Shown here: positions 1-64,000 of the stretch, piece by piece
Layout of the letters: each line of letters begins with the position of its first letter
How positions within the stretch are numbered: position 1 is the first letter of the stretch
DNA from: Candidatus Adamsella avium
GTDB taxonomy: Bacteria > Cyanobacteriota > Vampirovibrionia > Gastranaerophilales > CAJFVJ01
Direction of reading: 5' to 3'
Assembly: GCA_904420445.1 (NCBI GenBank)
Contig: CAJFVJ010000001.1
Location: 321,266 to 385,265 of the forward strand
Length of the DNA stretch: 64,000 nt
Made by a program: the position numbers and the translations under genes
Notes under the pieces: model-generated
What the model saw: the letters and a program-made list of their open reading frames with translations, nothing else
Told to the model about the DNA's origin: nothing
The model's database searches: none

Positions 1-288
1 GAAGAAGTGAAGAATGCTTCAGAATCAGTCGTTTTGGTAGACTTTTGGGCCCCTTGGTGCGGACCATGCCGCAAAATCAGCCCTATTGTTGATGAGATAG
101 CGGATGAGTTTGAAGGTAAGGTTAAAATAACAAAAGTTAACATAGATAATAATCTCAAACTTGCGCAGGAGTATAGTATCAGCGGTATACCGAGTATTTT
201 GATTTTTAAAAACGGTGAAGCTGTTGAACGTTTGGTCGGTTTGATGCAGAAGTCCGCTATTGTATCGAACATTGAGAAGCATCTTTAA
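1..288 (+). CDS. trxA: Thioredoxin, 5' end cut by the window
   Basis: Cytoplasmic thiol-disulfide oxidoreductase. The active site WCGPC lies in the stretch DFWAPWCGPCRK and the cis-proline is in SGIPS near the end, both typical of thioredoxin. The frame is open to the first base of the window (E-E-V-K-N), and thioredoxins normally have about ten more residues before this point, so the true start is upstream of the window; the GTG at 7 is probably internal. The remaining 95 codons cover the catalytic half and the C-terminal helix. It converges on rpsA, with a strong bidirectional terminator just after the stop. Function is certain at family level; the physiological target is not visible. Confidence 0.93.
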   Translation, partial: EEVKNASESVVLVDFWAPWCGPCRKISPIVDEIADEFEGKVKITKVNIDNNLKLAQEYSISGIPSILIFKNGEAVERLVGLMQKSAIVSNIEKHL

Positions 289-302
289 TTTTTTTATTAT
301 TT

Positions 303-337
303 AAAAAAGCGGTCGGATTTTATCCGACCGCTTTTTT
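303..337. terminator. Bidirectional intrinsic terminator between trxA and rpsA
   Basis: Perfect 16-bp inverted repeat (303-318 with 322-337) around GCGGTCGGAT, with a 3-base loop. Six A's on one side and six T's on the other let it act on both strands. It separates the convergent thioredoxin and rpsA genes. Confidence 0.93.
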
Positions 338-353
338 GTGTTTTTTATTTTAA

Positions 354-1427
354 TTATTTTTTGATGTCTTTGATGCTCAAGCCGATTCTGTGTTCTTGAG
401 GAGTGAATTTTTTGATGAGTACATCAATTTCATCACCTACTGAAAGAATATCAAACGGGTTGATTTGTTCTTCTGACATTTCAGCTGCCGGAAGAAGAGC
501 TTCTACACCCGGGAATATGTTGATGAATGCACCGAATGAAGTTATTTTATTAACGGTTCCTTTGATAACCTGACCTTCTTCGAATTTGCCTTCAACTTTA
601 TCCCAAGGATTTTCACCCATACGTTTCAAGCTCAAGCTGATTCTTTTGAGTTCGTTGTCAATCTTGAGGATTTTAACATCAATTTTTTGTCCGAGTTGCA
701 GAACATCTGACGGGTGTTTGATGCGCTGCCATGAAATTTCAGAGATAGGAAGCAGACCGTCTACGCCGTTGATATCAATGAATGCGCCGAAGTCAGCTAT
801 TCTGACTACTTCACCCGTAACAACCTGATCAATTTCAAGCTGGTCGATGATATTGCCTACGATTTGTTCTCTTTGTTCAGCAAGTGCCTGTCTCTGGCTA
901 AGGATAAGTTTATTTTTCTTGGCATCTGTTTCGAGGATTTTTACTTCAATTTCCTGATCAATCAAACCGTCATAAGGAATACCTGTTCTAAGCTGGCTTG
1001 AAGGGATGAAACCTCTGAGGTCCATAACTTCTACAACTACGCCGCCTTTAACAAGTGAAACGATTTTTGCAGTGACGCATTCATCGTTCTTTTTGATTTG
1101 TTCCATCTTAGCCCAATTTTGAGCAAGAGCAACTCTTTTGAGTGAAAGAAGAATCTGGTTGTTTTCATCTTCTTCTTTGAGGATATAAAAATCTCTTGTA
1201 TCGCCAATTTTGACGATATCTTCAGGTTCATTGAACGGAACGTTTGAGAGTTCTTTGAAAGTTACCAAACCTTCTGATTTAGCGCCGATATCTACGAGGA
1301 AGCCGTTATTTTCTTTCTTAACGATAGTTCCTTTCACTACGTCAGCAACTTTGAAGTTGTAGTCATAGTTTTCGAACAGTTTTGCAAATTCGCTGTCCTG
1401 ATTTGTTTTTTCCATTAATTTTGTCAT
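354..1427 (-). CDS. rpsA: 30S ribosomal protein S1
   Basis: RNA-binding ribosomal protein that helps mRNA docking on the 30S subunit. The 357 residues contain four S1/OB-fold repeats at about 29-95, 110-175, 202-270 and 287-355. The last two carry the usual GxVxxIxxFGAFI pattern. The four-repeat form is shorter than the six-repeat E. coli S1 and fits non-proteobacterial S1 proteins. The start ATG overlaps the stop of ispH (ATGA, 1424-1427), so ispH and rpsA are translationally coupled on the minus strand, a gene pair found together in several bacteria. Transcription ends at the bidirectional terminator near 320. Confidence 0.95.
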   Translation of the reverse strand: MTKLMEKTNQDSEFAKLFENYDYNFKVADVVKGTIVKKENNGFLVDIGAKSEGLVTFKELSNVPFNEPEDIVKIGDTRDFYILKEEDENNQILLSLKRVALAQNWAKMEQIKKNDECVTAKIVSLVKGGVVVEVMDLRGFIPSSQLRTGIPYDGLIDQEIEVKILETDAKKNKLILSQRQALAEQREQIVGNIIDQLEIDQVVTGEVVRIADFGAFIDINGVDGLLPISEISWQRIKHPSDVLQLGQKIDVKILKIDNELKRISLSLKRMGENPWDKVEGKFEEGQVIKGTVNKITSFGAFINIFPGVEALLPAAEMSEEQINPFDILSVGDEIDVLIKKFTPQEHRIGLSIKDIKK

Positions 1428-2305
1428 TTTTTATATTCTCCTATCTTTTTTATGACATTATCAATTACATCCTGAGGAGTTGATGCTCCTGCTGTTACTC
1501 CTATTGTGGAGCTTTCTTTGATTAAGTTTTGTATGTTATCCAATTCCTGTTCTGTTTCGATGTGTGCTGTTTTTGTAATATTTTTGAGAATTTCAGCGAG
1601 GTGTGTTGTATTCGCACTTGTCCTTCCTCCGACAACAATCATCAGGTCTGCCTGCCGTGCGAGGTCTTCTGCTTCCTTTTGACGGTTTCTTGTGGTGTGG
1701 CAGATTGTGTTGTAGCATCTCAATTCTTTTGCATTTTCGATAAGAATCGGGAGGATATTTTTGAGGTTTTCTGTTTTTTGTGTTGTTTGGGTTACAACGC
1801 CTATTTTTGCATTTTTGGTAAATTCTTTGAGCGTCATGGCTTCTTCCGGTGAAGATATGACGACGGCTGATGGTTCGCCTGCTTCGTAGTCGGCGTGTGC
1901 TTTGATTCCGATTACTTCAGGGTGTTCCGGTTTGCCTATGATGATGAGTTTATAGCCTTTGTTGATAAGTTTTTTTGCCTTGTCCTGAACAAGTTTTACA
2001 TCAGGGCAGGTGGCGTCGATTATTTCGTTATTTTGTGTTTTCAGCTGTTCGATAATCTGAGGAGAGGTTCCATGCGTTCTTATAATACAGATGGAGTCTT
2101 TTATTTCAGAGATTTCATTAATTGTATGTATTCCAAGCTGGCTCAGGTGTTCAATTACCTGATTGTTGTGAATTAGTTGTCCTAATATATAAACATTTTT
2201 ATCGGGATTTTGTTCTTTTGTTTTTATTGATAAGTCAACGGCTCTTTTAACCCCGTAGCAAAATCCTGCGAGTTTTGCTTTTATGATGTTGTTATCTGTA
2301 TTCAG
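1424..2305 (-). CDS. ispH: 4-hydroxy-3-methylbut-2-enyl diphosphate reductase (IspH), apparent CTG start
   Basis: Last enzyme of the MEP isoprenoid pathway, a [4Fe-4S] enzyme making IPP and DMAPP from HMBPP. The reading frame is open from 1424 to 2311. It holds the three cluster cysteines (GFCYGV near the N-terminus, DATCPDV in the middle, NTICHTT in the C-terminal third), the substrate-site T-H-G (RTHGTS) and the family motif TRNRQ. No ATG, GTG or TTG exists in frame upstream of the first motif: the only ATG (1837) would delete the N-terminal half with two cluster ligands. The best start is CTG at 2303-2305, nine bases after an AGGCAGG Shine-Dalgarno-like run, giving 293 residues, the usual family length. 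Coupled to rpsA by an ATGA overlap. Confidence 0.88.
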   Translation of the reverse strand: MNTDNNIIKAKLAGFCYGVKRAVDLSIKTKEQNPDKNVYILGQLIHNNQVIEHLSQLGIHTINEISEIKDSICIIRTHGTSPQIIEQLKTQNNEIIDATCPDVKLVQDKAKKLINKGYKLIIIGKPEHPEVIGIKAHADYEAGEPSAVVISSPEEAMTLKEFTKNAKIGVVTQTTQKTENLKNILPILIENAKELRCYNTICHTTRNRQKEAEDLARQADLMIVVGGRTSANTTHLAEILKNITKTAHIETEQELDNIQNLIKESSTIGVTAGASTPQDVIDNVIKKIGEYKK

Positions 2306-2422
2306 ATTAGTTTACCTGCCTTTTTTAGATTTGAGAACAGATATATATCGTCCTCTCATGCTTTATAGCACGCTGAAAAATAAAATTCAAGGAGTGTATA
2401 ATTATTGATTTTAAAAGAATTA

Positions 2423-3115
2423 TTAATGTTTGCGGCGATTTTGTTGTTCTTTCAAGTTTTTGTATATTTTCCCGAGGGTGAGAGCTGTAGAGCTTTTAAC
2501 GATAGAATTTTTATCATCAAGTCTTTTGAAGAGAGGGACAATCATTTTTTGTATATCTATTTCAGGGTTGTCTGAGAGTTTCCCGAGGCATATTACTGCT
2601 GAGTTTCTTTTCACCCAGTTTTCGTCGTTAAGTGCTTGCAGAAGTTTGTCAAATGCCGCCATGCCGCATTTTGCAACTGCGTCTGTTGCATTTGTTCTTA
2701 TTATTTCATTATCTTCGCCCATTTTTTGGATTAACAAATCAATTGTTTGAGGGTGCGCTATTTCGCCAAGGGCAAAGATTGCAGATGCTGCGACATTAGG
2801 GCTTATATCATCTGCAAGTTTTTCAAGAGAATCCAGAATCAAGTCATCGTATGATGTGTGATAGGTTTGTTTTTCTATATGTCTTTTGATTGTATGAGGC
2901 ATTGCACAGGTGAAACCTGAGTGTTCTATTGCCTGCTGAGCTTCTTCCACTGATTCAAAAATGAGGAAGTCTTTCCCAAGCGGATGTGGAATTTTTTTTG
3001 GATTGGGGTTGTCTTTCCTTTGAAAAGACAGCGCCGGAACAATGTAGACTTCGACTTCTCTACCGTTAATGACTTGAGTTTTTTTACCTATATGTATTGT
3101 ATTTGTTACGTTCAT
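2423..3115 (-). CDS. HEAT-repeat protein
   Basis: 230-residue soluble protein. Residues 1-90 are a non-repeat N-terminal region (GKKTQVINGREVEV...). From about 95 onward there are helical HEAT/PBS-lyase-like repeats with the pattern AxxALGEIAxPxxIxxL, N-x-x-D-A-x-x-x-C-G and ICLGKLSDN. Such repeats form a protein-binding solenoid; no catalytic motif is visible and the partner is unknown. The start ATG has no Shine-Dalgarno sequence but lies six bases after a TATAAT box, so the mRNA may be leaderless. Divergent from the class II aldolase gene, with which it shares a promoter region. Confidence 0.75.
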   Translation of the reverse strand: MNVTNTIHIGKKTQVINGREVEVYIVPALSFQRKDNPNPKKIPHPLGKDFLIFESVEEAQQAIEHSGFTCAMPHTIKRHIEKQTYHTSYDDLILDSLEKLADDISPNVAASAIFALGEIAHPQTIDLLIQKMGEDNEIIRTNATDAVAKCGMAAFDKLLQALNDENWVKRNSAVICLGKLSDNPEIDIQKMIVPLFKRLDDKNSIVKSSTALTLGKIYKNLKEQQNRRKH

Positions 3116-3177
3116 ATAAACATTATAGTGTAGAAAATTCAGTTTGTTGCAAATTTTTTTGAAAATCGGTTAAAATG
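3116..3177. promoter_or_regulatory. Divergent promoter region with a shared TTGCAA
   Basis: TTGCAA at 3147-3152 is self-complementary. On the plus strand it is followed after 18 bases by TAAAAT (3171-3176), serving the aldolase gene. On the minus strand it is followed after 19 bases by TATAAT (3127-3122), serving the HEAT gene, whose ATG lies six bases further on. Predicted by eye only. Confidence 0.45.
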
Positions 3178-3195
3178 GTGACAGGAGTTGATATT

Positions 3196-3819
3196 ATGTA
3201 CAATTTTAAAAAGCAGATAGCTGATATTGGGAAAAAACTTGCAGATAAAGGTTTATCTCCGGGTTTTTCAGGTAATATAAGCGTAAGATTTGAGGATAAG
3301 ATACTTGTTACGCCGTCAGGTTATTCTCTCGGAGAACTTGAGGCTGATGATATTGTTGTTTTGGATTTTGATTTTAACATTATAGAAGGGGATAAAAAGC
3401 CTTCATCAGAGAGTAAGATGCATGCTCTTATTTATAAAAAAAGACCTGATTTGAATGCACTGGTTCACTGTCATTCGCCGAAGGCGTCAGTGTTTGCCGT
3501 AAATGGTATTCCGCTTGTTCAGCCTATTCTTGCAGAGAATATATTTACACTTGGAGATATTCCTGTTGCGAAGTATTATCTCCCTTCATCAGAGGAGCTT
3601 GCGCAGGAAGTGGGTTCTTTTTTTGATGTTCATGATTGTGTGCTTATGCAAAACCATGGGGTGATTGTCGGCGGAAAGGATTTGCGGACAGCTTTTTATA
3701 AGATGGATACAGTTGAGTATTATGCCGAGGTATGCATTCTTGCAAATCTTACAGGCAAACCATGCGAGCTGAGTGATGAGCAGAAGCGAGAGATTATCGA
3801 GCTAAGAAAACGACATTAA
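3196..3819 (+). CDS. Class II aldolase/adducin family protein (fuculose-phosphate aldolase-like)
   Basis: Zinc-dependent aldolase fold of the FucA/AraD/RhaD and MtnB group, probably acting on a small phosphorylated sugar in the cytoplasm. Visible family features: GFSGNIS near the N-terminus (substrate phosphate loop), PSSE with the catalytic glutamate, the zinc ligands HCHSP, and a third histidine in QNHGVIVGG. At 207 residues it has the normal length. The start chosen is the ATG at 3196, with AGGAG eight bases upstream; an ATG at 3175 lies inside the predicted -10 box and is unlikely. The substrate cannot be read from sequence. It converges on the TPR gene, and the two stop codons share the bases TTAA. 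Confidence 0.85.
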   Translation: MYNFKKQIADIGKKLADKGLSPGFSGNISVRFEDKILVTPSGYSLGELEADDIVVLDFDFNIIEGDKKPSSESKMHALIYKKRPDLNALVHCHSPKASVFAVNGIPLVQPILAENIFTLGDIPVAKYYLPSSEELAQEVGSFFDVHDCVLMQNHGVIVGGKDLRTAFYKMDTVEYYAEVCILANLTGKPCELSDEQKREIIELRKRH

Positions 3820-6143
3820 TTCAGTTTTTTGAGTTCGAGCAATGCTCTTATGTTTGAGGGGTCGAGTTCGAGAGCTTTTTTGAAGTTTTCTTTTGCCGAG
3901 TCAGTGTTTTTATCGATGTTGTCAATAAGCCCTGAGTAGTAATAATATTCAGGGTTAAGTTTGTTTATATAATATACCGGGATGAGGTATTCCCGGGCAA
4001 TGTATGAGTTTTTTGAGTCAATTGCTATCTTGCTCAAACCAAACCAGGCGGGCAGATAGTTCTGATTATATGAAAGAGCCTGTTTATAGAGGTCTGAAGC
4101 TTTTTCTGTATTCCCGCTGAGATAGTAGCTGTAGGCAAGTTTTGTCAATGATTTTACGTCATCCGGGTAATATTCAAGGACTTGTTTGTAGTAGTTTATG
4201 CAGTTCCGGTTTGAAAGAAATTCGTAGTAGGCTGCTATTCTTTTGAGGGCGTCTTTTGATTTTTTATTTTTTTTGAGGACTTTTGTGTAGGAGTCATAAG
4301 CCTGTTGTCTGTTTTTCAGGAGCAGGTTTATATCTCCGTAGGCAAGAAGGGTTGTTTCATCATCAGGGTTCAGTTTGAGAGCTGTTTTGATATTTTGTTC
4401 CGCTTTTTTGTAGTCTTCTTGAAGAATATTGATTCTTCCGAGGAGCAGGTAGTTTTCAGAGTCTTTCGGGTAGGATGTTATATTTTTTTCGAGCAGTTCT
4501 TTAGCTTTTTGCAGGTCTGATTTTTCGAAGTAGTAGTTTGCGAGGTAGAAGTTTCTTTCATTCGTTTTTTTGGATTTGTTTGCGAGCGCTGTATATTTGA
4601 GGAGTTTTACCGTTTCTTCGAGTTTTTTGTCATGGAGATTTTCTTGAGAGAGTTTGTCTGCTATTTTGGCTGCTTGAGAGTATTTCGCTTTTGAGTTTTG
4701 GATTTGGGCTTTGAGAAGCTGATATTCATAGTTTTTCGGGTATATTCTCAGAGCTTTTTGTATGTATTTGTAGGCTTGTTTGGGGTCATTTTTTTTGTAG
4801 TAATATTTTGCATACAGATAGTTTGCATAGTCATAGGATTTATTTTCTTTGTATGGGAGTATGTTTTCTATAGTTATGTTTGATGAATAATTTTTTGGAA
4901 AATTTGTGAGGCTGATGGCTTTTGAGAAGTTAATTTCCTGATCTTTTGAGGGAACTGTTTTGGGGTAGTAAGTGAGATAGATTTTTTCGATTCTTTTTCC
5001 CCAGATTTGATAGTCGCTGATATTTGACAATCTTTGTTGAGAGAGTTCAAACATTCCTATTTTTGCGAGGATGACGGAGTAGTCTACGTTCAGGTAGTCG
5101 TTGTTTATTGGGAATTGGGTTGATGCTGCTTCAAAGTCTTTTGATGCTTTGTCAACATCACCTGCAACGAAGGCTCTGAATCCTTCTTTAATAATTTCTT
5201 CCTGACGCAGGTCATTGCGTGTTTTGATGTTTATGAAATTACCTGAGTTGTCTATTTCTACGTTTATTTCCCCGAGTTGTGAGGTGCTGTCGCCTCTGAT
5301 ATATTTAAGCAGGTTAATTTCGCTTACGTCTGATGTTATAGGGTTGTTGAACCGGTCTATTGATATTTGGAGGTTTGATTTTGTATTTAGGATCGAGACG
5401 GTCATATTCGGGATAAGTTTGTTTATGTTATCGAAATATGCGAGGTCTGTGTCGTTGTCGAGAAAAGTTTCATAGACTCTGATGTTGTTTGCTGTGAACA
5501 GATTCAGGTTATTTGAGCGTGGGTCAACATCAACCCAGTCGCCTGTGTAGACAGATAACCAATTATTTGGTTTCATTGAACCGTCTTCAATATTGTAGTT
5601 GATACCGATGACTATTTTATTCGGGATATTTGATGCTTTGAGCAGGGAGGAGATTATGAGAAGTTTTTCCGTGTTGTTTGCGTTTTTTGAGTCGAGAATT
5701 TCTTTTGTTGTTCTGATTGTTGTTGAGTCAGAGTTTTGAAGATTCAGCTCAGTCCAGTTTTGTGCGTTTTTGACCACGCATAGTATATCTTTGCAGTCTT
5801 TTGATATTTTTTCTGAGCTTGTTTTTATTCTTTGGTCGTTTTTATCGATGTATTTATTTGATTTAAGATTTTTTTTGAATTTGTTCTTTTTGAGAGGGTA
5901 GGTAAAAGTTTTGTCTTCTGTGTTTTCAGAGAACACTTTGATATAGACAATGCCGTTTTTTGTCAGGGTGTTTGTCTGTTTGTTGTTTTCTATGAAGATA
6001 TTGTCGTTGATGTCTTTTGTAGAAATTTTGTATGTTATTTCGGATATATTCGAATAATCTATATTAATTTCTGCCAGAGATCTTTGAATATCAACGATGA
6101 ATAAAAATATAAGAAGTGAAAATATTATCAGAAATTTTTTCAT
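3816..6143 (-). CDS. Secreted/periplasmic TPR protein with degenerate transglutaminase-like domain
   Basis: 775 residues. An N-terminal hydrophobic signal (residues 1-25, ending SLAE) suggests export. Residues about 125-245 resemble the transglutaminase-like fold (SSLLKASNIPNKIVIG, then NNWLSVYTGDWVDVDPRSNN), but the usual catalytic Cys before the first segment is absent and the His of the 'HAW' motif is replaced (NNW), so catalysis is unlikely. From about residue 330 to the end there are many TPR units with typical A/G/Y spacing (e.g. ENYLLLGRINILQEDYKKAEQNIKTAL shortened here), predicting a protein-interaction scaffold. The last 4 bases overlap the convergent aldolase gene. No operon partner. 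Confidence 0.75.
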   Translation of the reverse strand: MKKFLIIFSLLIFLFIVDIQRSLAEINIDYSNISEITYKISTKDINDNIFIENNKQTNTLTKNGIVYIKVFSENTEDKTFTYPLKKNKFKKNLKSNKYIDKNDQRIKTSSEKISKDCKDILCVVKNAQNWTELNLQNSDSTTIRTTKEILDSKNANNTEKLLIISSLLKASNIPNKIVIGINYNIEDGSMKPNNWLSVYTGDWVDVDPRSNNLNLFTANNIRVYETFLDNDTDLAYFDNINKLIPNMTVSILNTKSNLQISIDRFNNPITSDVSEINLLKYIRGDSTSQLGEINVEIDNSGNFINIKTRNDLRQEEIIKEGFRAFVAGDVDKASKDFEAASTQFPINNDYLNVDYSVILAKIGMFELSQQRLSNISDYQIWGKRIEKIYLTYYPKTVPSKDQEINFSKAISLTNFPKNYSSNITIENILPYKENKSYDYANYLYAKYYYKKNDPKQAYKYIQKALRIYPKNYEYQLLKAQIQNSKAKYSQAAKIADKLSQENLHDKKLEETVKLLKYTALANKSKKTNERNFYLANYYFEKSDLQKAKELLEKNITSYPKDSENYLLLGRINILQEDYKKAEQNIKTALKLNPDDETTLLAYGDINLLLKNRQQAYDSYTKVLKKNKKSKDALKRIAAYYEFLSNRNCINYYKQVLEYYPDDVKSLTKLAYSYYLSGNTEKASDLYKQALSYNQNYLPAWFGLSKIAIDSKNSYIAREYLIPVYYINKLNPEYYYYSGLIDNIDKNTDSAKENFKKALELDPSNIRALLELKKLN

Positions 6144-6221
6144 TTAGATTACCATATAATACTTCTTATATTATAGGCGGTTAGAAGAAACTTTTTAAGT
6201 GATTATTAAAATTTTTTTATA

Positions 6222-6258
6222 AAAAAATATCCTGGCTGTTTTTGCCAGGATATTTTTT
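6222..6258 (-). terminator. Terminator of the MerR-like gene
   Basis: Inverted repeat (6222-6236 with 6244-6258) with core ATATCCTGGC and GCCAGGATAT, 7-base loop, A-run on one side and T-run on the other. It lies just 3' of the minus-strand gene ending at 6276 and could work in both directions. Confidence 0.85.
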
Positions 6259-6275
6259 GTGAAATTTTAGAGAAA

Positions 6276-6932
6276 CTAGAACAATCTTTCGTCTCTGTCT
6301 TTGACATATAAACCAAAAGCAATCGGACGATATGTTGATGCTGTTGCTTTAATTCTGTAGTTTTCTTTTGTTAAATCGTCGACTTTTTGTCTTAGTTTTT
6401 CGTTTTCTGTTTTGCATCTGATGAGTTCCACAACAATTTCATCCATGCCATCGAGTTTTTCGTCGATAACTTTTGTGATTTTCTTGACGACGTTGTCCTG
6501 AGATGAAATCAGATTTTGAACAAGATTTTTGATTTCTTTTTGGAGTGCTGCTGATGATGCATTGTTCTGTGATTGAACTTGAGCTTTTGCCTGAGCATAA
6601 GCTTCGTCTTTCAGGGTCTGTGATAGTTTTTTAATTGGCGAGCTTAAGGCAGTAGAGGGTCTTGTTGTTGTTTGGATGTTCTTTTTGCTTGCGATTTCTT
6701 TTCCTTTTTCATGCAGAGCTTTAATTCTTTTCAGCATCTCTACATCATCTTTCAAAAAGAAAGTTGCATCGGTGTTTACATCACGTTTGAGTGAAATTTG
6801 ACCCTGTTTGCACAATTTTTTGATTTCACTTGTATCAGTATTCAATATTTTTTTAACATCTTCTGTTGAAAATGTATTGTCGCGTGAGATCCTTTTTAAT
6901 TCAGTTCCCTTTTCTTCTAATCCCGTATCCAA
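6276..6932 (-). CDS. MerR-like DNA-binding protein with coiled coil
   Basis: 218 residues. Residues about 18-80 look like a MerR/excisionase-type winged helix (FSTEDVKKILN, then CKQGQISLKRDV, then FLKDDVEMLKRI). About 110-195 is a long charged helix with heptad-like spacing (VVELIRCKTENEKLRQKVDDL), probably a dimerising coiled coil. The C-terminus (YRPIAFGLYVKDRDERLF) is non-helical. No effector-binding domain is visible. The architecture resembles chromosome- or plasmid-associated MerR-like proteins as well as regulators, so the role is open. Its own terminator follows. Confidence 0.65.
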   Translation of the reverse strand: MDTGLEEKGTELKRISRDNTFSTEDVKKILNTDTSEIKKLCKQGQISLKRDVNTDATFFLKDDVEMLKRIKALHEKGKEIASKKNIQTTTRPSTALSSPIKKLSQTLKDEAYAQAKAQVQSQNNASSAALQKEIKNLVQNLISSQDNVVKKITKVIDEKLDGMDEIVVELIRCKTENEKLRQKVDDLTKENYRIKATASTYRPIAFGLYVKDRDERLF

Positions 6933-7029
6933 AGTGGTATCCCCTATTGTTCAATAGTATATTATTCAACTGTATTATAACTTGTTTCGCATATGATGGC
7001 AAAATTAGCCTTTCTATTTTACAAATTTG

Positions 7030-9504
7030 TTACAAAGTTTTGTTCATCACGTATTTGTTGGGTAAGAAGTCTTTGTAAGTATTAAGATTTGTAAACGCTA
7101 TATGATTTTGAAGCGACGGATTGTTGATTAAAGAGCTGTTTGAATTTTGTTTTTCACCGTAGTCTATTTTTTTTGTATTTTTACCGAAGGCTTTTGCTAT
7201 GAGTTTGAGTATGGGGTTGTTTTGTCTTTTTGTATCGTTTTCCATTTTTATCAATTCTTCTTGAGTTTTTGGTGTTACGGGTTTTCCGATTGAGTAGCGG
7301 GAGAGGAACTGTACGATTGATGTTGTCAATGCTGTCAGTGTAAGAGCGCCCCAGATTGATGCGTTGTGGAATTTTTTGAAGAGCGTGTTTGTGATTCCTA
7401 TGAGGTATGTTGAGAAGAAAGTTCTGCTTATTTCCTGGGCAGCGTATTCGGCGCCGTTTTCTTTTGATTTACGTTTGTTGTTGTTGCTGTGAAGCATTGT
7501 CAGGTTGAAGGTGTCAGCAACCAGGAAAGAGGTGCTGATTAATCTCCCAAGAAACATGTTTGCAGTTGAATAAAGAGATGTGTCGTAGTCAGCTTTATCT
7601 CTTGCGCATGCTTCGAGAGATTTTGCGTTCAGTTTATTTTTTATGCCTGCGAGTTGTTCGGCGTATTCCTGCTGGTCTTTGTTTTTGAGAATTTCTTTCA
7701 GGATGGTATCTGTTTGCTCCGGGCTAAGGTTTTTTCTGTTTTGAAGGAGTTCTCTTTCTAACCAGAGCAATGTATTTTGTACTCCTGAGAGTTCCGTTTT
7801 TGAAGCGTCTAGGTTGAGGTGGATGACTTCTTTCATGAGGGCATTTTGTTTTTCTGCTTCTGTCATGGAAGAAGGTCGTTGCCATATTTCCGATTGCTGC
7901 ATTCTTGCGAGTTTTCTCTCATATTTCTCCCAGAGTCCGTTATCTTTAAGTATTTTTGTATTTGTTTCGATATTATCGGGGGTGAGCTTTCTTTTGATTG
8001 ATTTGAAAAGATTTTGGATTGATTTTACCGGAAGCAAAAAGGCATCTCTGGCTTTTGAAGTCATGGGGGTATATTCGCCTATAGGTATTTCGCTGTGAGC
8101 GTCCAGCAGTTCTCTTAGAGTTTTTTGAGTGTCAAATTCTTTAAATTTGCTCAGTCCTTTTTTGATTGTTCTTTCAAAATATTTTTCTTGTTCGGGGTTG
8201 ATTTCTTCTACTATATCGAGGAGGTTTTTCAGTGTTGAGGAGGAGAACATCTTCGGAAGTTTTTTCCCGAAAGAGATATTTTGTGTGTTTTGGTTGTTAT
8301 TTGAGGTATTTGCGCTGAAAGATAATTTTGGTATGTTTGATGAGTAGTATTTTATTTGTGCATGCTGTTGGTTTGTTGATGATGTTGAGGAGTTTTGTTT
8401 TTTATTTTTTTCTTTCATTGCTTTTTCAAGTTTCAGGAAGGGGTTTTTTGAATTTTCATTTTTCTTTTCCATTTCTTCCATTTTTTCTTTTGTTGTCGGA
8501 AGAATCGGTTTCCCTACGATTTTTCTGCCGAGGATTTCCGATAGAAGCGCCATGCTGATTGACACTCCAAGGGCATTCTTGATGGAGCGGTTTGTTTTAT
8601 TTTGGAATACTCCGAGGGCAATACCTGTAAAGTAAGCGGCAAGAGAGATTCTTATAATTTGTTGTATAAATTTTGTTTTGCCTTCTTTGTTTGACTCTTT
8701 GTCATCGTTAGATAAACGCATTGTTGTGTTGTAGGCATCAATTCCGTACATAGTTGAGCCGATAATACCTGAAACAACTCTGTTGCCTACGCTGAGGGTT
8801 TTTGCGCTGTATTGACCTTTTGTGGGGTCTAAGACTTCGAATTGACGTCTGTGAATGTTGCCTTTCAGGAGATTTGCAGGGATAAGGAAGTCCTCGCCGT
8901 CTTTTATATCAGCTACTCCGTATCTTCTTCTGTACTGATTTTCCCATTTGTTTATTGAATGGAATAAACCGTTGACTTCAGTGTAGTTGTCGAGAATTTC
9001 TCTTTGTCTTCTTATGTCATCAGATTGAGTGAATTTTTTTGCAAATTTTGAAAAAGGTTCGACTATTGCCGTAAGAAGTTTGTGAGGAAGGCTTTTTTGC
9101 GGAAGAGAAAGCAGGATGCCTTCTGAGAGTTTTTTTACGTCGTTTTCGTCATAGTATAATCTTTTTCTGAAGTTCGGGTTGTTTTTTACCTCTTCTGCAA
9201 AGTCTTTGACGGCTTTTTTCAGCATCTTTGCCTGATCATCAGAGATTGTTTCGAGAATTTCTACGGTTTTTTCATATAATTTTGGAGTAATCTGATAATG
9301 TTTCGGATTAAAAAATCCCTTAAAACTTATTTGTGCAGATGCACCTTGTTTTAAGGGATTTTGTTGTAGTCTTATTCTGTGGTTTGTCGAGTGAAACCCG
9401 CTCGGGTATGTTGTTTGACTCACATGACCATATCTGTTTTTTGCCTGGTCATATAGAAGTTTTTTATTTTTTGATTGTATCGTCAGATTATTGGTTACAA
9501 TCAT
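7030..9504 (-). CDS. Lineage-specific protein with internal duplication and hydrophobic segments
   Basis: 824 residues; I do not recognise a named family. The protein consists of two related halves. Each has a charged helical region, a pair of hydrophobic segments (about residues 255-320 and 665-745), then a matching 'GKPxxPxTxEExxxME' stretch (GKPILPTTKEKMEEME and GKPVTPKTQEELIKME) ending in NPFLKL or NPILKL. Short aromatic-glycine motifs punctuate it: QISFKGFF near residue 60, LSFS and ISFGKK near 400, IAFTN near 805. Similar motifs occur in other proteins of this window. Probably membrane-associated. Nothing catalytic is visible. Monocistronic, minus strand. Confidence 0.6.
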   Translation of the reverse strand: MIVTNNLTIQSKNKKLLYDQAKNRYGHVSQTTYPSGFHSTNHRIRLQQNPLKQGASAQISFKGFFNPKHYQITPKLYEKTVEILETISDDQAKMLKKAVKDFAEEVKNNPNFRKRLYYDENDVKKLSEGILLSLPQKSLPHKLLTAIVEPFSKFAKKFTQSDDIRRQREILDNYTEVNGLFHSINKWENQYRRRYGVADIKDGEDFLIPANLLKGNIHRRQFEVLDPTKGQYSAKTLSVGNRVVSGIIGSTMYGIDAYNTTMRLSNDDKESNKEGKTKFIQQIIRISLAAYFTGIALGVFQNKTNRSIKNALGVSISMALLSEILGRKIVGKPILPTTKEKMEEMEKKNENSKNPFLKLEKAMKEKNKKQNSSTSSTNQQHAQIKYYSSNIPKLSFSANTSNNNQNTQNISFGKKLPKMFSSSTLKNLLDIVEEINPEQEKYFERTIKKGLSKFKEFDTQKTLRELLDAHSEIPIGEYTPMTSKARDAFLLPVKSIQNLFKSIKRKLTPDNIETNTKILKDNGLWEKYERKLARMQQSEIWQRPSSMTEAEKQNALMKEVIHLNLDASKTELSGVQNTLLWLERELLQNRKNLSPEQTDTILKEILKNKDQQEYAEQLAGIKNKLNAKSLEACARDKADYDTSLYSTANMFLGRLISTSFLVADTFNLTMLHSNNNKRKSKENGAEYAAQEISRTFFSTYLIGITNTLFKKFHNASIWGALTLTALTTSIVQFLSRYSIGKPVTPKTQEELIKMENDTKRQNNPILKLIAKAFGKNTKKIDYGEKQNSNSSLINNPSLQNHIAFTNLNTYKDFLPNKYVMNKTL

Positions 9505-9631
9505 TTCAGATTTTTCCTAAAGAAGTATCTTATACTTTTGATTAAAGTATAAAGATATTTATCTTTTTAGTGTTTTATATATCTTTTGATACAAAAATTT
9601 ACCATTGTTTTTATAATTTTATGGGTGTATT

Positions 9632-12115
9632 TTACAATTTGATTAATTTGGCGAAACTTGCGTCCATAGCCTTTTTCCCTGAGTCTTTAAAATTTACCAT
9701 ATACATGGTTGAGTTGCTGATGTTGAAGATTTGCTCTATTTCCCCTTCGCCGAATTTTTGGTGAAAAACTTTATCTCCTTCTTTGAAAAAGTTTTTGTTG
9801 GTATGTTCGGTTTCTTTTGGTGCTTCCTGTTTTTGAGGAGTTTTAGAGGTGTATTCAACCTTGCTTTGTTGTTCTTTGAGCTTTGATTGTTTAATTTTTT
9901 CAACCATGGCTTTTGCATCGGCGAGAGTGTTTATGGAGTTGTTTATTTTGGTAGTTTTTTTAGGTTGAGCATTGGTTGTTGTAAGTGATTGTTTTTTTAT
10001 GAGCTGCGGGGCAACAAAATTTCTGCCGAAGCCTTTTGAGTAGTCTATTTTTTCTTCGACGGGCATGGTTCGTGAAGGGATAGTGCGGAGAGTTTTCACG
10101 GCAGAGTGGAAAGTGTTTGATGATTGAGCGGGTGAAGATTGTGACATTTTTCTATCGAGCAGATTTTGAGGAATTTCGTTGAGAAATCTGCTTGGAGAAT
10201 AATATCTGTATTCTCCCCACATCTGTCTTCTTTTTGCGTAGGAGAGGAAGAGTTTTTCTTCGGCACGTGTTACTCCTACATACATGAGGCGTCGTTCTTC
10301 TTCCATTTCCGAGAGTTTTTCAAGAGAGCGGGAGTGAGGGAATATGCCTTCTTCGAGTCCTGCAAGGAATACTATCGGAAATTCAAGTCCTTTTGCAGAG
10401 TGCAGGGTCATTAGTGTTACGCTTTTTGCGTCTGTGTCTATATCATCTGTATCGCTGACTAGAGCTACCTGAGATAAGAATTCTCCCATATCCTGGTCAG
10501 GGTAGTTTTCTTCGAAGTCTTTAGCTACGTTGACAAATTCCTGTAAGTTTTCGAGGCGGTTGATTGCTTCTTCTTCGTTTTCTTCTTGTTTGAGTTCGTC
10601 TATATATCCCGTGAAGTCGAGCATCCAGCTTATCAATTCGCTGATTGGGAGTTCTTCCGTTTTTTGAGAAATTTGGACGATTTCGTTGTAGAAGTTTATG
10701 AGAGAGTTTTTTGTTTTTGTTGAGAAGTCATCAAATTCTTCGATGTTCTGGATAATTGCAATCATGCTTGTATCTTTTTCGATTGCGAGCGCTTCAAGTT
10801 TTTTGATTGTTGTTGGACCGATTGAACGTTTAGGAACGTTAATAATTCTTTTCAAACTCATGGAGTCCATAGGGTTGTAGACGAGTTTGAGGTAGGCTAT
10901 TGCGTCTTTAATTTCTTTTCGGTCGTAGAATTTCAGCCCGCCGATAATTTTGTACGGGATTCCTCTTGTTATGAGGGCTTCTTCGATGGCCCTTGACTGG
11001 GCGTTTGTTCTGTAGAGGACGGCGAATTTGTTGTAGTTTTTGTCATCTTGTGCCATTTTCTCGATGGTTGATGAGATGTAGCCAGCTTCTTCCGCTTCGC
11101 TGTTTGCTTCAAAGCAGCCGATTTTTTCACCTTTTCCTTTGTTTGAATAGAGATTTTTTTCGAGTCGTTCGATGTTGTTTTTGATAATTGAGTTTGCGGC
11201 TTCGAGGATTGTTTCCGTTGAACGGTAGTTTTGTTCGAGTTTTATGAGATTTGATTTTTTGAAATCTTTTTGGAAGTTGAGAATAATTTTGTAGTCAGCT
11301 CCACGCCAGCTGTAAATTGATTGGTCGACATCACCTACTACACAGAGGCTTCTTTCTGTTAGCTCTTCTTCCGGTTTTTTTGCTGTATACAGAGTATTGA
11401 TGAGCCTGTACTGGGTGAGGTTTGTGTCCTGGTATTCATCAACTAGTATATGTTTGAATCTGTTGTGGTATTTTTCGAGTACTTCCCGGTTTTCAGAGAG
11501 AAGTTTTACGCACATCAAAAGAAGGTCGTCGAAGTCAAGGGCGTTGTTTGAAGCGAGGAGTTTTTCGTATTGATTAAAAATCATTGATATTCTTTCTGAA
11601 CGATAATCCCTTGCACGGGTAGCGTATTCCCAGGCATTTTGTCCTTTGTTTTTTGCCATGCTGATTGCTGCTTGAATCATTTTGGGCTGATAAATTTTTT
11701 CGTCCATATTTTCCGCTTTTATGGCTTGTTTTATCAATCCCAGTGAGTCATCCTGAGAGAAGATAACAAAATTTTTCTCCCAGATGCGGTTTTCTTCGCT
11801 TTTATACTTGTCTATATCCTGTCTGAGGATTTTGACGCAGATGCTGTGGAAAGTTCCGACCCAGAGTTTTCTGACGAGGTCGTCGCCTAGGACTTTTGCA
11901 AGACGTTCTTTCATCTCGCCGGCTGCTTTGTTGGTGAAAGTTACCGCAAGGATTTCGTATGGAGAAACTCCGTTTTGAATCAGGTTCAGAATTCGTGTTG
12001 TCAAAACTTTTGTTTTTCCGCTGCCTGCGCCTGCGAGGACGAGCATAGGACCGTATGGTTGTATAACGGCTTCTTTTTGCGCCTCGTTTAATCCCTGTAA
12101 TAAGTTATTCTCCAT
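9632..12115 (-). CDS. pcrA: ATP-dependent DNA helicase PcrA/UvrD
   Basis: Superfamily 1A 3'-5' helicase for repair and replication restart. Visible motifs: Q-motif LNEAQKEAV, Walker A AGAGSGKTKVL, motif Ia TFTNKAAGEM, motif II VDEYQDTN, motif III GDVDQSIYSWRGA, motif IV QNYRST, motif V TLHSAKGLEFP and motif VI YVGVTRAEEKL. The last 50 residues (KVFHQKFGEGEI...) match the Tudor-like PcrA C-terminal domain that contacts RNA polymerase. The start is uncertain: ATG at 12115 (MENNLLQG) fits the family; in-frame starts up to 12190 would add a hydrophobic extension with no ribosome site. Divergent from the SLOG gene. Confidence 0.93.
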   Translation of the reverse strand: MENNLLQGLNEAQKEAVIQPYGPMLVLAGAGSGKTKVLTTRILNLIQNGVSPYEILAVTFTNKAAGEMKERLAKVLGDDLVRKLWVGTFHSICVKILRQDIDKYKSEENRIWEKNFVIFSQDDSLGLIKQAIKAENMDEKIYQPKMIQAAISMAKNKGQNAWEYATRARDYRSERISMIFNQYEKLLASNNALDFDDLLLMCVKLLSENREVLEKYHNRFKHILVDEYQDTNLTQYRLINTLYTAKKPEEELTERSLCVVGDVDQSIYSWRGADYKIILNFQKDFKKSNLIKLEQNYRSTETILEAANSIIKNNIERLEKNLYSNKGKGEKIGCFEANSEAEEAGYISSTIEKMAQDDKNYNKFAVLYRTNAQSRAIEEALITRGIPYKIIGGLKFYDRKEIKDAIAYLKLVYNPMDSMSLKRIINVPKRSIGPTTIKKLEALAIEKDTSMIAIIQNIEEFDDFSTKTKNSLINFYNEIVQISQKTEELPISELISWMLDFTGYIDELKQEENEEEAINRLENLQEFVNVAKDFEENYPDQDMGEFLSQVALVSDTDDIDTDAKSVTLMTLHSAKGLEFPIVFLAGLEEGIFPHSRSLEKLSEMEEERRLMYVGVTRAEEKLFLSYAKRRQMWGEYRYYSPSRFLNEIPQNLLDRKMSQSSPAQSSNTFHSAVKTLRTIPSRTMPVEEKIDYSKGFGRNFVAPQLIKKQSLTTTNAQPKKTTKINNSINTLADAKAMVEKIKQSKLKEQQSKVEYTSKTPQKQEAPKETEHTNKNFFKEGDKVFHQKFGEGEIEQIFNISNSTMYMVNFKDSGKKAMDASFAKLIKL

Positions 12116-12199
12116 TGTTCCCGCAATCATTTTTAATAAATTTTTACTCTGTTTGTACTTTATTAATACTATAAAAATTATAATTAACAAAGAAAGTAA

Positions 12200-12226
12200 T
12201 GGACAAATTCTTAAATTATGTATAAT
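12200..12226 (+). promoter_or_regulatory. Possible sigma70-type promoter for the SLOG-methyltransferase pair
   Basis: TGGACA (12200-12205) and TATAAT (12221-12226) with a short 15-base spacer, about 40 bases before the ATG at 12268. The -10 is perfect; the spacing makes the -35 assignment doubtful. Confidence 0.4.
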
Positions 12227-12267
12227 ATTTTAGATACGGGTATTATATTTGTAATAGGAAATGATGA

Positions 12268-12816
12268 ATGTCTGAAGATAAAGAAAAATCCATAATGGTT
12301 CCGTTAGATGATGTCCCAAGCGATGATGTGCCTGATACAGCTGACCAGCTTGCGCATGAGCTTGCTACAATACAAAAATCATCGAAAAGAATAGCAATCA
12401 TAGGCAGCAGAAATCTTCCTATTACTCACCAGCAGATTATTGAAACTCTTGCATTTGCGCTTGCTTCTCAGGGTAATGTAATTGTTACAAGCGGTGGTTC
12501 AAGCGGGACAAATGCTGCGGTTATTCGCGGTTCGATGAAGGCAAATCCTCAGAATTTGAAAGTTATTTTGCCTCAGACAATCGGTCAGCAGCCATCAGAT
12601 GTGCAAGACCAGCTGATTGGCGTTCCGAATATCGTGGAACATTCTGACAGAGCAATGATGACACTGGCTGATGCAAGCAGAATATGCAACAGAGAGATAA
12701 TAGATGATGCTCAGCAGTTTATTTGTTTCTTATCACATACAAGCGGAACTTTGCATAAGGCTGTAGGTTATGCTGAGGAAACACACAAGGTTGTTACCGT
12801 ATTTTATTTAGACTGA
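12268..12816 (+). CDS. SLOG/DprA-like nucleotide-binding protein of cyanobacterial type
   Basis: 182 residues with one Rossmann-like SLOG domain: IAIIGSRNLP begins strand 1, followed by VTSGGSSGTNAAVIRG (the glycine-rich nucleotide-binding segment) and ICFLSHTSGT near the end. The fold is shared with DprA (single-strand DNA/RecA loading) and LOG proteins, but DprA's extra domains are missing. From memory, cyanobacteria encode very similar short proteins annotated 'DNA recombination-mediator protein A', containing the same SRNxPITHQQ and SxICNxEI patterns; this supports a cyanobacterial-lineage host. Ribosome site AGGA about eight bases upstream. Followed after one base by a methyltransferase, presumably one operon. 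Ligand unknown. Confidence 0.72.
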   Translation: MSEDKEKSIMVPLDDVPSDDVPDTADQLAHELATIQKSSKRIAIIGSRNLPITHQQIIETLAFALASQGNVIVTSGGSSGTNAAVIRGSMKANPQNLKVILPQTIGQQPSDVQDQLIGVPNIVEHSDRAMMTLADASRICNREIIDDAQQFICFLSHTSGTLHKAVGYAEETHKVVTVFYLD

Positions 12817-12817
12817 T

Positions 12818-13684
12818 ATGTCGCAGGTTGTAAAAAATTGGACCGATTGGCTTAAGAACACAAGGTTCTCATCTTTTTCAGAAGAGCAGAGAGCGCAGAC
12901 TTTCGGGTGGTTGTTTTCGGTAAGAGACAGAGTTCTTGCGAATGCAAAGCTTGAAGCAGGTAATATTGTGGTTGATATAGGGACAGGAACAGGGCTTCTG
13001 GCGTTTGGTGCTTATGATATTTTGCATGGTAACGGGCTTGTTATTGCATCTGATAAGTTCAGCGACTGCACTGATGAGTGCAAACAGATAGCGCAGGCAA
13101 TAGGGATTAAATCAGGGTTTGATACACTTGTTTCTCCGGCAGATAAGCTTGATTTGCCTGATTGTTATGCTGATAGGGTTGTGATGAGGTCGGTTCTTGT
13201 TCATATTTTGGATAAAGAGGCATGTATCAGAGAATTTTTCAGAGTATTGAAACAGGGCGGTATTTTGTCATTTTTTGAGCCGATAATGAGTTCAAACACG
13301 AAATATTCAGACCTTGTAAGACCTGAAGAGATTACTGATTATGAAAAATTCAAGGATATTGAGTATGATATTACTCATGATAAGTCAGATCCGATTACCA
13401 ATTTTGATGAAATCGAGCTGAAGGGCATGCTTGAGAAAACGGGGTTTTCCGATATTCAAGTTGATGAAGATATTATTTCTTCGACTTATGTTGTTGATGG
13501 GGAGTCTGTTCCGCAGTGGTTTAACTCCCAGCCCAGCCCCGGTTCTTTGTCGTTGAAGGGAAGATTCCTGAAATATGTGTCTGAGGAGGTATTTGAAAGA
13601 TACCTGCTCGAGTTGAGGAAGGCGCTTCATGGACGTGAGATAACCGTAAGCACCCGTTCTGTTTATATATCTGCCGTAAAATAA
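12818..13684 (+). CDS. Class I SAM-dependent methyltransferase
   Basis: 288 residues. Motif I is VDIGTGTGLLAFG (SAM-binding glycine loop, about residue 50). An acidic residue follows at the end of strand 2 (ASDKFSD), then motif post-I and a YADRVVMRSVLVHILD segment typical of small-molecule (UbiE/Methyltransf_11-like) enzymes. The C-terminal 100 residues form a variable substrate cap. Starts one base after the SLOG gene, so the two are probably co-transcribed. Substrate not inferable. Ends 3 bases before the convergent HD-GYP gene, with no terminator visible between them. Confidence 0.78.
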   Translation: MSQVVKNWTDWLKNTRFSSFSEEQRAQTFGWLFSVRDRVLANAKLEAGNIVVDIGTGTGLLAFGAYDILHGNGLVIASDKFSDCTDECKQIAQAIGIKSGFDTLVSPADKLDLPDCYADRVVMRSVLVHILDKEACIREFFRVLKQGGILSFFEPIMSSNTKYSDLVRPEEITDYEKFKDIEYDITHDKSDPITNFDEIELKGMLEKTGFSDIQVDEDIISSTYVVDGESVPQWFNSQPSPGSLSLKGRFLKYVSEEVFERYLLELRKALHGREITVSTRSVYISAVK

Positions 13685-13687
13685 AGT

Positions 13688-14638
13688 TTATAACCAGACA
13701 AATTTGTAGAGCAAATTGGGGTCATAAATTTTGCCGCTGTCAGAAATCATTATTTTGATTGCTTCTTCCTGTTTGAGGTTTGCTGATTGTAGGCTTGCTT
13801 TTTGTGTTACGAGTGAGTCGTAGTTATCGGCGATTGTAGTAATTCTTGCAAACAGAGAAATTTCATCTCCTTTTAGACCTTTCATATACCCGCTGCCGTC
13901 AAATCTTTCCTGATGCTGTAGGGCAACTTTTGCAATTCTTTCAGGCAGATCCATGCCTTTGATGATATCGTATCCGTAGATTGTGTATTTATACATTTCT
14001 TTTCGTTCTTTGTCGCTCAGGAGTCCACCCTTTGTTGTTTTGTTTTTTCTGTGGGTTTTAACTTTTCCTATGTCATGCAGAAGTGCGCCAAGGGCGAGGT
14101 CTTGGATGTCACGTTCAGAAAATCTGAGTTTGATAGCAAGAGCCGTGCTCATAAGAGAAACGTTTATGGCATGAGAATAGGTGTATTCATCAATAATTCT
14201 CAGTTGTTCCATGCTTTTTATTTTGGTGATGTTTTGTTTTACCTGATCAACAATCAGCTCTCTTGTTGCTTCGCATACGGCAAGGTTCGGGGAGTCGTCT
14301 TCTTTTTCGAAATTGTCTAAAACTTCTTTGAGGTTGCCTACGAGTTCATTTGCGACGTCTGCTGCGATGACTGCCTCCATAAATACTTTTGGAGGCTGCG
14401 GGATGATTTCCGGTGCTTTTTCAATAATTACTTTCGGTTCATCATCTTCTACGAGTTCTTCCATATTTCCGTCAGGGAGTTTGATTGGCTCTCTATACAC
14501 TTCCTGACATAGAAGCATTAGCATAATTTCAGGAGTTATGGGTGTATTTTTTTTGTATATAATTCTGTCAATTTTGTCGTATAGATTGTAATCCAAGCTT
14601 TCTTTATCTACAAATTCAAGAGGCACAACTTTTTGCAT
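13688..14638 (-). CDS. HD-GYP domain phosphodiesterase-like protein
   Basis: 316 residues: an N-terminal region without a recognised sensor domain (1-130), then an HD-GYP domain (about 140-310). Seen: HAINVSLMS, LLHDIGKVKTH (metal ligands), HQERFDGSGYMKGLKG and ADNYDSLVT. HD-GYP proteins hydrolyse c-di-GMP or related dinucleotides; here the signature GYP reads GYM, so activity could be altered. The start chosen is ATG 14638, with GGGGA upstream; a TTG at 14671 is also in frame. No transmembrane segment, so cytoplasmic. Confidence 0.83.
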   Translation of the reverse strand: MQKVVPLEFVDKESLDYNLYDKIDRIIYKKNTPITPEIMLMLLCQEVYREPIKLPDGNMEELVEDDEPKVIIEKAPEIIPQPPKVFMEAVIAADVANELVGNLKEVLDNFEKEDDSPNLAVCEATRELIVDQVKQNITKIKSMEQLRIIDEYTYSHAINVSLMSTALAIKLRFSERDIQDLALGALLHDIGKVKTHRKNKTTKGGLLSDKERKEMYKYTIYGYDIIKGMDLPERIAKVALQHQERFDGSGYMKGLKGDEISLFARITTIADNYDSLVTQKASLQSANLKQEEAIKIMISDSGKIYDPNLLYKFVWL

Positions 14639-14786
14639 ATAAGATTCCCCGTATTTTTCATTATGAGTCAAGTATACATTATTTTTTTGAACTAAACAAT
14701 TCTGATGTAAGTTTTTCGATAAATGAAAGTAGCAAGATTTATTATAAAGTTAATTTTCTTATTAAATGCTGGACTTTGGAGTTTAG

Positions 14787-15995
14787 TTGGGCTATATAAA
14801 AGAGAATAGAGTATCAACAGAAAGAAGTAAAAAATTGAGTAAAGAAGAAAAGAAAAAAATAAAAGTAGCGTTCCCTCATATGGGAGATATTTATGTTGCC
14901 TGGGCGACAGCGTTGAATTCACTTGGTGTTGAGGCTTTTTTGCCTCCGCATACGAGCAAAAAAACATTATCTCTCGGAGTAAAATACAGCCCTGAGGCTA
15001 TATGTCTTCCATACAAACTTGTTTTGGGCAATTTTATTGAAGCTGTCGAAGAGGGCGCTGATTATGTAGTCATGATTACTTCTCCGGGGATTTGCCGTCT
15101 TGGTGAATATGGCAAGCTTATGAAAACAGTTTTGGCTGAGATGCCGGGGGATACAAAATATATAGAACTTGAACTGTATGATGGCTTCAAGGCAATGTAT
15201 CGTTTTTTGACAGAGATTTCGGGGGTTAAAAATCCTCTGAGAATTGTAAAAGCTTTGATTCTTACCATAAGAAAAGTATTCATTATGGACAGAATGCAGG
15301 AGAAATTATCTTATTTCAGAGCAAGAGAGATTAATCACGGACACTCCGAGCGTATTTATGAAAGACATCTTAAAAAATTGCTCAACTGTCTGAGCATTCA
15401 TGAACTCGGGAAAGTCGAAAAAGAATTTTTGAAAGACTTGCAGAAAGTTGAGCTTGACCCGAACAGAGAGGTTTTGACCGTTGATATAACGGGTGAAATT
15501 TTTATGGTGCTTGATTCTTTTGCAAATCAGGATATTGAAAAAGAACTCGGCAGGATGGGTGTGCAAACAAGACGCAGCCTGACTGTCAGCAGCTGGATAA
15601 GAGATGCAATTACTCCTAAGCTCTTCAAACAGGGAGAAACCCATCTTGAACGTGCTGTGAAGTTTGCAAGACCTTATCTCAAAAGAGATATCGGCGGTGA
15701 TGCGCTTGAATCTGTCAGCGATATGAGTTATGCACATTTCAAGGGTACTGACGGTTTGATTCATATCAGTCCGTTTACATGCATGCCTGAGATTATGTCG
15801 CAGAATATATTCCCTGCAGTGAAAGAGGATGTTGATATTCCTGTTTTGACATTGATTATGGACGAGCAAACAGGCAGAGCGGGTTTTATAACAAGATTGG
15901 AAGCTTTTGTTGACTTGATGAGAAGACGTAAACGCAAGCTCGCAAAAGATAAAGCTGACAAAGAAAAGGCAGAAACAGTAGCTGCTGCGGGTTAG
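14787..15995 (+). CDS. 2-hydroxyacyl-CoA dehydratase / activase-related protein (DUF2229-like)
   Basis: 402 residues, related to the stand-alone HgdB/DUF2229 proteins found beside or fused to BadF/HgdC-type activases. Conserved cysteine motifs visible: EAICLPYKL, SPGICRLGEYG and FTCMPEIM; these probably hold an iron-sulfur cluster. The activase ATPase partner is not in this window. Reaction unknown; the characterised relatives dehydrate 2-hydroxyacyl-CoA or act in double-cubane cluster reductases. Starts at TTG 14787, six bases after GGAG; the first in-frame ATG would remove the first conserved strand. Its stop overlaps that of convergent dgkA by four bases. The C-terminus is a lysine-rich tail. 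Confidence 0.68.
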   Translation: MGYIKENRVSTERSKKLSKEEKKKIKVAFPHMGDIYVAWATALNSLGVEAFLPPHTSKKTLSLGVKYSPEAICLPYKLVLGNFIEAVEEGADYVVMITSPGICRLGEYGKLMKTVLAEMPGDTKYIELELYDGFKAMYRFLTEISGVKNPLRIVKALILTIRKVFIMDRMQEKLSYFRAREINHGHSERIYERHLKKLLNCLSIHELGKVEKEFLKDLQKVELDPNREVLTVDITGEIFMVLDSFANQDIEKELGRMGVQTRRSLTVSSWIRDAITPKLFKQGETHLERAVKFARPYLKRDIGGDALESVSDMSYAHFKGTDGLIHISPFTCMPEIMSQNIFPAVKEDVDIPVLTLIMDEQTGRAGFITRLEAFVDLMRRRKRKLAKDKADKEKAETVAAAG

Positions 15996-16357
15996 AGAAC
16001 TTTCGGCAGAAATATTATTCCGCCGATAACAAGTGAAATAATCGCACTAATCAAAACCATGCCTGCAGCGATGTCTTTTGACATTTTGGCGAGGATTGAG
16101 TATTCGTTGCCAAAATAGGCATCGACAATAAACTCTACGATGGTGTTAAGAAATTCCGCCGTTATCACGAGTGAGATAACAAGTAAGATTATGCAAAATT
16201 CAATCGGTGAGATATGCAGATAAAATCCGAGAAACAGAGCAGCCAGGCTTGCAAAAAAGTCTATACGGACGTTTCTCTGTGATTTTAGGGCAACAAATAT
16301 GCCGTGGAAAGCATATTTGAAGCTGTGGAAAACTGTTTTTGCTTTATATTTTGACAT
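15992..16357 (-). CDS. dgkA: Diacylglycerol/undecaprenol kinase
   Basis: Small integral membrane kinase phosphorylating diacylglycerol or undecaprenol. 121 residues with three hydrophobic segments; the family signature AEFLNTIVE lies in the second and KDIAAGMVL precedes the third. Length fits the Gram-positive/cyanobacterial type (DgkA/UdpK). Last gene of a minus-strand run pgpH-ybeY-dgkA: it begins inside the 3' end of ybeY (14-base overlap). Genes for YbeY, PgpH and DgkA are neighbours in many bacteria, often next to era. Confidence 0.9.
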   Translation of the reverse strand: MSKYKAKTVFHSFKYAFHGIFVALKSQRNVRIDFFASLAALFLGFYLHISPIEFCIILLVISLVITAEFLNTIVEFIVDAYFGNEYSILAKMSKDIAAGMVLISAIISLVIGGIIFLPKVL

Positions 16358-16844
16358 TATCCAGAATTTTATCCTGTAAGGTTATCATAAAGTTATAGGT
16401 TTCTTCGTCTTGATGGTCGAACCCCAACAGATGTAATATACCATGACTTATGAGAAAATGCAGTTCTTCGTCGAATGTTTTTTTGTTTTCATCTGCCTGA
16501 ATTTTGGTTTGGTCTGCTGAGATGATTATTTCTCCTAGATAAATTTCTTCGTCGACAACGGAGGAGTTTTCATCATCAGCGAACAAGGCGAATGTGATGA
16601 CATCTGTCGGTCTGTCTTTGTGCCTGAATTCTTTGTTTATTTCATGTATTTTTTTGTTGTCACAAATCAGAATATCACCGCTCAGGGTAATTTTGTCGAG
16701 GTCATAATCTTTCAAACATGATTGTTTGAGTATGCCTTCATTTTCAAGAAAGCAGAATATTTTGTCTGTAAGATTTGACAGCTTTTCTTCATCAATTTGA
16801 TGATTTGTTTGTTCGTTTATAGCATCGAAATTTGTTTTAATCAT
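16344..16844 (-). CDS. ybeY: Endoribonuclease/rRNA maturation factor YbeY
   Basis: Zinc-dependent RNase of the UPF0054 family, needed for 16S rRNA 3'-end processing and ribosome quality control. 166 residues. The metal site HGILHLLGFDH is near the C-terminus (three histidines), and RHKDRPTDVITFA matches the conserved central segment. Overlaps pgpH by 8 bases upstream and dgkA by 14 downstream, so it is translationally coupled in one operon. Confidence 0.93.
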   Translation of the reverse strand: MIKTNFDAINEQTNHQIDEEKLSNLTDKIFCFLENEGILKQSCLKDYDLDKITLSGDILICDNKKIHEINKEFRHKDRPTDVITFALFADDENSSVVDEEIYLGEIIISADQTKIQADENKKTFDEELHFLISHGILHLLGFDHQDEETYNFMITLQDKILDNVKI

Positions 16845-18999
16845 TATTTTTTGCTTCTTTGTTCTGGCTTATTGTTATACTTTGAGCAGGTTTTGTTTTG
16901 GTGGGCTGTTGTGTTTGAGTTTTTGTATTCAGCTCTTCGATGACGTTGTCATGATATTTTATGCGATGATGCTGCATGCCTCTCAGGATACGCAGGAATG
17001 TGGCTGCTATAACCTTCAAATCTTTTTGAGTAAGCGGGCTTTCAGAGAGCTGGCCATCCATTAGTCTGTCTTGGATTATTTTGTCGATGAGTTTTTCGAC
17101 TTCTTCCTGCGTCGGGTTTGATAAGCTTCTTACTGCCGATTCAACAGCATCCGCAAGCATAAGGATAGCTGTTTCTTTCGTATTTGGTTTCGGACAAGTG
17201 TATCTGAACTGGCTTTCTGTGACATTTTCAGCACCTTCCTGTTGTTTTGCCTGATTATAAAAATATGATGCAATGCTGTCGCCATGGTGCTGGATTATAA
17301 AAGGCCATATTTCCTGAGGAAGACCGTATTCTTTTGCAAGTTCAAGACCGTCTTTGGGGTGAGCTGTGATAACCATCTTGCTCAGCTTTGGATTAAGTTT
17401 CTCATGAGGGTTTTCTATGCTGAAATATGATTGGTTTTCGACAAAGAACAGAGGTCTTTTGAGTTTTCCTATGTCATGGTAGAAAGACCCGACCATTGCC
17501 AGTATAGGGTTTGCTCCGACTGCTTCCGCTGCTGCTTCTACAAGGTTGCTTACCATAAGGCTGTGGTGATATGTCCCCGGAGCTTCAAACTGCAGTCTTT
17601 TGAGAAGTTCCTGATTGTGGTCAGCCAGCTCGGCGAGCCCGTAAGGAGTAATGATTTTAAACATACTCTCAAGAATTGGTATAATCCCGAGGACAATAAT
17701 ACCGCTTATTAAACAGCTGACAACACCCATTGTTACATCGAGGAGAAAGGCTTCCGTTGAGAAGTTGTTGTGCAATATATAAATTGCAGAGATTGCATAA
17801 ACTTCAATAAAGCTTATTTCAAATCCCATTTTGATTAAGTCCATTCTTCTTGAGTAGTTGAGTTTGCCGACAGCAAAGATTGATATCAGTGATTCGATTA
17901 TAAATGCGAAGGTTGCTTCTGGAGTATACTGAAAAGATACTGACATAAGTATTATTAAAAGAGTTGAAGTAAGCAATGATACTTTCTGATTTGTAAAAAT
18001 GGCAATCAACATGGCAAACGCCGGAAACGGCAGCAGATAGACAGGCACGTTGAACGGCAGGCTTATTGCAAAACCAATCATTAAGGCGGCAAGAAGAAGT
18101 GTAAGCAGAGAATATCTCGGTGTTGCATATTTGCTGTCAAAATGCGTGAGATAAAACAGAAAACAAAACATGCACACACAAACTATTGCAAACAGTCCGG
18201 TGAGTCCGAGGAAATTGAGTTCGGTGACATTATATCCGGCTTTTTTCAGCGCATCTTTTTTGAGAGGAGATATTGCTTCTCCTTCATAAACTATTTTGCT
18301 TCCGGGTTCAAATGTGACAACAATTGGCTTAACAGAATTAGCTGCATTTTTTCTTGCTATCTCTGTTGCAAGCTCGTCTTCTATCAGGTTCGGGATTATT
18401 GTTTGTTTGATGAGGACTAAGACAGCCTGTGTTTGTTTTGCAGTAAGAGAGGGGTTTATTTTCCTGCTGATAATTCTGTCTATGTGGTCGAGTTCTGATT
18501 CTGATATGCTCATGGAGAGCATTTCTTTCAGTGTTTGTTCTCCCTCATGTGCAATCATATTGAAGTTGTAATCAGATGTATTGACAAGATATACAAGAGC
18601 TTGTTTTTCTCTGTCAGAGTCGGCTATATCAGTGAATTTGATTATTTCTTCATTTCTTTCTTTTTTTGATAAATCTTTTTCTCTGAAATTCTTTACTGAT
18701 GAAATCAAATTTCTGTAGTTGTTCAGTATATAGTCATTTTGCAGCGGGGTAAGAATGGGGTCGACTTTTTTTGCAAGATCACGTTTTCTTTTTTCTGTTT
18801 TGTCGACGTCTACAACTTCGATTCTTTTTGTAGCCACTATATCTCTTTTGCTCAAGCCGTTTTCCATAATACTCTGAAATATATAATATTTGCTTGAGAG
18901 CAAAAGCGTAAGAAATAAAGCTGCAAGCAAAAATATAAGTCCGTTGATTATTTTTTCTTTAGGTAGTTTTTCAAAGAATTTTGAGAAGAAGTTCATCAA
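16837..18999 (-). CDS. pgpH: PgpH-type 7TM-HD cyclic-di-AMP phosphodiesterase
   Basis: 720 residues: an N-terminal membrane helix (about 15-35), a large extracytoplasmic 7TMR-HDED domain (about 40-260), seven hydrophobic segments (about 265-450), then a cytoplasmic HD domain with GTYHHSLMVSN, SFYHDIGKLKRP and IQHHGDS. The architecture is that of Listeria PgpH (c-di-AMP hydrolase). Its presence implies c-di-AMP signalling; the cyclase gene is not in this window. The C-terminal 40 residues (QTQQPTKTKPAQ...) are low complexity. First gene of the pgpH-ybeY-dgkA unit. Confidence 0.9.
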   Translation of the reverse strand: MMNFFSKFFEKLPKEKIINGLIFLLAALFLTLLLSSKYYIFQSIMENGLSKRDIVATKRIEVVDVDKTEKRKRDLAKKVDPILTPLQNDYILNNYRNLISSVKNFREKDLSKKERNEEIIKFTDIADSDREKQALVYLVNTSDYNFNMIAHEGEQTLKEMLSMSISESELDHIDRIISRKINPSLTAKQTQAVLVLIKQTIIPNLIEDELATEIARKNAANSVKPIVVTFEPGSKIVYEGEAISPLKKDALKKAGYNVTELNFLGLTGLFAIVCVCMFCFLFYLTHFDSKYATPRYSLLTLLLAALMIGFAISLPFNVPVYLLPFPAFAMLIAIFTNQKVSLLTSTLLIILMSVSFQYTPEATFAFIIESLISIFAVGKLNYSRRMDLIKMGFEISFIEVYAISAIYILHNNFSTEAFLLDVTMGVVSCLISGIIVLGIIPILESMFKIITPYGLAELADHNQELLKRLQFEAPGTYHHSLMVSNLVEAAAEAVGANPILAMVGSFYHDIGKLKRPLFFVENQSYFSIENPHEKLNPKLSKMVITAHPKDGLELAKEYGLPQEIWPFIIQHHGDSIASYFYNQAKQQEGAENVTESQFRYTCPKPNTKETAILMLADAVESAVRSLSNPTQEEVEKLIDKIIQDRLMDGQLSESPLTQKDLKVIAATFLRILRGMQHHRIKYHDNVIEELNTKTQTQQPTKTKPAQSITISQNKEAKNND

Positions 19000-19147
19000 T
19001 CTTTCTCCCGATAATTTTTTAACTATTATATTTTAACATAGAATATATTTTAAACCCTTTTGCATGAAATAAAACATTCATCTGAGGGTTTGAGAAATAA
19101 TAAAAGTTGTAAATTAAAATAATTGATGTTAATATTTTTATATTCTC

Positions 19148-19176
19148 AAAGAGAGCGGTATTGTGCCACTCTCTTT
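19148..19176 (+). promoter_or_regulatory. Hairpin in the rimP leader
   Basis: AAAGAGAG (19148-19155) pairs with CTCTCTTT (19169-19176); inside, GG pairs with CC across one C/A mismatch, with a 7-base loop. No T-run follows, so it is not an ordinary terminator. It lies 21 bases before the first ATG of the nusA operon and could be a leader control element. Confidence 0.5.
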
Positions 19177-19197
19177 AATTTATAAAAGGGTCGGGGA

Positions 19198-19692
19198 ATG
19201 AACAAATCAGAGATAATAAAAAATATTACTCCGTTGATAGAAAATGCCTCAATGAAACTTAATCTTATTCCTATTGAGATTAGTTTCGAGAAAGAAAACG
19301 GCAGATGGTTTTTGAGAATTTTTATCTATAAAAATGATGGAACGGTATCTCTTGATGATTGCGAAAATCTTACTCGTGCTCTGAATACCCATCTCGATGA
19401 GCTTATAGATGTTAAGTATTATCTCGAAGTCAGCAGCCCCGGGCTTGATAGAAAGCTCAAGTCATCAAGAGAATATGTCATTTTCAAAGGCAAAAAAGCT
19501 AAATTAAAGCTAAAGAGGCTAATAGACGGGGTTTCTGAAAAAGTTTTCAATATAAGAATAGGTGAATACAACGGAACAGACACCCTTCATGTTGAAAGAC
19601 TCAGTGACGGTCAGCAGTTTGACATAAAGGAAGAAGATATATTAAGCGTAAAATTAATTTTGGATATAAAAGGAGAGTCAGATAATGATTAA
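19198..19692 (+). CDS. rimP: Ribosome maturation factor RimP
   Basis: Assists 30S subunit assembly. 164 residues with the RimP N-terminal domain (VSLDDCENLTRAL and YLEVSSPGLDRKLK) and a short SH3-like C-terminal domain. First gene of the rimP-nusA-ylxR-infB-rbfA-truB operon, the conserved bacterial order. Ribosome site AAGGG is about 7 bases before the ATG. The 3' end overlaps nusA by 8 bases. Confidence 0.95.
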   Translation: MNKSEIIKNITPLIENASMKLNLIPIEISFEKENGRWFLRIFIYKNDGTVSLDDCENLTRALNTHLDELIDVKYYLEVSSPGLDRKLKSSREYVIFKGKKAKLKLKRLIDGVSEKVFNIRIGEYNGTDTLHVERLSDGQQFDIKEEDILSVKLILDIKGESDND

Positions 19693-20842
19693 AATAGGTC
19701 CCGCTTTGTTTGAAGCTACAGAACAACTTGAAAAAGAAAAAGGTATTACGAAAGATGTTGTTTTGGATTCTTTGTGCGATGCTATGGTAACTGCTTACAA
19801 AAAGCATGTGCGCACAAAAGAAAGCTCGAATCTTGAAGCTGAAATCGATGAAGAAACTTGTGAAATAGGTATTTTCAGAACAAAACAAATTGTAGAAGTT
19901 GTTGAAGACCCGAATCTTCAAATTTCTCTTGAAGAAGCACAGGAACTTCTTGAAGACGCAGAAATAGGCGACGAAATCAAAATAGAAGTTACTCCTGATA
20001 ACTTCGGTCGTATAGCAGCACAATCTGCAAAACAGGTAATCACTCAAAGAATCAGAGAAGCTGAGAGAAAAATTATTCTCGATGAATATCTCGATAAAAA
20101 AGGCACTCTTGTTACCGGTATTATTCAAAGAGTTGAATCAAGAAACGTAATTATAAACATCGGTAAAACAGAAGCTATCATGCCTGCTCGTGAACAAATC
20201 AGAGGCGAATACTACAAACCGAACAACAGAATAAGGGTTTATGTCGTTGATGTCCGTGAAACACAAAGACTTCCGCAGGTAATTGTTTCCCAAAAACATC
20301 CGAAGATTGTTCAAGAACTTTTTGAATTGGAAGTTCCTGAGATTGAAGACGGTCTTGTAGAAATCAAAAGTATCTCAAGAGATGCAGGTTTCAGAACAAA
20401 AATTGCAGTCTGGAGCAATGACCCTGAAGTGGATGCTGTCGGGGCATGCATCGGTCCTAGAGGAAGCAGAATTCAGACAATTGTCAACGAGTTGAAAAAT
20501 GAAAAAATTGATATAGTCAGATATTCTCCGGATCCTGTTGAATATATTGTTAATGCCCTTTCTCCTGCACAAATTGTTTCTGTTGACATTCTGAATGATG
20601 ATGAAGAATCAAAAGAAGCACTGGTTGTTGTCCCTGATGACCAGCTTAGTCTTGCGATAGGGCGTGACGGACAGAATGTAAAACTTGCTCATAGATTGAC
20701 AGGATGGAAGATTGATATCAAATCTTTATCTCAGATGGAAGATTATGACAACTATGAAGAAACACAGGATACCGAGGCTTCTCAAGAACAGCCAGAAAAC
20801 GCTGAAGTTCAACCGGAAGAAACAATAGAAAATGAAGAATAA
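19685..20842 (+). CDS. nusA: Transcription termination/antitermination factor NusA
   Basis: RNA polymerase-associated factor controlling pausing, intrinsic termination and antitermination. 385 residues: N-terminal RNAP-binding domain (1-125), S1 domain (about 132-200, GTLVTGIIQRVESRNVIINIG), two KH domains (about 230-350, CIGPRGSRIQ and AIGRDGQNV). The C-terminal repeats of E. coli NusA are missing; a short acidic tail (EETIENEE) replaces them, as in most non-proteobacteria. Overlaps rimP and ylxR, so coupled. A terminator-like hairpin begins seven bases after its stop codon. Confidence 0.95.
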   Translation: MIKIGPALFEATEQLEKEKGITKDVVLDSLCDAMVTAYKKHVRTKESSNLEAEIDEETCEIGIFRTKQIVEVVEDPNLQISLEEAQELLEDAEIGDEIKIEVTPDNFGRIAAQSAKQVITQRIREAERKIILDEYLDKKGTLVTGIIQRVESRNVIINIGKTEAIMPAREQIRGEYYKPNNRIRVYVVDVRETQRLPQVIVSQKHPKIVQELFELEVPEIEDGLVEIKSISRDAGFRTKIAVWSNDPEVDAVGACIGPRGSRIQTIVNELKNEKIDIVRYSPDPVEYIVNALSPAQIVSVDILNDDEESKEALVVVPDDQLSLAIGRDGQNVKLAHRLTGWKIDIKSLSQMEDYDNYEETQDTEASQEQPENAEVQPEETIENEE

Positions 20843-21125
20843 ACAACAGGGGGATACAATCCCCCTTTTTAGTAAGACAATTGAAAGAAAATGCGTTGCT
20901 TGCTCCAAAATTCAGGATAGAAAAAATATGATTCGAATTTTGAAGGAAAATTCAACCGGCGCACTTGTGCTCAATCCTGATAACAAAACTTTCGGGAGAT
21001 CCGTTTATATTTGCAAATCAAAAGAGTGCTTAATAAAAGTTATGAAGAAAAATAAACTGAGCAAAATATTAAAGGCAAATATCAGCGAAAATTTAATAAA
21101 AGAAATAGAAAGTGTACTTAATTAA
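20832..21125 (+). CDS. ylxR: YlxR/RnpM family RNA-binding protein
   Basis: 97 residues of the DUF448/YlxR family; B. subtilis RnpM binds RNase P RNA and modulates RNase P. The signature runs from RKCVACSKIQDRKNMIRI to GRSVYICKSKEC. The ATG at 20832 lies inside the end of nusA (11-base overlap) and gives about twenty residues before the first motif, longer than usual; those codons run through a GC-rich hairpin with a T5 tail. No ATG, GTG or TTG lies between, so this start is retained. Part of the nusA-infB operon. Confidence 0.88.
   Translation: MKNKQQGDTIPLFSKTIERKCVACSKIQDRKNMIRILKENSTGALVLNPDNKTFGRSVYICKSKECLIKVMKKNKLSKILKANISENLIKEIESVLN
20849..20870 (+). terminator. Terminator-like hairpin inside the start of ylxR
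   Basis: GGGGGAT (20849-20855) pairs perfectly with ATCCCCC (20859-20865) across a 3-base loop, followed directly by TTTTT (20866-20870). This is a textbook intrinsic terminator shape, yet it lies seven bases after the nusA stop and within the first codons of ylxR, in the middle of the operon. It may cause partial termination or attenuation before infB. Confidence 0.6.
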
Positions 21126-21186
21126 CGGATTGTGTTACAAATATAAGAGGAGAAGGGTAATTCTCAAAAACAGGAGAAAATAATTA

Positions 21187-23766
21187 ATGGCTGATAAATT
21201 AAGAGTATATGATTTAGCAAGGAAATTAGGACTGACAAATAAAGAAGTTATGGACTTTCTTGAGAAAAGAATGAATATTACGGTAAAATCCCATACAAGT
21301 TCTATCTCTCAAGAGGATGCAAAAAAGTTTGAAGAAGAGTATAAAAAACATACTTCGCCTTCTTTAGCAAAAACTCAAACTGTCAGACCCCTGCAATCTC
21401 CGAATTTGCCTCCTGCCCATCCTGTTGAAAAAGCCAAAAGAGCCGTTAAACTCATAAAGAAACCCAAGCCCGAACCGGAAAAAGTTGAAGAAACTCCTGT
21501 CCAGAAAGAAGAATCGAAAGAAAAAACTCCTGTAACTGAAGTTGTTGAGAAAACTTCAGTTTCGCCAAAAGAGATTGCTTCTGAAACCAAGAAAAATGAA
21601 AATGCGCCAAAAGAAAATGTTAAAGAAACAAAAGATTTTTCTCAGTCCAGAAAACCATTTGACAAATCTTTCTCTCAAAGACCTGCTTTTAGCAAGGACA
21701 AGGATTCAAAGCAGGATGCTCAGGGACGTTTTAACAGGGATAAAACCCAGAAACCTCAGGATAAAAAACCGGCAGAAACATCATCTTCAGAAGAAAGAAA
21801 ATCTCCGATAAAACGCCATATAATTTCTCCTGATACTTATGAAGGCAAGTCAAGAAATGCCCTTAATAAAAAGAAAAACAAAAGGGATTTCGAAAAAGAC
21901 AAATTTGAAGAAAAGGAAAAACAGTTCAATACACCGAACAAACACCATAAAAAGAATACCAGGGTAGAAAAAGAACCTGAAAAAGTTACGGAAATTGTTC
22001 TCAATCAGTCTTTGACAGTCGGTGAGCTTGCTGAAAAGCTGAATATTACTCCTGCAGAGATAGTCAAAGAACTTATGATGTCAGGGATACTAGCTACTGT
22101 CAACCAGGTGATAGACCTCAAAACAGCAAAAAGTATCTGCGAAAAATTTGAGGTTACTGTCCTGGAAGAAAGCCTCGAAGATTTGGAAAAAATGACAAAT
22201 CCTCAGGGCAGCAAACCTACCGTAAATGTCAATCTCGAAACGGCAGTAAAAAGAGCTCCGGTTGTTACAATTATGGGGCACGTAGACCATGGAAAAACTA
22301 CCCTGCTCGATTCTATCCGTGCTTCAAAACACAAAATCGTTAATACGGAAGTCGGTGGTATTACACAGTCAATAGGTGCTTATACCGTTAAGCTTGATGA
22401 TAAGAAGATAGTATTTATTGACACTCCTGGGCACGAAGCTTTCACGGCTATGAGAGCAAGAGGAGCACAGTCTACTGACATTGCTGTTCTTGTTGTCGCA
22501 GCTGATGACGGGATTATGCCCCAGACAATAGAAGCAATTAACCACGCAAAAGCGGCTAATGTTCCGATTATTGTTGCTGTCAACAAAATGGATAAACCGG
22601 AAGCCAACCCTGATAGAATTTTACAGCAGCTGACAGAACACGGTCTTGTCCCTGAGGAATGGGGCGGTGACACTGTTTGTGTGAAAGTCAGTGCACTTCA
22701 GGGCACAGGACTTGATGAGCTTCTTGAATATATCTTGCTTCTGGCTGACATACAAGATTTGAAAGCAAATGAAGATGTTCCGGCAGAGGGTGTTGTTATT
22801 GAAGCCAATCTTGATAAAGGTAAAGGTCCTGTTGCCACTCTGCTTGTCCAAAACGGTACTCTAAAAATCGGTGACTGCATAGCCGTCGGTAATGTCGGCG
22901 GTAAAGTGCGTGCTCTGCTCTCTGACTCCGGTGAAAGAGTTAAAGAAGCAGGCCCATCAACTCCTGTTGAGGTATTAGGCTTGACGGAAGTCCCTCAGGC
23001 CGGCGATAAATTTGAAGTCTACCCCTCTGAAAAGGAAATGAGGGCAGTAATTGACGAAAGAAAAGAAAAAGAAAGAACATCTCGTCTTGAGGCTATTTCT
23101 CCTATTCAGGTCAAAACGGATACTGTTAACTCTGATGAAGAAGAAACTAAAGAGCTTAATATAATTATCAAGGCAAATACTCATGGCTCTGCGGAAGCTG
23201 TCAGCGCATCAGTCCAACAGCTTTCATCAAAATCAGTGGTAACAAACATTGTACACATCGGTGTCGGTGATATCTCTGAAGCTGATGTAATGCTAGCTAT
23301 AGCAAGCAAGGCAATTATTATAGGATTTAGCGTCAAAGAAGATAACAATGCTGTGAAAATAGCCGAACAAAACAAAATAGATATCAGACGTTATGATATT
23401 ATTTATGAAATTCTTGAAGATATCGAAAAAACAATGCTTGGGCTTCTTACTCCTGAAACAAAAGAAGTGGAAACAGGTAAACTCGAAGTCAGACAGGTGT
23501 TTACTATCGGCAAGACAACAAAAATTGCCGGATGTTATGTCCTCGAAGGAAAAATACAGCGTAACAGCATTGCTTCTGTAGAAAGAGCAGGGAAAGAGAT
23601 TTTCAAAGGTACTATTTCCCACCTGAAACGTTTCAAAGATGATGTGAAAGAAGTCGCAATGGGCTACGAATGCGGTGTGTCATTCAACAAATTCAATGAC
23701 ATAGAAGAAGGCGATATTATTCGTGCATTCACTACTCAGGAAATAGAAAGAGAAGCTTTAGTTTAA
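21187..23766 (+). CDS. infB: Translation initiation factor IF-2
   Basis: GTPase that places initiator tRNA on the 30S subunit. 859 residues: N-terminal IF2-N helix domain ([17 protein letters not shown]), a long lysine/glutamate/proline-rich linker (about 60-270), a second IF2-N domain ([20 protein letters not shown] shortened), then the G domain with GHVDHGKTT (G1), DTPGHEAF (G3) and NKMDKP (G4), and domains II-IV. Length and order are normal. AGGAG about 10 bases before the ATG. The 61-base gap after ylxR shows no terminator. Confidence 0.96.
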
Positions 23767-23784
23767 ACATTTAAGGATATAAAA

Positions 23785-24129
23785 ATGTATTCAAGAGTTG
23801 ACAGAGTAAGAAAAACTTTGATGAAAGAGCTGAGTGATATACTCCTTAGAGAGGTTAAAGACCCGAGAATTACAGGTCTTGTATCTATCACTGATATAGA
23901 ACTCCCATCTGATTTTTCTTCAGCAAAAGTTTATGTAAGCATCTACGCCGAAGATAAACAAACTATCCTCGAAGCTCTTGAAGAAAATGCTCCGAAGATG
24001 AGAAAAGAGGTCGGCAGGAGAATTCGTCTCAGAAATACTCCCGAGTTAATTTTTATTTTGGATAATTCTTTAGAGCGAGGGAGTAAAATTACCGAGTTGA
24101 TTAATAAAATTTCCCGTGGAGAAATTTAG
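23785..24129 (+). CDS. rbfA: Ribosome-binding factor A
   Basis: KH-type factor needed for 16S rRNA 5'-end processing and 30S maturation. 114 residues, with VRKTLMKELSDILLREVKDPR at the N-terminus (start shown in part) and SAKVYVSIY in the core strand. Normal family length. AGGA precedes the ATG. Followed immediately by truB. Confidence 0.94.
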   Translation: MYSRVDRVRKTLMKELSDILLREVKDPRITGLVSITDIELPSDFSSAKVYVSIYAEDKQTILEALEENAPKMRKEVGRRIRLRNTPELIFILDNSLERGSKITELINKISRGEI

Positions 24130-24130
24130 G

Positions 24131-25009
24131 TTGTTTGGAATTTTGAATATAAACAAACCTGAAGGATTGACTTCTTTTGATGTTGTCGCACGTCTGAGAA
24201 AAATTCTCAATATTAAACAAATCGGGCATGCAGGGACTCTTGACCCTATGGCAAAAGGTGTTTTGCCTGTTTGCGTCGGGTCAGCTGCAAGGTTGATAGA
24301 ATATTTTGAAAGCGGAAAAACATACCGTGCGTCTATGATATTGGGAGTTACAACGGATACATACGACCTCGAAGGTAAAGAAATTTTAAGACAGGAAGCT
24401 AATTTGGACAGAAGCAAACTTTTATCTGTCTGTGAAAAATATATAGGTGAAATAATTCAAACTCCTCCTATGCATTCAGCTGTCCACTACAAGGGGAAAC
24501 GTCTGTATGAATATGCAAGAAAGAACATAAAAATAGACGATATACCCAAACGTAATGTAATGATTAACTCTCTTGAAATAAAATCTGTTGATGAAAATTT
24601 GCCGAATCCTGTTGTTGTATTTGATGTTGATTGCTCCGGCGGAACTTATATAAGGTCACTCATAAACGATATAGGGAATGACCTTGGTTGCGGTGCTGTT
24701 ATGAGCGAGTTGACACGTCTGCGCTCAGGAGCTTTTTATATCGAAGAAAGCTTATCTCTCGAAGAAGTAGAAACAAGATGCAAGGACTCTTCTCTTGAGT
24801 TTATCAATCCCGTTGATAAAATAAATTTTGATGAGTATACACTCTCTGAAGAAGAAAAGAGAAAAGTTTCTCACGGTCAATACCTCAAAAGCGGTTTATT
24901 TGACGATGGGATATATCTGAAACTTGTTTATAATAACTCTTTGACAGCAATAGCAAAAGTATATGGAGAAAAAATTGTTCCGCAAAAAGTTTTTTCTGAT
25001 GAAAACTGA
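24131..25009 (+). CDS. truB: tRNA pseudouridine(55) synthase TruB
   Basis: Makes pseudouridine 55 in the T-loop of tRNAs. About 292 residues; the catalytic aspartate is in AGTLDPMAKGVLPVC, and GILNINKPEG, PPMHSAVHYKGKRLYEYAR and CSGGTYIRSL are family motifs. A short C-terminal PUA-like region follows. Start: TTG at 24131, one base after the rbfA stop and nine bases after GGAG, gives the usual 'FGILN' N-terminus; a GTG at 24116 overlapping rbfA is the alternative. Last gene of the operon. Confidence 0.92.
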   Translation: MFGILNINKPEGLTSFDVVARLRKILNIKQIGHAGTLDPMAKGVLPVCVGSAARLIEYFESGKTYRASMILGVTTDTYDLEGKEILRQEANLDRSKLLSVCEKYIGEIIQTPPMHSAVHYKGKRLYEYARKNIKIDDIPKRNVMINSLEIKSVDENLPNPVVVFDVDCSGGTYIRSLINDIGNDLGCGAVMSELTRLRSGAFYIEESLSLEEVETRCKDSSLEFINPVDKINFDEYTLSEEEKRKVSHGQYLKSGLFDDGIYLKLVYNNSLTAIAKVYGEKIVPQKVFSDEN

Positions 25010-25068
25010 ACTTGTAAAAAAATGGAAATAGTTTTAAAATCAGTTTAAGTACATATAAAGAGGTGTTT

Positions 25069-25659
25069 ATGAAAAAGAATATTTTAATTTCCGTAATAGT
25101 TTTGGTGCTGATAGTTGTAGCAGCATTCCTTGTAAAAAACAGTATGAAGGTAGAAAACAAACTTGCACCTGGTGAAATCGGAGTTTATGCATATTTTGTG
25201 AAAAATAAAAACGGTAAAGAACCTACAGTTGCTCCTGTATTCAGAAAAGTAAAAGTTGAAGAAAAACTCCGCACAACTTATTCATTATTGTTCCTGCTTG
25301 AAGGTGTGAACGCTCAGGAAGCAAAAGAAGGTTATTATTCAGAAATCCCTGAAACTACAAATCTTTTGTCCATAAATGAAAATGATAAAGGTTATACTTT
25401 GAATTTCTCAAAAGACCTTGTTGAAGGCGGCGGTTCTTCAAGCATGCAGATAAGACTCGACCAGATTGTCAAAACAATTGAGGCGAATGCCGATAAACCT
25501 GTTTATATCAATGTGGAAGGCAAAAAGATTACAACTTTCGGCGGAGAAGGGCTTGAATTGAATCAGCCGATTGTTCCGAAGAACAACAACTCAAAAGAAA
25601 ATAAAAAATCGATTAACTTCGGAAAACCGTCAAATCTTTTGGCTCCCGCTGCAAAATAG
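25069..25659 (+). CDS. GerMN-domain lipoprotein/membrane-anchored protein
   Basis: 196 residues. A single N-terminal membrane helix (residues 5-25) anchors it outside the cytoplasm. Residues about 65-165 match the GerMN domain (LLEGVNAQEAKEGYYSEIP, TLNFSKDL, and SSSMQIRLDQIVKT). GerMN proteins such as spore GerM act with SpoIID and amidases at the peptidoglycan; this window also encodes a SpoIID-like protein. The C-terminus is charged and ends SINFGKPSNLLAP, an FGK motif like those in other proteins here. Start at ATG 25069, five bases after GAGG; the GTG at 25063 is part of the ribosome site. Confidence 0.8.
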   Translation: MKKNILISVIVLVLIVVAAFLVKNSMKVENKLAPGEIGVYAYFVKNKNGKEPTVAPVFRKVKVEEKLRTTYSLLFLLEGVNAQEAKEGYYSEIPETTNLLSINENDKGYTLNFSKDLVEGGGSSSMQIRLDQIVKTIEANADKPVYINVEGKKITTFGGEGLELNQPIVPKNNNSKENKKSINFGKPSNLLAPAAK

Positions 25660-25680
25660 GGAAATTTCTAAAGGTTGTTT

Positions 25681-25715
25681 AAAAAGAGATTCTTTTAAAG
25701 AATCTCTTTTTTTAT
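25681..25715 (+). terminator. Terminator after the GerMN gene
   Basis: Near-perfect palindrome AAAAAGAGATTCTTT / AAAGAATCTCTTTTT (25681-25711) followed by more T's; 22 bases after the GerMN stop. Symmetry means it could work on both strands. Confidence 0.85.
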
Positions 25716-25800
25716 GTAAAAAATAGTTAAATTAGAAAGTAAAACAGCTTCCTTCGAAGTACAATTTTATTGTGAGAGAAAAGGGAATCTGACAACAATC

Positions 25801-28800
25801 ATGACACAATATGTTCCTCTTCATGTGCACACTGAATACAGCCTTCTTGACGGAGCTACAAAGATTGGCGATTTGTTGAAAGTGGCAAAGGAAAAAGACA
25901 TGCCTGCCGTGGCAATCACTGACCACGGTGTTATGTACGGTGCTATTGAACTCTACAAAAAAGCAAAAGAGGCAGGCATCAAACCGATTGTCGGATGTGA
26001 GTTTTATGTCCACAACAATGATTTATCTCATAAAGATTCCAGTGATAACCCTCTATACCACCTTGTCCTTCTTGCAAAGAACGTACAGGGCTACAAAAAT
26101 TTGATGAAACTTGTCAGCATAGCTCAGGTTGAAGGGTATTATTACAAACCCCGTATCAACTTTGAAGTTCTGCAAAAGCATTCGGAGGGTCTGGTGTGTT
26201 TATCTGCCTGTTTGGGCGGCGAGCTGCAGCAGCTGATTTTGCGGGATAAAAAAGATGAAGCAATAGAAACAGCAAAAAAATATAAAGATTTATTCGGTAA
26301 AGATTATTATATCGAACTTCAGGACCATGGGATTGACCGCCAGAAAATCGTAAATCCTGTTTTGATAGAAATAGCAAAGAAACTCAACATCGAGATGGTT
26401 ATCACAAATGACAGCCATTACACCAAGAAAGATGACGCTGATTTTCATGATGTTTTGATTTGTTTGCAGACAAACAGATTGAAAAACGATGAACACAGAA
26501 TGCGCTTTACTCCTTTTGGAGAATATTATGTCAAAACGCCTGAAGAGTTGAGAGAGAAATTTACCTGGCTTGATGAAGAAACATTTAACAGAGCTATCGA
26601 AAATACCGTCAAGATTGCCGATGAATGTCATCTGACAATTGAACTCGGGAAATCCGTTCTCCCGAACTTTGAAGTTCCTGCTAATCATACTAATGCGTCA
26701 TATCTCGATTATTTGGTTATGGAAGGGCTCAAAAAACGCTACGGCGAAATTACCCCTGAGCTGAAAGAACGAACACAGTACGAGCTCGGTGTAATAGAAA
26801 AAATGGGGTATTCGGCTTACTTCCTGATAGTATGGGATTTTATCAATTATGCGAAGAAGAATCATATCCCGGTAGGTCCGGGCAGAGGGTCAGCTGCAGG
26901 AAGCGTTGTAGCTTACGCCCTCGGAATTACCGATTTGGATCCGATTGAGCATAAACTGTTGTTTGAAAGATTTTTGAACCCTGAGAGAATATCAATGCCT
27001 GATGTTGATATTGACTTTTGTCCTATCAGACGTCAGGAAGTTATTGATTATGTAACTCACAAATACGGCGAAGATAAGGTCTGCCAGATTATTACATTCA
27101 GCACGCTGGCTGCAAGGAACGCAGTGAAGGGTGTCGCACGTGTTCTTGATTTACCTTTTGCCGAATCAAATAAGATATCAAAACTTATTCCTTTCGGGTG
27201 TTCAGTCAAGGATTCTTTTGAGCAGTCGCCCGAGTTCAAGACTTTGTATGAAAGTGATGCAACAGTAAAGCAGGTAGTTGACTATGCCGAGCAGGTTGAG
27301 GGGTTGAAATGCGGCACAGGTGTGCATGCTGCGGGTGTAATTATCTCCCGTGACCCGTTATCCGAAGTTATCCCCGTTCAGAACTCAAAAGAAGGCGGTC
27401 TGACAACAGCGTTTCCAATGAGTGATGTTGAATCACTCGGGTTGTTGAAGATGGACTTTTTGGGTTTGAGGAACCTCACTGTTATCAACAAAACAGTTGA
27501 GTTGATAAAACAAAGAAAAGGCGTTGAACTTGAGATAAACAAAATTCCTCTTGATGATTCAAAAACTTATGAACTTTTATGCAAAGGGGACACTGACGGT
27601 GTTTTCCAGCTTGAGTCATCCGGTATGAAAAATCTTGTTAAACGATTGAAACCGTCTACATTTGATGATATCGGTTCTCTTGTCGCTCTATTCCGCCCCG
27701 GGCCGTTGAACTCGGGCATGGTGGATGAGTTTGTCGACAGAAAACACGGTCGTCGTCAGGTTGTTTATCCTCACCCGATGCTTGAAGCAATTTTAAAAGA
27801 TACGTACGGCACTATAGTTTACCAAGAGCAGATTATGCAGATATTCCAGACGCTTGCAGGTTATTCTCTCGGTCAAGCTGACATGGTGCGCCGTATGATG
27901 GGTAAGAAAAAGATTGCCGAGATGGCAAAACAAAAAGAGAAGTTCATTGAAGGCGCAGCAAAAAATAACATGAGCGCAAAAGATGCTACAGAGCTTTTTG
28001 AGCAGATAGAAAAATTTGCCGAATACTGCTTCAACCGTGCCCATTCAGCATGTTATGCATTTGTTGCTTATCAGACCGCTTATTTGAAAGCGCACTATCC
28101 GGTTGAATATTTCTCTGCGCTTTTATCAAGTGTTAACGGTGATCAGGAGCGCACGCAGATTTATATTGCGGAGGCAAATAAACTCGGGATAAAAGTTCTG
28201 CCGCCTGATGTAAACAGCTCGTTTGCAGATTTTACGCCTGATGGAGATAATATCCGCTTCGGTCTTGCGTCAATCAAGAATGTCGGTTTGAATATTGTTG
28301 AAGAAATTATCAGAGCAAGAGAAGAAGCTCCTTATTCATCATTTTATGACTTTTGCACAAAACTTGTGAAAGCTAACTTGAACAAAAGAGTTCTTGAGAG
28401 TCTGATTAAAGCAGGAGCATTTGCACAGATTGAAAAATCAAGAAAACAGCTTGTTGAGAATATTGATTCTGCAATCAGTGCAGCACAGAGAGAGCAGGAG
28501 AGAAAAGAAAGCGGACAGATAAACTTGTTTGCCGCACTGTCGCAGGATGATGGAGGGGCTGATTTTGTTCTTACCGGTTCTGATGAAGAGTTTGGCGATA
28601 GGGACATTCAGGCTTTTGAAAAAGAACTTTTGGGATTTTATGTTACCTCCCACCCCCTTTCAAAACTTGTGGAATACATGCCTTATTTGACTACTCATGC
28701 GACATCGGATTTGCATGAGCTGAATGAAAAGACTTATGTTACCGTCTGCGGATTGATTACTTCTTTGAGGCTGATTTTGACAAAGACGAACAAACAGCTG

Positions 28801-29235
28801 AAGGTCGGAGTACTTGAGGATTTGAACGGAAAAGTTGAGTTTGTTGCTTATCAGGAGGTATTGAACAAATATAACTCTCTTCTTGAGCTTGACCAAACGG
28901 TTGTTTTAGCCGGCAAAATTCAATACCGCGGCGATGATGAAGAAAAAATAGTGAGCATTGTCGTAGACGAAGTTCGTGCTGCAAAAAATTGTAATATAGT
29001 AAATCTTTTCTTTAAATCACGCCAGTCATTTGAGAATATAATGCTGCTTAAAGACCTTTTGGTCGAACATAAAGGGAATGACCCGCTTGTATTTAACGTG
29101 AAAAACGGTGATGAAGACCTGAAAATTCTTGCTAATTCAAATTTCTGGGTTAGCGCATCGAACGATATGAAAAATGTGATAAAGGCAAAATTCAAAGATT
29201 CTCTTGATATTGAGTTTCAGTCTTTGGACTTATAA
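25801..29235 (+). CDS. dnaE: DNA polymerase III alpha subunit DnaE
   Basis: Replicative DNA polymerase catalytic subunit. 1144 residues: PHP domain at the N-terminus (HVHTEYSLLDGA, TDHGVMYG), polymerase palm with PDVDIDF (two catalytic aspartates), GPGRGSAAGS, YQEQIMQI, helix-hairpin-helix and an OB-fold near 980-1060 (VTVCGLITSLRLI). Length is that of DnaE1. The PHP domain keeps its metal-binding residues, so proofreading-like activity is possible. The ribosome site AAGGGA is about 14 bases upstream, rather far. No terminator follows before the small convergent gene; the next plus-strand terminator is near 29850. Confidence 0.96.
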   Translation: MTQYVPLHVHTEYSLLDGATKIGDLLKVAKEKDMPAVAITDHGVMYGAIELYKKAKEAGIKPIVGCEFYVHNNDLSHKDSSDNPLYHLVLLAKNVQGYKNLMKLVSIAQVEGYYYKPRINFEVLQKHSEGLVCLSACLGGELQQLILRDKKDEAIETAKKYKDLFGKDYYIELQDHGIDRQKIVNPVLIEIAKKLNIEMVITNDSHYTKKDDADFHDVLICLQTNRLKNDEHRMRFTPFGEYYVKTPEELREKFTWLDEETFNRAIENTVKIADECHLTIELGKSVLPNFEVPANHTNASYLDYLVMEGLKKRYGEITPELKERTQYELGVIEKMGYSAYFLIVWDFINYAKKNHIPVGPGRGSAAGSVVAYALGITDLDPIEHKLLFERFLNPERISMPDVDIDFCPIRRQEVIDYVTHKYGEDKVCQIITFSTLAARNAVKGVARVLDLPFAESNKISKLIPFGCSVKDSFEQSPEFKTLYESDATVKQVVDYAEQVEGLKCGTGVHAAGVIISRDPLSEVIPVQNSKEGGLTTAFPMSDVESLGLLKMDFLGLRNLTVINKTVELIKQRKGVELEINKIPLDDSKTYELLCKGDTDGVFQLESSGMKNLVKRLKPSTFDDIGSLVALFRPGPLNSGMVDEFVDRKHGRRQVVYPHPMLEAILKDTYGTIVYQEQIMQIFQTLAGYSLGQADMVRRMMGKKKIAEMAKQKEKFIEGAAKNNMSAKDATELFEQIEKFAEYCFNRAHSACYAFVAYQTAYLKAHYPVEYFSALLSSVNGDQERTQIYIAEANKLGIKVLPPDVNSSFADFTPDGDNIRFGLASIKNVGLNIVEEIIRAREEAPYSSFYDFCTKLVKANLNKRVLESLIKAGAFAQIEKSRKQLVENIDSAISAAQREQERKESGQINLFAALSQDDGGADFVLTGSDEEFGDRDIQAFEKELLGFYVTSHPLSKLVEYMPYLTTHATSDLHELNEKTYVTVCGLITSLRLILTKTNKQLKVGVLEDLNGKVEFVAYQEVLNKYNSLLELDQTVVLAGKIQYRGDDEEKIVSIVVDEVRAAKNCNIVNLFFKSRQSFENIMLLKDLLVEHKGNDPLVFNVKNGDEDLKILANSNFWVSASNDMKNVIKAKFKDSLDIEFQSLDL

Positions 29236-29297
29236 AAAGAAATAAGGCATGGGACTGCCCACACCTTGTCGCGTCGTTTGTAAGGATAGTTCAATTA

Positions 29298-29564
29298 TTA
29301 GTCTATTGTTCTTATCTCAGGTTTGTTGTTGTAAGAATCTACAAAATGCAGATATCTTTCCATACGCAGCTTCAGCCAGCCGACCATTGTATCGGAGCCG
29401 TAGACTTCAATGATTCTTGTCCTCTCAAGATATTTTGAGGATTTGCTCAGGTTGTCTTCGAGATAAGTTTTGCACTTACAGTTAAGTTCATCAATCAGCT
29501 CGTATAAGGTTTGTAACCAGGCTGCCTGCACCGTTGACTCGTTAACTTTGAACTGTAAAATCAT
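29298..29564 (-). CDS. Small conserved-looking protein of unknown function
   Basis: 88 residues, unrecognised. Mostly helical in appearance: VQAAWLQTLYELIDELNCKCKTYLEDNL followed by RTRIIEVYGSDTMVGWLKLRMERYLHF (shown in part). Two adjacent cysteines in NCKCK could bind metal, but there is no second pair. No signal or membrane segment. A strong ribosome site (AAAGG, eight bases before ATG) and a well-formed promoter 50-80 bases upstream support that it is real. Plus-strand read-through from dnaE would be antisense to it. Confidence 0.68.
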   Translation of the reverse strand: MILQFKVNESTVQAAWLQTLYELIDELNCKCKTYLEDNLSKSSKYLERTRIIEVYGSDTMVGWLKLRMERYLHFVDSYNNKPEIRTID

Positions 29565-29617
29565 TTTCTTAGCCTTTCAAATTAACTCATGGGATAGCTA
29601 TACTTTTGATATACATA

Positions 29618-29646
29618 TTATATCACATGCATTTTGACATGTGAAG
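29618..29646 (-). promoter_or_regulatory. Extended -10 promoter with overlapping operator for the 88-residue gene
   Basis: Read on the minus strand: TTCACA, exactly 17 bases, then TGA-TATAAT (an extended -10). A perfect 7-bp inverted repeat TCACATG/CATGTGA (29624-29630 and 29639-29645) fills the spacer, as expected of a repressor site. The predicted start is about 47 bases before the ATG. Confidence 0.68.
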
Positions 29647-29832
29647 TATTTTGGCGAATTTGCCAGCAAATTCAACAACAACTTTTTTATTATCTACTAC
29701 AATTGTAATAGATAAAAGGGTTTTGACACATCCTCTATATTAAGGATTGTAAAGAATATATTTTATATAGCAATTTTATATAAAAAATTGTTTTTATATA
29801 AATATAATATAACCTTCCCTTCCTTGAAAAGT

Positions 29833-29858
29833 TTTTACTCCCTAAAATAGGGAGTTTT
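29833..29858 (+). terminator. Plus-strand intrinsic terminator without a plus-strand gene
   Basis: ACTCCCTA-AAA-TAGGGAGT followed by eight T's on the plus strand; the minus-strand side is followed by A's, so it does not serve trpS. The rest of the 300-base gap 29565-29864 holds only the promoter of the 88-residue gene and very AT-rich sequence. Probable users: dnaE read-through or a small RNA. Confidence 0.8.
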
Positions 29859-29864
29859 TTTTAT

Positions 29865-30869
29865 TTAGTACATTTTGACTAACTCTCTGACATGGGAGAG
29901 AATGTCCTGTGCGACTATGCGGGCTTTTTTTGAGCCTTCTCTGATTACATCATCAACATATCCGGGGTTTTTCTCGAGTTCATGCCGTTTTTCTCTCATC
30001 GGACGCAGGTAGTCGTTGACAATCTCTGCCAATTTTATCTTGCAGTCAGCGCATCCTCTTGTTGCTGCCTGACATTCTTCGCAGGTTTTTGTTATCTGGT
30101 CATATTCGGCAAAAATTTCGTAATAAGGGAATACGACTTCGCAGTTATCAGGATTCCCGGGGTCTGTTTTGCGGATACGGTTTCTGTCTGTGATAGCCTG
30201 TTTGATTTTTTTGGTTGTATCTTCTTCCGTATCAGAGAGTTTTATGTCATTATGGAAGCTTTTGCCCATTTTTTGTCCGTCGATACCTTTGAGAAGCGGA
30301 ACTTCCGTTAATTTGGGCTTTGGCTCTTTGAAGAAATCGGTTTTGTATATTCTGTTGAATCTGTTCGCTATATCTCTTGTAATTTCGATGTGCGCAATCT
30401 GGTCGCTACCAACCGGGATGTAATCGGCGTTAAACATCATAATATCGGCGCTCATCAAAACAGGATATCCGAGCAGCCCGTAGCTTACTGATGGGGCTTC
30501 GTTTTCGTTGCTTCTGAGTATTTTGGCCATATCTTTTAGCGTCGGGTCACGTTCTACCCAGTTTTGAGGAGTAATCATACTCAGATAGATATGCAGTTCA
30601 GCTGTTTCAGGAACCAGTGATTGGAGATAGATTGTCGATTTTTCCGGGTCTAATCCGCAAGCCAGCCAGTCCATTGTGATGTCACGGATGTTTTGTTTCA
30701 AAGAATCGGTATCATCAAATTTTGTTGTAAGCGCATGCCAATCAGCAATAAAGAAGAAGCATTCATAGTCATCTTGCAGCTTCACCCAGTTTTGCAGAAC
30801 ACCGATGTAGTGTCCAAGATGGAGTTTGCCTGTTGAGCGCATGCCCGATACAATTCTTTGTTTTGTCAT
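29865..30869 (-). CDS. trpS: Tryptophanyl-tRNA synthetase with predicted [4Fe-4S] site
   Basis: Charges tRNA-Trp. 334 residues of class Ic: HIGH-type HLGHY at 17-21 and KMSKS-type KMGKS at 200-204. Cysteines at 243, 266, 273 and 276 reproduce the spacing C-x22-C-x6-C-x2-C known to hold a [4Fe-4S] cluster in the anticodon-binding region of Thermotoga maritima TrpRS (an extra Cys at 263). Most bacterial TrpRS enzymes lack it. Ribosome site AGAGGA seven bases before ATG. Monocistronic on the minus strand. Confidence 0.95.
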   Translation of the reverse strand: MTKQRIVSGMRSTGKLHLGHYIGVLQNWVKLQDDYECFFFIADWHALTTKFDDTDSLKQNIRDITMDWLACGLDPEKSTIYLQSLVPETAELHIYLSMITPQNWVERDPTLKDMAKILRSNENEAPSVSYGLLGYPVLMSADIMMFNADYIPVGSDQIAHIEITRDIANRFNRIYKTDFFKEPKPKLTEVPLLKGIDGQKMGKSFHNDIKLSDTEEDTTKKIKQAITDRNRIRKTDPGNPDNCEVVFPYYEIFAEYDQITKTCEECQAATRGCADCKIKLAEIVNDYLRPMREKRHELEKNPGYVDDVIREGSKKARIVAQDILSHVRELVKMY

Positions 30870-30933
30870 GAAAAAATCCTCTCGAAATTCTCTTTCAAGA
30901 AGATTTTATCAGAAAAATATTTTTGATGCGTTT

Positions 30934-31611
30934 TTAGTTATCTTGGAATAAATTTTCAAAAGACCATATCAGTTTTGTGTCATAAAAACGAGATTCCCCG
31001 TCAGCACCAAGAACTTCTATGTGAGTTTCGTTTTTCTTTGGACCCTGATTGTATTTGGTTGTTGTCATCTCACCATCTTGAGAAAGGAATGTTTCTCCTG
31101 TTAGTTTTCCTTGGTCATTGTATTTTCTGACATGAGTTTCTTCATTGTTTTTTGATACCAGAACAAACATTTTTCCGTTTTCGTCATAATAATGGGTGAG
31201 CCTGCTGCCGTTTGGTTCTTTTTCATCCCAGGATATAATTTTTCCGTTTTCATCAAAATACCATTGAGCTGTTTTACCGCTTGGATATTGTTTTGTGGCA
31301 TATGTCATATTACCGCTTTCGTCATAGTGCTTTGCAATAATAGTGCCATCGTCGAGTTTGTTGACTGAAGATATAAGTTTGCCTTTTCTGTTATATGAGT
31401 TAATAGGATATTCTTCTTTGATTGAGGAATGTTCAGGTTTTGTGATGTTTATGCCTAATGCTTGAAGATGTTCCGCTTTGACCCGGGCTTGTTTTTGCTG
31501 GTATCTGCTGTAAGGGTGGCTGGCATTTTTGTCTGCCTGACGTTTTGCTCTTTGAGATTCTTTTCTTTTTGAAGAAAATACTATGGATGAATTCAGTGGG
31601 GTTATGTTCAT
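30934..31611 (-). CDS. Lineage protein with MNIxP N-terminus and YxxDGxxxxxxY-type repeats
   Basis: 225 residues, no named family. The N-terminus MNITPLNSSIVFSSKRKE is followed by a very basic helical part (to about 65), then about six copies of a 20-residue repeat such as NRKGKLISSV, DESGNMTYAT, DENGKIISWD, DENGKMFVLV and NDQGKLTGET. These resemble MORN/YD-type beta repeats. No catalytic residues recognised. The start ATG 31611 lies seven bases after AAGGAG; the upstream ORF extension lacks a ribosome site. The MNIxP start is shared with the small gene at 40352. Confidence 0.68.
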   Translation of the reverse strand: MNITPLNSSIVFSSKRKESQRAKRQADKNASHPYSRYQQKQARVKAEHLQALGINITKPEHSSIKEEYPINSYNRKGKLISSVNKLDDGTIIAKHYDESGNMTYATKQYPSGKTAQWYFDENGKIISWDEKEPNGSRLTHYYDENGKMFVLVSKNNEETHVRKYNDQGKLTGETFLSQDGEMTTTKYNQGPKKNETHIEVLGADGESRFYDTKLIWSFENLFQDN

Positions 31612-31740
31612 GAGGGTTCTCCTTATAGTATTCATTTTATCAGCTCAAGTTTTGATGTCTTCAGTTTTTTAGACATAGTTGATAAAAGTTAATAAAAAAT
31701 GATGAGAAAAATTTTCCGTATGTTATAAAAAAATTGTAAT

Positions 31741-31770
31741 TTGACCATATTTGGAGTAAATTTCTATTAT
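31741..31770 (+). promoter_or_regulatory. Sigma70-type promoter of nifJ
   Basis: TTGACC (31741-31746), 18-base spacer, TATTAT (31765-31770); predicted transcript starts about 40 bases before the ATG at 31817. Confidence 0.6.
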
Positions 31771-31816
31771 ACTAGGAAAGATGTAATGGAAATATGAAAT
31801 GGAGGTTTATAAAAAC

Positions 31817-34800
31817 ATGCCAAAGAAAACGATAACAGTCGATGGCAACTACGCTGCAGCGCATATTGCTTATGCTCTGAGCGAAGTTTCAGCAATCTAT
31901 CCTATTACTCCTTCATCTACCATGGGTGAATGGGTTGATGAATGGGCTTCTCAACACAAAAAGAATATTTGGGGCAAAGAAGTCAGCGTTGTAGAAATGC
32001 AATCAGAAGCAGGTGCAGCAGGTGCTGTCCATGGTTCTTTAGCAGCAGGTTCTTTGACTTCAACTTATACCGCTTCACAAGGTTTGTTGTTGATGATTCC
32101 TGTTATGCACAAAGCAGCAGGTGAAATGCTTCCTCATGTAATTCACGTTTCTGCCCGTGCACTTGCCGCTCAATCATTGGCTATCTTCGGTGACCATTCT
32201 GATGTTATGGGCTGCCGTAATACAGGTTATGCAATGTTAGCAGCAAACTCTGTTCAAGAAGAAATGGACCTCGCTCTGGTTGCACATTTGGCAACTTACA
32301 AAGCAAAAGTTCCGTTCCTGCAGTTCTTTGATGGTTTCAGAACTTCACATGAAGTACACAAAATCGAAGAAATTTCTTATGAAGACATTGCTAAGTTAGT
32401 TGAACCGAAATATATCGAAGAATTCAGACAAAGAGCAATGAGACCTGAAGCTCCTGTTTGTAAGGTTGGTGCTCAGAACACCGATGTTTACTTCCAGGGT
32501 CGTGAAACGGTTAATAAATATTATGACGCTGTTCCTGATATCGTTCAGGAATATATGGATAAAGTTGCAGCCGTAACAGGCAGACAATATCATCCGTTTG
32601 ATTATGTCGGTGCTCCTGATGCTACTGATGTAATTGTTGCTATGGGTTCAGGCTGCGAAGCTATCGAAGAAACAATCGAATATTTGAACTCAAAACGCGG
32701 TACAAAATACGGTTTGGTAAAAGTAAGATTGTACAGACCGTTTGATGTAAAACGCTTCAACGAAGCATTGCCGAAGTCAGTTAAACGTATAGCTGTCCTT
32801 GACAGAACAAAAGAACCCGGTGCTATCGGCGAACCGCTTTATCTTGATGTTGTAGCAGCTTTGGAAAACAAAGACATCAGAGTAATCGGCGGACGTTACG
32901 GTTTGTCTTCAAAAGAATTCACTCCTTCTATGGTTCTTGCCGTATACAAACATTCAGAAAACAACGGTTTCCACGGATTTACCGTTGGTATTGAAGATGA
33001 TGTTACAAACAAATCATTGAAGATAGAAGAACATATCGTCACAGAACCTGAAGGAACTACAAACTGCATGTTCTGGGGCTTGGGTTCCGATGGTACCGTT
33101 GGTGCTAACAAAAACTCAATTAAGATTATCGGTCAATATACAAATAAGGATGCTCAGGCATACTTTGCTTATGACTCCAAAAAATCTTTCGGTGTAACAG
33201 TTTCTCACCTGAGATTTGGAGATAAACCGATTAAATCTACATACTTAATCACTGCTCCTGACTTTGTATCTTGTTCAACACATTCTTATATCGGCAGATA
33301 TGATATGTTGAAAGGTATCAAAGAAGGAGGTGTCTTCCTGCTGAACAGCCCCTGGTCTAAAGAGGAAGCTTTCTCTCACTTAACAAGAGATATGCAGGAA
33401 ACTATAATCAATAAGAAAATCAAATTCTATAACATTGATGCGGAATCTCTTATCGAAAAACAACCAGGTTTGCGCGGTAAGGGAGCAAATACGGTTATGA
33501 TGGTTGCATACTTCAAAGTTTCAGGTATCATTCCGTTTGAACAAGCTCTCGAAGGTATGAGAGAGATGACAAAGAAAACCTTTAAGAAAAAAGGCGATGA
33601 TGTTGTCAACATGAACTTGGCATTGATTGACGCTGCTGTTGATGCTTGTGAAGAAGTTGTTGTTCCTGCTTCTTTAGATGGCGTAAGTGCAGCTGACCCT
33701 GTTAAATTCCTGTCTGATGATGCAAGTGAGTTTGCTAAGAAAATCATCGAACCTTCAATGAGACAAAAAGGCGATGACATTCCTGTATCAGCTATGTCAT
33801 GCGATGGTGTAATTCCTACCGGTACTGCTTGTTTGGAAAAACGTGCAATTGCTCCTAGAGTTCCTCACTGGAATTCCGAAGCTTGTATCCAGTGCGGTAT
33901 CTGCGCTTCTGCATGTCCTCATGCTGCAATCAGAACAAAACTTGTTGAATCAAAAGACCTCAAAGATGCTCCCGCTTCATTCAACACAATACCTGCAAAA
34001 CCTGCATTGGCTGATGAAAAATTCAAAGTTCAGGTTTATTGCAAAGATTGTACAGGCTGCGGTGTTTGTATCGATCAATGTCCTGCAAACAAAAATCCTG
34101 AAAAACAGGCTCTTACTTGGTCAACTATCGAAAAAGAAGAAGCAGCAGGCGAATGTGTCAACGAAAAATTCTTTGACGAGCTGCCTGATAATGTAATGGG
34201 TAAAAACACAACCAAGACAATTAAAGGCGCTATGTTGAGAAAACCGTTGTTCGAATTCTCAGGTGCTTGTGCAGGATGCGGAGAAACACCTTATGTTAAG
34301 TTAGTTTCTCAATTGTTTGGTGAGAATGCTATCGTTGCTAACGCAACAGGTTGTTCTTCAATCTACTCAGGTACATTCCCGACAATACCTTATACAAAAA
34401 ATAAAGACGGCAGAGGTCCTGCTTGGGCTAACTCGCTGTTTGAAGATAATGCTGAATTCGGTTTCGGTATGAGAATGGCTGTTGACCAGAACAGATCAAC
34501 ATTGAAGACTTATGTTGAAAAAGTTCTTGAAAACGAAAAAACACCTGCAGACTTGAAGGAAGCTCTTGAAGGTGCTATGTCACACTGGGATAATTCAAAA
34601 ACTGATGAAGCTATTGCTGCTCAGACAAAAGCCAAAGAAGTTCTTGCAAAATATGCTGATTGCGGATGTCCTGATCTTGCAAAAGTAAGAGAACTTCAAG
34701 ACTACTTCACTGATAAATCAGTATGGATTATCGGTGGTGACGGCTGGGCAAACGATATCGGATACGGCGGTATTGACCATGTTCTCGCACAAAATAAAAA

Positions 34801-35350
34801 CGTGAATATTCTTGTTCTTGATACCGAAGTTTATTCCAACACCGGCGGTCAGGCTTCGAAATCAACACCTACAGGTGCTGTTGCGAAGTTTGCTACAGGC
34901 GGTAAAAGAACTTACAAGAAAAACATGGGCTTGATGAGCATGTCTTACGGTTATGTTTATGTTGCATCAGTTGCGCTTGGTGCTGATAGAGCTCAAACTC
35001 TGAAGGCATTCCAGGAAGCTGAAGCTTACGACGGACCGTCTATCATCTTTGCTTATGCTCCTTGTATTGCTCATGGTATCGATATGAGCAAAACTCAAAC
35101 AGAACAAAAACGTGCCGTTGAAGCAGGATATTATCCGCTTTACAGATATAACCCTGCTAATGAACAACCGTTCACATGGGATGCTAAAGATCCTAAAGGC
35201 AGCTACCAGGACTTCATCAGAAGCGAAGGCCGTTACAAACAGCTGCTTAAGACAAATCCAGATGCTGCAGAAGCTCTTTATACTCAAGCAGAAGAAGATG
35301 CAGCTAAGAGAATGGCTGTTTACAAAGCAGTCGGCGAGTTGATGAAATAA
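31817..35350 (+). CDS. nifJ: Pyruvate:ferredoxin (flavodoxin) oxidoreductase
   Basis: Oxidatively decarboxylates pyruvate to acetyl-CoA and CO2, reducing ferredoxin; oxygen-sensitive cytoplasmic enzyme. 1177 residues as a single-chain homodimer-type PFOR: domain I (YPITPSSTMGE), gamma domain (about 410-630), ferredoxin-type domain with two [4Fe-4S] motifs (CIQCGICASACPHAA and CKDCTGCGVCIDQCP), and the TPP domain with GDGWANDIGYGG and a proximal-cluster cysteine set starting CAGCGETPY. Start ATG 31817 follows GGAGG; the upstream ATG at 31799 would contain the ribosome site. Own promoter and terminator. Pairs metabolically with the ADP-forming acetyl-CoA synthetase at 41-43 kb. Codon use looks biased to A/T-ending common codons, as in a highly expressed gene. 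Confidence 0.96.
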   Translation: MPKKTITVDGNYAAAHIAYALSEVSAIYPITPSSTMGEWVDEWASQHKKNIWGKEVSVVEMQSEAGAAGAVHGSLAAGSLTSTYTASQGLLLMIPVMHKAAGEMLPHVIHVSARALAAQSLAIFGDHSDVMGCRNTGYAMLAANSVQEEMDLALVAHLATYKAKVPFLQFFDGFRTSHEVHKIEEISYEDIAKLVEPKYIEEFRQRAMRPEAPVCKVGAQNTDVYFQGRETVNKYYDAVPDIVQEYMDKVAAVTGRQYHPFDYVGAPDATDVIVAMGSGCEAIEETIEYLNSKRGTKYGLVKVRLYRPFDVKRFNEALPKSVKRIAVLDRTKEPGAIGEPLYLDVVAALENKDIRVIGGRYGLSSKEFTPSMVLAVYKHSENNGFHGFTVGIEDDVTNKSLKIEEHIVTEPEGTTNCMFWGLGSDGTVGANKNSIKIIGQYTNKDAQAYFAYDSKKSFGVTVSHLRFGDKPIKSTYLITAPDFVSCSTHSYIGRYDMLKGIKEGGVFLLNSPWSKEEAFSHLTRDMQETIINKKIKFYNIDAESLIEKQPGLRGKGANTVMMVAYFKVSGIIPFEQALEGMREMTKKTFKKKGDDVVNMNLALIDAAVDACEEVVVPASLDGVSAADPVKFLSDDASEFAKKIIEPSMRQKGDDIPVSAMSCDGVIPTGTACLEKRAIAPRVPHWNSEACIQCGICASACPHAAIRTKLVESKDLKDAPASFNTIPAKPALADEKFKVQVYCKDCTGCGVCIDQCPANKNPEKQALTWSTIEKEEAAGECVNEKFFDELPDNVMGKNTTKTIKGAMLRKPLFEFSGACAGCGETPYVKLVSQLFGENAIVANATGCSSIYSGTFPTIPYTKNKDGRGPAWANSLFEDNAEFGFGMRMAVDQNRSTLKTYVEKVLENEKTPADLKEALEGAMSHWDNSKTDEAIAAQTKAKEVLAKYADCGCPDLAKVRELQDYFTDKSVWIIGGDGWANDIGYGGIDHVLAQNKNVNILVLDTEVYSNTGGQASKSTPTGAVAKFATGGKRTYKKNMGLMSMSYGYVYVASVALGADRAQTLKAFQEAEAYDGPSIIFAYAPCIAHGIDMSKTQTEQKRAVEAGYYPLYRYNPANEQPFTWDAKDPKGSYQDFIRSEGRYKQLLKTNPDAAEALYTQAEEDAAKRMAVYKAVGELMK

Positions 35351-35373
35351 GCCGTTTGTTCTTATAAAATATG

Positions 35374-35406
35374 GAGGGATGTAAATTTTTACATCCCTCT
35401 TTTTTA
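35374..35406 (+). terminator. Terminator of nifJ
   Basis: GAGGGATGTAAA (35374-35385) pairs with TTTACATCCCTC (35388-35399), followed by a T-run; 24 bases after the nifJ stop. Confidence 0.9.
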
Positions 35407-35427
35407 AAGTATTTTAAGCATAATGAC

Positions 35428-35460
35428 AAAAAACCGTCCGAATATTTCGGACGGTTTTTT
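35428..35460. terminator. Bidirectional terminator before the DUF1858 gene
   Basis: AAAAAACCGTCCGAA (35428-35442) and TTCGGACGGTTTTTT (35446-35460) with a 3-base loop; serves the minus-strand DUF1858 gene and blocks read-through from nifJ. Confidence 0.92.
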
Positions 35461-35477
35461 GTTCTATTTTTTTTCAA

Positions 35478-35684
35478 TTATTTGCCGATAGCTGCATTCA
35501 AGTCATCAATAAATTTGTTTATATCAACGCCGTGAACTTTTGCGCCTGCTTCTATATTTTCGAAACGGGCAGCAGCACAGCCGATGCATCCAAGACCGTA
35601 TTTTTGGAATACGCCGAGTGTTTCGGGATATTGCTGAACTGTTTCGATGATGCCCATATCTTTTGTTATAGGTTTGTCTGACAT
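35478..35684 (-). CDS. DUF1858 domain protein
   Basis: 68 residues. Matches the DUF1858 family of small proteins and domains: ITKDMGIIETVQQYPET, then GVFQKYGLGCIGCAAA, whose CxxC pair probably binds a metal or undergoes redox change. The family often sits with hybrid-cluster or iron-sulfur repair proteins (ScdA/RIC N-terminal domain is related). Start ATG 35684 with AGAGGGA seven bases upstream; the longer ORF begins without a ribosome site. Adjacent to nifJ but on the opposite strand; role unproven. Confidence 0.82.
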   Translation of the reverse strand: MSDKPITKDMGIIETVQQYPETLGVFQKYGLGCIGCAAARFENIEAGAKVHGVDINKFIDDLNAAIGK

Positions 35685-35753
35685 TTTTAATTCCCTCTTT
35701 TGTATAACATTATTCAATTATAATGTGTTTGCAATCAAATTGAAAGAGAAAAT

Positions 35754-36314
35754 TTATATTTTGAGATATTTTTTAGCACCATCAAACATTGAGTCTATGA
35801 GGTCTGCATTAACAAAGAGGTCTATTCCGCTTGCCATAAGATACTGGCGCATTCTTGCTTCCCAGTAAGGATATATTTCCTGCGGTTTGACTTTGAGCAC
35901 GTCGCAGATTGACTTCAGATATTCAAAGTCAAGAGGCATAGGAAGCGCACCTCTCCATATGTCAACTATTTCAGAGCGTTTTTGGCGGGGAAAATTTTTG
36001 AGAAATTGAACATTTGTCATATTGAGCTTTTTTTGTTTGTTTTGCAGGAATTTTACCCCGCTGTCGATAATCCTCGGTTCTCCGGAGGACTTATATTCGA
36101 CAAATTCTTCCGGCGGTACGCCCATAACTGTGGCAATTCTCTCGAGGGTGGTTGCACGTGTAGAAAATGGGATTGTGTTGTCAATCAAACTGTAGACATA
36201 AGAAAGAGTGACTCCTATCATCTGGGCGAAGTCTTTTTTATGTACATCATTTTTTGAGAGAAAATCCGTCAGTTTTTGGCTGCTTTCATTTTTTTGTGTT
36301 TGTTTTGTTTTCAT
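35754..36314 (-). CDS. XRE-family HTH regulator, two HTH-like halves
   Basis: 186 residues. The N-terminal Cro/C1-type helix-turn-helix is clear (DFAQMIGVTLSYVYSLIDN then RIATVMGVPPEEFVEY). The second half (VQFLKNFPRQKRSEIVDIWRGAL then LKSICDVLKVKPQEIYPYW, shown in part) looks like a second, weaker HTH_3 unit, so the protein may bind DNA as a pseudo-dimer. No ligand domain. Start ATG 36314 after GGGAGG; the upstream extension is not supported. Target genes unknown; possibly autoregulatory. Confidence 0.82.
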   Translation of the reverse strand: MKTKQTQKNESSQKLTDFLSKNDVHKKDFAQMIGVTLSYVYSLIDNTIPFSTRATTLERIATVMGVPPEEFVEYKSSGEPRIIDSGVKFLQNKQKKLNMTNVQFLKNFPRQKRSEIVDIWRGALPMPLDFEYLKSICDVLKVKPQEIYPYWEARMRQYLMASGIDLFVNADLIDSMFDGAKKYLKI

Positions 36315-36472
36315 TTTTCCTCCCAATTTATTTCTTTTTTTATGTATTTGAAATATCATAAAAATATATGGTGATTATATATAAATAGAACACTGACTTT
36401 TATTTGTAATTATCATATTGAATATATATGCAGATTAATTTTCTTTTCCCCAACCTGTGAGGAGCAAAAAAT

Positions 36473-37051
36473 ATGAAACTTATTGCAGGACTCGGAAATC
36501 CCGGAGATAAATACGAATTTACAAGACATAATGCAGGGTTCATTGTTGTTTCGAAGCTTGCTGAAAAGTTTGGAATAACAGGCAGGTTTGACAAAAAATT
36601 CAATGCAATTACCGGCAGAGGGAAGATTTGTGATGAGGAGGTTCTTATAGTCCAGCCGATGACTTTTATGAACTTATCGGGTGATGCGATTATTCCTCTT
36701 TTGAATTATTACAAAATGACCCATCATGACCTTCTTGTTGTTTTTGATGATATCAGTCTTGATTTGGGAGTTTTGAGGTTTCGTGCTAAAGGTTCTGACG
36801 GCGGTCATAACGGGATAAAATCAATTATCCGCAACCTCGGAGGAAAGAACGATTTTGCAAGGTTAAAAGTCGGCATAGGTCCTCAGCCGCCTTTTATGCC
36901 ATCAGAGAGTTATGTTTTGCAGAAGTTTGATAAGAGCGAAGAAAGCTTGTTATCAGAGGTTGCAAGCTGTGCGCTTGAGGCGATAGAACTCTATATTTCC
37001 AGGGGGATAGAGTTTGCAGGGAGCAGATTCAACGGGCATATCAAGTCTTGA
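36473..37051 (+). CDS. pth: Peptidyl-tRNA hydrolase
   Basis: Releases peptides from prematurely dropped peptidyl-tRNA. 192 residues. GLGNPGDKYEFTRHNAGF holds the catalytic His in RHNAG; FMNLSGDAI and FDDISLDLG carry the conserved Asn and Asp; GGHNGIKSI is the third motif. Ribosome site GAGGAG. Followed after 15 bases by an unrelated membrane-anchored protein, perhaps co-transcribed. Confidence 0.95.
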   Translation: MKLIAGLGNPGDKYEFTRHNAGFIVVSKLAEKFGITGRFDKKFNAITGRGKICDEEVLIVQPMTFMNLSGDAIIPLLNYYKMTHHDLLVVFDDISLDLGVLRFRAKGSDGGHNGIKSIIRNLGGKNDFARLKVGIGPQPPFMPSESYVLQKFDKSEESLLSEVASCALEAIELYISRGIEFAGSRFNGHIKS

Positions 37052-37066
37052 TAGGGCAATAAGAAG

Positions 37067-37720
37067 ATGTCCAAATCAGTGAAGTTTTTTATTATATTTT
37101 TTACCGGCATTACTGTTTGTCTTATAGGCGGATTGTTTTTTGTTGATAAAACATTTTATCAGCAAGAAATAACAATCCCCTACATTGAAGAGCCTGTTCA
37201 GGTCAATATTTCTGCAAATGAGAAGCTATCATTGTTTTTTGTTAAGAAATATCACGACTATGACATAATAATTACTCCTCAGGCTCGTTATAAAGTTCAT
37301 GCGGCTGTTTTGAGCAAACATCGTTATTTCTGGGGAATAGACGGTTATTTGGCTCCGTATGACCTTGCTCTTGGGTGGGGGAAATATGCAAAGAAAGAAA
37401 ATTATTCAAAGGTGATATTTCTTCAGTTCGGGCGCTGGTATTATTATTTTTATCCTTCGGCAGAGTTCTCTGATGCAGGGTTATACTCGGCGAATACTCA
37501 TGTTGTTCCCAGCAATGAGAAGGTTCTTGAAGGAATAAAAAAACTGAAAAAACACAATGAAGTTTATATGGAGGGTTATCTTGTCTATATAGAAGCAGCA
37601 ACCCCGAAGGGGAAAACGTTTACGTGGAATTCGAGCTTATCACGTGAAGACAGCGGTGATGGTGCCTGCGAGATTTTTTATGTTACGAAACTTGTGTCAA
37701 AACACGGAATATTTGAATAA
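37067..37720 (+). CDS. Membrane-anchored protein of unknown function
   Basis: 217 residues. N-terminal helix (about 5-27, FFIIFFTGITVCLIGGLFF) then an extracytoplasmic domain rich in aromatic residues (LQFGRWYYYFYP; SKHRYFWGIDGYLAPYDLALGWG in part). The segment PKGKTFTWNSSLSREDSGDGACEIFYV, ending with a lone Cys, is well structured and resembles a conserved hypothetical family in several bacterial groups that I cannot name. Sits after pth; the 138-bp MITE copy follows its stop. Confidence 0.65.
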   Translation: MSKSVKFFIIFFTGITVCLIGGLFFVDKTFYQQEITIPYIEEPVQVNISANEKLSLFFVKKYHDYDIIITPQARYKVHAAVLSKHRYFWGIDGYLAPYDLALGWGKYAKKENYSKVIFLQFGRWYYYFYPSAEFSDAGLYSANTHVVPSNEKVLEGIKKLKKHNEVYMEGYLVYIEAATPKGKTFTWNSSLSREDSGDGACEIFYVTKLVSKHGIFE

Positions 37721-37735
37721 CTAAAAAGAGGGATT

Positions 37736-37873
37736 TATATAGCAAATTCCACCAAAAATTTCCAGAGTAACGTCATACTGAGCGTTAGCGAAGTATCTAA
37801 ATAAAAAGGATTCTTCGGGCTAAAACTCTCAGAATGACGGACTTTTAATAGTATCTGTGGAATTTGCTATATA
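37736..37873 (+). mobile_element. 138-bp MITE-like palindromic element, copy 1
   Basis: Perfect 17-bp terminal inverted repeats (37736-37752 and 37857-37873, core AGCAAATTCCAC). Internally CGTCATACTGAG and CTCAGAATGACG form a second inverted repeat, so the whole element can fold into a long hairpin. No coding capacity. A second copy of identical length lies inverted at 44460-44597, about 88% identical by hand alignment. It ends five bases from the 3' end of the SpoIID-like gene and may act as its terminator or as an mRNA-stabilising stem. Confidence 0.85.
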
Positions 37874-37878
37874 GGTTC

Positions 37879-38760
37879 CTAAAAAGATGTGTTGAGTTTG
37901 CCAAGGCGTACATCTTTGTAGAAATAATTCAATATTTGATAAGCGTTGTATCCTTCTTTTGACATATTGTTGGCACCATATTGGGATAAGCCTATGCCAT
38001 GACCTTTTCTCGGGATGTTTGAGTCAAAAGACGGAACAGAGGCGAGAAAAGGCATATCTTTTGTCCAGCTTTTGCCTGAGTTGTTGGTATGTCCTCCTGC
38101 GCTTGCGTGGTAGTAGGCAGGGATGACTTTATTCTGATACATGAGCACCTGTCCGAGGGTTGACCTTACCGCAAGATTTGTTGACTTCGTTTCCGCTGAT
38201 GCTCCACCGTAGGCCTGGTCTTCCGGTGTGTCTTTGAGGTCGTAGCCTCTTGAACCTCTTTTTCCCATATTTGCGACTGCGTAGCTTCTTGCTGCGATTG
38301 CCTGTGCTTTGAGAGCTTCGATATTCCATTTTGAAGGCATCTCTGAGGGGACAACACCGAGGAGGTAATATTCAAGCGGGACATCATTTATGACGGTAAT
38401 TCCCCGCCCTCTGATTTGAGCAATCATATTGCCTCTGTACCACTTGCCTTTTGTGAAGATGAAGGCATTTTTATCGGTTGTGAATATCAGATTATTTGTT
38501 TTTGTTGTATAAAATTTTTTGTCATTGGGGAGTTTGATTGCTATGCTGTTGAAGTGTTTTTTAATGACATATTTTTTCATTGGTTTGAGCTCAATGATTG
38601 TTTTTCTTTTGTTTGCGTCAATGAGCCGTCCTCGCTGTGAAACAGCAATCACTATATCATTCTTGCCTTCCATAAGACCTATTCTTATTGCATAAGCCTG
38701 ATTTATGGTACAAAGCAGAATACAAAAAAATATTAGTATATTTCTGATTGCTTTTTTCAT
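37879..38760 (-). CDS. SpoIID/LytB-domain protein
   Basis: 293 residues with a signal peptide (1-24, ending INQAYA). The SpoIID domain occupies about 115-285: VPLEYYLLGVVPSEMPSKWNIEALKAQAIAARSYA (start and end shown here only in part) and HGIGLSQYGANNM. SpoIID is a lytic transglycosylase in sporulating Firmicutes; homologues in cyanobacteria and other non-sporulating bacteria are thought to remodel peptidoglycan. The 'PSEMP' motif with its catalytic glutamate is intact. Together with the GerMN protein at 25 kb it suggests a peptidoglycan-processing set. MITE copy 1 abuts its 3' end. Confidence 0.88.
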   Translation of the reverse strand: MKKAIRNILIFFCILLCTINQAYAIRIGLMEGKNDIVIAVSQRGRLIDANKRKTIIELKPMKKYVIKKHFNSIAIKLPNDKKFYTTKTNNLIFTTDKNAFIFTKGKWYRGNMIAQIRGRGITVINDVPLEYYLLGVVPSEMPSKWNIEALKAQAIAARSYAVANMGKRGSRGYDLKDTPEDQAYGGASAETKSTNLAVRSTLGQVLMYQNKVIPAYYHASAGGHTNNSGKSWTKDMPFLASVPSFDSNIPRKGHGIGLSQYGANNMSKEGYNAYQILNYFYKDVRLGKLNTSF

Positions 38761-38777
38761 GATTCCCGGTAATACTC

Positions 38778-39107
38778 TTAGTTAGTTTGATTTGGTATCT
38801 CTGTCGGATTTTGTTCTATTTTGTAGAGATAGTTGATTAGTTCTACTGCTATTTCTTTTTGTTCATTTTCTGAGGCATTTTGCAGATATTGAAATGCCTT
38901 TGAAACAGTCTGGTGGTAGTCATACCACCTTCTTGTAAATGTTTGGAATATCCTTGAAAGTTTTGAGGATATTTTTATGTTTCTTTTTTCCGCATTTTTG
39001 ATAATAAAATCGGCAGCATTTATTTGTACTTCTTTTTGCGAATTTCTTAACAAACTTATAGCTAAGCTCAATGTCGGGTCAATATCATACCATCTTGCCG
39101 AATACAT
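38778..39107 (-). CDS. Small protein with two RWYD repeats
   Basis: 109 residues, unrecognised family. It consists of two copies of a 45-55-residue helical unit: ARWYDIDPTLSLAISLLRN...EVQINAADFIIKNA and RRWYDYHQTVSKAFQYLQN...EKEIAVELINYL-like. The RWYD motif heads each copy. Soluble, no cysteines except in the discarded extension. The start ATG 39107 lies eight bases after AGAGGA. Sits just upstream of the SpoIID-like gene on the same strand (17-base gap), so probably one transcript. Confidence 0.62.
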   Translation of the reverse strand: MYSARWYDIDPTLSLAISLLRNSQKEVQINAADFIIKNAEKRNIKISSKLSRIFQTFTRRWYDYHQTVSKAFQYLQNASENEQKEIAVELINYLYKIEQNPTEIPNQTN

Positions 39108-39252
39108 ATAACATATCCTCTTTCTTTCCCTTCTTATAAAATAACTCATTTTGCTTGATGAATCAATACAATAAATGTTTTATGAATAGTCACTTTGACG
39201 GATGAAAAAAAACTCTTTTAAGTTGAACATGGAATATGTGAAGGAGAGTGGT

Positions 39253-39513
39253 ATGACTAAGGTAAAAATTTATACAACGAACTATTGTCCTTATTCAAGA
39301 AAGGCAAAAGCGCTTCTTGATAAACTCGGAGTAAATTATCAAGAAATAGATATCACTGATAATGAGCCTGAAATGCGTATTAAGTTGGGAGAGCTTACGG
39401 GAGGGGTTCAAAGTGTTCCTCAGATTTTCATAGACGGGAAGCTTCTCGGAGGATGCGACAGTTTATATGAGGCTTATGACTCAGGCGAATTAGAGAAATT
39501 ACTCAAGTTATAA
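39253..39513 (+). CDS. grxC: Glutaredoxin, CPYS type
   Basis: 86 residues of the glutaredoxin 3 type: KIYTTNYCPYSRKAKALLD has the active site CPYS rather than CPYC, so a monothiol mechanism; SVPQIFIDGKLLGGCDSLYEA holds the cis-Pro and GG-CD glutathione-binding motif. Start ATG 39253, six bases after AAGGAG; upstream in-frame ATGs (39202, 39229) lack ribosome sites. Followed by a hairpin terminator. Confidence 0.9.
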   Translation: MTKVKIYTTNYCPYSRKAKALLDKLGVNYQEIDITDNEPEMRIKLGELTGGVQSVPQIFIDGKLLGGCDSLYEAYDSGELEKLLKL

Positions 39514-39529
39514 TTCTTACAAAAGGAAA

Positions 39530-39560
39530 AGCCGGCGTACAAGCCGGCTAATACTTTTTT
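39530..39560 (+). terminator. Probable terminator of the glutaredoxin gene
   Basis: AGCCGGC (39530-39536) pairs with GCCGGCT (39543-39549); five bases later a run of six T's (39555-39560). The gap between stem and T-run is longer than ideal. The remaining sequence to 39757 is AT-rich with no gene visible. Confidence 0.6.
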
Positions 39561-39757
39561 AGCTAAGAAGGAGTCAATAGGAGAAAAATAAACGAAAATA
39601 CAATTACATGAAATAATATTCCTTGAAAAGATATATTTTAAACAAATAAGTATATAAATATTACATACTTTTAACATATTATAATATATATGCTTATCAT
39701 TGTAGTTTTGGAATTTTTGTTATATGTTAGTGTACATATAAATAAGGAAACAAAACG

Positions 39758-40270
39758 ATGATGATAGAAATGTATGTAATGGGTGTGGCGCTTGATACAA
39801 GAACGGGTTCTCCGATTGTTGTGCTGAAAGACTTTGATGATAGAAGGGCTCTTCCGATATGGATAGGGTCAGCTGAAGCAAGTGCAATAATCAGAAAAAT
39901 AGAAAATATCAAAGTAATACGCCCCATGACACATGATCTTATTTGCACGCTTATTGAGCAAATGGGATATTATGTTGAAAAGATTGAAATTCATGATGTA
40001 AGCGAAGAAACTTATTTTGCAAATATTGTTTTGAAAAATGACGATGGAGATGAGAAGGTCATAGACTCCCGTCCCTCTGATGCGATTGCGATAGCATTGA
40101 GAACAGAAGCACCGATTTTTGTTTCACCTTCCGTTGTCGCAAGCGGCACTGTTTCTGCTAATGAAGAAAAAGACGAGCAGGAAACGGAAGAATTCAAGAA
40201 ATTTATTCAGGATTTGAAACCGTCTGATTTCCAAAAGCTGCTTGATGACCATGGAGAGTCAAAACAATAA
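39758..40270 (+). CDS. Bifunctional nuclease family protein (BFN/DUF151)
   Basis: 170 residues. The BFN/DUF151 domain covers about 5-130: VVLKDFDDRRALPIWIGSAEASAI and RPMTHDLICTLIEQMG and IDSRPSDAIAIALRTEAPIFV (each in part) are the family signatures. Plant and thermophile relatives show RNase/DNase activity; bacterial function is poorly known. The C-terminal 40 residues are acidic. AAGGA about 8-10 bases before ATG. Found widely in cyanobacteria and their relatives. Confidence 0.88.
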   Translation: MMIEMYVMGVALDTRTGSPIVVLKDFDDRRALPIWIGSAEASAIIRKIENIKVIRPMTHDLICTLIEQMGYYVEKIEIHDVSEETYFANIVLKNDDGDEKVIDSRPSDAIAIALRTEAPIFVSPSVVASGTVSANEEKDEQETEEFKKFIQDLKPSDFQKLLDDHGESKQ

Positions 40271-40351
40271 ATTTTGTTAAGGACATAGCAACTTTTTATT
40301 TTCATGGGAGTTATAATAAAAAGTTGTGCTTTAAACATTCAGAGGTTTTTT

Positions 40352-40633
40352 ATGAATATTCAGCCTGTAGGGTATAATTCTTATTCAAGGTCTTTCGGTT
40401 CATTTGCAGAGAAAAACGGCAATTTGAAAAAAGATGAAGAGAATAAATCTGCTGAGCCAAAGAAAGTCTTGAAAACTGCAGCTAAAGGAACTATTCTGGG
40501 AGCTGCCGTGGCGGCTGTCGGTTTAGGGCTGAATTTTCTTTATAAAATAAAAACAGGAAAGCTGATATTGGTCAGGACAGTTAACAATGCTGGAAGAGTT
40601 GTCGGTTTGTCTTTTGCAAAACTTGTGAAATAG
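40352..40633 (+). CDS. Small lineage protein with MNIxP start and one membrane segment
   Basis: 93 residues, unrecognised. N-terminus MNIQPVGYNSYSRSFGSFAEK, then a charged stretch, then a glycine/alanine-rich hydrophobic helix (about 43-62, GTILGAAVAAVGLGLNFLY) and a basic end. Start ATG 40352 lies six bases after AGAGG. The N-terminal pattern matches the protein at 30934-31611 (MNITPLNSSIVFSS). Could be a small membrane or secreted-system substrate; no evidence decides. Confidence 0.58.
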   Translation: MNIQPVGYNSYSRSFGSFAEKNGNLKKDEENKSAEPKKVLKTAAKGTILGAAVAAVGLGLNFLYKIKTGKLILVRTVNNAGRVVGLSFAKLVK

Positions 40634-40707
40634 TGAGTTTTTATTAAAAAAAATTAATAAAAGGCATGGTTCTTATTTTATTTTTGTAATTTTTTGGTTT
40701 TAATAAA

Positions 40708-40725
40708 ATTATTAACAACTATTAA
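40708..40725. repeat. Direct repeat ATTAACAA x2 upstream of the winged-helix gene
   Basis: ATTAACAA-CT-ATTAACAA, a 10-base period (one helical turn), about 95 bases before the ATG at 40820. Typical of a binding site for a dimeric or tandem regulator; the AT-richness of the region lowers its weight. Confidence 0.35.
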
Positions 40726-40819
40726 CAAATCCCCTTGATTTTAGCAATTTATTTTTTCAGCTGTCTTTTAGAATACAGTTAATTTAAAGTTATGTTCAAA
40801 TAACAGGAGTTGTTGTACT

Positions 40820-41239
40820 ATGAATTATTTGTCTAAAGAAGAAATAAGACAATGGCGAAGCTCTCTTGAGAAAATTACTCTTGAAGAATTTGCAAGAAGA
40901 CTCGGGAAACAGGTGGAAGAAAAGAAACAAACTCATGACATAGTTGATATGATAGTGAACAACGAAGCTATCTCAGCTACCCCAGAACTGCCTGCCAAAA
41001 AACCTCAGAAGGCTATTACGTTTAAGTTTACTTTCAAGAAAAAATTGACGGAACGAGAACAAAAGATTTTGGATTATCTGACAAAACATGTCAACGAGCC
41101 TGTGAAGGCTACTGATTTGGCATCTTTAATCGGCTTGCCGAGAGATTATGTCTACAAATATATCAGAAATTTGAGAGCAAAAATTGCTGAAGAAGTTCTC
41201 TTTAACTCGAATGAAGGCGGATTTTTGCTTAAGTCATAA
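40820..41239 (+). CDS. Small DNA-binding protein, winged-helix C-terminus
   Basis: 139 residues. N-terminal helical part (LSKEEIRQWRSSLEKITLEEFARRLGK in part) and a C-terminal winged-helix-like domain (about 75-139: LTEREQKILDYLTKHVNEPVKA, then LIGLPRDYVYKYIRNLRAKI, then a beta-wing ending GGFLLKS). The second half resembles the OmpR-type effector domain of response regulators without a receiver. Probably a transcription factor; targets unknown. AGGAG 11 bases before ATG. Followed by a strong terminator. Confidence 0.7.
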   Translation: MNYLSKEEIRQWRSSLEKITLEEFARRLGKQVEEKKQTHDIVDMIVNNEAISATPELPAKKPQKAITFKFTFKKKLTEREQKILDYLTKHVNEPVKATDLASLIGLPRDYVYKYIRNLRAKIAEEVLFNSNEGGFLLKS

Positions 41240-41274
41240 TTAATTCCTTTCTTATTTGATGACTTTAAATTAAC

Positions 41275-41306
41275 AAAAGCCTGCGAATTTCTCCGCAGGC
41301 TTTTTT
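41275..41306. terminator. Bidirectional terminator between the winged-helix gene and the ADP-forming acetyl-CoA synthetase
   Basis: AAAAGCCTGCG (41275-41285) pairs with CGCAGGCTTTT (41294-41304), 8-base loop, followed by T's. Serves both convergent genes. Confidence 0.9.
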
Positions 41307-41332
41307 ATTGCTATTTGTTCCGTGTTGTCTGA

Positions 41333-43495
41333 CTAACCGTTGCAAGAGCAGCAATCGCAGCAAGAACCGAGTTTTTCTTGAGCTTCGTTCATTCTTACTT
41401 TGATACGTCCGTCGACTGCTATTCCTTCGCCTGTTTTCTCTGAAATCAACAGCGGGTTGATATCGAGTTCGTCGATGAACGGGAAGTCTGTTACGAGTTG
41501 AGATAATCTCAGCAGTGTTTCCTGAATTTGGTCTATTTGAGCAGGAGTTGTGCCTCTTGCACCTTTGAGCAATTCATAAGCTTTAACTGACTTAATCATC
41601 TCTTCTGCATCAACGTCTGAAAGCGGAGCTATTCTGAATGTTACGTCTTTCATCGTTTCGATGAATACACCGCCCAAGCCGAACATCATCATCGGACCGT
41701 ATTGAGGATCTGTTGCGATACCGCAGACCATTTCTCTGTTCCCTTTGACCATTTCTTGAACGATTACGCCTTCAAGACCGTCGAGGATATTTCTTTCTTT
41801 GAGTCTTTCAATCAGAGCTGCATATTCCTGACGGAGGTGTTCTTCCGATTGAATGCCGACGATTACTCCGCCTACATCTGTTTTGTGAGAGATTGTTTTT
41901 GATGTAATCTTCATAACAACAGGGTATCCGATGCCGTTTGCAACATTAGCGGCTTCATCAACGTTTGTTGCAAGACCGTATTTGCAAGCTCTGATACCGT
42001 AAGCATTAAGAACATCAATTGACTCAAGAGTTGTGAGCTGTGCTCTTCCTTCTGAGAGTGATTTTTTGATTACTTCTGCTGCTTTTGCTCTGTCTACGTC
42101 ATAAACAGGGAACTTACCTTCCGGTCTGTTCATCCACTGTCTTTGTCTGTCAAGTCTTGTCATTGCTTCTGCTGCTTCTTCAGCATACATATAGAACGGC
42201 ATATTAACGTTCATGTTTGCAATTTTTGTGAAGAATTCGCTCTTTGTCATGAATACGCCAAGAATTGGTTTTTGAGGATTTTTGGCTTTAATTTCCATAA
42301 GCGCTTCAGCTACGTCAATATCTGCAAGACCAAGGAACGGAAGATAGATAACAGCAATCATATCAACGTTCTCGTCAGCTATAACAGTTTCAAGAGTTTG
42401 TTTGTAGTGTTCGATAGGAGCTGATGCAATCATATCAACAGGGTTTTTGACACTTGCTGCCGCAGGCAGGAAGCTTCTCAATTTATCTTTTGTAGCGTCA
42501 GATAATTTTGCCATTTGCATGCCTGATTCACAAACAGCGTCTGTTGCCATAATACCGGGGCCGCCTGAGTTTGTGATAATTGCAACTCTGTTGCCTTGAG
42601 GTATCGGACAGTTTGAGAATGCTTTTGCATTTGAGAACAGGTTTTTCAAAGAAAATTCTCTGATAACGCCTGATTGTTTTAATAAAGCGTCAGCTGCTTT
42701 ATCAGCACCAGCAAGAGAACCTGTGTGTGAAGATGCTGCTGAAGCACCTGCTGCAGAACGTCCTGCTTTAAGGGCAAGTATCGGTTTTTTCTTTGTTATT
42801 CTGCTTGCAAGTTTTCTGAAGTTTGCAGGATTTTGAATTGACTCCATATAGAGGAGGATTTGTTTTACTTCGTCGTCGTTTTCCCAGTATTCGAGCATTG
42901 TTTCGGCATTGATATCAGCCTGATTCCCGATTGATACGAACTGAGCAAAGCCGAGGTTCAAGTCTTTGAGAATATTCAAAATACCGCCGCCAAGAGCGCC
43001 TGATTGTGAAACGAAACCGATGTCACCTTTAACTGGTAATGATTCTGCGAATGTAGCATCCATTCTGATGTTGTCATCAGTGTTCAAAACACCTAAGCAG
43101 TTTGGACCTACGCATCTCATACCGTATGAACGGATTTTTTCGAGAAGTTGTTTTTCGAGTTCAGCGCCTTCTTTTCCTGTTTCTTTGAAACCTGCTGTAA
43201 TGATACATATACCTTTGATGCCTTTTTCATGGCATTGGTCAATTGTATCAAGAACGAATTTAGCGTTAACTACTATAACAGCCAGATCAACATCGCCGGG
43301 TACTTCGTTGATTGAAGTGTAAGCCTGAAATCCCTCGATAATTCCGCCTTTTGGGTTAACAGGGTAGATATTACCGTTGAATTTGTAATCTCTCAATCTT
43401 TGCATAATTTCTGAGCCGATAGTTTTCGGTTTTGTTGAAGCACCAATTACGGCAATTGATTTTGGCTTCATAATTGCGTCAATTTGTTTTACCAT
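41333..43495 (-). CDS. ADP-forming acetate-CoA ligase (single chain) with Cys-rich tail
   Basis: Converts acetyl-CoA + ADP + Pi to acetate + CoA + ATP, the last step of acetate fermentation. 720 residues: CoA-binding Rossmann domain (1-135, SIAVIGASTKPKTIGSEI), succinyl-CoA-ligase-like domain with the phospho-His region (about 140-460), then an ATP-grasp domain (about 490-700, GYPVVMKITSKTISHKTDVGGV). Alpha and beta parts are fused in the alpha-beta order. Unusual C-terminus: GSCCDCCSCNG with five cysteines. Ribosome site GAGGA. Pairs with nifJ upstream. Confidence 0.92.
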   Translation of the reverse strand: MVKQIDAIMKPKSIAVIGASTKPKTIGSEIMQRLRDYKFNGNIYPVNPKGGIIEGFQAYTSINEVPGDVDLAVIVVNAKFVLDTIDQCHEKGIKGICIITAGFKETGKEGAELEKQLLEKIRSYGMRCVGPNCLGVLNTDDNIRMDATFAESLPVKGDIGFVSQSGALGGGILNILKDLNLGFAQFVSIGNQADINAETMLEYWENDDEVKQILLYMESIQNPANFRKLASRITKKKPILALKAGRSAAGASAASSHTGSLAGADKAADALLKQSGVIREFSLKNLFSNAKAFSNCPIPQGNRVAIITNSGGPGIMATDAVCESGMQMAKLSDATKDKLRSFLPAAASVKNPVDMIASAPIEHYKQTLETVIADENVDMIAVIYLPFLGLADIDVAEALMEIKAKNPQKPILGVFMTKSEFFTKIANMNVNMPFYMYAEEAAEAMTRLDRQRQWMNRPEGKFPVYDVDRAKAAEVIKKSLSEGRAQLTTLESIDVLNAYGIRACKYGLATNVDEAANVANGIGYPVVMKITSKTISHKTDVGGVIVGIQSEEHLRQEYAALIERLKERNILDGLEGVIVQEMVKGNREMVCGIATDPQYGPMMMFGLGGVFIETMKDVTFRIAPLSDVDAEEMIKSVKAYELLKGARGTTPAQIDQIQETLLRLSQLVTDFPFIDELDINPLLISEKTGEGIAVDGRIKVRMNEAQEKLGSCCDCCSCNG

Positions 43496-43608
43496 TTTTG
43501 TTTCCTCTATTTCTTTTTAAAAAAATTTTTAAGTAAAAACTATATCTTTATTAAATTACAACCAAAGTGTCGTGTAAATAGCAAAAGGGAAAAAATCTTA
43601 CAACAATC

Positions 43609-44238
43609 TTAGTTGTAGCCCTCATCAAGCCATTCTCTGATTCTGAATTTTGCTCCAAGATTTTCTGCAATTTCTCTGCATTTTTCAACATCCGGCTTGA
43701 AGTCTTTGTAGCCTGTTACGATGGTTGCTGTTGTATCTATTCCGTTTTCAGAACATTCTTTGATGAAATCCAAAACCGCCTGATACGCTGTTTCAGCGGT
43801 ATAAGTCGGCTGAGAAATTCTTCCGTACAACTCGGCATTTTCTCCATTTAAGCTGACTGATACTTTATCAATCAATCCCTTCAGCTCTGGTATAATGTCC
43901 CTTTTGTGGATAAGGTTGCCATGTCCGTTGGTATTTATTCTTATTTTTTTATCAGGATAGTGCTCTTTGAGAAATTTTGAGATTTCTTTTATGTGCTCTA
44001 GTTTGATGATTGGCTCGCCGTAGCCGCAGAAGACAAATTCACGCTGCTGTTGCGGAGAGAGTTTTTTAATTTGTTCTATTACATCCTGAGGTGTAAATTT
44101 TTCTTTTTCTAACCACAGATTTTTGTCTTTGACTTTGGAGTTCAAATCTCTTATGCAGAACACGCAGTTGTTTGTGCAGGCATTGGTAAGATTTATGTAT
44201 AACGCTCCGTCAAGAAGATATGCATAGTTATCGCTCAT
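43609..44238 (-). CDS. TatD-associated-type radical SAM protein
   Basis: 209 residues. CTNNCVFC is a CxxxCxxC radical SAM cluster motif close to the N-terminus, followed by GYGEPI (SAM-contacting GGE-like) and RINTNGHGN. It resembles the small radical SAM proteins encoded beside TatD nucleases, with a typical RIREWLDEGYN-like end. No tatD gene is in the window. Start ATG 44238 after AGGTGA; a GTG nine bases upstream lies within that ribosome site. Reaction unknown. Confidence 0.85.
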   Translation of the reverse strand: MSDNYAYLLDGALYINLTNACTNNCVFCIRDLNSKVKDKNLWLEKEKFTPQDVIEQIKKLSPQQQREFVFCGYGEPIIKLEHIKEISKFLKEHYPDKKIRINTNGHGNLIHKRDIIPELKGLIDKVSVSLNGENAELYGRISQPTYTAETAYQAVLDFIKECSENGIDTTATIVTGYKDFKPDVEKCREIAENLGAKFRIREWLDEGYN

Positions 44239-44309
44239 GTTTATCACCTGTTTTTTCTACAAGAATATTTTCACATGAGTTATACTTTTAATTCAACTTT
44301 TTTAATCCT

Positions 44310-44348
44310 TTTTGATAGCCAGCCGGCTAATTGAAAGGTCAATCAAAA
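44310..44348 (+). ncRNA. Possible structured leader motif (three-way junction)
   Basis: TTTTG (44310-44314) pairs with CAAAA (44344-44348), enclosing two adjacent hairpins: AGCC/GGCT (44317-44328, loop AGCC) and ATTGA/TCAAT (44330-44343, loop AAGG). It lies about 60 bases before an intrinsic terminator and upstream of the his genes, suggesting riboregulation. Matches no riboswitch class I can recall. Confidence 0.3.
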
Positions 44349-44406
44349 TCTTTTTTAATATAATTAATCTTTTTCATACTTCCAGCTATTCTTAATTCCA
44401 GAGCTT

Positions 44407-44436
44407 GAACCTTAGTAAAATAAGGTTCTTTTTTTT
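44407..44436 (+). terminator. Plus-strand terminator upstream of the his operon
   Basis: GAACCTTA (44407-44414) pairs with TAAGGTTC (44421-44428), 6-base loop, followed by eight T's. No plus-strand gene precedes it (the upstream gene runs left), so it either ends a short RNA or acts as an attenuator in the his leader. The 428-base gap 44239-44666 holds this, the structured motif and MITE copy 2. Confidence 0.82.
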
Positions 44437-44459
44437 ATTTGCGGGATTTTCATGGAACT

Positions 44460-44597
44460 TATATAACAAATTCCTCAGATACTATTAAAGGTCCGTTATT
44501 ATGATGGATTTAGCCCGAAGAGTCCTTTTTGTTTAGATACTTCGCTAACACTCAGTATGACGTTGTTTTGGAAATTTTTGGCGGAATTTGATATATA
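44460..44597 (-). mobile_element. 138-bp MITE-like palindromic element, copy 2 (inverted)
   Basis: Same length and terminal repeats as the copy at 37736-37873, in opposite orientation, with about 16 differences by hand. Imperfect ends: TATATAACAAATTCC on the left and GGAATTTGATATATA on the right. It separates the terminator at 44407-44436 from hisC and so lies in the his promoter/leader region. Confidence 0.83.
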
Positions 44598-44666
44598 AAA
44601 CCCATTTTCACTGCGTTGACTCGCTTTCTTGCTTTATTTATAATATGGCGAGAGATGAGGTGTGAT

Positions 44667-46391
44667 ATGGTAAAACCTAAAAAACAACTGAATGGAGTGT
44701 CAGGATATGACCACCAGCTCTATATCGAAGATTGGAAAATAAAGTTAGATTCCAATGAGAATCTCCTCGGACCATCTGAGAAGGTTGTCGATGTGTTGAA
44801 GCATATTACGGGCAATGATGTGAAATTCTATCCGGCTTACGGCGAGTTGATTTCTACGATTGCCGGGGCAAATAATGTTTCTGAAGATATGGTTTTGCCG
44901 ACAAACGGCGGAGATGAGGCAATTTGCTATATTCTCAATACTTTTCTTGAAGAAGATGAGAATGTTGTGACAGCTGTTCCGACGTTTGTAATGTCGAAGA
45001 TTTATGCGAGAATTTCAAATTCATCATATAAAGAAGTGCCGTATAAAAGAAAATGGGTTTACCCGATAGATGATGTTCTTTCTGCAATTGATGAGAAGAC
45101 AAAGATTGTTCTTGTCACAACTCCAAACAGCCCTACGGGGGATAGTATTTCTGAAGATAATCTTCTGAGAATAATCGAAAAAGCGCAAACGCAGAACACT
45201 CTTGTGATGATAGACCAGACTTACGGCAGTTATTCTGATAAGAGTTATGTATCTTTTGCATCAAAATTTGATAATGTAGCGATTGTACGTTCGATGTCAA
45301 AAGACTTTGCTCTTGCAGGGCTGCGGCTCGGGTATATTATTTCGAACGCTGAGAATATCAATCACATAAAGAAAATATTCAATCCTTTCAGCGTAAATAT
45401 TATTGCTGCAAAAGCCGGCGTTGCATCTTTGAGAGATACCGATCATTTCAAATTTGTACGGGATGAAATCTTGCGCTCGAAAGATATTGTTACGGAAGGT
45501 TTGAAAGATGTAGCGACTGTTTACCCGAGCGATGGAAACTTTTTGTGCATAGATTTCGGCGAAAGAGCTTCATATATTTATAAAAAACTTTTGAAACACG
45601 GAATAAAGGTCAAGTTTATGCATGACGGGCTTGTGAAAAATTGTTTCCGGGTGACAATGCCTTCGAACAAAGATGCACATGAACTTGTTGAAGTGATAAA
45701 AAAACCTTCAAAACTTTTGATTTTTGACATAGACGGTGTTCTGGTAGATACATCAAAATCCTATCGTATGGCGATAAAATCCACATTTGAATTTTTTGCT
45801 AAAAAAGAGCTCTCTTTTGATAAAATCCGTGAAGCTAAGAATTTGGGCGGATTAAACAATGATTGGGATTTGACGGAGTATCTCCTAAAAGAAGAGGGAA
45901 TCCGTGTTCCGAAACAGGCAATAATCGATAAATTCCAGACGCTTTATTTCGGGCATGGCGGTGACGGGTTAATCAGAAATGAGTCTTTGCTTATCTCAAA
46001 AGAAGAACTCGAAGAGTTATCAAAGGATTTTGATTTAGCGGTCTTTACCGGTCGTCCGAGGGCTGAGGCTGAGTTTATATTGAAATATTTCGGTATATAT
46101 GATTTGTTCTCTCCGATAATAACCATGAATGACGTACCTGAGAACAGACAAAAACCTTATCCTGACGGCATTTTGAAGATTGTTGATATTGTCCGTCCCT
46201 CAGAAACATATTATCTCGGAGATACTCAGGATGATATGCTCTCAGCCAAAACAGCCGAGGTAAAAGGGATAGGAGTTTTGCCTCCTCAGGACAAGAGCGA
46301 AACCCTCAAACAATTGATGTCAAATCATCAACCTGTGGTAATATTAGAGAATACAAAAGATATTATCAGCTATATGGGAGCAAGAAGATGA
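44667..46391 (+). CDS. hisC: Histidinol-phosphate aminotransferase fused to a HAD phosphatase
   Basis: 574 residues. HisC domain about 1-345: PLP aminotransferase fold I with SPTGD, the catalytic lysine in RSMSKDFALAGLRLGY and the RVTMPS C-terminal motif. HAD subfamily IA domain about 346-574: LIFDIDGVLVDTS (motif I with nucleophile Asp), VFTGRPR (motif II) and YLGDTQDDMLSAK (motif IV). The GGLNNDWDLT segment resembles a HAD clade known from cyanobacteria and haloarchaea in association with histidine genes. The fused phosphatase would act on the product of the aminotransferase, histidinol phosphate. Overlaps hisB by 4 bases. Start ATG 44667 after GAGG. Confidence 0.88.
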   Translation: MVKPKKQLNGVSGYDHQLYIEDWKIKLDSNENLLGPSEKVVDVLKHITGNDVKFYPAYGELISTIAGANNVSEDMVLPTNGGDEAICYILNTFLEEDENVVTAVPTFVMSKIYARISNSSYKEVPYKRKWVYPIDDVLSAIDEKTKIVLVTTPNSPTGDSISEDNLLRIIEKAQTQNTLVMIDQTYGSYSDKSYVSFASKFDNVAIVRSMSKDFALAGLRLGYIISNAENINHIKKIFNPFSVNIIAAKAGVASLRDTDHFKFVRDEILRSKDIVTEGLKDVATVYPSDGNFLCIDFGERASYIYKKLLKHGIKVKFMHDGLVKNCFRVTMPSNKDAHELVEVIKKPSKLLIFDIDGVLVDTSKSYRMAIKSTFEFFAKKELSFDKIREAKNLGGLNNDWDLTEYLLKEEGIRVPKQAIIDKFQTLYFGHGGDGLIRNESLLISKEELEELSKDFDLAVFTGRPRAEAEFILKYFGIYDLFSPIITMNDVPENRQKPYPDGILKIVDIVRPSETYYLGDTQDDMLSAKTAEVKGIGVLPPQDKSETLKQLMSNHQPVVILENTKDIISYMGARR

Positions 46392-46972
46392 GAACATCGA
46401 CCCGTGAGAGAAAGACTCTTGAAACAGAAATCAAAATCAGCCTGAATCTTGACGGCACAGGAAAGAGGAATATATCTACAGGTATAAAATTCTTTGACCA
46501 CATGCTTGAGCAGTTTGCTGCCCACGGGCATTTTGATATTGATATAAATTCAAAATCTCTCGATGGTGATTCTCATCATGTTCTTGAAGATACAGCGATT
46601 ACTCTCGGGGAAGCTTTCAAAGAGGCTCTAGGTGATAAAAAAGGCATTAAACGCTACGGGCATGCAATTATCCCTATGGATGAGGCTCTTGTGTTGAGTG
46701 TTGTTGACCTTAGCGGGCGACCTTTTTCGGGTGTTGATGTTGAGATAGAAGAACAGATTGTCAGCGATTTTGAGACCGTTTTGCTGAAGCATTTCTTCAA
46801 CAGTTTTTCTGTTGCAAGTGCTTCTACCATACACATAAAGTTGTTAGCCGGCGAGGACACTCATCATAAAATTGAAGCTGTTTTTAAATCTTTTGCACGT
46901 GCTCTTTCTCAGGCTGTATCAATTGATGAAAAGCATTCTGATATCACTCCTTCGACGAAGGGAATTTTATGA
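46388..46972 (+). CDS. hisB: Imidazoleglycerol-phosphate dehydratase
   Basis: Sixth step of histidine synthesis. 194 residues of the monofunctional IGPD: FFDHMLEQFAAHG, SHHVLEDT (manganese-binding) and DTHHKIEAVFKSFARAL (second metal site) are intact. It lacks the HAD domain of E. coli HisB; here a HAD is attached to hisC instead. Four-base overlaps with hisC-HAD and hisH indicate translational coupling. Product (imidazole-acetol phosphate) is the substrate of HisC. Confidence 0.95.
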   Translation: MRTSTRERKTLETEIKISLNLDGTGKRNISTGIKFFDHMLEQFAAHGHFDIDINSKSLDGDSHHVLEDTAITLGEAFKEALGDKKGIKRYGHAIIPMDEALVLSVVDLSGRPFSGVDVEIEEQIVSDFETVLLKHFFNSFSVASASTIHIKLLAGEDTHHKIEAVFKSFARALSQAVSIDEKHSDITPSTKGIL

Positions 46973-47556
46973 AAATAGCTGTAATAGACTATGGAGCAGG
47001 CAATTTGTGCAGCATAGCAAATATGCTTGATAATTTTGACTGCGAGTATGAACTTACATCTGATGAGAAGAAGATTTTGTCTGCTGATAAAATAATCTTC
47101 CCCGGTCAGGGACACTTTGCTCAAGCAATGAGAAACCTTGATGAAAAAGGGCTTGTTCCTGTAATAAAAGAGTCTATCAATTCGGGAAAATATTTCTTGG
47201 GAGTGTGTTTGGGGCTTCAGGTTCTGTTTGAAAAAAGTGAAGAAGCTCCGAGGGTTGAGGGTCTTGGTGTTTTCAGAGGTGAAGTTTTGAAATTCAAAGA
47301 GGGGAAAATTCCTCAGATAGGCTGGAACAAACTTCGTACCACTTCAAATAACAGAGTGTTGTCAGATGATTATTTTTATTTCGTAAATTCTTATTATGTA
47401 AAACCTGAAGATGAGAGTATAGTGTCCGCTTATTGCAGTTATTATATTGATTTTGCTGCATCCGTTGAGAAAGATAACATTTTCGCCATGCAGTTTCATC
47501 CTGAAAAAAGTGCAAAAGCAGGGTATGATGTCTTCAGAAAGTGGATAGAGCTGTAA
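46969..47556 (+). CDS. hisH: Imidazole glycerol phosphate synthase glutaminase subunit HisH
   Basis: Class I glutamine amidotransferase delivering ammonia to HisF. 195 residues; VIDYGAGNLCSI at the start, nucleophile Cys in GVCLGLQVLFE, oxyanion/His-Glu pair in QFHPEKS near the end. hisF, hisA and the remaining his genes are not in the window, so the pathway is split. Last gene of the hisC-HAD/hisB/hisH unit. Confidence 0.94.
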   Translation: MKIAVIDYGAGNLCSIANMLDNFDCEYELTSDEKKILSADKIIFPGQGHFAQAMRNLDEKGLVPVIKESINSGKYFLGVCLGLQVLFEKSEEAPRVEGLGVFRGEVLKFKEGKIPQIGWNKLRTTSNNRVLSDDYFYFVNSYYVKPEDESIVSAYCSYYIDFAASVEKDNIFAMQFHPEKSAKAGYDVFRKWIEL

Positions 47557-47582
47557 ATATTATTATTTAATTTAACTGAATG

Positions 47583-47631
47583 ATTACAATATATGAAAAG
47601 TATTATTTAATTAGTATGAGATAATTGTAAT
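47583..47631. repeat. Inverted repeat ATTACAAT/ATTGTAAT and a 12-bp direct repeat before motA
   Basis: ATTACAAT (47583-47590) and ATTGTAAT (47624-47631) are inverted copies; TATTATTTAATT occurs twice, at 47561 and 47601, a 40-base period. The region is AT-rich, so chance is possible, but the position fits control of motAB. Confidence 0.3.
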
Positions 47632-47647
47632 TACATTTGGAGCAAAG

Positions 47648-48388
47648 ATGAATATAGTAGCCTTAATAGGGGCAGTTGCCGGCGTCGGGTTTATTCTAAT
47701 CGGGCAGGCTCTCGAAGGTGGTAATATTAATCAGCTTATACAGATTACGGCTGCATTTATTGTATTCGGGGGTACTTTTGGCGCAATACTTCTGAGCTTT
47801 CCGCCGGAAACTTTGATGGATGCTTTGAAGAGCACAAAAATCGTTTTCTTCTCAACAAAGATAAACTATGAAGTTATCATACAAAAAATAATAACTTATG
47901 CGCAAAAAGCACGTAAAGAGGGCGTTATATCTCTTGAACAGGATGCAAAGACAGAAGACGATGAATTTTTGAAACTGGGTCTTGAACTGGTGAGCGATGG
48001 TACTGACCCGAAACTTGTCCGTGAAATGCTTGAAAATAAAATGACTCAAGAAGAAGCAAAAGAAGCAGGGGCTGCAAAAGTTTGGGAATCAGCAGGCGGA
48101 TTTTCTCCGACAATCGGTATCATCGGAGCTGTTCTCGGTTTGATTCAGGTTATGCAGAATTTATCAGACCCTTCAAAACTCGGCGCAGGTATTGCTGTTG
48201 CGTTTGTTGCAACTGTTTATGGTGTTGGTTTTGCAAATTTAATCAGTATTCCTATGTCTACAAATTTGCGTTTTAAATCAAAAGAAGTGATGATTGCAAG
48301 AGAGATGATTCTCGAGGGTATACTTGCCATTCAGGCAGGTGAAAGCCCTGCGTTGATAGAAAGAAAGCTCCAGACATATTTACTTTAA
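47648..48388 (+). CDS. motA: Flagellar motor stator protein MotA
   Basis: Inner-membrane stator subunit. 246 residues with four hydrophobic segments (about 2-22, 30-50, 145-170, 180-200), and a cytoplasmic loop (about 60-140) with conserved charged residues for rotor contact. GGFSPTIGIIGAVLGLI and GAGIAVAFVATVYGVGFANL (in part) are the family signatures of segments 3 and 4. Ribosome site GGAG. Followed by motB after 38 bases. Whether the ion is H+ or Na+ cannot be decided from sequence alone. Confidence 0.93.
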   Translation: MNIVALIGAVAGVGFILIGQALEGGNINQLIQITAAFIVFGGTFGAILLSFPPETLMDALKSTKIVFFSTKINYEVIIQKIITYAQKARKEGVISLEQDAKTEDDEFLKLGLELVSDGTDPKLVREMLENKMTQEEAKEAGAAKVWESAGGFSPTIGIIGAVLGLIQVMQNLSDPSKLGAGIAVAFVATVYGVGFANLISIPMSTNLRFKSKEVMIAREMILEGILAIQAGESPALIERKLQTYLL

Positions 48389-48426
48389 TATTTTTATTAA
48401 CCGAGGGAGTATAAACAAGGCTCAGT

Positions 48427-49635
48427 ATGGCGAAAAAAAAACATCAGGAAGAACATGAAAATTTAGAAAGATGGCTTGTGTCATATGCTGATTTTATGAC
48501 ATTGCTGTTTGCCACATTTGTTGTTCTCTATGGTCTTGCCATGTCAAATGCTCAGGATTATACAAACCTGCAGGATTCTCTTGAAAGAGCTTTCTCGGCA
48601 TCATCTTTGTTTGATGGTTCTCCAAGCATTATGGGAGAAGGAGGAAATGATGAAAGTGTATTTGACAACACTCCCGGAGATTCCGTTGTTCCTCCACTTC
48701 TTGAACTGTTGAGTCCCAAGTACGAGCAGGAGTCTTTTGAGAAGATTAAAGAAGCCATAGAAAAAGATAAGGACCTTAAAGATGATATTGATGTCAGCAT
48801 AGATGAAAGAGGGCTTGTCATCAATATTTTGGACTCTGATTTGTTATTTGAGTCATCAAGTACAAAACTTACGCTTAAATCGACGAAAATTCTCGATAAA
48901 GTAGGAGGGTTGATAAAGAGCAAATTCAACCTGCATAATATAAGAGTTGAAGGACACACAGACAGTGTGCCGATGGCGTCTGCCGTTTATCCGTCGAACT
49001 GGGAACTTTCAGCTGCGAGAGCAGGAAGTGTCGCAAGATATCTCATAACAAATTTTTCTTTCAAGCCGAATTTGTTTTCAATTGTCGGTTATGCAGATAC
49101 CCGCCCCATTGCCGATAACAAAAAACCTGAAGACCGCAAGAAAAACAGACGTGTTGAGATTATTGTTTTGAAAAATAAGGTAGCAATGAGCGATCCTGAG
49201 TCATCGGTTCATCAGTCTTTGAATATTTATAATAACAATCCTAATGCCCCTGTATCAGACAACAAAGACAATCTTAAAAACTTGGGGAATCCTCAGACAC
49301 AGCGAGTTAACCCTGAGCTTCCCGTGTCAGATAAAACCGCTCCGGAGCACAAAAACAGTGCGGCAGTAAACGCCATTCTTGAAGAAGGCGACTCAAAAGA
49401 TGCGATTATTATCCAGGACACATACAAAAAAGAATCTGACGATATTGAAAATCAAATTTTCCAATATGAACAGTCAATAAAAGGTCAGGTTCAGGAAAAT
49501 AACAACAAAACACAGCCGATAACTCAATATTCAGCTGACGAAAAAGTTTTGAACGAATCTGAGTCAGAGTCGTTTTTTACCCAGCTGTATAATTCGTTGT
49601 TCAAACCTAAAGATTCATCAGGGGCAAAAGAATGA
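48427..49635 (+). CDS. motB: Flagellar motor stator protein MotB with long C-terminal tail
   Basis: 402 residues. Single membrane segment with the essential ion-carrying Asp in RWLVSYADFMTLLFATF (about 15-40), a plug/linker, then an OmpA/MotB peptidoglycan-binding domain (about 125-260: VEGHTDSVPM and NWELSAARA, NRRVEI). After it comes an extra 140-residue low-complexity, Asn/Gln/Lys-rich tail (from about 262), longer than in most MotB proteins. Its stop overlaps the next gene by 4 bases. Confidence 0.9.
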   Translation: MAKKKHQEEHENLERWLVSYADFMTLLFATFVVLYGLAMSNAQDYTNLQDSLERAFSASSLFDGSPSIMGEGGNDESVFDNTPGDSVVPPLLELLSPKYEQESFEKIKEAIEKDKDLKDDIDVSIDERGLVINILDSDLLFESSSTKLTLKSTKILDKVGGLIKSKFNLHNIRVEGHTDSVPMASAVYPSNWELSAARAGSVARYLITNFSFKPNLFSIVGYADTRPIADNKKPEDRKKNRRVEIIVLKNKVAMSDPESSVHQSLNIYNNNPNAPVSDNKDNLKNLGNPQTQRVNPELPVSDKTAPEHKNSAAVNAILEEGDSKDAIIIQDTYKKESDDIENQIFQYEQSIKGQVQENNNKTQPITQYSADEKVLNESESESFFTQLYNSLFKPKDSSGAKE

Positions 49636-50933
49636 GAATAGTTGATTTAATAGAAAAGAAAAAAAAAGGTTCCACCTACACCCGTGATGAAATACAGTTT
49701 ATTATAGACGGGATTACCAACGGGACGATTGCTGATTATCAAATTTCTGCATGGTTGATGGCTGTTTGGTTCGCCGGAATGAATGATGATGAAACGGCTT
49801 ATCTGACAGAGGCGATGGCGAAGTCGGGAGATATGCTTGATTTATCATCATTGGGTAATTATATTGTAGACAAACATTCAACAGGCGGAGTGGGCGATAA
49901 AATTACACTTGTGCTGATACCTCTTCTCGCTGCAGCAGGGCTGCCTGTTGCAAAGTTATCCGGACGCGGGCTCGGGCATACCGGAGGAACAATTGACAAG
50001 TTAGAGTCAATTGATGGATTCAGAACGGATTTATCTATCGACGAATTTTTGGCTCAGGTGAAGAATATCAACGTGGCTATTGCCTCACAAACTCTTGAGC
50101 TGACGCCTGCAGATGGAAAGCTTTATGCTCTGAGAGATGTTACCGCAACTGTTGATTGCCTTCCTTTTATATGTTCATCAGTTGTATCAAAAAAAATTGC
50201 ATCAGGCGCAAACATAATCATACTTGATGTAAAATGCGGAAGCGGGGCATTCATCAAGACCAAAGAGCAGGCAGAGAAGTTATCTGAGCTTATGGTATCT
50301 GTCGGTCACAGGCTCGGGCGTGACATCACGGCTGTTATAACAGATATGAACCAGCCTCTTGGTTTTGCTGTCGGAAATTTGCTTGAAGTAGTCGAGTCTG
50401 TTGATGTCTTGAAAGGAAAAGGACCTGATGATGTCAGAGATTTGTCGGTTTATTTTGCGGCGCTTGCTCTTGTGAAAGCGAAGAAGTTTGAAAATCTGGA
50501 AGATGCTGAGGTTTATTTGTGCAAACTTCTCGATGACGGGTCAGCTTTCAGAAAATTTGAAGAGATGGTATCAGCGCAGCATGGAAACCTTTTGTCCATT
50601 GAAAAAGGAACATATGATAAGGCAAGATATATTCTTGATGTGAAGTCTTTTAGCGATGGATATGTTTCAAGATGTGATGCATTGAGTATTGCAAAAGCCT
50701 GCAAGATGTTAGGAGCAGGCAGAGAAAAGAAGGGTGATGAGATTAACCATAGAGTTGGAGTTGTGCTTGCAAAAAAAATCGGAGATGAGGTCAAGAATGG
50801 AGAGGTGCTTGCTTATGTCCATGCCGATGATGAAAATTTAGGAAAAGCGGTCTGTGAAGAGGTGGCAAAGGCTTATGAAACTGTATCAGAGCATGTTTAT
50901 GCTGAAAAGTTGATTTATAAGACAATATGTTAG
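49632..50933 (+). CDS. pdp: Pyrimidine-nucleoside/thymidine phosphorylase
   Basis: Reversible phosphorolysis of thymidine, uridine or deoxyuridine to base and (deoxy)ribose 1-phosphate. 433 residues; the signature SGRGLGHTGGTIDKLESI and KHSTGGVGDK are complete, and the C-terminal domain closes with VHADDE. Length matches Bacillus Pdp. ATGA overlap with motB, so translationally coupled to a flagellar gene, an odd pairing. Followed by tRNA-Ser. Confidence 0.93.
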   Translation: MRIVDLIEKKKKGSTYTRDEIQFIIDGITNGTIADYQISAWLMAVWFAGMNDDETAYLTEAMAKSGDMLDLSSLGNYIVDKHSTGGVGDKITLVLIPLLAAAGLPVAKLSGRGLGHTGGTIDKLESIDGFRTDLSIDEFLAQVKNINVAIASQTLELTPADGKLYALRDVTATVDCLPFICSSVVSKKIASGANIIILDVKCGSGAFIKTKEQAEKLSELMVSVGHRLGRDITAVITDMNQPLGFAVGNLLEVVESVDVLKGKGPDDVRDLSVYFAALALVKAKKFENLEDAEVYLCKLLDDGSAFRKFEEMVSAQHGNLLSIEKGTYDKARYILDVKSFSDGYVSRCDALSIAKACKMLGAGREKKGDEINHRVGVVLAKKIGDEVKNGEVLAYVHADDENLGKAVCEEVAKAYETVSEHVYAEKLIYKTIC

Positions 50934-50979
50934 AGATTGACCGATTTTGATTAGATGATAAACTTGAATATAGAACTGA

Positions 50980-51067
50980 GGAGAAGTGTCCGAGCGGTTT
51001 AAGGTGCAGTCCTGGAAAGACTGTGTACCTCAAAAGGGTACCGGGGGTTCGAATCCCCCCTTCTCCG
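50980..51067 (+). tRNA. tRNA-Ser(GGA)
   Basis: Acceptor GGAGAAG (50980-50986) pairs with CTTCTCC (51060-51066), discriminator G at 51067. Anticodon arm CAGTC-CTGGAAA-GACTG gives anticodon GGA (51014-51016). A long variable arm (TGTACCTCAAAAGGGTACC) and T-arm GGGGG-TTCGAAT-CCCCC confirm a class II serine tRNA. CCA is not encoded. Confidence 0.96.
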
Positions 51068-51322
51068 TTTTTTTGTGTCGGTTGTAATATATATTTTATT
51101 AAAGTTTGGAGTTCTTTGCAGGTTTGTTCTAAGTCAGCCGTCTTGAGTATAAACATGTTGAAGAAAAACTTTGATGAGCAGAGTTTTTGTAGCAAGAGTT
51201 GTCAAAATTTTGGAAAACGGTTGAGTTATTTTGTTTGAATACTGCAAAATAAATATTAATATTTAGTAATAAATATAATATAAAAAGAGAAATTTCTTTA
51301 ATTAAAATTTTTTATTTTAAAT

Positions 51323-52429
51323 ATGGACATTAATGGCAACATATTTCAAAATTTTCTTCTGACAAACAGAGCGGGAAGTATACGACCCAATCCGACAGGT
51401 CAAAATTCAGCTCCCTCAATCAACAGCCAGCCTGTAAAGGATGAGTTTGTCAGAACTTCCGATGCTCAAAAAATTACTCAAGTTGAAAGAACACCTGAGG
51501 AAGTTTATATCGAGCGCCTTTACAACGAAACATATGATGAAGTTATGGGGCTTATGCCTCCGATAGTCAAAGATTTGAATATCTCAAAACCGAAGCTTGT
51601 GTTCGAAAAAGATACTGACCCAAATTCGTTTACACTTGCTGCATATGATTTTAGAAAGAACACGCTCGATGTTTCGGAACATTTGATGAAAGAAAATATA
51701 TATTTGTATTATGAAAAAGATGGAACGCTCCCTATTATGTGTTATGGAGAAGAAGGTCTCAGAAAAACAATAATGTCCCAGGACGCTCCTTATGAAGGGA
51801 GAGTTGTAAAATTGAACGAAGAGGAGAAAGAACTTGTTGTGAAGTCAAGTTTTGCCCATGAACTCAGACATTGTGTTCAGGAGCATCTTCTTGCTTCGTG
51901 TGAAAATATTGGAGATGAAACAATAAAAATATATGATAAAAAGAATGCTAAAATTATAAACTTATATGATGAGCTAATATCTCTTGATGAGTCAATGTTG
52001 CAAGATGGCATTGAAACGGATGAAAACGGAAAAAGTATTGCTGAGAATCTTGCAAGACTGAAAAAAGAAAAAGAAGAAAGTATCAATGCGTATTATAAGA
52101 GTTACAAACCAAAGAAGATGTTAGATGAAAATACAATGTTGAAATTCAGCATTTTCCCTGATGATAACAAATATTTATCAGTGAAAGAACATTTTTTGGC
52201 AAATCTGAAGAACAAAATTGGAGGAACGGAAGATTCGGAAACAGAATATTATTCAGAACCTATGGAAATAGATGCATATAATTTTACATCGGAGTTTATT
52301 ATATACAGCGGGACAAAACCCGGTATAAGAAAAGATGTTTTAATCGGATTAGGTTTATCCCCAAGAATACAGTCTGACATGGGTTTTGAACATCTCAAAG
52401 AAAACGGATATCCGCCTTTGATAGAATAA
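51323..52429 (+). CDS. Zincin-like metalloprotease candidate
   Basis: 368 residues, no named family. Central motif SSFAHELRHCVQEHL carries HELRH, an HExxH zinc-protease signature. About 130 residues later, EPMEIDAYNF provides a possible third ligand and second-sphere residues, like the gluzincin pattern. The N-terminal 60 residues (MDINGNIFQNFLL ... RTSDAQ) are polar and unlike a signal peptide; similar MNI/MDI starts occur in other lineage proteins here. Between the motifs is a lysine-rich helical insertion. No ribosome site; AT-rich upstream. First gene after tRNA-Ser. Confidence 0.68.
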   Translation: MDINGNIFQNFLLTNRAGSIRPNPTGQNSAPSINSQPVKDEFVRTSDAQKITQVERTPEEVYIERLYNETYDEVMGLMPPIVKDLNISKPKLVFEKDTDPNSFTLAAYDFRKNTLDVSEHLMKENIYLYYEKDGTLPIMCYGEEGLRKTIMSQDAPYEGRVVKLNEEEKELVVKSSFAHELRHCVQEHLLASCENIGDETIKIYDKKNAKIINLYDELISLDESMLQDGIETDENGKSIAENLARLKKEKEESINAYYKSYKPKKMLDENTMLKFSIFPDDNKYLSVKEHFLANLKNKIGGTEDSETEYYSEPMEIDAYNFTSEFIIYSGTKPGIRKDVLIGLGLSPRIQSDMGFEHLKENGYPPLIE

Positions 52430-52444
52430 AAAAATCAGTTTGTG

Positions 52445-52510
52445 ATGAGCTTTGTATTCAGGTTTGTCAGGTCAAGGATAATGATTCTGTGCTTCATCAT
52501 ATCAGGGATT
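52445..52510 (-). other. Possible gene remnant or short peptide ORF
   Basis: On the minus strand a short frame reads MMKHRIIILDLTNLNTKLITN and stops. Its base composition is less AT-rich than the surroundings and looks coding-like, yet no ribosome site or homologue is evident. It may be what is left of a gene at the border of the accessory region. The rest of the 227-base gap holds only the tetR promoter. Confidence 0.25.
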
Positions 52511-52621
52511 AGGAGCTGTTTGTAAAGAAACACCGTAAATGATTATTTGTAACAGTTAAAATGACTATCAGAAGATTTTTAGGCAAATTTTAATTATTAC
52601 TATAAAAATATTTCTTACATC

Positions 52622-52650
52622 TTGAATAAATCAAACGTTTGTTTTATAAT
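52622..52650 (+). promoter_or_regulatory. tetR promoter with palindromic operator
   Basis: TTGAAT (52622-52627), 17 bases, TATAAT (52645-52650). The palindrome CAAACGTTTG (52632-52641), extended by AAA/TTT with one mismatch, sits in the spacer. The ATG at 52657 is about where transcription should begin and has no ribosome site, so the mRNA may be leaderless. Confidence 0.7.
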
Positions 52651-52656
52651 AAAAGT

Positions 52657-53280
52657 ATGAAACAGAAATTTGATGAAAATTCAAAAGAAAAAATTTTAAA
52701 TACCGCGATTAAACTCTTTGCTCAAAAAGGCTTTGACGGTACAAGTATAAGAGAAATTTGCAAAAGTGCAAATATAAACATTTGTATGATTTCTTATTAT
52801 TTTGGTGGCAAACAAGAATTGTATCAAGAAATAATTAGCAACTTGATAGAATCACAAAAAACTTATATGGAAAGTTTTTTGGATGTTAATGAAGATTTTT
52901 CTAATAAATCTAAAAAAGAACTTATTGAAAAACTTCAAACAGTCTTAGAAAAATTTATAGATTACTTTTATTCAAATATTTCAAATGATTTGATTGCATT
53001 CTTAGTTAAAGAACAACAAAAAAGTGATTTTGAAATAAAACCTCCTGCAATAATTTATTTAAGAAGATTAGTTGCCGCAATATTAGACAAACCGGCTAAC
53101 GACAAAGAGGTAATATTTAAAGTATTATTTTTAATATCACAAATAAATTCTCCTAAAATACTAACCACATTTTCGCTTAAAGTATTAAATCAGACAGAAT
53201 TTACAGATGAAGATATTCAAGTAATTAAAAATAATATCAAAACTTATGTGAAAGCAACTTTCGGAGATGTTGATGATTAA
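52657..53280 (+). CDS. TetR-family regulator of the efflux operon
   Basis: 207 residues. N-terminal TetR helix-turn-helix (ILNTAIKLFAQKGFDGTSIREI, then NICMISYYFGGKQELY; in part). The C-terminal ligand domain (about 75-205) resembles the CecR/YbiH-type DUF1956 group by position and context. First gene of an operon with TolC-, HlyD- and ABC-type genes, overlapping the next by 8 bases. Likely represses its own promoter through CAAACGTTTG; the ligand is probably a substrate of the pump. Confidence 0.87.
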   Translation: MKQKFDENSKEKILNTAIKLFAQKGFDGTSIREICKSANINICMISYYFGGKQELYQEIISNLIESQKTYMESFLDVNEDFSNKSKKELIEKLQTVLEKFIDYFYSNISNDLIAFLVKEQQKSDFEIKPPAIIYLRRLVAAILDKPANDKEVIFKVLFLISQINSPKILTTFSLKVLNQTEFTDEDIQVIKNNIKTYVKATFGDVDD

Positions 53281-54592
53281 AAAAATAATTTCTGCATTTA
53301 TTATACTAATTTGTTTAAGTCAAAGTGTTTTAGCTTACGATTATGCCAACTTGAATTTAGAATTTTTTAATAAATTCAATGATAATAATTTAAATTATTA
53401 TATAAATTCTGCACTGGAAAACAACCATGAATTAAAGAAAACTGAATATAGAGTCGAGCAGTATCGTCAGCAAGTGAAGTATTCTTTTTCTAAAGAATTG
53501 CCAACTTTTAGCGTTGGAGCAAATTATCTAGGGATACACACTCCTAAATTTGGAAGTTATGGGCTAAGTGATAACGCTTTTGTACTTCCTTTTGTCGCAA
53601 GTTATGAAGCTGATTTTTTATTAAAAAATAGGGATAAAACTAAAAGTTATAAAAAATCTTATGAAGCTGCAACTTATGAACAAAAAGCAGTGTATTTATC
53701 ACTTCTAAGTGATTTAGCGACTGTTTACACAAATATTTTGCAGTATGAGAATTTAATCCTTAACCAAAGAAAAATTGTATCTAACAATGAAAAGATTTTA
53801 TTACACAGCCAAAAATTATTTAATCGTGGAATAATATCAACAAGTGAATTGAATAATTCAAAAAAACAAGTTGAAGATTCAAAAACTCAATTAAATAAGT
53901 TAGAAAAAGAACAAAAAATTTTATTAATGCAACTGGCAATCCTTTCAGGAATTTCTCCAGAAAACATTAACGATTTAAAATATAGTAATCTCAACACTTT
54001 TGAATACAGTGGAGATATACCAAGTGAAATTGCATCAGATGTAATTTTTTCTCGCCCCGATGTAATGGCTGCTGAAGCAAAGTTAGAAAAAGCAAAAATT
54101 GATATTCGTGTTGCCAGAAAAGAATTTTTCCCACGATTTAATATAACAGGAGTTTGGGCATTTAACACTATATTCCCTGGAAATTTCTTTTCTTGGGAAT
54201 CTTCTTTAGCCTTACTTTTAGCGGGTGCAACTCAAGATATTTTCCAAGGCGGAAGAAAAGTTGCTAATTTAAGATTTCAAAAAGCAAAATATGAAGAACT
54301 TTTTGAAGATTACAAACAAACAGATTTAAACGCAATCAAAGAAGTAAACACAGCACTTTGTTTTGTTAAATATGATACCAATACAGAGAAAAACGTAAGA
54401 CAGAAATTATCTTATCAGAATACAAATTTCCAAAACGAGCAAAAGAAATATAACAGAGGAATAATTTCAGCTATTGAGATTTTAGAAATGGAAAACCAAA
54501 AGCTTGCAGTAGAAAATGAACTAACAAAAGCAAAAACACAAAAGTTAATTAATTATTTTACACTCTATAAAGCTGTTGGAGGTAAACTATGA
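53273..54592 (+). CDS. TolC-like outer-membrane efflux protein
   Basis: 439 residues with signal peptide (MIKKIISAFIILICLSQSVLA in part). Two OEP-type repeats of coiled-coil helices (about 60-230 and 255-435); GIISTSELNNSKKQVEDSKTQLN and RGIISAIEILEMENQKL are the paired motifs. It forms the outer-membrane channel, indicating a diderm envelope. Start ATG 53273, six bases after GGAG; an ATG at 53267 is the alternative. Overlaps the HlyD-like gene by 4 bases. Confidence 0.87.
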   Translation: MIKKIISAFIILICLSQSVLAYDYANLNLEFFNKFNDNNLNYYINSALENNHELKKTEYRVEQYRQQVKYSFSKELPTFSVGANYLGIHTPKFGSYGLSDNAFVLPFVASYEADFLLKNRDKTKSYKKSYEAATYEQKAVYLSLLSDLATVYTNILQYENLILNQRKIVSNNEKILLHSQKLFNRGIISTSELNNSKKQVEDSKTQLNKLEKEQKILLMQLAILSGISPENINDLKYSNLNTFEYSGDIPSEIASDVIFSRPDVMAAEAKLEKAKIDIRVARKEFFPRFNITGVWAFNTIFPGNFFSWESSLALLLAGATQDIFQGGRKVANLRFQKAKYEELFEDYKQTDLNAIKEVNTALCFVKYDTNTEKNVRQKLSYQNTNFQNEQKKYNRGIISAIEILEMENQKLAVENELTKAKTQKLINYFTLYKAVGGKL

Positions 54593-55452
54593 AAAAAATA
54601 ATACCTATAATATTGATTTTAGTAATACTTGTATCTACAGGAATATTCTTCATTCTAAAAAATAAGAAAAATCCTTTTGAGCTAACTTTGTACGGTAATA
54701 TTGAAATTCGACAAGTTGATTTGAGTTTCCAAGTTGCAGGACAAATTGAAAAAATGCTTAAAGAAGAAGGAGATACTGTAAAACAAGGGGAACTTGTTGC
54801 AAAATTAGATAATAAAGATTACAACGCTAATCTTACAAAAGCAGATGCAGAAGTTTCAAGAACTCTTGCACTATATAATGATGCAAAATCAAAATATGAA
54901 AGAAAAGCTCCTTTGTGCTCAGATAATACTGTATCCCAAATGGAGTGTGAAACTTTACTAAATACAAAAAACAAAGCTGATTCAGATTACAAAGCAGCTT
55001 TAGCTAATAAACAATTTACCAAAAACCAACTTGATTATACAAAGCTCTATGCTCCCGATGATGGTATTGTGACAGTAAGAGCTCAAGAACCTGGTGCAAC
55101 AGTTAATAAAAGTCAACCTATTTATACAGTTGCCAAAAACAAACCTGTATGGATTAGAACTTACATTAGTGAAAAAGATTTAGGTAATGTTAAATATGGA
55201 CAAAAAGTTCAGGTCTTAACAGATACAATCGATCCGAATACAAAGAAAAATAGAGAATATGAAGGGCAAATCGGATATATTTCACCTGTTGCGGAATTTA
55301 CACCAAAAACAGTTCAGACAACTGATTTAAGAACTGATTTAGTTTATCGTATAAGAGTTTATGTTGATAATATTGACGAATACTTGCGTCAAGGTATGCC
55401 TGTAACTGTTAAAATCAATTTGGATAACAAAAATGCAAACGGTAATAATTAA
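54589..55452 (+). CDS. HlyD-family periplasmic adaptor (YbhG-like)
   Basis: 287 residues. N-terminal membrane anchor (about 4-22), then biotinyl-lipoyl half motifs (DLSFQVAGQIEKML and LYAPDDGIVTVRAQEPGATV, in part) flanking a coiled-coil hairpin (about 80-150), then a beta-barrel domain. It links the inner-membrane ABC permeases to the TolC-like channel. Its 3' end overlaps the ABC gene by 20 bases. Confidence 0.9.
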   Translation: MKKIIPIILILVILVSTGIFFILKNKKNPFELTLYGNIEIRQVDLSFQVAGQIEKMLKEEGDTVKQGELVAKLDNKDYNANLTKADAEVSRTLALYNDAKSKYERKAPLCSDNTVSQMECETLLNTKNKADSDYKAALANKQFTKNQLDYTKLYAPDDGIVTVRAQEPGATVNKSQPIYTVAKNKPVWIRTYISEKDLGNVKYGQKVQVLTDTIDPNTKKNREYEGQIGYISPVAEFTPKTVQTTDLRTDLVYRIRVYVDNIDEYLRQGMPVTVKINLDNKNANGNN

Positions 55453-56914
55453 AAACTTAAATAAAAGTTTTGGAAATATACAAGCGATAAAAGACCTTTC
55501 ACTAAATATTGAAAAAGGCAAAATTACAGGTCTTATTGGTGCAGATGGTTCAGGAAAAACAACATTAATAAGACTTATTTCAGGCTTGTTAGTTCCTAAT
55601 AGTGGAGAAATTTCTGTCCTTGGGATTAATCCTGCAACAGAAAAAGAAAAGTTAAATCCTAAAATAGGTTATATGCCTCAAAAATTTGGATTATATGAGG
55701 ATTTAACAGTTGAAGAAAATTTGAAATTATATGCAGATTTAAAAAATCTTCCATACGATTTTGATAAACTTCTAAAATTCACCAAACTAGCACCATTTAC
55801 TGACAGACTGGCAGGAGCACTATCTGGTGGGATGAAACAGAAACTGGGATTAGCTTGCGCGTTGATGGGTAATCCTGAATTTTTACTTTTAGATGAGCCC
55901 TCTGTTGGAGTAGATCCTATATCAAGGCGTGATTTGATGGAAATGGTAAGGAATTTAATTTCACCGGAAACAACAGTTCTATGGTCAACTGCATATTTAG
56001 ATGAAGCTCATAGCTTTGATATTTCGGTTGTATTAGACAAAGGACAGGTTATTTATGATGGTACCCCTGAAGATTTAGCACCAACAACTCAAGAATTTGA
56101 GAATAAAGTAATTGAATTAATGGGAGGGTATAAAGAAATTCCTTCTCAAATTGCTGAAAATTATCCAGAATTAAAATCAGATATAGAATGTACTGTGCTG
56201 GCTGATAATTTAGAGAAAAAATACGGAAATTTTTATGCTGTAAAAAACAATTCTTTTTGTATAAATAGGGGAGAAATCTTTGGACTTTTAGGACCAAATG
56301 GAGCAGGAAAATCAACTTCTTTTAAAATGATGTGCGGACTAGCTAAACCTACATCAGGAACTGCAAAAATTATGGGGATAGATATTTTGAAAGAGCCAAG
56401 TAAAGCTCGTTCAAATCTTGGTTATATGGCTCAAAAATTTTCATTATATGGTAATTTAACTCTGCGACAAAATCTCGAATTTTTTGCATCAGTTTATGGA
56501 ATAAAATCAAAAAATAAGCAAAAAAAAGTAGATGAAATAATTGAAATTTTTAATTTTCAAGATGTTGAAAACCAAAAAGCTGACGATTTACCACTGGGGT
56601 TTAAGCAGAGATTATCTTTAGCCTGTGCAGTTATTCATAATCCGCCTATTTTATTTTTGGATGAGCCGACATCAGGAGTTGATGTAATCGCAAGAAAGGA
56701 ATTTTGGAATCATATAAAATCACTATCAAAAAAAGGGGTAACAATCCTTGTTACAACACATTTTATGGACGAAGCGGAATACTGTGATAAAATAAGCCTA
56801 TTTTATAAAGGTGAAACTATTGCAGTAGGAACACCACAAGAGTTAAAAACACAATCAGGTGCAAAAAATATGGAGGAAGCTTTTATCAATTTAATTAAGG
56901 AGAGTGAAAAATGA
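55433..56914 (+). CDS. ABC transporter ATPase with two nucleotide-binding domains (YbhF-like)
   Basis: 493 residues. Domain 1 (1-215): Walker A GADGSGKTT, signature LSGGMKQK, Walker B LLLDEPSVGVDP. Domain 2 (about 245-490): Walker A GPNGAGKST, Walker B LFLDEPTSGVD, but signature LPLGFKQR lacks the canonical SGG, so one of the two composite ATP sites may be weak. Domain order and lengths fit E. coli YbhF. Energises export through the two permeases that follow. 4-base overlap with the next gene. Confidence 0.92.
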   Translation: MQTVIIKNLNKSFGNIQAIKDLSLNIEKGKITGLIGADGSGKTTLIRLISGLLVPNSGEISVLGINPATEKEKLNPKIGYMPQKFGLYEDLTVEENLKLYADLKNLPYDFDKLLKFTKLAPFTDRLAGALSGGMKQKLGLACALMGNPEFLLLDEPSVGVDPISRRDLMEMVRNLISPETTVLWSTAYLDEAHSFDISVVLDKGQVIYDGTPEDLAPTTQEFENKVIELMGGYKEIPSQIAENYPELKSDIECTVLADNLEKKYGNFYAVKNNSFCINRGEIFGLLGPNGAGKSTSFKMMCGLAKPTSGTAKIMGIDILKEPSKARSNLGYMAQKFSLYGNLTLRQNLEFFASVYGIKSKNKQKKVDEIIEIFNFQDVENQKADDLPLGFKQRLSLACAVIHNPPILFLDEPTSGVDVIARKEFWNHIKSLSKKGVTILVTTHFMDEAEYCDKISLFYKGETIAVGTPQELKTQSGAKNMEEAFINLIKESEK

Positions 56915-58020
56915 AAACACTTTTTGCTCTGATAAAAAAAGAATTTCGTCAAATATTAAGAGATCCAAGCAGTATTATAATAGCTTTTATTTTGCCACTT
57001 ATTGCAATTTTAATTTACATGTACGGGATTAATTTGGATACTGTAAAAGTTACAATAGGGATTAAAAATGATGATGCAAATCCTGAAATCTCAACTCTTA
57101 TTAAATCTTTTGGGCACAGTAAATATGTAAAATCAAAAATTTATGATAATGAAAAAGAACTTCAAGAAGATATTGTCCGCTCAAAATTAAAAGGTGCAAT
57201 TATTATTCCAAACGATTTTTCAAAAAACTTATCAAATCGAAAACCTGCAGATTTTATAATTATAACAGATGGCAGTGAAGTAAATACAGCAAATTATGTT
57301 CAAAATTATGCACTTCAAATTACAAATCAATGGCTTGCAACAAGCAAATACAAAAATGCATCTACAATGCCGATTGTTACTCCAACAGTCAGAACTTGGT
57401 ACAATCAGGATTTGAATAGCCATTATTTTATTTTGCCAGGATCAATAGCAATTACAATGACGCTGATCGGAATATTGCTTACAGCTCTTGTAATTGCAAG
57501 AGAATGGGAACGCGGCACAATGGAAGCTCTTTTAACAACAAGAGTAAGGAAAATCGATATTGTATTAGGTAAATATATTCCATATTTTACACTTGGAATG
57601 TTATCTATGACCTTTAGTGTATTTATGTGTCTTGTTGTTTTTAAAATACCATTTAGAGGGAATCTTTTAATACTATTTTTTGTAAGCGGATTATTTTTAT
57701 TTACATCTTTAGGAATAGGCTTGTTAATTTCTTCAAAACTAAAAAATCAGTTTTTAGCAAGCCAGGTATCTTTAGGAATAGGCTTTTTACCTGCATTATT
57801 ACTTTCGGGGCTAATGTTTCCTATAAATTCAATGCCTTTAGTTTTTCAATATTTAACAATGATTTTACCGCCCAGATATTTTATAACTTTTATTGAAAGT
57901 GAATTTATGGCAGGTACGGTTTGGGAAATAGTTATCATAAATTCATTATTCCTATCTATTTTAGGTTTAATCCTTTTTGTAGCTGTTTATAAAAACACAG
58001 ATATGAGGCTCAATAAATGA
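56911..58020 (+). CDS. ABC-2 type permease (YbhS-like)
   Basis: 369 residues. One membrane helix at about 20-42, a large periplasmic domain (45-175), then five hydrophobic segments (about 175-365). EWERGTMEALLTTRVRK is the typical ABC-2 coupling segment after the second helix; GLMFPINSMP precedes the last ones. ATGA overlaps on both sides. Forms a heterodimer with the next permease. Confidence 0.9.
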   Translation: MKTLFALIKKEFRQILRDPSSIIIAFILPLIAILIYMYGINLDTVKVTIGIKNDDANPEISTLIKSFGHSKYVKSKIYDNEKELQEDIVRSKLKGAIIIPNDFSKNLSNRKPADFIIITDGSEVNTANYVQNYALQITNQWLATSKYKNASTMPIVTPTVRTWYNQDLNSHYFILPGSIAITMTLIGILLTALVIAREWERGTMEALLTTRVRKIDIVLGKYIPYFTLGMLSMTFSVFMCLVVFKIPFRGNLLILFFVSGLFLFTSLGIGLLISSKLKNQFLASQVSLGIGFLPALLLSGLMFPINSMPLVFQYLTMILPPRYFITFIESEFMAGTVWEIVIINSLFLSILGLILFVAVYKNTDMRLNK

Positions 58021-59126
58021 TAAAAGATGTTTTAAGAAGAGTTTTTGCTCTAATAAAAAAAGAATTTATAACTATTTGGAAAGATCCCAAAAGTCGAGGA
58101 ATTATTATTGCTTTACCATTATTGCAGCTATTTGTATTTTCAAATGCCATTACAATGGAAGTTAAAAATATTGATGTTGCAGTCTTAGATAGATCAAATA
58201 CTTACGAATCGAGAGAATTGCTATCAAGATTTGAAAATTCTCCAAGGTTTAGAAAGTTTTATTATGTAAATGACGAAAAAGTTTTAAAAGAAAAAATTGA
58301 TAATCAAAAAGTTCAACTTGGAATATATATAAACAATGATTTTTCAAAAAATATTAAAAATAAAAAAATGACTGATATTTTAGTAATTGCAGATGGTAGG
58401 CAAACCAATTCTGCATCTATCGCTTCAGCTTATGCCTCTCAAATTGTAAATGACTACAACAATGAAATTTCAAATACTACTCCTCAATTAAATCCTACAA
58501 TCAGAAATTGGTATAACCCTAATTTAGAATATCGTTGGTATTTGCTGACCGTTCTTGTAGCAATGCTTGCACTCGTTATAACATTATTGCTTACAGCCCT
58601 TTCTATCGCAAGAGAAAGAGAAATGGGAACTTTTGACCAGCTTATTGTAAGTCCATTAACTTCTTTTGAAATTTTATTAGGAAAAACAATTCCGCCATTA
58701 ATAATTGCACTGTCACTCACAACAATTATGACAACATTTGTAATCCTATTTTTTAAAGTACCATTTATAGGTTCGCCAATTTTATTTTTTACCGCAATTT
58801 TTGTATCGTTACTTTCAATCACCGGAGTTGGACTTTTTATATCATCAATATGTAAAACTCAACAGCAAGCAATTTTAGGGGTTATAACTTTTCAAATGCC
58901 TGCAATTTTGCTATCTGGTTTTATTTCGCCGATAGAAGATATGCCACAAATATTGCAATACCTAACCTACTTAAACCCTATAAGATTTTTTATGATATTA
59001 GTGCGTGGAATTTTCTTAAAAGGAATGAGTTTTGAAGATGTATTCTATAATTTAATCCCACTAATTATTATTGCAATTATTACCTTGAGTTTAGCTTCAA
59101 TGACATTCAAAAGAAAACTTGATTGA
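58017..59126 (+). CDS. ABC-2 type permease (YbhR-like)
   Basis: 369 residues, the paralogous partner of the preceding permease, with the same layout: helix at about 25-45, periplasmic domain, five further helices. REREMGTFDQLIVSPL is the coupling segment and SGFISPIEDMPQ matches the partner's GLMFPINSMP. Last gene of the tetR-tolC-hlyD-ABC unit. No clear terminator after it. Confidence 0.9.
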   Translation: MIKDVLRRVFALIKKEFITIWKDPKSRGIIIALPLLQLFVFSNAITMEVKNIDVAVLDRSNTYESRELLSRFENSPRFRKFYYVNDEKVLKEKIDNQKVQLGIYINNDFSKNIKNKKMTDILVIADGRQTNSASIASAYASQIVNDYNNEISNTTPQLNPTIRNWYNPNLEYRWYLLTVLVAMLALVITLLLTALSIAREREMGTFDQLIVSPLTSFEILLGKTIPPLIIALSLTTIMTTFVILFFKVPFIGSPILFFTAIFVSLLSITGVGLFISSICKTQQQAILGVITFQMPAILLSGFISPIEDMPQILQYLTYLNPIRFFMILVRGIFLKGMSFEDVFYNLIPLIIIAIITLSLASMTFKRKLD

Positions 59127-59458
59127 TTAAAAATAATCGGATTTAATTTACTTAAAATATCCAGTTTTATCCGTGTAAGTTATATCATAAGGGCAAAATA
59201 GGCAATAATATAAATTCATTGACAGTAATTGGACAAGAATGATTAATAAAAAAAATTATTTCAGACACTCAATATTCAAATATAAAACCACAAATAACTA
59301 ATAATTTTTGTACGTTTAGATATAATATTTTCTTAAAGTTCAGCTAAATTACTGTTAATTAACATGAAAAAACACTGTGGTTAAAGAAATTTATCCAAAA
59401 ATTAAAAAACTATATCCACACATAATATAACTTTTTTCAGTTTTGTATAAAAATATAT
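59127..59458. other. Gap between the efflux operon and the TerB cassette
   Basis: 332 bases, extremely AT-rich. I see no open frame of coding character, no tRNA and no intrinsic terminator with a convincing stem. Confidence 0.5.
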
Positions 59459-59487
59459 TTAACATGTTTGTAATACAATTATATAAT
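59459..59487 (+). promoter_or_regulatory. Promoter of the TerB-ATPase-helicase cassette
   Basis: TTAACA (59459-59464), exactly 17 bases, TATAAT (59482-59487). The palindrome TTGTA-A-TACAA (59468-59478) lies in the spacer and could be an operator. AGGAG follows at 59491-59495 and ATG at 59504, so the leader is very short. Confidence 0.65.
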
Positions 59488-59503
59488 AATAGGAGTGTGT
59501 TAA

Positions 59504-61648
59504 ATGAGTTTTTTATTGTTTATTATTTTAATAATTGTCATTGTTACAGTTTCAAATAATAATAAAAATACTCAAAATAACAATGCTAAATATCAAACGC
59601 CTACGTATTCTAATCCAACATATAATCAACATTATTTTAGCACGAGCTCTATCCCAAAACTTAAATTTTATTCAAAAAAAGATACTCTTGAGTTATTTGG
59701 CTATACAATTACAAATTCTTTATTTTATACCAGTACTTCTAAATCAGATATGCCATTTGCTATATATACAAAATCAACTCCAAATTTTGGAGAGACTCCT
59801 TCAGAAGGACTAAATTACTGGCCAAATTATAATCAGATAAGTAAAACTCAACAAGGTTATTTTATAAAGTGGTTAGCTAACGGAAAGCCTTATATTGAAG
59901 AATTAGGCTATGCTTACATTTACTATTATGGTTTAGAATATAGAGCTCTTGTAGAAAAACAGGATCAAAAGGAAGTTTTATTTGAAATTATAGATTTAGT
60001 TAATAAGTTTAAAAGATTAAGATATGGATACGACTTAATAGTTTACTTGGCATTATCAATTAAGAATTTTTCACAAGATGAAATAGATAAAATATTAGTG
60101 TTTTTAAAAAATAACGAACTAGAATATATGTACAATCCTGCATATAATTCAATAATTAAAAATTTAACACCAAGCGAAGATTATCATGTAAAATTCTCAC
60201 CTTATCAATTCTTAAATAATGATGAATACAATAATTTAAGTGATAGAAAAAATGAGTTACTATCTTATTATTTTGAGAAGATAACAGAAAACCTTGAGGA
60301 ATCAGAACTTTATAGTGTAAAAACACAAACATATAATTATTATATGGCTATGGCGTACTATCATACTAGTAACCTTGTCACTTATAACGCAATTGTTCCA
60401 TCAACAAAGGTAAAACGTCTTTGGAATCAGGCTCGTAAAATAATAAAAGATGAAATTAAGCAAACTGTTAAAAAATTTGACAGTTCTAGTAATCCTTTGA
60501 CAGAAATTGAAAAACTTGCATACTTGCCTTCTAAATTAAGAAACAATATAAATTATTCATCTAATCATTTTGATTTTGGAGAAAAAACAATTTCTGACAT
60601 AGGTACAATTGCAGAAAAATTAGGATTTAAAATGCAAGATAAAACAACGTTAAGACAATCTTCTTTAATTATAGATGCTTGTGAAGCATTTGGATATGAA
60701 ATTGAACCAAATGTTAATGTTGACCAAAAGCCATATAAAAAGAATTCGAAAGTTATGATATATAAAAGCCAATTTCCTATAAAACTTTCGCCTATTGATT
60801 ATCATATGGCTGCATTATTTACAGATATTGGTTTAAAAATAGCATTAGAAGATAATGAACTTCTTCCAATAGAAATGTCATATATTGAAAACTATATAAA
60901 AAAGGAATTTACATTATCTCCTTCTGAAAGACTGCGTTTGCAAATGAGAACAGAATTAATTGTTCATACAAAAGAAATAAACACAAATGATACAATCAAA
61001 AAGCTAATTAAAATGTTAAATGATAGTAGTAAAGAAACTGTTTCTAAATTTATAATCTCTGTAGCCAAAGTAGATGGCATTATCAAGGATAGTGAATTAA
61101 AAATTTTACAAAAAATATTTAAACAGCTTGGTCTTTCTGAAGATTATTTGAATTCGTCTCTTTCTGAACTTATTAATAATACAGAAGAAGTTGTTATAGT
61201 TGAAAAAGGGACCGGGACAAAGAGAAAAGGGTCGAAAATACCTACAAACATTGAATTAAATGAAAAAGTAGAGTTAAAATTAAATGCTGAAAAATTAGAA
61301 AAAATAAAAATTAATACTTCTGAAATTCATAGTGTATTACAAGAAATTTTTGCCGAAGAACAAGCCGAAATATTAAAAGCTGAGCCAATAGAAACTACTA
61401 ACTCAGAAGATATGGATAAAACTGAAATAGAAAATGGTTTACAAAACATCGTAAACATCATTATTGAAAAAGAAAACTGGACTCGTAATGAACTCCTAAA
61501 TGTTATTCAAAATAAAGGAACGATGTTAAGTAGCACAATAGATGAAATTAATGAGTGGAGCAACGAAGAATTTGGTGATTTTCTTGTTGAAGAAGATGAT
61601 GATGTATATCTTGTAAATAAAGACGTTGTTAATTTAATTAAAAAATAA
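59504..61648 (+). CDS. Membrane-anchored TerB-N/TerB/TerB-C protein (SngA-like)
   Basis: 714 residues. One N-terminal membrane helix (2-18, SFLLFIILIIVIVTV), then a polar linker. About 60-270 fits TerB-N (SEGLNYWPNYNQISKTQQGYFIKWL in part). About 480-570 fits the TerB helical bundle (KFIISVAKVDGIIKDSELKIL in part). About 630-714 fits TerB-C. TerB-type proteins occur in stress and anti-phage systems. Here it is followed after 12 bases by a P-loop ATPase and a DEAH helicase, the Shango gene set. Probably the membrane-linked sensor or effector. Ribosome site AGGAG; own promoter. Far more AT-rich than the housekeeping genes. Confidence 0.82.
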   Translation: MSFLLFIILIIVIVTVSNNNKNTQNNNAKYQTPTYSNPTYNQHYFSTSSIPKLKFYSKKDTLELFGYTITNSLFYTSTSKSDMPFAIYTKSTPNFGETPSEGLNYWPNYNQISKTQQGYFIKWLANGKPYIEELGYAYIYYYGLEYRALVEKQDQKEVLFEIIDLVNKFKRLRYGYDLIVYLALSIKNFSQDEIDKILVFLKNNELEYMYNPAYNSIIKNLTPSEDYHVKFSPYQFLNNDEYNNLSDRKNELLSYYFEKITENLEESELYSVKTQTYNYYMAMAYYHTSNLVTYNAIVPSTKVKRLWNQARKIIKDEIKQTVKKFDSSSNPLTEIEKLAYLPSKLRNNINYSSNHFDFGEKTISDIGTIAEKLGFKMQDKTTLRQSSLIIDACEAFGYEIEPNVNVDQKPYKKNSKVMIYKSQFPIKLSPIDYHMAALFTDIGLKIALEDNELLPIEMSYIENYIKKEFTLSPSERLRLQMRTELIVHTKEINTNDTIKKLIKMLNDSSKETVSKFIISVAKVDGIIKDSELKILQKIFKQLGLSEDYLNSSLSELINNTEEVVIVEKGTGTKRKGSKIPTNIELNEKVELKLNAEKLEKIKINTSEIHSVLQEIFAEEQAEILKAEPIETTNSEDMDKTEIENGLQNIVNIIIEKENWTRNELLNVIQNKGTMLSSTIDEINEWSNEEFGDFLVEEDDDVYLVNKDVVNLIKK

Positions 61649-61660
61649 GGGATAATTATT

Positions 61661-62935
61661 ATGGAAAAAATAAAAATCAAATCAAAAGAAAAGAATGCAA
61701 TTATAGAATCTCTAAAAGCAGGTATTGTTCCACGAATTGGATTACAACATATTCAAGTAGGTAGGGCTGATGAAATTAAAGAAATGATAAAAGATTATGA
61801 ATTAATTTCTGATGGCGGAGCAAAAACAAGATTTATAATTGGGGAATATGGCTCAGGCAAAACTTTTTTCCTAACATTATCCAAATTAATTGCTCATGAA
61901 AAGAATTTAGTGGTAGTTTCTACAGATATTACAACAGAAAAGGTATTATGCTCGTCAGATGGGAAATCACAAAAATTATTTTCTGAGCTAATATCAAATA
62001 TGTCTACCAAAACTAAACCTGATGGTGGTGCATTAAGATCTATTATTGAGAGATGGGCATCAAAAATATTAAAAAGTAATGAAAATATTACGGAAGAAAA
62101 TATTTATAAAGAATTGAAGCCATTAGAAAAATATGTCGCATGTTATGATTTTTCAAAAGTTTTAACAACCTATATTAATGCATACCAAAATGGTGATGAT
62201 ATAAAAATGTCACAAGTCTTAAGATGGCTAAGAGCAGAATATACAACAAAAACTGATGCTCGTAACGATTTAGGCGTAAGAACAATAATCGATGATAATA
62301 ATTTCTATGAATATTTAAAATTGTTTGCAGGTTTTGTAAGATTAGCAGGATATTCTGGTTTAATAGTTAATATTGATGAATTGGCAATTTTAGCAAGGCT
62401 GAAATCAAACATTAGAAATAAAAATTTTGAAAGAATTTTAAATATAATTAATGATTCGTTACAAGGGACAACAGAATATCTAGGGTTTATATTTAGTGGA
62501 ACACCAGAATTTTTGGAAGATAAATACAAGGGTATGTATAGTTATGGTGCTTTAGAAACTCGACTTGCCGATAATCCTTTTGCAAAAGGAGGTATGAAAG
62601 ATTTAACTGGACCCGTGATAAGATTAGACAACTTATCACAAGAAGAATTGTATATGTTATTTTTAAATATAAGAAATGTTTTTGCAGAATATGATGAAAC
62701 TAAGTATTTGGTTTCTGAAAACGATATTAAAACATTTATGCAATGGCTTATGAACAGGTTGGGTGCTAAATCTTTTCTTTCACCGAGAGAATCTATTAAA
62801 GCATTTATAGGTTTACTAAGCCAATTACAGAATTATCCTGATACAAATATCTCAAATTACTTATCAGGAGTAAAAATTCAGGAGTATAAAGAACCAATTG
62901 ATGAAGAATTGGTATCACTAAAATTAGGAGATTAA
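61661..62935 (+). CDS. P-loop ATPase of the BrxD/DUF2791 type (SngB-like)
   Basis: 424 residues. Walker A GEYGSGKTFFL near residue 67; Walker B LIVNIDELAIL near 235; a sensor-like IFSGTPEFLE near 285. The family (DUF2791) includes BrxD of type 2 BREX and the ATPase partner in other helicase-containing defence cassettes. It probably loads or regulates the adjacent helicase. TAATG overlap with the helicase shows tight coupling. No other BREX gene is seen. Confidence 0.85.
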   Translation: MEKIKIKSKEKNAIIESLKAGIVPRIGLQHIQVGRADEIKEMIKDYELISDGGAKTRFIIGEYGSGKTFFLTLSKLIAHEKNLVVVSTDITTEKVLCSSDGKSQKLFSELISNMSTKTKPDGGALRSIIERWASKILKSNENITEENIYKELKPLEKYVACYDFSKVLTTYINAYQNGDDIKMSQVLRWLRAEYTTKTDARNDLGVRTIIDDNNFYEYLKLFAGFVRLAGYSGLIVNIDELAILARLKSNIRNKNFERILNIINDSLQGTTEYLGFIFSGTPEFLEDKYKGMYSYGALETRLADNPFAKGGMKDLTGPVIRLDNLSQEELYMLFLNIRNVFAEYDETKYLVSENDIKTFMQWLMNRLGAKSFLSPRESIKAFIGLLSQLQNYPDTNISNYLSGVKIQEYKEPIDEELVSLKLGD

Positions 62936-64000
62936 TGGAACCTTTTTATTTATTAAATAAAAAAATACAAAAAGTTATTCATGAAATGAAATGGGAAAAT
63001 TTTAGACCAATTCAAGATGAAGCTATTTTACATATGGTTAATAATCCTAGCGATATGATAATATCTGCTCATACTGCAAGCGGGAAAACAGAAGCTGCAT
63101 TTCTCCCAATTATTTCACAAATAGCAGATAAAGGAAAGGATTCTGTAAAAATATTATATATATCACCATTAAAAGCACTTATAAATGACCAGTTTTCAAG
63201 AATAGAAGCTCTTTGTAAACATATAGACTTCCCAATTACTAAATGGCATGGGGATGCAAACCAATCAAAAAAAGTCTCACTGATTAAAAATCCTGCAGGT
63301 ATATTACTCATAACACCAGAATCAATTGAATCTTTATTTATAAATAAGACAGAATTTTTAGGATCATTGTTTAATAGTTTAGAATATATTGTAATTGACG
63401 AAATACATAGCTTTATTGGTAATGAAAGAGGATCGCAATTAAAGAGTTTAATTAACCGTTTAGAACACACTGTAGAAATACAACCTTATAAAATTGCATT
63501 ATCTGCAACAATAAGTAACCTTTCTGATATCGCAGAATGGTTAAATCCCAGTAACCCTAGCACTGTAAAAATAATTGAAGATAACGATAAATCTAAAGAT
63601 ATTGTTGGTTTAATAAAATGTTATAAAAACATTCCTCCTATTGTAGGCGTTGATAAAGATGAATTTTCCGAATTAAAACAGGATCTATTTAATGTCATAA
63701 AACAAGGTAAAAATCTAATTTTTGCAAATGCAAAAATGACATTGGAAGAATATTGTGATTCCATGCAAAATATTGCTTATGAAAACAGTTACCCTAATAA
63801 TTTTTATATCCATCACGGCTCTTTGGCTAAAAATATCAGAGAGCAATGCGAAAACTTACTAAAAAAAGAATCAAATATTTCAGTATTTTGTACTAATACA
63901 TTGGAATTGGGTATTGATATTGGAAATATAGATAGAGTGATATTTTTAGCTCCGCCATTTTCTGTTGCTTCTATGGTGCAACGACTTGGTCGTTGTGGTA
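62935..64000 (+). CDS. Lhr-like DEAH helicase (SngC/BrxHI-like), 3' end beyond the window
   Basis: 355 codons visible, reading on past the edge. Superfamily 2 motifs: Q-like FRPIQDEAI, motif I SAHTASGKTEA, motif Ia SPLKALINDQ, motif II VIDEIHSF, motif III LSATIS, motif V TNTLELGIDIG, motif VI VQRLGRCG at the very end. This order and the DEIH box fit Lhr/BrxHI-type helicases. The ATG at 62935 shares an A with the stop of the ATPase gene and follows AGGAG by four bases. Any C-terminal nuclease or DUF1998 part would lie outside the window. Confidence 0.88.
   Translation, partial: MEPFYLLNKKIQKVIHEMKWENFRPIQDEAILHMVNNPSDMIISAHTASGKTEAAFLPIISQIADKGKDSVKILYISPLKALINDQFSRIEALCKHIDFPITKWHGDANQSKKVSLIKNPAGILLITPESIESLFINKTEFLGSLFNSLEYIVIDEIHSFIGNERGSQLKSLINRLEHTVEIQPYKIALSATISNLSDIAEWLNPSNPSTVKIIEDNDKSKDIVGLIKCYKNIPPIVGVDKDEFSELKQDLFNVIKQGKNLIFANAKMTLEEYCDSMQNIAYENSYPNNFYIHHGSLAKNIREQCENLLKKESNISVFCTNTLELGIDIGNIDRVIFLAPPFSVASMVQRLGRCG

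Follow-up and report, generated by a model that had tools for sequence, protein, structure and literature searches.

How translation begins in an essential gene whose reading frame offers no standard start codon for the full-length protein is the question raised by ispH of Candidatus Adamsella avium, a member of the Gastranaerophilales. Positions given below refer to the window, i.e. the whole stretch of 64,000 nucleotides that was analysed.

The ispH frame and its probable CTG start codon

The frame of ispH (1424-2311, minus strand) follows a TAA (2312-2314, minus strand) that closes it upstream, begins with ACT AAT CTG AAT and ends with the TGA at 1424-1426. As judged by sequence comparison, it is that of a complete, full-length IspH (4-hydroxy-3-methylbut-2-enyl diphosphate reductase): the translated product matches the IspH/LytB model TIGR00216 over its whole length (residues 6-290; 266 bits, cut-off 187.85) and PDB 3dnf over residues 7-290 (E 3e-51), and the cluster-cysteine motifs GFCYG, DATCP and NTICHTT are all present and aligned with PDB 3dnf. 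The earliest ATG, GTG or TTG of the frame is an ATG with its first base at 1837, 158 codons into it, and a start there would cause the loss of the first two of the three cluster cysteines. The original prediction that no standard start yields the full-length protein, and that the start at 1837 would delete two of the three cysteines held by the frame, was confirmed, and its warning about automatic calling was borne out in that the ORF lister returned a fragment of 137 residues from ATG 1837 and nothing longer.

The start proposed instead was the CTG at 2303-2305 (minus strand), from which ispH (1424-2305, minus strand) encodes 293 residues and which was found to lie, as claimed, nine bases past AGGCAGG (2315-2321, minus strand). 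The tail of the 16S rRNA of this same genome is GGATCACCTCCTTTCT and, therefore, AAAGGCAGGT, which pairs with it at -7.3 kcal/mol, can be regarded as a real Shine-Dalgarno sequence. Both the missing standard start and a Shine-Dalgarno sequence at the proper spacing are features of genes of the infC and sigR kind. When the codon was compared in related genomes, the binding site and the CTG were found to be identical in a genome of the same genus (G001, 98% protein identity) and shared by one of the same family (G002, about 60% protein identity; AAAGGCAGGTAAATTAATCTGAAA against AAAGGCAGGTAAACTAATCTGAAT), with AGGCAGGTAAA[C/T]TAATCTGAA kept in both; the same codon is found at the same place in families f3 to f6. 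By sequence, the CTG is the sole well-placed start of ispH and, together with its Shine-Dalgarno sequence, has been conserved in several families. The case made for it as the best candidate is strengthened accordingly by the relatives, and we regard initiation of IspH at CTG 2303-2305 as highly probable.

The same comparison removes the sequencing-error alternative that the original prediction had left standing. That the start reflects a sequencing or assembly error, or that ispH is a frameshifted pseudogene, is ruled out by the two relatives for practical purposes: the site and the CTG recur unchanged in G001, an independent genome from the same genus, the other 293 codons are intact with every motif in place, and the gene is the sole ispH copy of a 99% complete genome, in which no second one was found. 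No point in favour of such an error or of a pseudogene emerged from the analysis of ispH.

Other starts were also considered. The TAA that precedes the CTG by six bases shares its frame with an ATG at 2358-2356, so that a leader of 15 codons (ATG AGA GGA ... GGC AGG TAA, 2358-2312) might be read through, or followed by a restart at the CTG. However, a deletion of 2 bases puts this mini-frame out of phase in G001, and in other families an extended Shine-Dalgarno sequence, GGAG[C/G]TGA, contains the stop, which is out of frame there (L005, L009, L017), or the stop is absent (L018); this candidate was rejected as very improbable. Hardly more credible are the near-cognate codons ATC (2285-2283) and ATA (2282-2280) or the internal ATG 1837, all in frame with ispH: the first two lack Shine-Dalgarno pairing (-1.2 versus -7.3 kcal/mol), and a start at either would remove part of the first strand of the fold, the match to the PDB structure starting at residue 7, whereas the third would sacrifice two cluster cysteines. 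The assignment of CTG as the start codon is well supported by the sequence comparisons, while its regulatory purpose is something that we infer.

Start codons of ispH across the order

Searches for ispH were positive in 143 of 146 relatives, and in 95 of the 97 genomes of the class. The start region was read in 96 members of the order and in 16 outgroups of the class, in which ispH starts with ATG, TTG or GTG. In the order, TTG was assigned in 55 cases (most of family f2), CTG in 21, ATT, ATC or ATA in 13 (genera g32, g33, g37 and g39) and ATG in only four (three in f7, plus G023), with three genes left without an assignment. The 21 genomes with CTG belong to five families (f1, f3, f4, f5 and f6) and to two genera (g35 and g40) of a sixth, f2, so that the same non-standard codon is found in independent genomes. 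Shine-Dalgarno pairing alone, with no use of homology information, selected the same codon in nearly all cases; the ATT, ATC and ATA starts were assigned from Shine-Dalgarno spacing, with less certainty, and those of L088 and L096 are poor.

These 96 genes are related, so that the counts do not correspond to independent trials. On a protein tree calculated with the start columns left out, the four start states require 8 changes and ATG versus the rest 2 only; the non-ATG codons interchange. Because the genes are related and the independent changes on the tree are few, much of the pattern may be inherited from one ancestor. By this survey, weak ispH starts are a trait of the whole order rather than a quirk of one genome. 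The ATG cases are unusual in their own right: in f7, 12-14 bases separate AGGCAGG from the ATG (9 bases separate it from the CTG of Ca. A. avium), and in G023 no Shine-Dalgarno sequence precedes the ATG and six bases lie between it and the end of a TTGAAA-N16-TATAAA promoter, so that the mRNA may be leaderless. The four cases fit with weak initiation being kept by other means, although four are few.

The distribution bears on whether the weakness of the start is of any use to the cell. A rare ancestral start could have been fixed by drift, offset by a good Shine-Dalgarno sequence and then inherited, in which case CTG would be the start but its weakness would have no purpose. The few independent changes on the ispH tree are in line with such a history, as is the strong or extended Shine-Dalgarno sequence that accompanies many of the CTG starts, and compensation of weak starts by this element is documented (PMC5622118). 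However, return to ATG is favoured elsewhere (UUG to AUG, 43 of 2,468, far above the rates for CUG; a switch from AUG to CUG is a great rarity, with 2 cases in 61,358 reconstructed starts; PMC5622118), and in seven families only two ATG lineages are found, with weak codons swapped several times. By taking into account both sets of observations, drift is possible but on the unlikely side, and selection for weak initiation of ispH is the reading we lean towards, without great confidence.

Two further observations were made in the survey. In genus g32 of f2 (L089, L106, L107, L109 and L110) the ATT belongs to the 3' side of a small hairpin that also involves the Shine-Dalgarno sequence (GGATGGTT..AACCATT), with some sequence variation between species. 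Genome G007 carries a second ispH (C68:1896-2705; L099), only 36% identical and starting with ATG, which is probably a contamination of the metagenome-assembled genome or a transferred copy.

Start codons of other genes in the same genomes

Among control genes read in the same genomes, ispG has an ATG start in 25 of 26 cases (strict rule), rpsA has ATG (45) or GTG (11), and infC has ATT (13), ATA (8) or ATC (3). The comparison argues that non-standard starts are not general in these genomes and that ispH behaves like infC, the only one of the control genes that resembles it. The infC gene, which encodes IF3, is the classic IF3-repressed gene, with an AUU or AUC start and autoregulation by its product.

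The genome of Ca. A. avium was screened over 364 kb (the window plus fifteen 20-kb stretches; 215 genes) for coding potential ahead of the standard start. With 158 coding-like codons before its first standard start, ispH scored 36 and the next gene 7, making it the one strong outlier without a standard start in these 364 kb, in a screen that is blind to short N-terminal losses such as that of infC. A Shine-Dalgarno-anchored survey of the same 364 kb yielded 99 ATG, 12 TTG and 5 GTG starts; most of the non-standard matches lie beside an ATG or inside genes, the convincing ones being ispH (CTG), infC (ATC) and a TPR-repeat protein (ATT).

The infC gene of this genome (C1:55721-56278; L122:15721-16278, L138) has its ATC after AAGGAGACATCTC. 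Throughout the order infC starts with ATT, ATC or ATA, and a caller limited to ATG, GTG and TTG would truncate it. The TPR-repeat protein (L130:14655-16802, minus strand; C1:454658-456802) carries a signal peptide (INKKVLLTAILLGVG...) that no ATG, GTG or TTG precedes; its likely start is an ATT nine bases past AAGGAG (AAGGAGTCAAAAAA ATT), which is kept in G001 (L191) and replaced by ATG in G007.

Proposed weak initiation, a possible role of IF3 and the putative ispH-rpsA operon

The gene for ribosomal protein S1, rpsA (354-1427, minus strand), directly follows ispH in every locus examined, and here its ATG overlaps the ispH stop (ATGA). Ahead of ispH, on the same strand, promoter, hairpin, Shine-Dalgarno sequence and CTG are arranged in this order. 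The -35-like TTGAAT (2385-2390) is separated by 17 bases from the -10-like TATAAA (2362-2367), which is preceded by TG as in an extended -10 element. A generic scan of the region with a strict hexamer rule did not list this pair (2390-2362), which was recognized when the sequence was read and from what is conserved in relatives: the position of the -35-like element is kept in G001, G002 (where it is TTGAAA) and L019, and similar promoters and hairpins are found ahead of ispH in other families.

From these features, ispH and rpsA would form an operon that has its own promoter and in which ispH comes first, and the initiator tRNA would start IspH with formyl-methionine at the ribosome-binding site formed by the Shine-Dalgarno sequence and the CTG. 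Selection would hold this initiation weak and thereby keep the output of IspH low on an mRNA from which the abundant S1 is translated as well. Initiation complexes on CUG are weaker than those on AUG, GUG or UUG (PMC11497404), in line with which the lower expression that the original prediction had expected from the rare start is plausible.

Translation of ispH would probably follow the level of IF3, as for infC and Streptomyces sigR, because non-standard starts are those that IF3 rejects. TTG is not strongly rejected by IF3. Since TTG is the ispH start in most of f2, and f2 makes up most of the sampled order, weakness rather than sensitivity to IF3 is the only common trait. That IF3 is the actual regulator of ispH is, by analogy, a tentative proposal, and control of the ispH-rpsA operon by an IF3-linked mechanism throughout the Gastranaerophilales appears somewhat more doubtful still.

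To our knowledge, very few genes with a conserved non-standard start have been characterized, infC and sigR being the clearest, and no report of a non-AUG start in ispH or lytB was found in the literature searched. By sequence criteria, the rare start of the essential gene ispH is real and conserved, and ispH is of this kind. With infC it shares the conserved non-standard start and the good Shine-Dalgarno sequence, as well as being essential, infC starting with ATT, ATC or ATA in this same order; unlike infC, ispH has a metabolic function outside the initiation machinery and starts with CTG, TTG or ATT/ATC/ATA, depending on the genome. The likeness to Streptomyces sigR-rsrA extends to the place as the first of two coupled genes, the rare start (GTC, conserved in 32 of 34 Streptomyces), the extended Shine-Dalgarno sequence, group-wide conservation and a start missed by gene callers; sigR is repressed by IF3 and coupled to the next gene, so that the second one is made in excess (PMC5472188). 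However, repression and stoichiometry are experimental for sigR, whereas for ispH, another gene with another codon in another phylum, the evidence is that of sequence. The clostridial IspH-S1 fusion protein (NCBIfam PRK00087) joins the same two activities, IspH then S1; unlike in the fusion, ispH and rpsA of Gastranaerophilales are two genes, overlapping or side by side, which allows their products to differ in amount.

The regulated element might instead be RNA structure around the binding site, rather than the codon; S1 might, for example, act on the ispH leader and so autoregulate the ispH-rpsA mRNA. In its Shine-Dalgarno region, ispH is predicted to be more paired (0.46-0.66) than rpsA (0.14) or infC (0.27), and hairpins of differing sequence join the Shine-Dalgarno sequence and the start in several lineages. 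However, the value for ispG is similar (0.43), the start codon is no more paired in the CTG and ATT groups than in controls, and nominal p-values mean little for related genes; fold predictions across lineages are suggestive only, with no common RNA fold demonstrated at the ispH start. Control by structure is unlikely.

If weak initiation at the codon is selected, an order that avoids ATG at an essential metabolic gene, its codon shifting while the weakness stays, would indicate that start-codon weakness can be a conserved regulatory trait. A link to IF3 would make the last isoprenoid step, and perhaps S1 through coupling, dependent on the condition of the initiation machinery. In this group automatic annotation will truncate or miss ispH, and infC as well, with possible false gaps in the MEP pathway.

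Two minor features of the locus may be added. A leader hairpin is predicted after the promoter and ahead of the Shine-Dalgarno sequence (2333-2355, minus strand); one of different sequence is predicted at this place in G001 and in G002, and this combination of constant position and changing sequence recurs in the leaders of L002, L012, L009 and L011; it may be a regulatory or stabilizing 5' hairpin. Upstream of ispH, and in this genus only, positions 2423-3115 encode a HEAT-repeat protein weakly similar to NblB and CpcF, of the phycobilin lyase kin.
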